Positions 1 to 36,089 of a stretch of 36,089 nt of DNA are shown here, in pieces; within the stretch, counting starts at the first letter, position 1; each line of letters opens with the position of its first letter. The notes beneath the pieces were generated by a model. It saw only the letters and a program-made list of their open reading frames with translations, had not been told where the DNA came from and did no database searches. This DNA comes from Flavobacteriaceae bacterium (lineage in GTDB: Bacteria > Bacteroidota > Bacteroidia > Flavobacteriales > Flavobacteriaceae), in contig JABDPU010000250.1 in NCBI GenBank assembly GCA_013042625.1, forward strand, positions 1-36,089, given 5' to 3'. Made by a program: the position numbers and the translations under genes.

Positions 1-140
1 GCATAAATTTAATCAATTAATGTGTTGATTACCACACATATAAATACAAAAAATCCCGCTTGCACGAGATTGTGACACAAATATACGAAATATTTAAATA
101 GAAGCGTTTTTATCGTACCTTGCAAACCTCAAAATAGCCT

Positions 141-569
141 ATGAAAAGACTCGGTTTGTTAACATTATTATTGGTGGTTTTGTCGTGCAGCGGCAATGAT
201 GATAACAATGAGAATTGCAACTTTCTTCTGAACGCTGCGGTTAATGCCGAATTAAATTTGAGCTTCCCTCAATATAACGACTTAAACTTTCCATCAAGTC
301 CAATATATGAGCCAAACCAGGGCAACGGAGGTATAATTGTAACGAACACGGGATCAGGTTACGTGGCATATGATGCTGCCGACCCTAATCATCAACAGAA
401 TCTCTGTTCTGTCCTGACCATCAACGGACTGGAAGGTGAATGTGGCTGTACAGACGAAAATACGTATAGCCTGTTTACAGGCCAGCCATTAAGTAATCCC
501 AATTTGCCGTGCGGACTTAAGGCCTACCGTGCAGAACTCATTGGCAATATCCTTCGGATCACGAATTAA
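141..569 (+). CDS. Small secreted lipoprotein with a degenerate Rieske-like C-terminal pattern
   Basis: N-terminal lipobox LLVVLSCSG. The C-terminal half 'GECGCTDENTYSLFTGQPLSNPNLPCGLKAYRAELIGNILRI' resembles a Rieske fold without the His ligands. Confidence 0.7.
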   Translation: MKRLGLLTLLLVVLSCSGNDDNNENCNFLLNAAVNAELNLSFPQYNDLNFPSSPIYEPNQGNGGIIVTNTGSGYVAYDAADPNHQQNLCSVLTINGLEGECGCTDENTYSLFTGQPLSNPNLPCGLKAYRAELIGNILRITN

Positions 570-2746
570 AACCTTAACGTTGCCCCTAACAAAAAATTCG
601 TAGTAGCCTGCGGATAATAACCTGCACCTTCAATAGTGGTTATCACTCCTGGAACTGAGAAATCATCATCGTAAGTGAAGTAGTAACCATTCGAAACATA
701 CTTTTCGTTGAAAATATTGTTTACCAGGGCCGAGAGAATCACTGACTTAAAAATTGACTTCGGCCTGAACTCATAAGTAGCACTCAAATCGTTTACAAAG
801 TAACTATCGAGTTTTGAGACTTCAGAATCGGTATTGCCCATAAATTGTTCACCTACATATTTACTTAACAGACTCAGCTGGAACTGATCATTCGGCTGAA
901 AAGTCAGGGCATTGCCTGCAATAAATTCAGGAGAGAATGAAATATTGGTTTTCCCAAGATTCACTAATTCACCATCGATAGAGGCAAAGGTTTCATTATT
1001 TTTATTGCTGCTTATCGTAAAATTAGGTTGTATGATCAACTTTTCACCAACCGATAATCCTGCTTCAACTTCCAACCCCAACCTGTAACTTTCTCCACTA
1101 TTGTTCCTTATAGGATTACCAACATCATCTATTGAACCTGTTAATATGAGTTGCTCATTATACAACATATAGTACCCGTTGATATTTAACTGGAGATTCT
1201 CAGAAAGAAATCGCCATCCCAGTTCAAAATCATTCAGTTGTTCTGGTTTGATATTGGGATTGCTTTCAAAATCGGTCCTGTTAGGTTCTCGGTTCGCCCT
1301 GGCATAAGAGAAATACAGGTTGCTACTATCATCAATTGAATAGGTTGCTCCAACTTTCGGATTAAAGAATTGATATGACTCATCTACGAGTAAATTAATC
1401 CGGTCTGAGGTCAGTCCTTCAGTAGTATAATTGACAAGTCTCAACTGAAGGTCACCATAGAGACTGATTTTATCGTTTAGTCTGAATGTTGATTTACCAA
1501 AAAAGTTGATATCGGTTTTCTTCCCTACACCATCGTAATAACGATCCCTGATCTCGGAATCTCCTGCAAACTGTGCCCAGATGATCTCACCAAAATGATC
1601 ACCCTCATAGTAACTATAGGAACCTCCAAAATCGGCCTCTAAATCGTCATTTCGGTAAGACGCGTGTGCATTGGCCACATAAAAGTCATTGTCCAGCCAT
1701 CGCCTCCTGATCAAATCAGTATTGGTAATAGTCTCATCCCCGACAGTTACATTATCAAGTCCGTAATCTTCAAAGCTATCATCCTCGCGGTACTGCTCAA
1801 AGAATCCTCTTCCGTAGGTGTAATTCAATCCCAGATTAAACCTCCAGTTTTGATTAAGTCTCTGATTCAAATGCAGCTGGTAATGATCCTGTTTATAGTT
1901 ATCAACCTCATTATCATAGAATTGGATATTGCCATCATCATCGGTATAAATACCTGAGGGATTAAAGGTTCTGTCGGTTGCAAGGGTTTCAGCATCAATA
2001 CCATACCAAGCCTGGTAGGTGATCTCGTGGCCACCAAAAACCAGTGCTTTTATCAGTGTATTTCCATATTTATAACCTGCCTGAAGAAAATATGATTTGA
2101 GATCGGATTCAGCTCGATCGATATATCCATCAGATTTGATCTGTGACAATCGTCCTGAGAACTCAAATCTGTCATTAAGAAGTCCGGTACCAAACTTCAC
2201 GGTATGTTTCCTGGTATTAAAACTGCCAAAGGAGTTCGACAATTCTGCAAAAGCAACATTGGCGATGGCATCGGTAAGGATGTTGATGCTCGACCCGAAT
2301 GCTCCGGAACCATTAGTCGATGTTCCAACACCCCGCTGTAACTGAAGGCTCTCAACCGATGAGGCAAAATCACCCAGATTGACCCAGAATGTGCCCAGTG
2401 ACTCAGCATCGTTATAAGGGATGCCATTTATGGTGATATTTGTAGACTGCGGACTTACACCTCTCACCCTGATCCCGGTATAACCCACTCCGGCTCCGGC
2501 ATCTGTAGTGGTAACCACAGATGGTAAAAAGTTTAATAAAATAGGCATATCCTGTCCTAAATTCCGCTTCGCCAGGGCCTCCTTCTTTATATTGGAGTGG
2601 GTAATAGGTGCGTTGGGCTTAACTCGTATTGCTGTGAGCAATACCTCATCGAGGGTTTCCACTTTTGTAGTATCGGTGGATTTCTCTTGTGCGTTTGCGA
2701 TACTAATACCACATAAAAGGGTAAAAAGGAATAAAAACTTTTTCAT
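566..2746 (-). CDS. TonB-dependent outer-membrane receptor, predicted thiamine or thiamine-precursor uptake
   Basis: Signal peptide, plug motif 'GYTGIRVRGVSPQSTNITINGIPYNDAES', beta-barrel ending in ...LGATLRF. It lies directly downstream of a TPP riboswitch on the same strand. Confidence 0.93.
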   Translation of the reverse strand: MKKFLFLFTLLCGISIANAQEKSTDTTKVETLDEVLLTAIRVKPNAPITHSNIKKEALAKRNLGQDMPILLNFLPSVVTTTDAGAGVGYTGIRVRGVSPQSTNITINGIPYNDAESLGTFWVNLGDFASSVESLQLQRGVGTSTNGSGAFGSSINILTDAIANVAFAELSNSFGSFNTRKHTVKFGTGLLNDRFEFSGRLSQIKSDGYIDRAESDLKSYFLQAGYKYGNTLIKALVFGGHEITYQAWYGIDAETLATDRTFNPSGIYTDDDGNIQFYDNEVDNYKQDHYQLHLNQRLNQNWRFNLGLNYTYGRGFFEQYREDDSFEDYGLDNVTVGDETITNTDLIRRRWLDNDFYVANAHASYRNDDLEADFGGSYSYYEGDHFGEIIWAQFAGDSEIRDRYYDGVGKKTDINFFGKSTFRLNDKISLYGDLQLRLVNYTTEGLTSDRINLLVDESYQFFNPKVGATYSIDDSSNLYFSYARANREPNRTDFESNPNIKPEQLNDFELGWRFLSENLQLNINGYYMLYNEQLILTGSIDDVGNPIRNNSGESYRLGLEVEAGLSVGEKLIIQPNFTISSNKNNETFASIDGELVNLGKTNISFSPEFIAGNALTFQPNDQFQLSLLSKYVGEQFMGNTDSEVSKLDSYFVNDLSATYEFRPKSIFKSVILSALVNNIFNEKYVSNGYYFTYDDDFSVPGVITTIEGAGYYPQATTNFLLGATLRF

Positions 2747-2837
2747 TCGAATATGTTTTCCGAATAAAAGGGGAAACTCGGGTGATTTAGTCTTAAGGAC
2801 TTTGTTTTAACTTGTTTTAACCGTCTCTAATTACAGT

Positions 2838-2933
2838 TTCGGTTATTTCCCTAAACAGCGTTACCTGTTCCAGGTTCAATGGGTATGATCTCAGCCTGCC
2901 GATTATTATCGGGAATTGGCACCCCTTTTGAGA
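2838..2933 (-). promoter_or_regulatory. TPP (thiamine pyrophosphate) riboswitch aptamer
   Basis: Minus strand reads AAAAGGGGTGCCAATTCCCGATAATAATCGGCAGGCTGAGATCATACCCATTGAACCTGGAACAGGTAACGCTGTTTAGGGAAATAACC. It carries the THI-box core GGGGTGCC...GGCTGAGATCATACCC...GAACCTG..CAGGTAA.GCTG..TAGGGAA and a P3 hairpin CCGAT-AATA-ATCGG. Confidence 0.94.
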
Positions 2934-2939
2934 ACGATG

Positions 2940-2947
2940 CAAAGATA
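2940..2947 (-). promoter_or_regulatory. Bacteroidota-type -7 promoter element (TATCTTTG) for the riboswitch/TonB transcript
   Basis: Plus-strand CAAAGATA gives TATCTTTG on the minus strand, matching TAnnTTTG and lying just 5' of the TPP aptamer. Confidence 0.6.
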
Positions 2948-2982
2948 ATATAGAGTTGATGCAATTCCTATTGTACAAGGAA

Positions 2983-3384
2983 TTAATATTCAGGATTCTG
3001 CCGGCTTTGTTTTTTCTGGCTTTTTCGTTTTTTTTCGTCAAGGCGCTTTTCCGCAGCCTTTTTCGGAATCTTGGTTGGTTTTCTTTTTTTCTTCGGAATA
3101 AGAGCTGTCTCGATGAGCTCAAAAAATCGGTCAATGAGAATCTGTTTATTTCGAAACTGGCTTCTCGTTTCATCGCATTGCATGACGATAATCCCACTTT
3201 TGTTTATCCGGTTTGATATCTTTTCACTTATTACTGCTTTTTCTTCTGAAGTAAGTCCGGCGGAATTTTCAAGGTCGAATTGCAGCTCAATCTTAGTAGA
3301 GACCTTGTTGACATGCTGACCACCCGCTCCTGAACTCCTTAGGGCTTTTAATTTCAATTCGTTATTTAAGACATCCCTGTTCAT
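2983..3384 (-). CDS. arfB: Alternative ribosome-rescue factor ArfB (peptidyl-tRNA hydrolase, class I RF-like)
   Basis: GGQ motif in 'LRSSGAGGQHVNKVSTKIEL' and a Lys/Arg-rich C-terminal tail, as in ArfB/YaeJ. Confidence 0.92.
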   Translation of the reverse strand: MNRDVLNNELKLKALRSSGAGGQHVNKVSTKIELQFDLENSAGLTSEEKAVISEKISNRINKSGIIVMQCDETRSQFRNKQILIDRFFELIETALIPKKKRKPTKIPKKAAEKRLDEKKRKSQKKQSRQNPEY

Positions 3385-4916
3385 GATCCTGAATGCATAG
3401 GACCAAACAAATCATTAACTGTCTTAACCGGATTGAAAGTACTGATCGGCACTTCAACAAATAAGGTGATCCAATTGGCCATACCTCCATTCCAAAGTCC
3501 GGGTAATTCTAATGCCTTCAACGGTTTGCCCAGATATGTTTTTTCGCTGATAAAAGCTGAATCCGGATCGCTGAAATCAAGGAGATCAAATGATTTTCCC
3601 CTCCAGTCTTTCAACCAGCAAACCAAATCCACGGGATTAAAATGAGTGGCACTATTTAATATCTGAAACTGATCGGGTTTGGATGTATCAATTTGTGATG
3701 CCTCTACAATTTGTAAAGAAACCTCTCCCTGACTATCTACCCAGAACGGCCCTCCTCCTGGCTGACCTTCATTCTTTACCATGCCACATACTCGCAATGG
3801 CCGGTTCAATTTCGATATCAGCCATTGACGCTTTTCATCATCATCCATTCCCGAAAAGTCTTTCGGAATTTGAAGATTAAACTCCTTTGAAGCCAACTCA
3901 AGAACAGAAGAAAAAGATTGGTCTTCATAATTCGATCTGTTTAATCGTTCAATCAGGTTATGTCCTAAATTTTTCTTTTTGATCAGAAACCCTCCCAGGG
4001 CTTTTCTGTATCTGGCAATATCCTTATTCCTGTTTTCAACCGCAACATTATCAATATTACTTATAAAAACCAATTCGGTTTCTAACGCATTCAAATTATG
4101 CAATAATGCTCCATGCCCTGATGGCCTGAATAACAAGGCGCCTTCTTCATTTCTTATTGGTTTATTCTGAAGATCTACTGCTATGGTATCGGTAGTGGGA
4201 TCCTGTTCAGAAAAACTAATGGCGAATTTAAATCCGTACTTCTCTTCAAGATCAGATTGAATTTTAGAGAACTTTTCCCTGAACAGGGACTTATGTTCCG
4301 GTGATACTGTAAAATGCAAGGCAACGCCATTCTTGTTAAATGCGTAACCAGTAGCTTCATGCAAATGTTCTTCAAATGCAGTTCTGGTTTGACTACCATA
4401 AATATGAAAGTCGATCAACCCTTTTGGCATTTGACCCAGGTTCATGCCTTCCGGCATTAACATCAGGCTGACAAAGGCCTTCAAATCGTTAGAAAAGTCA
4501 AAATCTTTTTTTCCATATTCAGTTTTCAGATCATTAAAGAAGGGTAAGCGTTCTTTGTTGTTATGAAAATGAAGGATTTCGTCATTATTTGTTGTCTCCA
4601 GATATTCATTCGAAGAAAGAGAGTTTTGATTGAGTTCATCGAGGAACTCAAATAAAAACTTAAACATCCTGGTCGCCTGTCCTGAAGCCGGAACGAATTT
4701 CATCAAACTGAAATCATCTTTACTGCTATCAAAAAGATCGGCGCTCTCTTTTAATTGATGATCAGATAATTTAGTGATGCCCTTCCCGATGGTTGCAGCA
4801 TTCATGATGTGCACAGCGGAAAGGCCTTTTCGGAAGATTTTCAATTGTTTTTCAAGCTGTTCTGTTGAAATACCTTTGGCCTTGAGTTGTTCAATATCTT
4901 TCGGGGCGAGTTTCAT
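3381..4916 (-). CDS. DUF4301 family protein with nucleotidyltransferase-like motifs
   Basis: 'LMKFVPASGQATRMFKFL' and 'LFRPSGHGALLHNLNALETELVFISNIDNVAVENR' fit the DUF4301 family of Bacteroidota. Confidence 0.75.
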   Translation of the reverse strand: MKLAPKDIEQLKAKGISTEQLEKQLKIFRKGLSAVHIMNAATIGKGITKLSDHQLKESADLFDSSKDDFSLMKFVPASGQATRMFKFLFEFLDELNQNSLSSNEYLETTNNDEILHFHNNKERLPFFNDLKTEYGKKDFDFSNDLKAFVSLMLMPEGMNLGQMPKGLIDFHIYGSQTRTAFEEHLHEATGYAFNKNGVALHFTVSPEHKSLFREKFSKIQSDLEEKYGFKFAISFSEQDPTTDTIAVDLQNKPIRNEEGALLFRPSGHGALLHNLNALETELVFISNIDNVAVENRNKDIARYRKALGGFLIKKKNLGHNLIERLNRSNYEDQSFSSVLELASKEFNLQIPKDFSGMDDDEKRQWLISKLNRPLRVCGMVKNEGQPGGGPFWVDSQGEVSLQIVEASQIDTSKPDQFQILNSATHFNPVDLVCWLKDWRGKSFDLLDFSDPDSAFISEKTYLGKPLKALELPGLWNGGMANWITLFVEVPISTFNPVKTVNDLFGPMHSGS

Positions 4917-5482
4917 GATTTTTCCCTTAAAAGTTTATCAATATGTTTAACCGCTTCCTGCAGTCTTTCGTTTTTGGTTCCTTTCAATAGCACATAGGGC
5001 CTTTTGTTCTGCTCTAATGCATCCTTAAAGGCATTGAACATCCTTTCCCTCTCATCTGGTTTATCGCGGAGGTCATCTGCAATCCATGGGACATCAATAT
5101 AAGTTAAGAAATAGAGGTCATAGGTGTTTTTAAGCGCATATTTATCCAAATGAGGATCACAACTTCCAAGGTAATAGGCTTCGGAATAAACTTTGGTCTC
5201 GAGAAGATCTGTATCGCAGATCAGAACCGATTCGGTTTTCTGTGCCAGTTCATTCTCCAGTTTCATCTGTCCGATTGCAATCGGAACCAGGTCATGCGGC
5301 TCGCATGTCATTCGTTCGTTATTCCACTTGTCCTGAAGATAATCTCGTGCATATTCGGGCACCCAAACCGAATTGTAGTGCCTGGCCAGCATTTGCGAAA
5401 GGGTGGTCTTCCCGGTAGATTCCGGTCCGAAAATAACGACTTTCAGACAGTTTGAGGGTTGTTGTTTAAGCTTCTCTTCCAT
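4913..5482 (-). CDS. NadR-like P-loop kinase (ribosylnicotinamide kinase-type AAA ATPase)
   Basis: Walker A GPESTGKTTL, 'PEYARDYL', 'ICDTDLLETKVYSEAYY' and the DDLRD lid region are typical of the NadR kinase domain. No adenylyltransferase domain is present. Confidence 0.85.
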   Translation of the reverse strand: MEEKLKQQPSNCLKVVIFGPESTGKTTLSQMLARHYNSVWVPEYARDYLQDKWNNERMTCEPHDLVPIAIGQMKLENELAQKTESVLICDTDLLETKVYSEAYYLGSCDPHLDKYALKNTYDLYFLTYIDVPWIADDLRDKPDERERMFNAFKDALEQNKRPYVLLKGTKNERLQEAVKHIDKLLREKS

Positions 5483-6075
5483 TCAATATAACCTTGAATT
5501 GCAAGGACTGTAAAGATAACATATTGTAACGAGAGCATCCCTAAACCTCGGTATGCATATAAGGGAATTGTAATAAGATTGCCTATGATCCATAAGGTCC
5601 AGTTTTCCAGTTTTTTATTCGCCATATACCACATGGCGGTAAAGAAAATTCCAGAAGTCACCACATCGATATAATTGAGAATAGCCATCTCATAGTCATA
5701 GGCCATATAAACCAGGTAGGTTACGACCATTGTAAGCAGGAAGAAAAGGACACCAACCCTTTTTTCCCTGGTATTGGTTCGCGAAATCGGAACTACATAT
5801 TCATCACCTTTCTTCCTGGACCAGTTCCACCATCCATAAATGCTCATCACCGAATAATAAAAATTCATCATCATATCACCGAAATAGGAATTGAGATATA
5901 AGAGGTATACTGTAATCGCCGTGCAAATTATCCCGGTTGGATAAACCCAGATATTTGCCTTTTTAGCATAATAGACACTAAGTATTCCGAATACAAACGC
6001 AATGCCTTCCAGAACGATCAGGTGCCAGGCTGTACCTTTGTAGGCATTTATGAAAAAATCGATTGCCTCGGTCAT
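5443..6075 (-). CDS. PnuC/PnuT-family vitamin transporter
   Basis: Multi-TM protein with 'SVMSIYGWWNW', 'WIIGNLITIPLYAYRGL' and 'GYIEWKRSL', typical of PnuC. Overlaps the NadR-like kinase gene. Confidence 0.88.
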   Translation of the reverse strand: MTEAIDFFINAYKGTAWHLIVLEGIAFVFGILSVYYAKKANIWVYPTGIICTAITVYLLYLNSYFGDMMMNFYYSVMSIYGWWNWSRKKGDEYVVPISRTNTREKRVGVLFFLLTMVVTYLVYMAYDYEMAILNYIDVVTSGIFFTAMWYMANKKLENWTLWIIGNLITIPLYAYRGLGMLSLQYVIFTVLAIQGYIEWKRSLNNNPQTV

Positions 6076-6794
6076 TTCAATTCAGATAAAAATGAAGGAT
6101 CTCGCTCAATAGCAGTGCCTATAACCACCATGTCGGCACCGGCAACATAAATCTTCTCGATTTGATCCCTCGTTTTCACTCCTCCCCCAACGATTAGGGG
6201 AACACTTACCCGTTTACGGACTTCCGAAATGATATCCTCGGAAACCGGACTATGAGCGCCGCTACCTGCTTCAAGGTAAATCAATTTCATCCCAAGGTAT
6301 TCGCCCGCTTTGGCCGTGCGGCTGATCAGATCGACATTATCACGTTTTAAAGGCTTAGTCCCACTAACACGCTCAACAGAGGTCGACCCTCCGTTCTCGA
6401 TCAGTATATATGCAGTTGGAATAACTTCGAGCCTGGTCGATTCAATCAAGGGAACCGCTTCGATATGCTCCTCAATGAGGTAGTCGGGGTTTCTTCCTGA
6501 GATCAGAGAGAGGAATAAAATGCTATCGGCTTTTTCAGTAATTTGATTAGAAGATCCCGGAAATAAAACCAACGGCAGATTTGAATGAGGTCTGATCTGT
6601 TCGAGTATCTGATCTGTTCTATTATTTTCAACCTGGCTGCCCCCAATCAGTATCATATCAACTACCCTTTCATCGATTGCATTCAATGTCGCCTTCAATT
6701 GATCAGCCGAAGGCTTGTCAGGGTCAATAAGTACCGCAAGTAATTTCTTTCCGGTATTTTGGGCTTGTTCTATTTGATACAACAGGGATTTCAT
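6072..6794 (-). CDS. Geranylgeranylglyceryl phosphate synthase / PcrB family protein
   Basis: 'LLAVLIDPDK', 'ILIGGSQ', 'YLEAGSGAHSPV' and 'VGGGVKTRDQIEKIYVAGADMVVIGTAIE' phosphate-binding TIM-barrel motifs. Start chosen at the internal Met of ORF 6072..6815. Confidence 0.88.
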   Translation of the reverse strand: MKSLLYQIEQAQNTGKKLLAVLIDPDKPSADQLKATLNAIDERVVDMILIGGSQVENNRTDQILEQIRPHSNLPLVLFPGSSNQITEKADSILFLSLISGRNPDYLIEEHIEAVPLIESTRLEVIPTAYILIENGGSTSVERVSGTKPLKRDNVDLISRTAKAGEYLGMKLIYLEAGSGAHSPVSEDIISEVRKRVSVPLIVGGGVKTRDQIEKIYVAGADMVVIGTAIERDPSFLSELK

Positions 6795-7420
6795 GAGGAG
6801 GTTACAAAGGCACATTTAAAACCATCAATATCGAAAAACCGGGCATCAAAAGGTATTTTTCTACCGGAATAATCGATCCACGACCTTGTGGTCCCGTCTG
6901 CCAATTCAAAAGGAATTACCAAAGTATGGGCCTTAAAACTTAATCCGGGTTGAGCGAACAACTTATAAAGCGATTCTTTTATGCACCAGATAGTTGTTAA
7001 TCGATCAACATACCGATCTTCTTCAGCGTCGAGATAATGCTTTTCATAATCGATAAATTTCGATGCGATTCGCCTGATTTTTTCTCGTTTCATTTCAATA
7101 TCAATCCCAACCGGTTGATCGGAAATAATAATCCCTGTATATTGATAAGAATGCGAAATTGAAATGAATTTACCGTCAGTGAGATGCGGTTTCCCGAATT
7201 CATCATAATAAAGGTCCTGATCGGTATATCCGACTAACCGAAGTAAATGCCGGATGCTTAAAAAACCCTGTCTGTGAATTTCGCTTTTCATCCCTTCGAC
7301 GCGCTTGGCCGATTCATCTTTTAAATCCAGGGGCTTAATGAGCTCATTATAAGATTCTTCAATTTTCCATAGCTTAATAATGGTACCCGGCTCAGGATGC
7401 AATGTTTTATAAAGCGGCAT
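6791..7420 (-). CDS. 4'-phosphopantetheinyl transferase (Sfp-type)
   Basis: 'VGIDIEMKREKIRRIASKF' and 'TTIWCIKESLYKLF' (WxxKE) signatures. Confidence 0.88.
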   Translation of the reverse strand: MPLYKTLHPEPGTIIKLWKIEESYNELIKPLDLKDESAKRVEGMKSEIHRQGFLSIRHLLRLVGYTDQDLYYDEFGKPHLTDGKFISISHSYQYTGIIISDQPVGIDIEMKREKIRRIASKFIDYEKHYLDAEEDRYVDRLTTIWCIKESLYKLFAQPGLSFKAHTLVIPFELADGTTRSWIDYSGRKIPFDARFFDIDGFKCAFVTSS

Positions 7421-7441
7421 GGATTGTTCAGAAGTTATTGG

Positions 7442-7449
7442 TTATCTTT
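7442..7449 (+). promoter_or_regulatory. Bacteroidota -7 promoter element for ahcY
   Basis: Sequence ttatctttgc contains TAnnTTTG-like TATCTTTG, about 115 nt upstream of the ahcY ATG. Confidence 0.5.
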
Positions 7450-7565
7450 GCAACCGATTTAATAAGTTAACGAAACCTAAGGTTGCGACATTATATGGAG
7501 AGCGAATTTAACCTTTTTAAGGCTGATACCCAAAGTTGCAATCTACTTATAAACTTAAATTGACT

Positions 7566-8882
7566 ATGAACACTAAAACAATTCCCTTTGTGCCTTTCAA
7601 AGTAAAGGACATGTCATTAGCTTCATGGGGAAGAAAGGAAATTGAATTGGCAGAAGCCGAGATGCCCGGATTGATGAGTTTGAGAGAAGAATATAAGGAC
7701 TCCAAGCCTTTAAAAGGAGCAAGAATTGCCGGATGCCTTCACATGACCATCCAAACGGCTGTATTGATCGAAACCCTTTTAGATCTTGGAGCAGAGGTCA
7801 CATGGAGTTCCTGCAATATATTCTCTACTCAAGATCATGCCGCGGCTGCGATTGCCGACGCAGGAATAGCGGTATATGCCTGGAAAGGAATGAATGAAGA
7901 AGAGTTCGACTGGTGCATTGAGCAGACCTTATTCTTTGGTGAGGACCGAAAACCATTGAACATGATATTAGACGATGGCGGAGATCTTACCAATATGGTA
8001 TTCGATAAATATCCTGAATTGGTAAATGGTATCAAGGGTCTTTCCGAAGAAACAACTACAGGGGTGCACAGGTTATATGACCGCATGAAGAATGGCACAT
8101 TACCTATGCCTGCAATCAATGTAAACGATTCGGTGACCAAAAGTAAATTCGATAACAAATATGGATGTCGCGAAAGTGCAGTAGATGCCGTTAAGCGTGC
8201 CACAGATATTATGATTGCCGGAAAACGTGTTCTTGTTGCCGGATATGGAGATGTAGGTAAAGGAACAGCTGCTTCGTTCAGAGGAGCGGGTGCCATCGTC
8301 ACGGTTACCGAGATCGATCCGATTTGTGCCTTACAGGCAGCTATGGATGGCTTTGAGGTTAAGCGTATTGAAAGTGTTGTTGATGTTAGCGATATTTTTG
8401 TGACGAGCACCGGTAACAAAGACATTATTACCGGTGAACATTTTGAGGCCATGAAGGATAAGGCGATTGTTTGTAATATCGGTCATTTTGATAATGAGAT
8501 TGATATGGCCTGGATGAATGAAAACTATGGCAACACAAGGGTTGAGATCAAACCTCAGGTGGATAAATACACTCTCAATGGTAAGGATGTTATTATTCTT
8601 GCCGAAGGCCGATTGGTCAACTTAGGTTGTGCAACAGGTCACCCGAGTTTTGTGATGAGTAACTCCTTCACCAACCAGACCTTAGCTCAAATTGAATTGT
8701 GGAACAACACCGATCAGTATGAGAATAAGGTTTATATGCTGCCAAAGCATCTTGACGAGAAAGTTGCCAGGTTACATCTTGAAAAAATTGGTGTTGAATT
8801 GACACCCCTTCGTAAGGATCAGGCTGATTATATCGGAGTTAAGGTTGAAGGGCCTTATAAACCTGAATACTATAGGTATTAG
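7566..8882 (+). CDS. ahcY: Adenosylhomocysteinase
   Basis: '[21 protein letters not shown]', '[20 protein letters not shown]' NAD site and C-terminal 'PYKPEYYRY'. Start chosen at the internal Met. Confidence 0.97.
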
Positions 8883-8903
8883 TATTATAAGATTTTAAAA
8901 TAT

Positions 8904-8936
8904 GAAAACCCCTGTTGATCAACAGGGGTTTTCTTT
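8904..8936 (+). terminator. Intrinsic terminator after ahcY
   Basis: Perfect inverted repeat GAAAACCCCTGTTGATCAACAGGGGTTTTC (8904-8933), followed by a T-rich stretch. Confidence 0.85.
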
Positions 8937-8953
8937 TATCTTTATTTGCGATA

Positions 8954-9495
8954 TGAAAAGGTTTTTTAAAATAGTAGTCTTCCTGGCTCTGGCAATTTTC
9001 TTTTTTACAAAGATCAAAATGAACACCAATCAATCTGATTTTCTGGATAGCTATTTGCATGAACTCGAATCTTATATCGAACAACGCGATGCGATCAATA
9101 TTGAAGTATCTCAGGCAGATGTGGCCTGGCATCTTGATCATATGCTCAAAACCATCAATCAAATTTATTTGGCCCTGGAAGAATCTAATCCTGATGAATT
9201 TGACAGTTCATTCAGTATGATCAGAACGGCCTCCCTATCATTAAATTATATACCGAGAGGCAGGGCTCAATCTCCCCAGTCGGTAAGACCTCCTGAAAAT
9301 ATATTAACAGAAGACATTTTTAGTCAATTAGAGGAAGTCAGGCGTAATGTGAAGAAATTCCCAGAACTTTATAAAGGGGCTTATTTCGATCATCCTGTAT
9401 TTGGTCATCTTAAAAGATCCCATAGCATGCGTTTTCTCCAGGTACATACCAATCATCATCTTAAGATTATAAAGGACATTCTCGAAACTCCATAA
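8954..9495 (+). CDS. DUF1569/DinB-like protein with an N-terminal hydrophobic segment
   Basis: His-containing motifs 'VAWHLDHMLKTI', 'HPVFGHL' and 'FLQVHTNHHLKII' fit the DUF1569 (DinB-fold) pattern. Start moved downstream of the terminator. Confidence 0.65.
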
Positions 9496-9522
9496 AAAAA
9501 CCCTGGCCAATTGACCAGGGTT
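9494..9522 (-). terminator. Intrinsic terminator for the rplU-rpmA operon
   Basis: AACCCTGGTCAATTGGCCAGGGTTTTTTT on the minus strand. Confidence 0.8.
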
Positions 9523-9547
9523 CACATATTTTATAGTTTAGAAGGGT

Positions 9548-9808
9548 TTATGCCTCGTGAGGAATCACGGAAACATAAGACCTTCCACCTTTTTTCTTAT
9601 CAAACTGCACAGTGCCATCAATTTTGGCATGCAGGGTATGATCTTTTCCAGCATATACGTTTTCTCCTGGATTGTGGGCTGTTCCTCTCTGACGAACAAT
9701 AATATTACCGGCAATTGCCTGCTGTCCACCAAAAATCTTTACGCCCAGTCGTTTCGATTCCGATTCCCTACCGTTCTTCGAACTACCTACTCCTTTTTTG
9801 TGAGCCAT
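9548..9808 (-). CDS. rpmA: 50S ribosomal protein L27
   Basis: [24 protein letters not shown]...[16 protein letters not shown]...HPGxxVxxGKDHTL-type L27 sequence. Confidence 0.98.
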
Positions 9809-9843
9809 TGTGTAAAGTTTTAAATATTAATACTAACGGTAAC

Positions 9844-10554
9844 TTATTTCTTTCCGCCGTCCAATTTATCTTGTAGGGCTTTTAATTCGTCCCACTTGCC
9901 ATCAGCAGCAAGTTTTGCTTGTTCCGGCCATGTGTCTGGAACATGATTACCACGAACGCCAGCAATAATTTCTGAAATTTCAGCAGGTTTTGCTTTTGCC
10001 AAGTCGACAAATGTAGCAATTCCTCCATCAACCAATGTTGAAGCAATTTTTGGCCCTATACCTTCGATTTTCTTCAAATCGTCAGCTTTAGCTTTACTGG
10101 TTGTCTTCTTTGTGGCAGGCTTAGCAGCAGCCTTTTTTGGTTCAGCCTTTTTCGCTGGAGCCGCTTTCTTAGCTTCTACTTTTGGTTCTGGTTTTGCCTT
10201 AGGTTTAGGTTCCGCTTTAGCCTTAGTGGCTTTTTTAGCTCCGGAAGCCAGAATCTTCTCGATCTGGATTTCGGTAAGTGCCTGACGATGTCCGTTCTTC
10301 ACTTTATAACCTTTCCTGCGTTTCTTTTTAAAGACAATGACTTTATCGCCTTTTAAATGTCTCAAGACTTTTGCTCCTACCTGAGCGCCGTCTATAGCCG
10401 GGGCGCCAATGGTAAATTTTTCACCATCGCCTAAAAGAAGAACATTATCAAAAGCCACTTTTTTGCCTTCATCTTCCTTCAAACGGTGAACAAATACCTT
10501 CTGGTCTTTTTCAACTTTGAATTGTTGCCCTGCTATCTCTACAATTGCGTACAT
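9844..10554 (-). CDS. rplU: 50S ribosomal protein L21 with a K/A/P-rich linker and C-terminal helix-hairpin-helix domain
   Basis: L21 core MYAIVEIAGQQFKVEKDQ...KRRKGYKVKNGHRQALTEIQI, then a K/A/P-rich linker, then 'ADDLKKIEGIGPKIASTLVDGGIATFVDLAKAKPAEISEII'. Start at the Met of MYAIVEI. Confidence 0.95.
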   Translation of the reverse strand: MYAIVEIAGQQFKVEKDQKVFVHRLKEDEGKKVAFDNVLLLGDGEKFTIGAPAIDGAQVGAKVLRHLKGDKVIVFKKKRRKGYKVKNGHRQALTEIQIEKILASGAKKATKAKAEPKPKAKPEPKVEAKKAAPAKKAEPKKAAAKPATKKTTSKAKADDLKKIEGIGPKIASTLVDGGIATFVDLAKAKPAEISEIIAGVRGNHVPDTWPEQAKLAADGKWDELKALQDKLDGGKK

Positions 10555-10614
10555 AATAGCGTTATTATAATAATTCGGTTTAATTCTTATCAAGCCTTCA
10601 TTTGAAGGCGGGTG

Positions 10615-10622
10615 CAAATATA
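10615..10622 (-). promoter_or_regulatory. Promoter -7 element (TATATTTG) for rplU-rpmA
   Basis: Plus-strand CAAATATA upstream of rplU matches TAnnTTTG on the minus strand. Confidence 0.55.
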
Positions 10623-10710
10623 CTAGTAATTCCGTAAAAGACAAATGTTTTACCACCCTAAATTGTTGTTATTTTAATACTAAAATTGAGGGTTCTTTTC
10701 AAGTGTTTCT

Positions 10711-10718
10711 TATTTTTG
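10711..10718 (+). promoter_or_regulatory. Promoter -7 element (TATTTTTG) for the M16 gene pair
   Basis: TAnnTTTG match with an upstream TTG at 10686-10688. Confidence 0.5.
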
Positions 10719-10781
10719 TGTCCATTGACAGGCGGAGTAACTCCAGCCAATAAATTCACAATTACAATAAATTTAAATTTT

Positions 10782-12110
10782 ATGAAATCCAGATTTTTAA
10801 TGCTGATTGCTATGAGTTTTGCGATAGGCATTTCTTATGCTCAAAAAGTAGATTTTGAAGAATACGACCTCGATAATGGTCTGCATGTCATCCTACATCA
10901 AGATAATACGGCTCCAGTTGTTACAGTTGGAGTCATGTATGACGTAGGTGGCAAAGACCTGGGAGGGGACAACAATTCGGAACGAACGGGATTTGCTCAT
11001 TTCTTTGAGCACCTGCTCTTTGAAGGAACACCAAATATCCCAAGGGGAAAATGGTTCGAGATTGTATCATCAAATGGTGGCAGTAACAATGCAAACACCT
11101 CATTAGACAGAACGTACTATTTCGAGGTATTTCCGTCAAATAGCCTTGAATTAGGCTTATGGATGGAGTCTGAAAGAATGCTTCACCCGGTTATTGATGA
11201 AGTTGGAGTAGAGACCCAGAACGAAGTTGTTAAAGAAGAAAAACGCTTGCGGTATGATAACAGTCCGTACGGACAATTTTTGTTTGTTGTGAGCGAAAAC
11301 CTGTTTAAGGTTCATCCGTATAAAAATAAGAATATAGGAGAAATGGAACATTTGGATGCAGCGACACTAGATGAGTTCAAAGCCTATTTCAAAAAGTTTT
11401 ATGCCCCCAATAATGCCGCTCTTGTTGTTGCAGGTGACATAGATACGGGAAAAACAAAAGAATTGATCCAGTCCTATTTTGGCGAAATACCCAGCGGAGA
11501 AAAGGTCACACGTAATTTTCCCAAGGAACAACCGATCACAGAGGAAATTGAGACGAAGACATACGATCCCAATATTCAGATTCCTGCTGTAGTCACTGCA
11601 TATAGAACACCCGGTTTTGCAAAGCGCGATGCCTATGTTCTGGATATGGTTTCGGCCTATCTCAGTGACGGTAAAAGCTCAAAACTCTACAAAAAAATGG
11701 TAGACGATAAAAAAATGGCTTTGCAGGTCGGTGCGATTAATATCGGGCAGCAGGATTACAGTATTTATGCTGTTTTCGGATTGCCGTTGGGAGGAGCTAC
11801 ATTACAGGATTTAATTAAAGAAATGGATGAAGAGATCATTAAGATGCAAAATGAGCTGATCTCTGAAAAAGATTACCAGAAACTTCAGAATAAATTCGAA
11901 AACCGTTTTGTCAATTCAAATTCAAGCGTTCAAGGTATTGCCAATTCCTTAGTTCGTAATTATTTGTTGTATGGTGACACGAATCTGATCAACAACCAAA
12001 TCGATATATACAGATCGATTACACGTGAAGATATTCAGGCTGCCGTAAAAAAATATTTGAATCCGAATCAAAGACTGATACTTGAATATCTACCCGAAAC
12101 CAAGGAATAA
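10782..12110 (+). CDS. M16 family zinc metallopeptidase, catalytic subunit
   Basis: Signal peptide and HFFEHLLFEG (HxxEH zinc motif). Start chosen at the Met preceding the signal peptide. Confidence 0.93.
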   Translation: MKSRFLMLIAMSFAIGISYAQKVDFEEYDLDNGLHVILHQDNTAPVVTVGVMYDVGGKDLGGDNNSERTGFAHFFEHLLFEGTPNIPRGKWFEIVSSNGGSNNANTSLDRTYYFEVFPSNSLELGLWMESERMLHPVIDEVGVETQNEVVKEEKRLRYDNSPYGQFLFVVSENLFKVHPYKNKNIGEMEHLDAATLDEFKAYFKKFYAPNNAALVVAGDIDTGKTKELIQSYFGEIPSGEKVTRNFPKEQPITEEIETKTYDPNIQIPAVVTAYRTPGFAKRDAYVLDMVSAYLSDGKSSKLYKKMVDDKKMALQVGAINIGQQDYSIYAVFGLPLGGATLQDLIKEMDEEIIKMQNELISEKDYQKLQNKFENRFVNSNSSVQGIANSLVRNYLLYGDTNLINNQIDIYRSITREDIQAAVKKYLNPNQRLILEYLPETKE

Positions 12111-12115
12111 AACAA

Positions 12116-14197
12116 ATGAGAAACATGAGAACATATATATTATCATTAGTCGCAATATTAGTCGTGAGTGCATCTTTTGCACAAATTGACCGTACAAAAA
12201 TGCCAAAGCCGGGTCCGGCTCCAAAAATCCAATTGCAAAAACCAATTGAGTATAAGCTGAGCAATGGCCTGACTGTTATGGTTGTTGAAAACAGCAAATT
12301 ACCTCGGGTATCTTATAACCTTAATATCGACAATGTGCCTTCAGTTGAGGGAGACAAAGCCGGCGTTTCAAGCTTTTTAGGATCAATGCTGGGTAATGGA
12401 ACCACGAATATTTCAAAGGATGAATTCAACGAGGAGGTTGATTTCCTGGGAGCCAATCTTAACTTTGGATCAAGTGGAGCTTTTGCAAGTGGTTTATCAA
12501 AATATGCCGATCGCATTCTAGAGTTGATGGCCGATGCAGCGATTAACCCTCTATTGGTTGAAGACGAATTCAATAAAGAAAAAGAACGACAAATTGAAGG
12601 ATTAAGGACCGGAGAAAAAAGTGTTGACGTTGTGGCCGGACGAGTTGGTCCTGCACTTGTTTATGGCACACACCATCCTTATGGTGAGTACGTTTCAGAA
12701 GAGACCCTTAACGCGATAACTTTAGCAGATGTTAAAGCGTTTTACACGGAACGATTTAATCCTGGAAATGCTTATCTGGTAGTTATTGGCGATATTGATG
12801 CAAAGAAGATCAAATCAAAAATTGAAAAGACCTTCGGATTATGGGTGAAAGGAACCAGCCTTGAATTAAGTGTTCCTGAAACCAGTCCTGAAGTTCAATA
12901 CACTCAGATTAGTTTTGTGGACATGCCAAATGCCGTTCAGTCTAATATTTCCTTGACCCATACGGCAAAATTAAAGATGGGAGATCCCGACTATCACGCA
13001 TTGCTCATTGCAAATAAGATTCTTGGAGGAGGTTTCAACAGTTATTTAAATATGAACCTGCGGGAGGAACATGGGTATACTTATGGAGCTCGTTCTAATC
13101 TGGGATCCAATAAATATGTGTCTCGTTTTACTGCAGGGGCAGCTGTCAGAAATATGGTAACTGATAGTGCAATTGTTGAAACTTTGAAAGAAGTAAACCG
13201 AATCCGTAATGAAGATGTCACCGCAGAAGCCCTGGCCAATGCAAAAGCTAAATACACCGGCGACTTTGTTTTAGCACTTGAGAGACCTCAGACACTGGCT
13301 CAATATGCTCTTAATATAAAACTCAATGATCTTTCTGAAGACTTTTATTCAACTTACCTTGAAAAGATCAATGCAGTGACCATTGAAGATGTTAAACGAG
13401 TAGCTAACAAATACTTCAAACCAGAGAATGCCAGGATGGTCGTCGTTGGAAAGGGAAGTGAAGTACTGGAGAACCTTGAAAAAACAGGAATTCCTATTAA
13501 ATATTATGATACTTATGCTAATGAGGTTGACAGGCCCGAATTTTCAAAACCAATTCCGGATGGGGTTACAGCTCAATCGATTTTGAACAAATATATTGAA
13601 GCCATTGGTGGAACTGACAATCTGAAAAGTGTAAAAACTGTTCATTCTACTGCCAATGTTACAATTGAAGGCGTTCCCTTAACACTTACTGCCGATATTA
13701 AGCAGATGAATCCAAATAAAGAATCCATGGAAATGACTGCCGAAGGAATGGGCTTGATCATGAAGCAGAAATTTAATGGTGAGTCTGGTTATAGTGAGCA
13801 GCAAGGAATGAAACAACCTATGGAAGGTGATCAATTGGCGCTTAAAAAATCGGAGAGTAGTTTGTTCCCCGAATTGACCTATTCAAGTGATTCTGTTGCT
13901 CTTGATGCGCTGACCTCTATTGATGGAAAAGATGTCTTTAAGGTAAAAGTGACTAACAACGGTAAAGATGTTTTCCGCTATTATGATGCTGAAAGCGGAC
14001 TATTAGTTAGAACTGAAGTAGAGGTCGAATCTCAGGGAAGAACCGTGAAATCGATAAGTGATTTCTCCAACTATTCTGAAGTTAACGGCGTAAAATTCCC
14101 GTATTACCAGAGCATCAAATCAGGACCGCAAACCATCTTGATGAATTTCACCAATGTTAAGGTGAATGAAGGGGTTAGCGATGCCGATTTCGAATAA
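12116..14197 (+). CDS. M16 family peptidase-like protein, non-catalytic, with a C-terminal lipoprotein-sorting-like domain
   Basis: M16 fold signatures ('GGGFNSYLNMNLREEHGYTYGARS') without HxxEH. The extra ~200-aa C-terminus beginning 'QSILNKYIEAIGGTDNLKSVKTVHS' resembles LolA-type domains. Confidence 0.9.
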   Translation: MRNMRTYILSLVAILVVSASFAQIDRTKMPKPGPAPKIQLQKPIEYKLSNGLTVMVVENSKLPRVSYNLNIDNVPSVEGDKAGVSSFLGSMLGNGTTNISKDEFNEEVDFLGANLNFGSSGAFASGLSKYADRILELMADAAINPLLVEDEFNKEKERQIEGLRTGEKSVDVVAGRVGPALVYGTHHPYGEYVSEETLNAITLADVKAFYTERFNPGNAYLVVIGDIDAKKIKSKIEKTFGLWVKGTSLELSVPETSPEVQYTQISFVDMPNAVQSNISLTHTAKLKMGDPDYHALLIANKILGGGFNSYLNMNLREEHGYTYGARSNLGSNKYVSRFTAGAAVRNMVTDSAIVETLKEVNRIRNEDVTAEALANAKAKYTGDFVLALERPQTLAQYALNIKLNDLSEDFYSTYLEKINAVTIEDVKRVANKYFKPENARMVVVGKGSEVLENLEKTGIPIKYYDTYANEVDRPEFSKPIPDGVTAQSILNKYIEAIGGTDNLKSVKTVHSTANVTIEGVPLTLTADIKQMNPNKESMEMTAEGMGLIMKQKFNGESGYSEQQGMKQPMEGDQLALKKSESSLFPELTYSSDSVALDALTSIDGKDVFKVKVTNNGKDVFRYYDAESGLLVRTEVEVESQGRTVKSISDFSNYSEVNGVKFPYYQSIKSGPQTILMNFTNVKVNEGVSDADFE

Positions 14198-14216
14198 TAT
14201 AAATGCTGATTTTATT

Positions 14217-14250
14217 ATAAACCCGGACTTAAGTGCCGGGTTTATTTTTT
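14217..14250 (+). terminator. Intrinsic terminator after the M16 pair
   Basis: ATAAACCCGGacttaagtgCCGGGTTTATTTTTTT. Confidence 0.75.
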
Positions 14251-15120
14251 TCTGTTTGAAAGGTAAACCCCAAAGAAGATCAGAATAGTTGCCAATCCCT
14301 GTTGCACACTAAATTTCTCTCCATCCAGCAGTCCCCAGAATAAAGCTACTACAGTTATCAGATAGGTAACTGAAGATGCAAAAACCGGTGTTGATATCTG
14401 GATAAGCTTATTGAATAGTACCTTGGCCAATGCCGTACCAAAGGCGGCAAGTAAGAAGATGTAACCCAGAGATTCCCAAAATAAACTTGAATTTAATGTT
14501 TCCGTTTTAAAGAATCCGCTCAGTGCCAACATGATCAGGCCGGGAACGATAATCCCGGCAAAATTGCCTGTTGCAATGGCGATTGCAGGTACATCCTGAA
14601 GATATCGTTTAATAATATTCACGTTGAAAGCATAACACAGAGTAGCCAATATCACAAGGCCGGCGTAAAGATAATTTTGATCCGGGTTGAGTTGAGCGCC
14701 GGAAACAATCAGGATCACTGTTCCTAGTAATCCAATAATAACGCCCAGGAATTGTCTCCTGGTACAAAGCAGATTAAAAACTGTGAGGCCAACTATAAGC
14801 GTATTCAAAGGAACCATCGAGTTCAGAATAGAAGCAATTGCACTGTCTATCTCGTCAATAGCAAAGGCAAAAAATGTAGCCGGGAAAAATGTACCTATAA
14901 ATCCTGTAAGTATAACCCATGGCCATTGCTTTCGGCTTATCTGCTTGAGACTATAAAATCCAGCTGCCAGAATTATAATGGCGGTTAATACAATTCTCAA
15001 ACTGGCAACCTGAAGCGGGCTAAAACCCAGCAGTCCTTTTTTCATCAGGATGAATGAACTTCCCCAGATCAAGGCAAGCACTCCTAATAGAAACCATTTG
15101 GACTGACGAAATTGAGTCAT
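14242..15120 (-). CDS. EamA/DMT-family transporter
   Basis: Ten-TM-like hydrophobic protein with 'ALIWGSSFILMKKGL' and 'YLITVVALFWGLLDGE'. Confidence 0.92.
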   Translation of the reverse strand: MTQFRQSKWFLLGVLALIWGSSFILMKKGLLGFSPLQVASLRIVLTAIIILAAGFYSLKQISRKQWPWVILTGFIGTFFPATFFAFAIDEIDSAIASILNSMVPLNTLIVGLTVFNLLCTRRQFLGVIIGLLGTVILIVSGAQLNPDQNYLYAGLVILATLCYAFNVNIIKRYLQDVPAIAIATGNFAGIIVPGLIMLALSGFFKTETLNSSLFWESLGYIFLLAAFGTALAKVLFNKLIQISTPVFASSVTYLITVVALFWGLLDGEKFSVQQGLATILIFFGVYLSNRKK

Positions 15121-15172
15121 TTCTCTATCAAGATTTTAACTATACGAGATGGCAAATAACATCTATTATTCT

Positions 15173-15180
15173 TAATTTTG
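15173..15180 (+). promoter_or_regulatory. Promoter -7 element (TAATTTTG) for the HMA lipoprotein
   Basis: TAnnTTTG match 25 nt before the ATG. Confidence 0.5.
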
Positions 15181-15204
15181 TGGTGAATTCAATACTATTT
15201 ATTT

Positions 15205-15702
15205 ATGAAGACATTAAAAAACTTACTTGTACTGTTGATCGTTACAACAGTGGTTTTCAGTTGTAAGAACGAAGCTGAACCGGAGGTTAAAACCGTTGCG
15301 GTTGAAACAGCTGAAAAAGTAAAAGAACTAGACCCAAATGCTACTTACGCCAAAGCAGAGTTTACCATAGAAGGCATGACCTGTGCCATGGGATGCGCTA
15401 AAATGATTGAAGGCAACCTTAATAAAATGGAAGGCGTTAAAACAGCAGTTGTTGATTTTGAGCGCGAATTAGCCATGGTCGAATTTGATGAAGCTAAAGT
15501 AAATCATTCATCTCTCGAGGAGACCGTTAATAATAGTGGTGAATCTTATGCTGTCAAAGAAATCAAGACTGTAGATTCATTCCAGGCTAAGAAGGAATGT
15601 GATCCTAATTGCAAAAAAGAATGCTGCCAAGACAAGACTGAGGCCGAGAAAAAAGAATGCGCCAAGGATTGTAAAAAAGCATGTTGCGCTTCCAAAGCTT
15701 AA
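15205..15702 (+). CDS. Heavy-metal-associated (HMA) domain lipoprotein with a Cys-rich tail
   Basis: Lipobox VVFSCKN, HMA motif 'IEGMTCAMGCAKMIEGNL', tail 'CDPNCKKECCQDKTEAEKKECAKDCKKACCASKA'. Confidence 0.85.
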   Translation: MKTLKNLLVLLIVTTVVFSCKNEAEPEVKTVAVETAEKVKELDPNATYAKAEFTIEGMTCAMGCAKMIEGNLNKMEGVKTAVVDFERELAMVEFDEAKVNHSSLEETVNNSGESYAVKEIKTVDSFQAKKECDPNCKKECCQDKTEAEKKECAKDCKKACCASKA

Positions 15703-15723
15703 GAATAATATTTAAACTATTGG

Positions 15724-15754
15724 AAACCACGCTTATAATGAGCGTGGTTTTTTT
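15724..15754 (+). terminator. Intrinsic terminator after the HMA lipoprotein gene
   Basis: AAACCACGCTtataatgAGCGTGGTTTTTTT. Confidence 0.85.
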
Positions 15755-15835
15755 ATTAGAAGCATTCCTGCTACTTACCCCATTAAGAAATTAATAGTGG
15801 GGTCCTTTGTCAAAAGATTTCTTTTAAACAATCGA

Positions 15836-16417
15836 TTATTTTTTATTCCATTTGATGGTCTCCATGATATGCCTTATATCGTTCTGCAGATAATAAGCCG
15901 CCGGAAGAATAGAATCATAATTAGGTTTAGCATAGAAATATAAGGACCCAGTGATAAAATGCCTGGTACTGTCGGTGACATAAAATTGGGATTGGGAAGC
16001 CGCATCACCTCCAACTTCATAAAACATTCCGAATACATTATTCTTAGCACTTTGGAATGGCTGTTCAACGATCTCATCGGCCTTAATAGTGTGCTTTTGA
16101 GTTATATTTTGTGCATCAGTAAGCAGGGCCTCCAGATTATTATCAACACTTTGATAAGTCAGGTAAATTGTCCCTTTGAGGCTGGGATAAACAATATCGA
16201 TTCCCCTGGTCTTACCATCAATCGATGGCCTGGACGGACCAATACTATCGGCCAGAGCGTTCACTTGAAAACTAAACGGAAGGTCGGTTTGTAACTCCTT
16301 GTATTCAGGTTCTGGATAATCCAATCGTAAATAAGCCTTAGGTTTAGGCAAGACCTCTTCCTTACAGGCCGTGACACAAAACAAGACTAGGATGAACAGG
16401 GCGATTCTTAATATCAT
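15836..16417 (-). CDS. gldD: Gliding-motility lipoprotein GldD
   Basis: Lipobox VTACKE, 'PKPKAYLRLDYPEPEY', and position directly downstream of gldE. Confidence 0.92.
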   Translation of the reverse strand: MILRIALFILVLFCVTACKEEVLPKPKAYLRLDYPEPEYKELQTDLPFSFQVNALADSIGPSRPSIDGKTRGIDIVYPSLKGTIYLTYQSVDNNLEALLTDAQNITQKHTIKADEIVEQPFQSAKNNVFGMFYEVGGDAASQSQFYVTDSTRHFITGSLYFYAKPNYDSILPAAYYLQNDIRHIMETIKWNKK

Positions 16418-17721
16418 GGTACAATAGTAACCTTAATTCTTTTAATTCGTCTTTTATCGACAGACTCTACAGTAAAAACGAGATTTCCAAAAAATATTTT
16501 GGCATGGACTCTCGGAAAACTCTTCGAAATCTCTAAAATAAATCCGGCAAGTGTTTCAGCTTCGCCTTTTTCACTTTCCATTTTTGATTCGTCCTCCAGT
16601 TTAATAATCCTGTAGAAATCCTTGAGAGTGGTCTTGCCTTCAAAAACATAGTTATACTCGTCAAGCTTGGAATATACAATATCCTCATCATCGAACTCAT
16701 CACTGATATCACCAACAATTTCCTCTATAATATCTTCAAGGGAGACAACACCAGATGTACCGCCGTACTCATCTACAACAACCGCCAGATGCACTTTTTT
16801 CTCCTGGAATTCAAGCATGAGATCATCTAATTTTTTATTCTCCGGAACAAAGAACGGCTCTCTGATCAAATCAGTCCATTTGAACTTCGTTTTATCGAGA
16901 TGAGGTAAAAGGTCCTTGGCATATAATACACCTATCACCTTATCGACATTGTCTTCATAAACCGGGATACGCGAATACCCATTATTGATCACCTCCTCAA
17001 CAATATCCTCAAAATTCATGGTTTTATCGAGGGCAAAAATATCGATTCTAGGCCGCATGACCTGTTTAGTGTCTGTATTGCCAAATGATACAATACCCTT
17101 TAATATCTTTTGTTCCTGCATGGTCGTGTCTTCCTCACTGGTCAGTTCAAGAGCCTGTGATAAATGATCAACACTGATATTTGATTTCTGTCTCCCGAAT
17201 TTATCGTTCAAATATTTGGTGATGCGTTGCATGGGTTTGCTGAGTGGTGAAAACAATACATCCATGAATTTCAGGGGGTAAGCCATGAATTTGGCAAATT
17301 TTACATTGTTCCGACTAGCGTAGATCTTAGGAAGGATCTCACCAAACATCAGGATCAGGAAGGTGACAACAATAACTTCGATAAGGATTTCAATCCACCA
17401 TGAACTAAACTCCGGGAACATATAGTCACTCAAACTCGCAAACAACAATACGATTGCGATATTGACAAAATTATTAGCTACCAGGATTGTCGCAAGCAAC
17501 TTTTGTGGGTGATCCAAAAGTTTGGAAACAATCTCGATTTGCCTCGAATTATCCTCCAGTTCAGAATCGATCTTGGCCTTACTCAATGAAAACAATGCCA
17601 CCTCTGCTCCTGAAACGAGAGCAGAGCATATCAGCAACCCGATCAGTAGGAGAAATCCAATAATTGTTGAAACCCCTAAAGGTTCAAGTGTTAACAGCAA
17701 GCTAGGAGGATCAGGATCCAA
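16414..17721 (-). CDS. gldE: Gliding-motility protein GldE (CNNM/CorC-like with CBS pair)
   Basis: N-terminal TM domain with 'SGAEVALFSLSKAKID', CBS region 'GYSRIPVYEDNVDKVIGVLYAKDLL' and CorC-like C-terminus 'VVDEYGGTSGVVSLEDIIEEIVGDISDE'. Confidence 0.92.
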   Translation of the reverse strand: MDPDPPSLLLTLEPLGVSTIIGFLLLIGLLICSALVSGAEVALFSLSKAKIDSELEDNSRQIEIVSKLLDHPQKLLATILVANNFVNIAIVLLFASLSDYMFPEFSSWWIEILIEVIVVTFLILMFGEILPKIYASRNNVKFAKFMAYPLKFMDVLFSPLSKPMQRITKYLNDKFGRQKSNISVDHLSQALELTSEEDTTMQEQKILKGIVSFGNTDTKQVMRPRIDIFALDKTMNFEDIVEEVINNGYSRIPVYEDNVDKVIGVLYAKDLLPHLDKTKFKWTDLIREPFFVPENKKLDDLMLEFQEKKVHLAVVVDEYGGTSGVVSLEDIIEEIVGDISDEFDDEDIVYSKLDEYNYVFEGKTTLKDFYRIIKLEDESKMESEKGEAETLAGFILEISKSFPRVHAKIFFGNLVFTVESVDKRRIKRIKVTIVP

Positions 17722-17744
17722 TGGCGTTCAAATTGGTTCGACTT

Positions 17745-18191
17745 CTAAAACGGAAGATCATCTTCAACCGGTCCTGATTTAGGACCATTGGCATCGTTCG
17801 AAGCAGGCTGAGGTTTAGGAGTGCCAGATGCTTGTGGCATGTCCTGCTGATCTTCTCTGCTCGTTAAAAAGGTGAAATCGGTACAGTGGATTTCGGTAGT
17901 ATATCGGTCATTGCCAGAATCATCCTGCCATTTTCTGGTTTTAATACGGCCCTCGATGTAAACCCGATCTCCTTTTTTCAGGTATTTTTCACAAATTTCC
18001 GCAGCACGATTTCTCACTACGACATTATGCCATTCGGTATTGGTAACCCGCTCGTTGGTTTGCTTATTAGTATAGGTTTCATTAGTGGCCAAAGGAAATC
18101 GACCGACACAATTCCTATCATCAAAATAGTGGAGCTTAACTTCATCCCCTAAGTGCCCGATTAACATAACTTTATTGAGAGTTCCTGACAT
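17745..18191 (-). CDS. ssb: Single-stranded DNA-binding protein
   Basis: OB-fold 'MSGTLNKVMLIGHLGDEVKL', 'GDRVYIEGRIKTRKWQDDSG', acidic tail ending DDLPF. Confidence 0.97.
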   Translation of the reverse strand: MSGTLNKVMLIGHLGDEVKLHYFDDRNCVGRFPLATNETYTNKQTNERVTNTEWHNVVVRNRAAEICEKYLKKGDRVYIEGRIKTRKWQDDSGNDRYTTEIHCTDFTFLTSREDQQDMPQASGTPKPQPASNDANGPKSGPVEDDLPF

Positions 18192-18253
18192 GCTTCCAGT
18201 TTGATATTAATTAGTTATTATTTCGTTTAAAAATAAGAAAAATAAGGCACAGA

Positions 18254-19309
18254 TCATTCTTTCAATCCGTATTCCTCGATAAAATCCTGAATCAGAACAG
18301 GCACAGGATATTGATTAACCATCGATACATCAATCCCATCACTCAAATCACTATCTGTTTCCACTATCCAGAACTTGGTATGAATATGTTGATGGGACAA
18401 TTTATGTGTGATATCGTCCTGATTAAATAAATAGGCATGAAAGGAATCACCTTTCAGGATTTCCGACAATTGATCAGTGATATATTCAGATTTATCATCA
18501 ACTGATAATTGAGTTTCAACCAGGGGAAACTCATATAGATTCTGCCATATATCAGAATGCTCGCGTTTACGCATCAAAATCCTGTTATTGTCATTTGACT
18601 GTACAAGCAGATAATTAAAATATCTGTTCCGAATTTTTTGTTTCCTGATCTTCACCGGAAACTGATCTGTTTTTCCATACCGATGGGCAAAACATGAAGA
18701 GCTGAACACGCAGGATTCACAGCCCGGTGATTTTGGTCGACAATGCCTGGAACCAAACTCCATTACGGCCTGGTTAAATTCTCCCCTCTCTGCAGCTGGT
18801 AGTAAATCCTGTGCCAGCATTTTGAATTCTTTTTTGGCTTTGCTTGAATTAACGGGTGTATCGATCCCGAAATAGCGAGAATAGAAACGGTATACATTAC
18901 CATCGACTACCGCATGAGGTTCGTCAATGCAAATAGAGGAAATAGCGCTTGCAGTGTAATCGCCAATTCCGGGAAGTTGGATCAACTCCTCATAATTCTT
19001 CGGAAATTCCCCATTATATGCGTCTTCAACTATTTTTGCCGTTTTATGCAGGTTCCTGGCGCGTGAATAGTAGCCTAAACCCTGCCATAATTTCAACACT
19101 TCCTGTTCGCTGGCTCTGGCCAAATCCAGTACGGATGGAAAGTTGTTTTTAAACACCAGAAAATAGGGCAAACCCTGTTTAACCTGAGTTTGCTGGAGGA
19201 TGACTTCGGAAAGCCAGATGGTATAAGGATCTTTTGAGCCTCTCCAGGGGAGCTCTCTTTTATTAATTGAATACCAGTTGATTAACTTTTGTTGAAATCC
19301 TGTTTTCAT
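18254..19309 (-). CDS. mutY: A/G-specific adenine glycosylase
   Basis: 'LPWRGSKDPYTIWLSEVILQQTQV', HhH 'LPGIGDYTASAI', FeS cysteines 'CRPKSPGCESCVFSSSC'. Confidence 0.96.
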   Translation of the reverse strand: MKTGFQQKLINWYSINKRELPWRGSKDPYTIWLSEVILQQTQVKQGLPYFLVFKNNFPSVLDLARASEQEVLKLWQGLGYYSRARNLHKTAKIVEDAYNGEFPKNYEELIQLPGIGDYTASAISSICIDEPHAVVDGNVYRFYSRYFGIDTPVNSSKAKKEFKMLAQDLLPAAERGEFNQAVMEFGSRHCRPKSPGCESCVFSSSCFAHRYGKTDQFPVKIRKQKIRNRYFNYLLVQSNDNNRILMRKREHSDIWQNLYEFPLVETQLSVDDKSEYITDQLSEILKGDSFHAYLFNQDDITHKLSHQHIHTKFWIVETDSDLSDGIDVSMVNQYPVPVLIQDFIEEYGLKE

Positions 19310-19388
19310 TTTAGATAAAGCGCAAAAATACGCGATAATCGCCTGAAAATTTAGTGTTTAACCTTTGAAATATTGAAATTAAAATAAT

Positions 19389-19396
19389 TATATTTG
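19389..19396 (+). promoter_or_regulatory. Promoter -7 element (TATATTTG) for the HU gene
   Basis: TAnnTTTG with TTG at 19365-19367, 21-nt spacing. Confidence 0.6.
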
Positions 19397-19436
19397 CATC
19401 CCTTGCAATAATCTAGTAACCCTAAAAACAATTACA

Positions 19437-19727
19437 ATGACTAAGGCCGATTTAGTAGCGATTATTTCCGAAAAACTCGGAATGGAAAAAGGCGATGTTC
19501 AAGCAACTGTTGAATCTTTTATGAGTGAAGTTAAGAATTCTCTGGAAAGTGGAGACAATGTATATCTGAGAGGATTCGGAAGCTTTATCATCAAAAAAAG
19601 AGCTGAAAAAACAGGAAGAAATATCTCTAAAAACACGACAATAAAGATCCCAGCCCACAACATACCGGCATTCAAGCCTGCAAAAGTGTTTGTTGAAGGC
19701 GTAAAGTCGAACGTTGAGGTGAAATAA
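19437..19727 (+). CDS. HU family DNA-binding protein
   Basis: 'MTKADLVAIISEKLGMEKGDV' and 'LRGFGSFIIKKRAEKTGRNISKNTTIKIPAHNIPAFKPAK'. Confidence 0.97.
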   Translation: MTKADLVAIISEKLGMEKGDVQATVESFMSEVKNSLESGDNVYLRGFGSFIIKKRAEKTGRNISKNTTIKIPAHNIPAFKPAKVFVEGVKSNVEVK

Positions 19728-19761
19728 GAGATTAATAATATTAATCTAAAAGAAAGCACTT

Positions 19762-19851
19762 ATGCCAAGTGGTAAAAAACGAAAAAGACACAAGGTGGCT
19801 ACGCACAAGCGTAAAAAGAGAAGACGAGCTAATCGTCATAAGAAAAAGTAA
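19762..19851 (+). CDS. 29-aa highly basic mini-protein, bTHXc/AURKAIP1-COX24-like ribosomal protein
   Basis: Manual translation MPSGKKRKRHKVATHKRKKRRRANRHKKK*. Absent from the supplied ORF track (below its length cutoff). Followed by a terminator. Confidence 0.85.
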   Translation: MPSGKKRKRHKVATHKRKKRRRANRHKKK

Positions 19852-19857
19852 ACCCTG

Positions 19858-19888
19858 AAAAGTAGTTTGTTCAAACTACTTTTTTATT
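19858..19888 (+). terminator. Intrinsic terminator after the mini-ORF
   Basis: AAAAGTAGTTTGttCAAACTACTTTTTTATT. Confidence 0.75.
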
Positions 19889-20019
19889 ATAAAGCGTTCT
19901 TTGACAACAAATTCTGGTATAAGCTGAAAAGCTTCGAGAATTTTTCGGATAAAAAATCCTGTGATAATGTATAATCCATCTGTTCCATATCCCTCTTGGA
20001 ATGGATACAAATTAACTAT

Positions 20020-21567
20020 ATGAACAATGAATTGATCGTAAGGTCTGGTTCAGATAATGTTGATTTTGCCTTATTAAAAGATGGAAAACTTATCGAATTA
20101 CAAAGAGATGAAGACGACAGTAAGTTTGCTGTAGGTGATATTTTTCTCGCCAAAATCAAAAAGACTGTTCCCGGACTGAATGCCGCATTTGTTAATGTTG
20201 GTTATGAGAAGGATGCATTCCTTCACTATCATGACCTCGGCCCAAGGCTCGCCTCTCTACTGAAATTCGTAAAACGTGTAAGCACAGGTAGACTTAGAGA
20301 TTATTCTTTAAAGAATTTTCCATTTGAGAAAGATATTGATAAGGACGGTGGAATAAACCAGGTCCTTAAATCAAATCAATCTATTTTAGTACAGATCGTA
20401 AAAGAACCCATTTCCACTAAAGGGCCCAGAATAAGTTCAGAAATCTCCATTGCAGGAAGATATCTGGTACTGGTTCCTTTTTCAGACCGAATTTCCATAT
20501 CTCAGAAAATTGATTCGAGAGAGGAAAAAAACCGGTTGAAGCGATTGGTTAAAAGTATAACACCAAAAGGATTTGGTGTTATTATACGAACTGTTGCTGA
20601 AGGCAAAAAAGTAGCAGAACTAGACAAAGACTTACAGAACTTGTACAACCGATGGGTTGTCACATGTAAGAAGCTACATAGATCCTCTTATCCCAATAAA
20701 GTATTGAGTGAAATGAACAAGGCATCTTCTATTTTAAGAGATGTATTCAATGATTCTTTCACGGCAATTCATGTGGATGATGAGTCACTCTATTTTCAAA
20801 TTAAAGATTACGTGCAGGAAATTGCACCAAAAAAAGAATCAATTGTAAAATTGTATCAATCTAAAGTTCCGATTTTTGAAAAATTCGGAATTGAAAGACA
20901 AATCAAAACCTCGTTCGGAAAAACAGTATCAACCGCTAAAGGCGCTTATTTGGTTATCGAACATACCGAAGCCCTGCATGTTATTGATGTGAATAGTGGA
21001 AACCGTTCGAACAAGGCTAAAAGTCAGGAAGAAACTGCCTTGGAAGTGAATTTAATTGCCGCTTCTGAAATCGCAAGACAATTGCGTTTGCGAGATATGG
21101 GTGGAATCATCGTTGTAGATTTTATCGATATGACCAGGGCCAATAATCGTAGGACCCTCTTTAATCATTTAAGAGATGAAATGAAAGATGACAGGGCGAA
21201 ACACAAGATATTGCCCCCTAGTAAATTCGGATTGATACAAATGACCAGGCAAAGGGTTAGACCTGAAATGGCCATTAAAACCAGGGAAGAACATCCCAAC
21301 GGATTAAATGGTAAAGAGGTAGAAGCCCCAATAGTTTTGATAGAAAAAATCAAACAAGAACTGGATCAGATTTACAAAAAAGGCAATAGTAAGGTGACCT
21401 TGAACATTCACCCTTTTATTGCTGCCTTCTTAACGAAGGGTTTTCCATCAATTCGTTCAAAATGGTATTTTGAACACAATAAATGGTTAAAAATACTACC
21501 AAGAGATGCTTACACGTATTTGGAATACCGTTTTAAAGATAAAAACGGAAAAACCATAAAAGCTTAA
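20020..21567 (+). CDS. rng: Ribonuclease G/E family endoribonuclease
   Basis: S1-like N-terminus 'NELIVRSGSDNVDFALLKDGKLIELQRDE', 'HVIDVNSGNRS' and 'GGIIVVDFIDM' catalytic region. Start chosen at MNNELIV. Confidence 0.95.
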   Translation: MNNELIVRSGSDNVDFALLKDGKLIELQRDEDDSKFAVGDIFLAKIKKTVPGLNAAFVNVGYEKDAFLHYHDLGPRLASLLKFVKRVSTGRLRDYSLKNFPFEKDIDKDGGINQVLKSNQSILVQIVKEPISTKGPRISSEISIAGRYLVLVPFSDRISISQKIDSREEKNRLKRLVKSITPKGFGVIIRTVAEGKKVAELDKDLQNLYNRWVVTCKKLHRSSYPNKVLSEMNKASSILRDVFNDSFTAIHVDDESLYFQIKDYVQEIAPKKESIVKLYQSKVPIFEKFGIERQIKTSFGKTVSTAKGAYLVIEHTEALHVIDVNSGNRSNKAKSQEETALEVNLIAASEIARQLRLRDMGGIIVVDFIDMTRANNRRTLFNHLRDEMKDDRAKHKILPPSKFGLIQMTRQRVRPEMAIKTREEHPNGLNGKEVEAPIVLIEKIKQELDQIYKKGNSKVTLNIHPFIAAFLTKGFPSIRSKWYFEHNKWLKILPRDAYTYLEYRFKDKNGKTIKA

Positions 21568-21604
21568 AAAAAAAGCCTTGCTCATTTGAGCAAGGCTTTT
21601 TTTG
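21567..21604. terminator. Bidirectional intrinsic terminator between rng and the aldo/keto reductase
   Basis: AAAAAAAAGCCTTGCTCatttGAGCAAGGCTTTTTTT. Confidence 0.9.
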
Positions 21605-21608
21605 TTTC

Positions 21609-22646
21609 TTAGGGTGATGGATTAGGTATGGATTCGTGAATCTCATCGATTCTCTTTAATAACTCTTCGTCGAGAATCAAATTCGCGCTATCGATATTCT
21701 CCTTTAACTGTTCCAAGCTTGTCGCACCAATAATGTTGCCAGTAACAAAAGGCTGCCGGGTAACAAAAGCCAGTGACATTTGTGCCAGGCTCATATTGTT
21801 TTCCCTCGCTAACTGCAGATATCGCTTTGTAGCTTCGGTTGCTCGTTGATTACTATATCTTGAGAATCTTGGAAAGAGGCTTAATCGTGAATTCTTAGTC
21901 TGCTTTCCTTCGATATATTTTCCGGAAAGAACTCCGAATGCCATAGGCGAATATGCCATCAGGCCGATATCCTCTCTCATTGCAATCTCAGCCAGGTCTC
22001 CTTCAAAGGTCCTGTTTAACATGGAGTATGCATTCTGAATAGTTATCATCCTTGGCAAACCATGAATTTTGCTTTCCTCTAAATACCGCATGGTTCCCCA
22101 TGCCTTTTCATTGGAAAGACCAACATATCTCACTTTTCCAGATTCAATAATTTCCTTTAAACTCTCCAGAACAATCTTAAAATTATCGGTCCATTGTTCA
22201 TTAGGATTGTGCACATAACCCCGGACACCAAAAACATTGGTTTGACGTTCGGGCCAGTGCAATTGAAACAGATCGATATAGTCGGTTTTGAGTCGTTCTA
22301 ATTCATTATCAACAGCTTCAATAATTGACTTATGGCTAAATCCGGTTGTTCTGATATGTGCCGTATAATCCCCTGGACCTGCAATTTTTGATGCCAGTAT
22401 CAATTTATCACGATTGCCGGTTTTCTTTAACCAACTACCAAGAATCTCACTGGTTCTACCCTGGGTTTCTGCAGAGGCAGGGACAGGATATAATTCTGCA
22501 GTATCGATAAAGTTAATCCCATGGTCAATAGCATAATCTAATTGCTCATGCCCTTCGGCCTCGGTATTCTGATTTCCCCAGGTCATCGTTCCAAGGCAAA
22601 TCTTGCTTACCTGGATATCGGTGTTGGGGAGTAAGGTATATTGCAT
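21609..22646 (-). CDS. NADP(H)-dependent aldo/keto reductase (Tas-like)
   Basis: 'GTMTWGNQNTEAEGHEQLDYAIDHGINFIDTAELYPVP', 'ERLKTDYIDLFQLHWPER', 'YVGLSNEKAWG'. Confidence 0.94.
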   Translation of the reverse strand: MQYTLLPNTDIQVSKICLGTMTWGNQNTEAEGHEQLDYAIDHGINFIDTAELYPVPASAETQGRTSEILGSWLKKTGNRDKLILASKIAGPGDYTAHIRTTGFSHKSIIEAVDNELERLKTDYIDLFQLHWPERQTNVFGVRGYVHNPNEQWTDNFKIVLESLKEIIESGKVRYVGLSNEKAWGTMRYLEESKIHGLPRMITIQNAYSMLNRTFEGDLAEIAMREDIGLMAYSPMAFGVLSGKYIEGKQTKNSRLSLFPRFSRYSNQRATEATKRYLQLARENNMSLAQMSLAFVTRQPFVTGNIIGATSLEQLKENIDSANLILDEELLKRIDEIHESIPNPSP

Positions 22647-23602
22647 TAAATCTCGTTAAGGAGTTTAGTGATCTCATCAAGCTTCGGAGTGAGGATAACT
22701 TCAATTCGCCGGTTCTTTGCACGGCCTTCCTGATTATCATTAGTTGCTACAGGTGCATACTCACCTCTGCCTGCTGCTGTAAGGTTTTCAGGATCGATAT
22801 CGGGGTTATCCCTTAATATTTTTACAATAGCTGTCGCTCTTTTAGTAGACAGATCCCAATTGCCACTGACTTGGCCGGTTCCGGTGAATGGAACATTATC
22901 GGTATGACCTTCAATAAGAACACTGATGTCAGGGTTTTGGGCCAAAACACTGCCCAACTGCTGAACCGCTCGTCGGCCGGAATCTCCAACAGCCCAGCTT
23001 CCTGAGCTGAATAACAGCTTGTTTTCCATGGAAACATAAACCTTCCCGTCTCGTTGCTCTACAGTAAGGCCTTTACCTTCAAAATCGGTCAAAGCCCTTG
23101 AAATGGCGTCCTTAAGGTTTCTCATGGCTTCGTCCTTTGCCGAAATCAGATTTTCCAGTTCAGCAACCCGATTGGAACGCTGTTCCAGTTCTTTCTGAAG
23201 TTTCTGTAATCTGGAATTTTCCTCAGCTAATGCAATTTCCTTTGCTTCTAACTGTGCGAGTAACTGGCGATTCTTTTTATTATTTTCAGCCAGAGCAGCA
23301 CTACTATTGGCTTCCAATGCATCATATGAGTTCTTTAAATTATCATAGTTGGATTGAAGAGCATTCAATTCATTCTGCAAGCGGTTTCTTCGCTCCGCAG
23401 TTTCATCATAGTCAGTACGTAAAGCTGTAAGATCATTGTTAGCCTTATTTAGAGCTAATTGCAGTTCTTCGTTATCGGTATTCAATTTGCGGTTCTCCCT
23501 TTTGAGATCAGCATATTTGTTTTCAAGATCTTTGTAGACCTTTGGTGATACACAAGACAGCATCAAGCTGGCAAATAATGTAACTAAAACGTATTGTTTC
23601 AT
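22646..23602 (-). CDS. OmpA-family lipoprotein with long coiled coil
   Basis: Lipobox LMLSCVS, heptad-rich middle region, OmpA C-terminal domain 'VLIEGHTDNVPF...NWDLSTKRATAIVKIL...GRGEYAPVATNDNQEGRAKNRRIEVIL'. Confidence 0.93.
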   Translation of the reverse strand: MKQYVLVTLFASLMLSCVSPKVYKDLENKYADLKRENRKLNTDNEELQLALNKANNDLTALRTDYDETAERRNRLQNELNALQSNYDNLKNSYDALEANSSAALAENNKKNRQLLAQLEAKEIALAEENSRLQKLQKELEQRSNRVAELENLISAKDEAMRNLKDAISRALTDFEGKGLTVEQRDGKVYVSMENKLLFSSGSWAVGDSGRRAVQQLGSVLAQNPDISVLIEGHTDNVPFTGTGQVSGNWDLSTKRATAIVKILRDNPDIDPENLTAAGRGEYAPVATNDNQEGRAKNRRIEVILTPKLDEITKLLNEI

Positions 23603-23613
23603 AAATATGGGGA

Positions 23614-24375
23614 TTAATCAATTTCTAATAATACGGGACAATGATCACTGTGATATGCTTCGGTGAGTATTGCAGCCCTTTTTAATCTTTTTTCCAATGG
23701 TGAAGAAGCCATGGCATAATCCAAACGCCAGCCTTTGTTATTTGCCCTGGCATTTGCCCGGTAACTCCACCAACTGTAATAATGCGGTTCTTTGTTGAAA
23801 TACCTGAATGTATCTATAAAACCACTGTCGATAAAATTACCTATCCACTCCCTTTCAACGGGTAGAAAGCCAGAGACCTTCTTATTCCTTACAGGGTCAT
23901 GGATGTCTATGGCTTCATGACAGATATTATAGTCACCACATATAACCAGATTTGGCTTTTGTTTTTTAAGATTATCGATATAGGTCTGGAACATATCCAT
24001 ATATTCCAGTTTATGATCCAATCTGGCGATATTTGTTCCTGAAGGAACATATAAGCTCATTACAGATACATCATCGAAATCAACGCGGAGGTTTCGACCT
24101 TCGAAATCCATAGATTCTATTCCGGTTCCATACTCTACCTGATTGGGTTCTTTTTTACAAAGAATTGCAACACCACTGTAGCCTTTTTTTTGCGCACTGA
24201 ACCAATAATGATACTCATATCCGGCTTTCTCAATTAGTTCGAGATCCAGTTGTTCTTTAAGTGCTTTGATTTCCTGCAGGCAGATCACATCGGGTGAAGC
24301 AGCGCGTAGCCAATCGATAAACCCTTTATTTATGGCGGCTCTTATACCATTAACATTATATGAAATAATCTTCAT
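23614..24375 (-). CDS. xth: Exodeoxyribonuclease III (AP endonuclease family)
   Basis: 'MKIISYNVNGIRAAINKGFIDWL', 'DVICLQEIKA', 'ICGDYNICHEAIDIHDP', 'WRLDYAMAS', 'YHSDHCPVLLEI'. Confidence 0.95.
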   Translation of the reverse strand: MKIISYNVNGIRAAINKGFIDWLRAASPDVICLQEIKALKEQLDLELIEKAGYEYHYWFSAQKKGYSGVAILCKKEPNQVEYGTGIESMDFEGRNLRVDFDDVSVMSLYVPSGTNIARLDHKLEYMDMFQTYIDNLKKQKPNLVICGDYNICHEAIDIHDPVRNKKVSGFLPVEREWIGNFIDSGFIDTFRYFNKEPHYYSWWSYRANARANNKGWRLDYAMASSPLEKRLKRAAILTEAYHSDHCPVLLEID

Positions 24376-24495
24376 TCGGCCCATTCGAATTTCAGCTAAA
24401 ATAAATAATGCTGTACTTTTACACCATTATATTAGAACAGATTTAACGAAAACTATCAACAAAATATTTTGTATTGTTTTTAGTTTATCTCTTAG

Positions 24496-27400
24496 ATGAA
24501 AATTAGGCTGGCTTTTCTCTTTATCCTGCTGTGTACTTTGCTTTCCGCTCAGGATAAATCAAATTACAAGACCATCCGGGTTGCTGTTAATGATTCAATC
24601 CAGATCGATTCGGTAAGTATTAATCCCGGTCGATTCCAGCTACGCGATATTAGCGGTTTCGTTATTGATAGTAGTAAATACACCGTAGATTTTAAAAAAT
24701 CCATTCTCATATTCAGGGAACTACCGGTATCAGACAGCCTGATAATCGACTATTTGAAATACCCGGACTTTATAACAAAAACCTACAGCAGGCTTGATCC
24801 TGAGCTTATTTTAAGCGATACCAAGGACTTAAATACCTTGTACAGGCTTTCACAATCGAATCAAGAGCGATCATTTACTCCTTTTGAAGGACTTACAACC
24901 ACCGGAAGTATATCCCGTGGCATAACGATTGGCAACAACCAGAATTCAGTTCTTAACAGTGAGTTAGACCTTCAAATCAGCGGGCGGCTCAATGACAAAG
25001 TCTCATTAAGGGCATCGATCCAGGATGCTAACATTCCGCTTCAGGAAAGCGGTTATTCCCAAAGACTGGATGAATTCGACCAGGTTTTCATCGAATTATT
25101 CAGTGAGAATTGGAACATCAGGGCAGGAGATATCGACCTTGTTAACCCTGAATCCTATTTTGCCAAATTCTCCAAGCGTGTTCAGGGGCTTCAGGTACAG
25201 GCTAAATTAAATCATCCGGAATCAGAAACTCATTTATTTGCCTCCGGGGCTCTGGTAAGAGGACAATTTGCCAGGAGTCAGTTTACTGCCCAGGAGGGAA
25301 ACCAGGGGCCCTATAAACTCCGAGGGAATAACAATGAGTTATTTGTTCTGATCGTGTCGGGAAGTGAATCAGTATACGTAAACGGTGTACTGGTTGAGAG
25401 AGGAGAAAATAAAGATTATATAATCGATTACAATGCAGGAGAGATCATTTTTAATTCAACTTTTCCTATCACTTCTGAAATGAGAATAACAGTTGATTAC
25501 CAATTCAGTGAAAGGAATTATTCGAGATTGGTGGCATTCGGAGGTGCGAGGTATAAAAGCGATTCGTTCCATATTGGTGTTTCGGTTTACAACGAGAACG
25601 ATGCCAAGAATCAACCACTTCAACAGAATTTATCTTCTGAGCAAGTCCAGATCCTTGGTGATGCAGGGGATGATATGACACAGATGACGGCTCCATCAGC
25701 CATTCCTGAGAGTTTTAACGAAAACCGCATTCTCTATAAAAAGGAGTTGATCAATGGCGTTGAGGCATTTGTGTTCTCAAATGATCCAAATGATGAGCTC
25801 TTCAGTGTAAAATTTAGTTTGATTGGTGATCTGCAGGGGAATTATATAGTTAGCAACACCAATGCCATCAATACTATTTTTGAATATGTTGAACCAATAA
25901 ACGGTGTCCCCCAGGGAAATTATGAACCTATAGTTCAATTAATTGCCCCCACCAAACTTCAGATGATTGTTATAAATGGTGGCTACACTCCATCCGACAA
26001 GACCAACATATCATTCGAGTTAAGCGGCAGCAATAATGACCTGAATCTGTTCTCGAATCTGGATGATGGCGATAATAATGGCTTCGCAGCGCATCTTTCA
26101 TTCGATCAGAACATTATAAGGAAGGACAGTAGCTGGACCTTTTCGGCATTGGGAAAAGCCGACTATATCGATGATCGTTTTGCTACTATTGAACGATTAT
26201 ACAACCCTGAGTTTAACAGGGACTGGAACCTCGATCAGCCAACCGGTGACCAGAGATTCATTACAGCAGGGATGAACTTGCAACATCCAGAAAAGGGTAT
26301 CGCGAACTATAGTTATCAGAATCTGAATTATTCAGGAGATTTTAATGGAAATAAGCATAATGGCCTGGTCGATCTCAAATTAAACCGCCTGTCTGTCTAT
26401 TCAAATTCTTCTGCCTTGTCGACTTCCTCCATGAGGACCACTTCACAATTTGTTCGTTCATTTAACCGCCTGGTATACGCACATAAAAAAGGCTGGATCG
26501 GGGGGAAATTTGCAATGGAAGATAACGAACAGCGGGATGTAGAAAGCGACACCTTAACACCATTGAGTCAGCGCTTTAGTTCATACGAATTATTTACAGG
26601 CATTGGTGATAGCACCAATATCTATGTAGAAGTAGGATATAAAACCAGGCTTAATGACAGCCTTAGGAACAATGTTGTAGAACGTGTTAATACGTCAAAT
26701 ACCTATTTCCTTCGGTCCCGATTGATCAAAAACCAAAAGACCAACCTGGCCTTGTTTTTAAATTATCGGGACTTAAAATTTTCGGATGACCGAGATAATG
26801 AAAACTCCCTGAATTCAAGATTGCAATTCAGTCAGAATCTTCTGAATCAATTGATCCAGTTCAATACTGTATTTGAGACGAACTCGGGAACTTTACCACA
26901 ACAGGAATTTACATATGTTGAGGTAGAGGCTGGCCAGGGAGCATATACCTGGATCGACTATAATGAAAACGGCATTCAGGAACTGGAAGAGTTTGAAATT
27001 GCCCAGTTCCAGGACCAGGGCAGTTACATACGGGTTTTGCTGCCTAACCAGGTTTTTATAAAAACGCATCAAAACCGATTCAGTCAAAACCTGACGATAA
27101 ATCCGCAGCGATTAGCAAACCAAGGATCAAAACCTCCTTCATTCTGGAGTAAACTTTACAATCAAACCTCCTATCTGATCGATCGAAAGGTCAGGCGAGA
27201 TGGCAATAATTTCAACCTGAATCCATTCGATAGCGATGCCGATGATTTACTAGGTCTGCAGCAAAATTTCAGGAATACGCTTTTCTTCAACAGGGGAAAA
27301 CAGCGATACACTACCTCTTATTCGTTCATCACTACCAAGTCCCGCTCTGTACTAAGCGTTGGTTTTATTGAGAATTCGATAAGGAGTCATCAAATAGATT

Positions 27401-27900
27401 TCAACCATAAGATCAAAAACACATGGTTGATCAATACGCTAGCTTCTTTCGACTTCAATAGGAGTCGTAGTGAGAACTTCACTAGTAAAAATTTTGATTT
27501 AGAGGGTATTCGCATAGGTCCGAAGGTCTCCTATTTGTTAAACGACCGAATTCGTTTTGACCTCTTTTACCAATTGAGTGAGAAGGACAATATCATTGGG
27601 AACATGGAGAGTTTAACTCAACAAAAATATGGGGCGTCATTCCAATTTTCCAGTAACCAAAAGGCAGCAATAAACGGGGAATTCAATTATTTCTCCAACA
27701 AATTCGCAGGTAATTCTAATTCACCTGTTGCATACCAGATGCTGGAAGGCCTTCAACCAGGCACTAACTTCACCTGGAGTTTAATCGCCCAAAAGAAGAT
27801 CACTAAATTCCTGGATTTGAACCTTAATTACTTCGGAAGAAAATCGGAATCAAGTCGGACCATCCATACCGGCAGCGTCCAGCTCAAGGCATACTTCTAA
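24496..27900 (+). CDS. Large predicted outer-membrane beta-barrel protein, uncharacterised, with SprA-reminiscent segment
   Basis: Signal peptide, long stretches of alternating amphipathic strands, C-terminal 'GSVQLKAYF' with terminal Phe. The segment 'GSISRGITIGNNQNSVLNSELDLQISGRLNDKVSLRASIQDANIPLQESGYSQRLDEFDQVFIEL' is SprA-like. Confidence 0.75.
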   Translation: MKIRLAFLFILLCTLLSAQDKSNYKTIRVAVNDSIQIDSVSINPGRFQLRDISGFVIDSSKYTVDFKKSILIFRELPVSDSLIIDYLKYPDFITKTYSRLDPELILSDTKDLNTLYRLSQSNQERSFTPFEGLTTTGSISRGITIGNNQNSVLNSELDLQISGRLNDKVSLRASIQDANIPLQESGYSQRLDEFDQVFIELFSENWNIRAGDIDLVNPESYFAKFSKRVQGLQVQAKLNHPESETHLFASGALVRGQFARSQFTAQEGNQGPYKLRGNNNELFVLIVSGSESVYVNGVLVERGENKDYIIDYNAGEIIFNSTFPITSEMRITVDYQFSERNYSRLVAFGGARYKSDSFHIGVSVYNENDAKNQPLQQNLSSEQVQILGDAGDDMTQMTAPSAIPESFNENRILYKKELINGVEAFVFSNDPNDELFSVKFSLIGDLQGNYIVSNTNAINTIFEYVEPINGVPQGNYEPIVQLIAPTKLQMIVINGGYTPSDKTNISFELSGSNNDLNLFSNLDDGDNNGFAAHLSFDQNIIRKDSSWTFSALGKADYIDDRFATIERLYNPEFNRDWNLDQPTGDQRFITAGMNLQHPEKGIANYSYQNLNYSGDFNGNKHNGLVDLKLNRLSVYSNSSALSTSSMRTTSQFVRSFNRLVYAHKKGWIGGKFAMEDNEQRDVESDTLTPLSQRFSSYELFTGIGDSTNIYVEVGYKTRLNDSLRNNVVERVNTSNTYFLRSRLIKNQKTNLALFLNYRDLKFSDDRDNENSLNSRLQFSQNLLNQLIQFNTVFETNSGTLPQQEFTYVEVEAGQGAYTWIDYNENGIQELEEFEIAQFQDQGSYIRVLLPNQVFIKTHQNRFSQNLTINPQRLANQGSKPPSFWSKLYNQTSYLIDRKVRRDGNNFNLNPFDSDADDLLGLQQNFRNTLFFNRGKQRYTTSYSFITTKSRSVLSVGFIENSIRSHQIDFNHKIKNTWLINTLASFDFNRSRSENFTSKNFDLEGIRIGPKVSYLLNDRIRFDLFYQLSEKDNIIGNMESLTQQKYGASFQFSSNQKAAINGEFNYFSNKFAGNSNSPVAYQMLEGLQPGTNFTWSLIAQKKITKFLDLNLNYFGRKSESSRTIHTGSVQLKAYF

Positions 27901-27949
27901 TATAAAGCGGTATATTTTTTGTATTTTCAATTTCAATAATACTTAAACT

Positions 27950-28312
27950 ATGGAATTGCTGATAAAATCATTTCTATTATGGTCTCTCGTATTGATCTCG
28001 GGTTGCAATGCAGCCAAGGAAGTGACTGATGAACAACAGAACAGACAACAAATGACAGAACAGAATACTAAAGACTACAGCTCCGAGGGGTTCTCCAAAA
28101 TAATCATGGTACGTTTGGAAGAAAGTGAATGCCCCTTTGTAATGGTGCTTGAAGAGAGTAAAGAACGGCTTGACCCTTTGAACCTGGATGAAGGAAAATT
28201 TAGTGAATTAAAGAACGCTGAGCAAGAGGCATGGATAAAATTCAGAAGGCTTCGCCGAACCAGTCGCTGTCCAAACACCTCTCCTGTTCAATTACTGGAA
28301 ATCAAAAACTAA
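27950..28312 (+). CDS. Small conserved-type lipoprotein
   Basis: Lipobox LVLISGCNA, 120 aa, promoter-like TATTTTTTG upstream. Confidence 0.65.
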   Translation: MELLIKSFLLWSLVLISGCNAAKEVTDEQQNRQQMTEQNTKDYSSEGFSKIIMVRLEESECPFVMVLEESKERLDPLNLDEGKFSELKNAEQEAWIKFRRLRRTSRCPNTSPVQLLEIKN

Positions 28313-28324
28313 ATAGGATCTAAT

Positions 28325-28356
28325 AAAAAACCCCGGTTTTTGGCCGGGGTTTTTTA
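28325..28356. terminator. Bidirectional intrinsic terminator
   Basis: AAAAAACCCCGGtttttggCCGGGGTTTTTT between convergent genes. Confidence 0.9.
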
Positions 28357-28373
28357 TTATTTAAGCTCAAGGT

Positions 28374-31322
28374 TTATTTAACAATAATACGCTTGATATT
28401 ACTTTGATTGTTATTGCCTATTTTGACAAAATACATGCCGGCTGCAACGTATGACATATCCAACCTGTGCTCATATCCATTTCCGCTCTCATTTTCAAGA
28501 GATTTGTAGTAAATGGTCTGTCCGAGAACATTTTGAACCGTTAGTTGAAGGCGTTCATTGATTGAAGATGTTGGTAACTTAACAAGGAACTGATTGTCTT
28601 CCTCATAGATAATGGTTATACCCTCTTCAATAAGTGGATCATCAACAGAAAGGTTTGTATTACTACACAGTTGAAGCGTCCAGCCCAGGAATGTTCCGCC
28701 GTCAAAATTGGCGTCATCCAGAATCTCAAGGGTCCAATCCCCAATAGATTGTAAGCCATCGAATGCCGATAAGCTCTCCTGCGGAATAAAGGATCCGGTG
28801 AAAGGTCCTGTTCCGGAGGAAATTGGAGTTGATGCTTCATCATCAAACACAGTATTCGTCATATTATCTGAACTGGATCCTACATCCTGGCACAAATAAA
28901 TTGCAGGTGATCCTCCAGGTCCGATCAATCGTATTTCAAGATCTGCATTCCAGGTATGCACTAAATCGATGGTAACATTTACATCATTGATCACAAAATC
29001 ATCTGTATAAGTTACTACAGAATTGGTGAAGCTTCCTGCATCCGGGCCAATAGGTTGAGATGTAGTATTAGATTGTGACTGGCAAGACACATTTGTCACG
29101 TCAGTTGAAGTTGAATCATTGGCATTATCGCTATCTGCACCTAGTAAAGTGGTAGCAACAATATTATAGGTTGCAACACTTGATAAATTAGCAAGGGCGG
29201 TAAACGAATAAGAAAGTGTGCCTCCTGCTAAGACTGTAGCAACCACGGTTTCAACAACCGGGGTTCCGCCATCAATAGCATATTGAACATCAAAACCGGA
29301 TTGATCCTGGGTTCCAAAGTTCTCAATGGTAACCGTTACGGTTTCATTGCCTAGCCCCTCACCGCTAACAGGCGAGGTTATTTCAGTAACACCTATATCA
29401 TCAGCTAAAATATGGGTGACATCCTGGGACACACAATCATTACTATTATCTTCATCGGTGGTATAGTCTGTACAAGATGTTATAGAATAGGTCTGCCCTT
29501 GGGTAGAAAGATCTGCAGTTGCTGCAAAAACGTGCTGTGCCGTGGCACCGGCGGTTAATGTTCCGGCATAGGCTTCAGAAACCACTGTTCCACCATCTAC
29601 CTGGTAGGTTACATTAAATCCGGAAGCATCCAATTCTCCAAAATTTCTTACTGTAACCGTAATAGTCTCAGCATTAGAAAGTGCCCCATCTGTAGGTGTG
29701 TCAACACTAATAACCCCAACATCATTATTGAAATTTGGTGCCAGCTGGAAAACTCCGGCAACATTTTTACGGCCACTGGCCATGATCTCATTTACAAACC
29801 AAAATTTCTTATCGCCATCGGGGTCAATATCGATCTTACTATAATCACCATATCGATCAAAGGGTCCGGGAATATTTGCATCTCCAGCCTGGATAACTTG
29901 TTCGGCCACTGTCATCGTTCCGAGCGGATCTGATGCATATCGACCGGTATAATATGTCCCAACCACTACATTAGGATCGGCACTATTGGGGCTGGACATG
30001 GATGTATATCCCATCCCTATATTCCCCTGGACGTCAAATGTCAAACTCGAATTCCAGGCGTGTCGGTTATCAGGAGCGGTATATGTGCCTTCCTGGTAAA
30101 GTGTCCATGGCTGGTTATCGGCGGTTTGCCTTAACTCCACCCATCTGACCGCTGCCTGCTTTGCTACGGTTGGATCAACATCAACAACAAAACTAAATAA
30201 TGCCGAATTATGTGTTCCAAACTTTCTGAATTGCGCCTGGTTATATATTAAACCCTGCAAGGCATCAATAGCCTGCCCACCACCTGGTTGGGGAAGATTA
30301 GAAAAAGACCCCCCGTCAAATACATTCACAAAAGGTGCTAAAGGAATTTCCGTGGGTGCAGAAACATTGGATTGCATAGGATTACTCCAGTCAATATCAA
30401 CGGTCCAATATTTAATATGATCCTGGGTAATGCCACCTCCCCATGCGTCATCCTGAAGTGCAACAATTGTTGCCCCACCTAAAGCCGGATAAGGTCCGGC
30501 ACTCACACTAAGGGCATGCGGACTATGAAATCCGAAGGTTACAAGTCCTGTTAAATTAAAGGTAACTATCTGTGGTGTTGTTCCCGAAGCTGGTTCCGGA
30601 TCGATCATAGCATCTCTTTCAAAAATGTGAAAGAGACCTCCATTATTATCGGTCATATAATATCCATCACTCCATACCGACATTTTTTGATAATCGTTAA
30701 CGGAACCATAGGTATATACCGTCCAGGTATCATTAACTGGGTCCGGTCCGTCAGACACCGCTACCTGAACGCCAGCACCAAGGAGGGTAAGAACCCATTT
30801 ATCTGCTGCATCATCATAGGACGCCGTCAAATCACAGCAGCCTGATGAAGTGAATATATTTGTTTCGTCTAATTGGGCTGTTAACGGATTACCGCTTTTG
30901 TCAAAAATTCTGAATCCTGTATTGATCACCGCAAAATAATGGTTTGGCCCAACAGCTCCGGCCGGATCAGTGGGAGCCGAACTCGATGCCGCAGTTTCAA
31001 AAACAAATTCCGGCATTCGCGTCGGGATCGTATTTTTCAAACGATGAGGATTCTTAGCCAACGGATCGGGGCCTTTTGAACCTTTGCCAGGAATCATGTT
31101 TATTTTTGATTCCCGAACCCTTCCATCATCCATTTCCTTTAATGTATCAGATTCATCCAAAATAAGATTTGATCGGGACGACAAGGATGCAACATGTTCA
31201 ATTTTGTCCGGGTATTGAACCGAAACAGGGCTCAGGCCTTTCTTTTCAATCTCCTGACCATAGGTCAAATTATAAGTTAGAGCGAAAAGTAGGCAAAGTG
31301 CCCAGAGTAATTTTGATCTCAT
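28374..31322 (-). CDS. T9SS-secreted protein with CARDB-like repeats, proprotein-convertase P domain and type A sorting domain
   Basis: Signal peptide. Two related modules ('DVGVISVDTPTDGALSNAETITVTVRNFG' and 'DIGVTEITSPVSGEGLGNETVTVTIENFG'). P-domain 'VTIDLVHTWNADLEIRLIGPGG...SIGDWTLEILDDANFDGGTFLGWTLQLC'. C-terminal 'YVAAGMYFVKIGNNNQSNIKRIIVK'. Confidence 0.88.
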   Translation of the reverse strand: MRSKLLWALCLLFALTYNLTYGQEIEKKGLSPVSVQYPDKIEHVASLSSRSNLILDESDTLKEMDDGRVRESKINMIPGKGSKGPDPLAKNPHRLKNTIPTRMPEFVFETAASSSAPTDPAGAVGPNHYFAVINTGFRIFDKSGNPLTAQLDETNIFTSSGCCDLTASYDDAADKWVLTLLGAGVQVAVSDGPDPVNDTWTVYTYGSVNDYQKMSVWSDGYYMTDNNGGLFHIFERDAMIDPEPASGTTPQIVTFNLTGLVTFGFHSPHALSVSAGPYPALGGATIVALQDDAWGGGITQDHIKYWTVDIDWSNPMQSNVSAPTEIPLAPFVNVFDGGSFSNLPQPGGGQAIDALQGLIYNQAQFRKFGTHNSALFSFVVDVDPTVAKQAAVRWVELRQTADNQPWTLYQEGTYTAPDNRHAWNSSLTFDVQGNIGMGYTSMSSPNSADPNVVVGTYYTGRYASDPLGTMTVAEQVIQAGDANIPGPFDRYGDYSKIDIDPDGDKKFWFVNEIMASGRKNVAGVFQLAPNFNNDVGVISVDTPTDGALSNAETITVTVRNFGELDASGFNVTYQVDGGTVVSEAYAGTLTAGATAQHVFAATADLSTQGQTYSITSCTDYTTDEDNSNDCVSQDVTHILADDIGVTEITSPVSGEGLGNETVTVTIENFGTQDQSGFDVQYAIDGGTPVVETVVATVLAGGTLSYSFTALANLSSVATYNIVATTLLGADSDNANDSTSTDVTNVSCQSQSNTTSQPIGPDAGSFTNSVVTYTDDFVINDVNVTIDLVHTWNADLEIRLIGPGGSPAIYLCQDVGSSSDNMTNTVFDDEASTPISSGTGPFTGSFIPQESLSAFDGLQSIGDWTLEILDDANFDGGTFLGWTLQLCSNTNLSVDDPLIEEGITIIYEEDNQFLVKLPTSSINERLQLTVQNVLGQTIYYKSLENESGNGYEHRLDMSYVAAGMYFVKIGNNNQSNIKRIIVK

Positions 31323-31494
31323 AATAATTGATATTTCTTAGTTGTTAGTTTTTCCTTTATAAGGCTATTAAAAGTAATGCTTTTTTGAAAAACATTCGAA
31401 CATTGCACCAATTAATGGATGAACGACAATCGAAATGTATTGATTGTCAAACATTTCGGACAAATAATACTTAGAAACAGTAATAAAGCGGTAG

Positions 31495-33042
31495 TCAGGA
31501 TCGCATTCGCATCAGCCAGTTCTTGACCTCTACCTGATCCTTGATCAGGCCTTTTAACTGGGAAATGGGGACGCGTTTTTGTTCCATGGTATCTCGCTCA
31601 CGAATAGTCACGGTATGATCCTCCAAAGTATCATGATCTACAGTTATACAAAATGGAGTACCTGCTGCATCCTGACGACGGTAACGCCTACCAACTGCGT
31701 CCTTTTCGTCATATTGCACATTAAAATCCCATTTGAGGTCTTCCACAATTTTCCTTGCTATTTCAGGAAGGCCGTCCTTTTTCACAAGAGGAAGAATAGC
31801 CGCCTTTGTAGGCGCAATCACTGAAGGTAATTTTAGTACAACCCTGGTTGTCCCATTCTCCAGTTCTTCATTCTGCAAAGCGTTAGAGAATACAGCAAGA
31901 AACATCCTGTCAAGGCCAATTGAAGTTTCCAAAACATAAGGAACATAGCTTTTATTTTCCTCATGATCAAAATATTGAAGTTTTTTACCGGTATACTTTT
32001 CATGCTGGGCAAGATCGAAATCTGTGCGGGAATGAATTCCTTCGAGCTCTTTGAACCCAAAAGGAAACTTGAATTCTATATCAGTGGCCGCATCGGCATA
32101 ATGGGCTAATTTCTCATGATCATGAAAACGGTAATTCTCTTCTCCCAATCCGAGTGACAAATGCCATTTCATCCGTTCTTCCTTCCAATGCTCATACCAT
32201 TCTTTCTGGGTTCCCGGCTTAATAAAGAATTGCATCTCCATCTGCTCAAATTCCCTCATCCTGAAAATAAATTGTCGTGCAACGATCTCATTCCTGAAGG
32301 CCTTTCCTGTTTGTGCGATTCCAAAGGGAATTTTCATCCGCCCCGTTTTCTGAACATTGAGGAAATTGACGAAGATACCCTGGGCGGTTTCCGGCCTTAA
32401 ATAGAGATCCATGGCCGAATCGGCGCTGGCACCCAGTTTAGTGCCAAACATCAGGTTAAATTGTTTAACATCAGTCCAGTTCTTACTACCGGATAAAGGG
32501 CAAACAATTCCCAACTCTTCAATAAGGGCTTTTACGTCGGCAAGATCCTCATCCTCGAGCGATTTAGCCAACCGCTTTAAAATTATTTCTGATTTTTCCA
32601 TATAACCAACCACCCGTGGATTGGTCGTTACAAATTGTTCCTCATCAAAAGATTCGCCAAATCGTTTTCTTGCCTTCGCAATCTCCTTGTTGATCTTACC
32701 TTCAATCTTGGCCACATGGTCTTCAACCAACACATCGGCTCTATACCTTTTCTTAGAATCTTTATTATCGATCAGAGGATCATTAAACGCATCGACATGG
32801 CCAGAGGCTTTCCATGTTGTGGGGTGCATAAAGATGGCTGCATCTATTCCTACAATATTCTCATGCATTTGAACCATGGCTTTCCACCAATAATCCCTGA
32901 TATTGTTTTTTAGTTCAACACCGTTTTGCGCATAGTCATAAACAGCGCTTAAACCATCATAAATCTCACTGCTTTGAAATACATATCCATATTCCTTTGC
33001 ATGTGAAATAACTTTCTTGAATCGATCCTCCTGATTTGCCAT
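31495..33042 (-). CDS. glyS: Glycyl-tRNA synthetase (eukaryotic/archaeal-like alpha2 type)
   Basis: 'GYVFQSSEIYDGLSAVYDYAQNGVELKNNI', 'LRPETAQGIFVNF', 'AQTGKAFRNEI', 'REFEQMEMQFF'. Confidence 0.97.
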   Translation of the reverse strand: MANQEDRFKKVISHAKEYGYVFQSSEIYDGLSAVYDYAQNGVELKNNIRDYWWKAMVQMHENIVGIDAAIFMHPTTWKASGHVDAFNDPLIDNKDSKKRYRADVLVEDHVAKIEGKINKEIAKARKRFGESFDEEQFVTTNPRVVGYMEKSEIILKRLAKSLEDEDLADVKALIEELGIVCPLSGSKNWTDVKQFNLMFGTKLGASADSAMDLYLRPETAQGIFVNFLNVQKTGRMKIPFGIAQTGKAFRNEIVARQFIFRMREFEQMEMQFFIKPGTQKEWYEHWKEERMKWHLSLGLGEENYRFHDHEKLAHYADAATDIEFKFPFGFKELEGIHSRTDFDLAQHEKYTGKKLQYFDHEENKSYVPYVLETSIGLDRMFLAVFSNALQNEELENGTTRVVLKLPSVIAPTKAAILPLVKKDGLPEIARKIVEDLKWDFNVQYDEKDAVGRRYRRQDAAGTPFCITVDHDTLEDHTVTIRERDTMEQKRVPISQLKGLIKDQVEVKNWLMRMRS

Positions 33043-33104
33043 GCTGCAAAAATAAAAAACCGCTCAAAACAAATGGAGCGGGAAGGAGAAAATAATTTGA
33101 TGGA

Positions 33105-33977
33105 TTAATTAAGTTCTAATTGCGTTCCGCCCAAACGCCTCTCATTTTCGAAAACACTAACGAAGTACAGGCCTTTTTCAAATTCATCGGAACCCGGAAT
33201 TGCAGTACAAACTTCTGTGTTCTTATTAGCATAGTTCACAGAAATTTTGGCACTATAAATCAGGGAAAGGTCTCCAAATTCTATGGCACCCATATCATTG
33301 ATCACGTTGTTGTCTGGTCCAACAATCTGTATAAATAACTGTTTATTTCCCGGATTGACTAATGGATTCTCTCCCAGAACAAAGCACACTTCAATCTGAT
33401 CGGCTTTATTAGCCCGATCGGTTAGGACCAATTGGCCGTTACTATTTTCCCTGAACACTTTGGCGTGAAAAGAATTCGCATAAATTTTTGTTCCGGATTC
33501 CAGTAACTTATTCAGAAAACGGTTTTCAGAACGGAGTTGCTGGCTGAGTTTGGTTTGCCTGGTTAACTCATTGCTGATCTCGGAACGTTTATTTTCCAGA
33601 TCCGCAATTAAGAGATTTAAAGAATCGATCCCCAAGGTCTTGCTCTGCCTTTTTAGAAAAAGTAATTCAGACTGGACATGCGAGAGCAGGGCGACATCAG
33701 CCTTTATATCATTTAGGGAGTCTAATGCAGATTGTGCCCTGTCGAGCACAGTGTCGTATTGCAACCTTATGGAGTCATTCTCAAGTTCCAGAGCATCATA
33801 TTGTGAAATGAATGCGCTGAGTTCTTGCCGAAGGAGCTTTTTTTCCTGTTTTATAAAATCGGTGTCCGATTTTATATCACGATAATTAGCAAAACCAAAA
33901 GCTGCAAGAGCGATAATAGCAATTATCAAAGACCCTAAAGCTAATCTGTAGTTAAATTCCGAGGGATTAACTATCAT
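33105..33977 (-). CDS. Single-TM coiled-coil protein of unknown function
   Basis: N-terminal TM 'LALGSLIIAIIALAAFGFANY', coiled coil to about residue 160, C-terminal beta-rich domain. Confidence 0.7.
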   Translation of the reverse strand: MIVNPSEFNYRLALGSLIIAIIALAAFGFANYRDIKSDTDFIKQEKKLLRQELSAFISQYDALELENDSIRLQYDTVLDRAQSALDSLNDIKADVALLSHVQSELLFLKRQSKTLGIDSLNLLIADLENKRSEISNELTRQTKLSQQLRSENRFLNKLLESGTKIYANSFHAKVFRENSNGQLVLTDRANKADQIEVCFVLGENPLVNPGNKQLFIQIVGPDNNVINDMGAIEFGDLSLIYSAKISVNYANKNTEVCTAIPGSDEFEKGLYFVSVFENERRLGGTQLELN

Positions 33978-34020
33978 TTTACTCGGTGGGATGGATTAAT
34001 TAATACCACAAAATATGTAT

Positions 34021-34028
34021 TAAGTTTG
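34021..34028 (+). promoter_or_regulatory. Promoter -7 element (TAAGTTTG) for comF
   Basis: TAnnTTTG match about 25 nt upstream of a GTG start. Confidence 0.5.
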
Positions 34029-34052
34029 TTTCGAATAATTTTAATCGATGAA

Positions 34053-34733
34053 GTGATAAAAAACTTGTTAAACATATTTTTTCCAGAAATCTGCATGGCT
34101 TGCCATTCGGTTTTGAATGACAATGAAGTTCATTTTTGCACAGGTTGCCGGCATGAATTTCCAGTTATGAATCTGGATCGAGAGGGGCGCTCAATCATTG
34201 AAAAAGTATTCAGAGGCAGAATTCATTTGAAGTCGGCCGTGGCTCTGCTGCGATTTGAGAAAAAGGGCATTGTGCAGCAACTTTTACATAATCTGAAATA
34301 CAAGGGGCAGGAAGAAATCGGGACAGCTCTTGGTAAATGGTTAGGATCAGAACTCCAGGGAGATAATGGGTTTACTACGGTTGATGTGGTTTTACCAGTG
34401 CCGGTTCATAAATCAAAACTTAAAAAGCGAGGATACAACCAGGTTGATAGTTTTGGCCGCCAGCTTGCGCAAAAACTGAACGCTGAATATCTGGATGATA
34501 TCTTGATCAAGACTTCTGCAACAGCAACAAAGGTTTTCCAACGACGATTCAAACGCTGGCAAAATAATCATGAAGTTTTCGAACTGAATAATGCAGAGCG
34601 ACTTGTTGGCAAAAACATTTTGCTGGTTGATGATATTGTTACCACCGGGGCAACTATTGAACAATGTGCCCAAGTATTGAATTCTGTTCAAGACGCAAAA
34701 CTTTGCGTAGCTGCTATGGCAATAGCCGAATGA
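34053..34733 (+). CDS. ComF family protein (phosphoribosyltransferase-like)
   Basis: Zn-ribbon cysteines 'CMACHSVLNDNEVHFCTGC', PRPP motif 'ILLVDDIVTTGATIEQCAQVL', 'KKRGYNQVDSFGRQLA'. GTG start chosen because the track's TTG start overlaps the promoter element. Confidence 0.88.
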   Translation: MIKNLLNIFFPEICMACHSVLNDNEVHFCTGCRHEFPVMNLDREGRSIIEKVFRGRIHLKSAVALLRFEKKGIVQQLLHNLKYKGQEEIGTALGKWLGSELQGDNGFTTVDVVLPVPVHKSKLKKRGYNQVDSFGRQLAQKLNAEYLDDILIKTSATATKVFQRRFKRWQNNHEVFELNNAERLVGKNILLVDDIVTTGATIEQCAQVLNSVQDAKLCVAAMAIAE

Positions 34734-34787
34734 TTATTGCGTTTGGCTAAATATGTTATTACCTTGCGTAAAATTTGAGAACTAACG

Positions 34788-36089
34788 GTGAAAAAAGCCT
34801 TCCCCTTAATTATAATATTCCTGCTCTTAATCTCCGTAAGTTGTGCAAACCGGGGAAATCCCAGTGGTGGTGAGCGGGATACTACTCCTCCGGAGATCGT
34901 TAAGTCTGATCCTGAGAATCTCGGCACGAATTTTACCGCTGATGAGATTGAAATTCAGTTTGATGAGTATGTTAAAATTAAAGAACTCTCAAAAAACCTC
35001 ATCATATCCCCACCGATGGATCCCGAACCTCAAATAACTCCGCTTGGTTCTGCCAGTAAGAAGATCACCATTAAAATTTATGACACGCTGCGGCCTAATA
35101 CAACTTATGCTTTGAATTTTGGTGAAAGTATTGTTGATAATAACGAGGAAAATCCATTTCCGTTTTACAAATACGTGTTTTCAACAGGAGGATATATCGA
35201 TTCACTAACTATGGAAGGTGGTATAACTGATGCTTTAGACAAGCAGGCAGAAGAATTTGTGTCGGTAATGTTATATGAGGTCGATTCCACATATTCCGAT
35301 TCGCTGATCTACAAGGAAAAGCCTGACTATATTACGAATACCCTCGATAGTCTTACAACCTATAAACTTGAAAATCTTAAGCCTGGAAAATACAGGTTAA
35401 TTGCATTAAAGGATGAAAATTCAGATTTCACATTCGACCAGGCAATCGATAAAATCGGATTTGTAGAAGACTTCATTGAAATCCCTACTGATCAGTTTTA
35501 CGACATTCAATTATTCAAAGAGAAAGTAGATTTCAAAGCATTCAGGCCACGCTTATCGGGCCATCAGAAAATCGCCTTTGGTTATGCCGGTGATCCTGAA
35601 TTAATGGATATAAAATTAATAACCAGGGTTCCCGATAGTTTCAACTCAAGGATAACACAAGCCAAAGATAAAGATACACTGAGCTACTGGTTCCGTCCAA
35701 AACTGGAATTAGATTCGCTGATTTTTAAGGTTTCCGGTCCGAAAACCATAGATACTTTTACCGTTCGCCTGAAAGACCAGCTGAAGGATTCACTGGTCAT
35801 TTCGCCATTCAGGGATGGGCCCGAAACATTTGAAAAACCATTTGAGATCGATGCTAATTTACCATTAACAACAATAGACCGATCACAAATTAAATTAATC
35901 GATAAAGATTCGGCTGATGTCTCATTTAACCTGGTTCTGGACAGCCTGAAGAATCGACTAAGATTTGAGTTTGAAAAAACCGAATCTAATAACTACAGGC
36001 TCAAACTCTATCCCGGAGCACTGACAGATTTCTTTGAGAATACCAATGACACCCTCAGCTATTCTATAAGAACAAAGGCAGTGTCGGAT
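34788..36089 (+). CDS. Ig-like domain lipoprotein, 3'-truncated by the window
   Basis: GTG-initiated frame MKKAFPLIIIFLLLISVSCANRGNPSGGERDTTPPEIVKSDPENLGTNFTADEIEIQFDEYVKI...TYALNFGESIVDNNEENP runs open for 434 codons to the window edge. Absent from the ORF track. Confidence 0.85.
   Translation, partial: MKKAFPLIIIFLLLISVSCANRGNPSGGERDTTPPEIVKSDPENLGTNFTADEIEIQFDEYVKIKELSKNLIISPPMDPEPQITPLGSASKKITIKIYDTLRPNTTYALNFGESIVDNNEENPFPFYKYVFSTGGYIDSLTMEGGITDALDKQAEEFVSVMLYEVDSTYSDSLIYKEKPDYITNTLDSLTTYKLENLKPGKYRLIALKDENSDFTFDQAIDKIGFVEDFIEIPTDQFYDIQLFKEKVDFKAFRPRLSGHQKIAFGYAGDPELMDIKLITRVPDSFNSRITQAKDKDTLSYWFRPKLELDSLIFKVSGPKTIDTFTVRLKDQLKDSLVISPFRDGPETFEKPFEIDANLPLTTIDRSQIKLIDKDSADVSFNLVLDSLKNRLRFEFEKTESNNYRLKLYPGALTDFFENTNDTLSYSIRTKAVSD

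Follow-up and report, generated by a model that had tools for sequence, protein, structure and literature searches.

A TPP riboswitch with a predicted P2-based switching region in a putative thiamine import locus of Flavobacteriaceae

The window, a stretch of 36,089 nucleotides from a Flavobacteriaceae bacterium (GenBank assembly GCA_013042625.1, contig JABDPU010000250.1), carries on its minus strand a locus that reads with reasonable probability as a thiamine import unit with a kinase trap and a TPP switch based on aptamer helix P2. In this model, a TonB-dependent receptor would use TonB energy to carry thiamine or a thiamine phosphate through the outer membrane, and a PnuC-type carrier would pass thiamine across the inner membrane. 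A stand-alone NadR-like kinase would trap thiamine as TMP, ThiL would turn TMP into TPP, and TPP would close the receptor gene through its riboswitch. The substrates assigned here to transport and to the kinase are putative. The features of the locus are collected in Table 1.

Table 1. Features of the putative thiamine import locus in the window
Feature	Positions	Strand	Basis or remark
TonB-dependent receptor, 726 aa, predicted thiamine importer (OMthi-like)	566..2746	-	PF07715 plug + PF00593 barrel
Stem B (helix iii): UUUUAUUCGGA (2769-2759) with UUCGAAUGAAA (2751-2741)	2741..2769	-	11 bp
Hairpin A (helix ii): CCGAGU (2781-2776) with AUUCGG (2765-2760)	2760..2781	-	own-partner versus swapped-partner test
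CCCCUUUU in the loop of hairpin A	2766..2773	-	complementary to P2 5' strand
TPP riboswitch aptamer (without P3a, weak P1)	2844..2934	-	lineage model + RF00059
AAAAGGGG: P2 5' strand with preceding A-run	2922..2929	-	predicted switching partner of 2766-2773
Promoter -7 box TATCTTTG (Bacteroidota TAnnTTTG type)	2940..2947	-	sequence; just before aptamer
arfB, conserved neighbour without evident link	2983..3384	-	NF006718, 129.8 bits, cut-off 100; synteny
DUF4301 protein, conserved neighbour	3381..4916	-	PF14134, 639 bits; synteny
Stand-alone NadR-like AAA_28 P-loop kinase, 189 aa, predicted thiamine kinase	4913..5482	-	PF13521
PnuC-family inner-membrane carrier, predicted PnuT-like	5443..6075	-	PF04973

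The aptamer lies between arfB and the receptor gene, where the first-pass annotation had recognised a THI-box core. An Rfam search of the window at the gathering threshold returned no match. In E-value mode, RF00059 aligned over the full model (positions 1-105) to 2831-2936(-) with 36.7 bits and an E-value of 8.5e-6 for the window, below the curated gathering cut-off of 54.3 bits, which is a score limit and not a biological feature. The same search of the whole genome gave this single match (E 1.6e-5). The RF00059 hit that had been anticipated is thus significant by its E-value and does not reach the Rfam cut-off. A lineage covariance model, built from 32 homologous aptamers with the genus of the window excluded, located the aptamer in the window with 76.7 bits (E 2e-19) and in the whole genome with an E-value of 1.6e-17, the next best place scoring 17.5 bits.

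Like other members of the RF00059 family, the element contains the core motifs GGGGUG, CUGAGA, ACCC and GAACCUG and the helices P2, P3, P4 and P5. The pairs of these helices are kept among the 32 relatives, with 9 of the 15 pairs changed on both sides. The element differs from the family in the absence of P3a, a weak P1 and the score under the cut-off, as well as in the anti-P2 hairpin loop and the start-codon stem that follow downstream. The closing helix P1 is not formed in the register of Rfam. An alternative pairing of UUCUC with GGGAA is possible and showed no covariation in the relatives (p 0.37), which indicates that the permutation test is not positive for every helix that can be drawn. 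The low RF00059 score fits the missing P3a and the P1 that is not formed in the register of Rfam. Minimum-free-energy folding of the aptamer was no better than that of shuffled sequences (z 0.25), and folding energy is therefore uninformative either way. At the level of sequence, the TPP aptamer of the window is confirmed as real, and the binding of TPP itself is predicted. The coordinates first assigned to it (2838-2933) were right to within a few bases; they left out the switching region at about 2781-2741.

A promoter belonging to the riboswitch itself had also been proposed, and the comparison with relatives bears this out. The TAnnTTTG box is found 19-24 nt ahead of GGGG in 52 of 55 homologous aptamers, compared with 0-4 of 47-55 control stretches of equal length further upstream. 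A further 80 loci, drawn from a genome collection and partly overlapping the first set, showed the aptamer in 79 cases and the box in 78. The box thus stands at a near-fixed distance, and the riboswitch and the receptor gene appear to form a unit with a promoter of its own directly ahead of the aptamer.

This unit is widely kept. An orthologue of the receptor, nearly always in single copy, occurs in 55 of 60 related genomes, and the GGGGUG...CUGAGA core stands upstream of all 55 orthologous receptor genes, including that of G031, in which the RF00059 search gave no match. RF00059 matches were obtained in 56 of the 60 relatives, above the cut-off in 21. By homology alone, as had been foreseen, the receptor would be called generic or iron-related: both PF07715 and PF00593 scored above their cut-offs, identifying a generic TonB-dependent receptor, and the best NCBIfam models were sub-threshold matches to haem and haemoglobin receptors. 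It is highly improbable that the THI-box match is decayed or fortuitous and that the receptor is one for haem or siderophores. The RF00059 score under the Rfam cut-off and the identity of the best NCBIfam models would agree with such a reading; the core ahead of 55 of 55 orthologues and the 76.7 bits of the lineage model argue against a chance match, and the haem models reached only 60-64 bits against cut-offs of 317-324. A haem or siderophore assignment from NCBIfam was rejected on account of these scores. Among solved structures, none was related to the receptor by sequence.

TPP-controlled TonB receptors are already known in Bacteroidota, in agreement with the first-pass annotation. The example is OMthi/BT2390 (PMC5613172; Rodionov 2002 as cited there and in PMC5317091). 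According to PMC5613172, and to Rodionov 2002 as cited there, OMthi (BT2390)-pnuT-tnr3 is the thiamine uptake arrangement of gut Bacteroidetes. The locus in the window shares with it a TPP riboswitch before a TonB receptor, a PnuC-family carrier and a kinase beside the carrier. It deviates in that it lacks a thiamine pyrophosphokinase (TPK) and has a NadR-like kinase beside PnuC instead, and in that the riboswitch follows PnuC and the kinase instead of preceding them. The context of the OMthi type was thus found in the window as a TPP riboswitch, a link to PnuC and a phosphorylating enzyme, the latter being a predicted kinase and not a TPK. The likeness to OMthi (BT2390) is one of gene arrangement.

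Homologous receptors of other lineages are encoded in receptor-PnuC-TPK operons (L109, L197, L199 and L200), in which TPK holds the place of the kinase beside PnuC. The TPK domain was confirmed in L197 itself and, for L109, in its genome. ThiC was not found in the genome of the window, in a 99% complete genus mate or in 45 of 60 related genomes. The earlier proposal that the riboswitch marks the receptor as a thiamine importer is supported by this context: since the aptamer core precedes all 55 orthologues, receptor-PnuC-TPK operons exist and ThiC was not found, a thiamine importer is the best reading of the receptor. It is unlikely that the receptor takes up TPP, TMP or a precursor (for instance the pyrimidine or the thiazole moiety) rather than thiamine itself. 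An aptamer for the end product leaves the imported form unspecified, and ThiL is kept, both of which would be compatible with such a substrate. Against it, B. thetaiotaomicron requires more thiamine when OMthi is deleted and biosynthesis is lost as well (PMC5613172), and a PnuC carrier with the kinase or TPK beside it is consistent with free thiamine arriving at the inner membrane. A gene for a small putative lipoprotein (141-569, plus strand), without a Pfam or NCBIfam match, converges on the receptor gene, and its position there is kept in many relatives.

Downstream of the aptamer, three helices are proposed to form the switching part. Helix (i) pairs AAAAGGGG (2929-2922) with CCCCUUUU (2773-2766) over 8 bp at -11.5 kcal/mol. 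As it excludes P2, it also excludes the TPP-bound aptamer. Hairpin A exposes the C-rich element CCCCUUUU in its loop. Stem B covers the receptor AUG at 2746-2744, shares bases with helix (i) and hairpin A and competes with both. In relatives, the leader 3' of the aptamer typically takes the form GAAUAAUNNCCYCUUUUAUUCG...CGAAUGAAA.

Each helix was tested by comparing the pairing of a strand with its own partner and with partners from other sequences, a permutation that ignores shared ancestry. For helix (i), matched partners in 49 leaders gave -11.42 versus -10.94 kcal/mol (sd 0.11, p 1e-4), the 49-leader sets being also those in which the helix pattern was first noticed. The preference was also seen in 69 flavobacterial leaders (p 0.001) and in 18 genomes that belong to other families of this class (-10.9 versus -9.2, p 5e-5), whose loci had been fetched before the hypothesis on the P2-loop contact was formed and in which a reversed-arm control gave p 0.59. 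Hairpin A formed a stem of 6.43 bp with its own partner versus 5.51 bp with swapped partners in 49 leaders (p 1e-4); in the 69 close relatives, where its sequence is nearly invariant, p was 0.77. For stem B, the own-partner value in 48 leaders was 8.38 bp versus 7.00 (sd 0.17, p 1e-4). Convincing single examples of helix (i) are L201 (UAAACAGGGG opposite CCCCUGUUUA), L203 (AUGGGGUG opposite CACCCCAU) and L098 (ACGGGG opposite CUCCGU). The covariation of the three helices supports a translational OFF switch built on P2.

For this switch, the following course is proposed, in which ligand binding, direction and the translational level are predicted. Without TPP, the P2 5' strand AAAAGGGG would pair with the hairpin A loop at CCCCUUUU. 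The segment able to cover the start codon would thereby be tied up in helix (i), so that the receptor would be translated. With TPP, P2 would be locked and hairpin A left without its partner; UUUUAUUCGGA could then pair over the AUG and translation would stop. Hairpin A and helix (i) may form simultaneously, as an 8 bp loop contact, or successively.

The mode of TPP riboswitches in Bacteroidetes was called uncertain by Costliow and Degnan (PMC5613172), who saw no significant change in the mRNA of the receptor and pnuT operons of B. thetaiotaomicron with thiamine. A translational switch would explain this lack of an mRNA response in transport operons of Bacteroidetes. In an RNA-seq survey of riboswitches that included Bacteroides data, 6 of 57 TPP riboswitches were transcriptionally active, none of them from Bacteroides (PMC12121620). 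It appears quite improbable that the riboswitch acts by early termination, for instance Rho-dependent, or by mRNA decay rather than by hiding the start codon. Some TPP riboswitches do act on transcription or mRNA level, and that of E. coli tbpA does both (PMC11487190); yet the terminator search, which covered intrinsic sites, found none in the leader, stem B covaries over the AUG, and the B. thetaiotaomicron operons are without the mRNA change just mentioned. The E. coli tbpA riboswitch likewise exerts translational OFF control ahead of thiamine transport genes (PMC11487190), as is predicted for the switch in the window. It is described with an anti-P1 stem and masking of the Shine-Dalgarno sequence (PMC11487190), whereas in the window P2 would be attacked and the start codon masked. 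The anti-P2 element would accordingly be a variant.

The switching hairpin is missing from a few leaders. In L113 and L114 (genomes G054 and G041), which lack the anti-P2 hairpin, only about 70 nt separate CUGAGA from the receptor start codon, and control there would have to be direct occlusion. In L297, L298, L300, L302 and L314, from uncultured or single-cell/MAG sources, the aptamer is kept with short leaders that lack the C-rich hairpin; the switching part can thus be lost while the aptamer stays.

The PnuC-type carrier and the kinase belong to a same-strand order that runs from a phosphopantetheinyl transferase and a geranylgeranylglyceryl-phosphate synthase family protein through PnuC, the kinase, DUF4301 and arfB to the riboswitch and the receptor. 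This order is kept across many genera of the family, in which DUF4301 constantly accompanies the kinase and the riboswitch-receptor unit. More distantly, in other families, the kinase stands directly ahead of the riboswitch-receptor unit, and in the class sample at least 19 genomes from at least 10 families have a same-strand kinase ending less than 5 kb, often less than 200 nt, before the aptamer. As PnuC and the kinase lie upstream of the riboswitch, control of both by TPP is not obvious here.

The nearest solved chains to the kinase are those of the NadR kinase domain (1lw7, 9x6f and 8x7f). Both belong to the P-loop family with a Walker A motif and share the conserved residues E43, R46, D90-T91, D136 and R139. 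Because of this resemblance, homology alone would name nicotinamide riboside as the substrate. The enzyme in the window differs from NadR in that it stands alone, without the fused adenylyltransferase domain, and in its genomic link to thiamine. E76 and P142 are near-invariant in the stand-alone group; at these positions, I and E prevail in NadR. For the NadR of L. lactis, the kinase site is reported as empty (PMC7221760).

In the window, the kinase matched AAA_28 only and not the TPK catalytic domain, and a search of the genome with PF04263 (TPK) gave no match. This genome is about 85% complete, which makes gene absences provisional; the 99% complete genus mate agrees. Among the 55 receptor-bearing relatives, the kinase is present in 48, TPK in 6, both in 1 and neither in 2. 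One of the latter (G001) is cut by a contig end, and the other, G045, has neither gene. Of the 197 genomes in the class sample, the kinase is present in 106, TPK in 39 and both in 4, all of one genus; the near exclusion has a genus-level Fisher p of 2.6e-9 in this class sample. The two occur together in G005 and in genus g55. True NadR, with adenylyltransferase and kinase, is encoded separately in genomes with the stand-alone kinase, mostly with a PnuC of its own. ThiL was found above its cut-off in 58 of 60 genomes, that of the window included. ThiL was rejected as a discriminator between routes, as its near-universal presence shows only that TMP can be finished to TPP. In view of the near exclusion with TPK, the separate NadR and the presence of ThiL, the stand-alone enzyme is predicted, by guilt by association, to be a thiamine kinase.

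With 77.6 bits, the carrier scores above the cut-off of the NCBIfam PnuC equivalog (42.45 bits). In a quick PnuC tree, it falls on the TPK-linked and TPP-controlled side (SH-aLRT 95), apart from most NadR-linked PnuCs; the NadR side also holds some kinase-linked PnuCs from other families. In some genomes, the PnuC-kinase pair lies away from the receptor. The pair could be a separate nicotinamide riboside uptake module that is merely nearby, with the receptor still a TPP-controlled thiamine importer, a reading considered somewhat unlikely. It draws on this separation, on the equivalog score of the carrier and on the NadR affiliation of the kinase, whose nearest characterised relatives phosphorylate nicotinamide riboside. 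However, near exclusion with TPK is unexpected for a nicotinamide riboside kinase, these genomes also encode a separate full-length NadR, often accompanied by a PnuC of its own, and at least 10 families of the class have the kinase just ahead of the TPP-receptor unit. A thiamine kinase served by the carrier remains the preferred reading.

Taking the class of Bacteroidota sampled as a whole, the chances are about even that its TPP-controlled thiamine receptors rely on a translational anti-P2 switch and that many members convert imported thiamine to TPP through ThiL and an as yet undescribed thiamine kinase of NadR type, in place of TPK. The anti-P2 switching part and a kinase that seems to replace a missing vitamin B1 enzyme look new: no description of the anti-P2 platform or of a NadR-like thiamine kinase was found in the literature searched, an absence that is no proof of novelty. 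The covarying helix over the start codon offers a testable translational mechanism for TPP riboswitches of Bacteroidetes. If true, a thiamine kinase of this type would supply the step that is lacking in many flavobacteria without detected ThiC or TPK. It would further correct a likely misannotation as nicotinamide riboside kinase and transporter, and change how vitamin B1 auxotrophy and exchange are read from genomes.

Several variant loci were encountered in the comparison. NadR, PnuC and a receptor paralogue stand in a row in L217:2312-5926 (G003:C13) and L222:315-3943 (G188:C43), in both cases apart from the TPP-controlled unit of the same genome. The paralogue, which in L222 reads as two ORFs, may import nicotinamide riboside or a relative across the outer membrane. 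In L083:5645-6921 (G019:C1), the usual upstream PnuC is missing, and the TPP-controlled receptor is followed by a gene resembling 2OG-Fe(II) oxygenases and by a divergent PnuC. In L212:2188-3760, L213:735-2361 and L214:2412-4035, a TPP riboswitch lies directly ahead of a PnuC-type carrier, the gene of which overlaps that of an acyl-CoA-dehydrogenase-like flavoprotein, a possible thiamine salvage enzyme.
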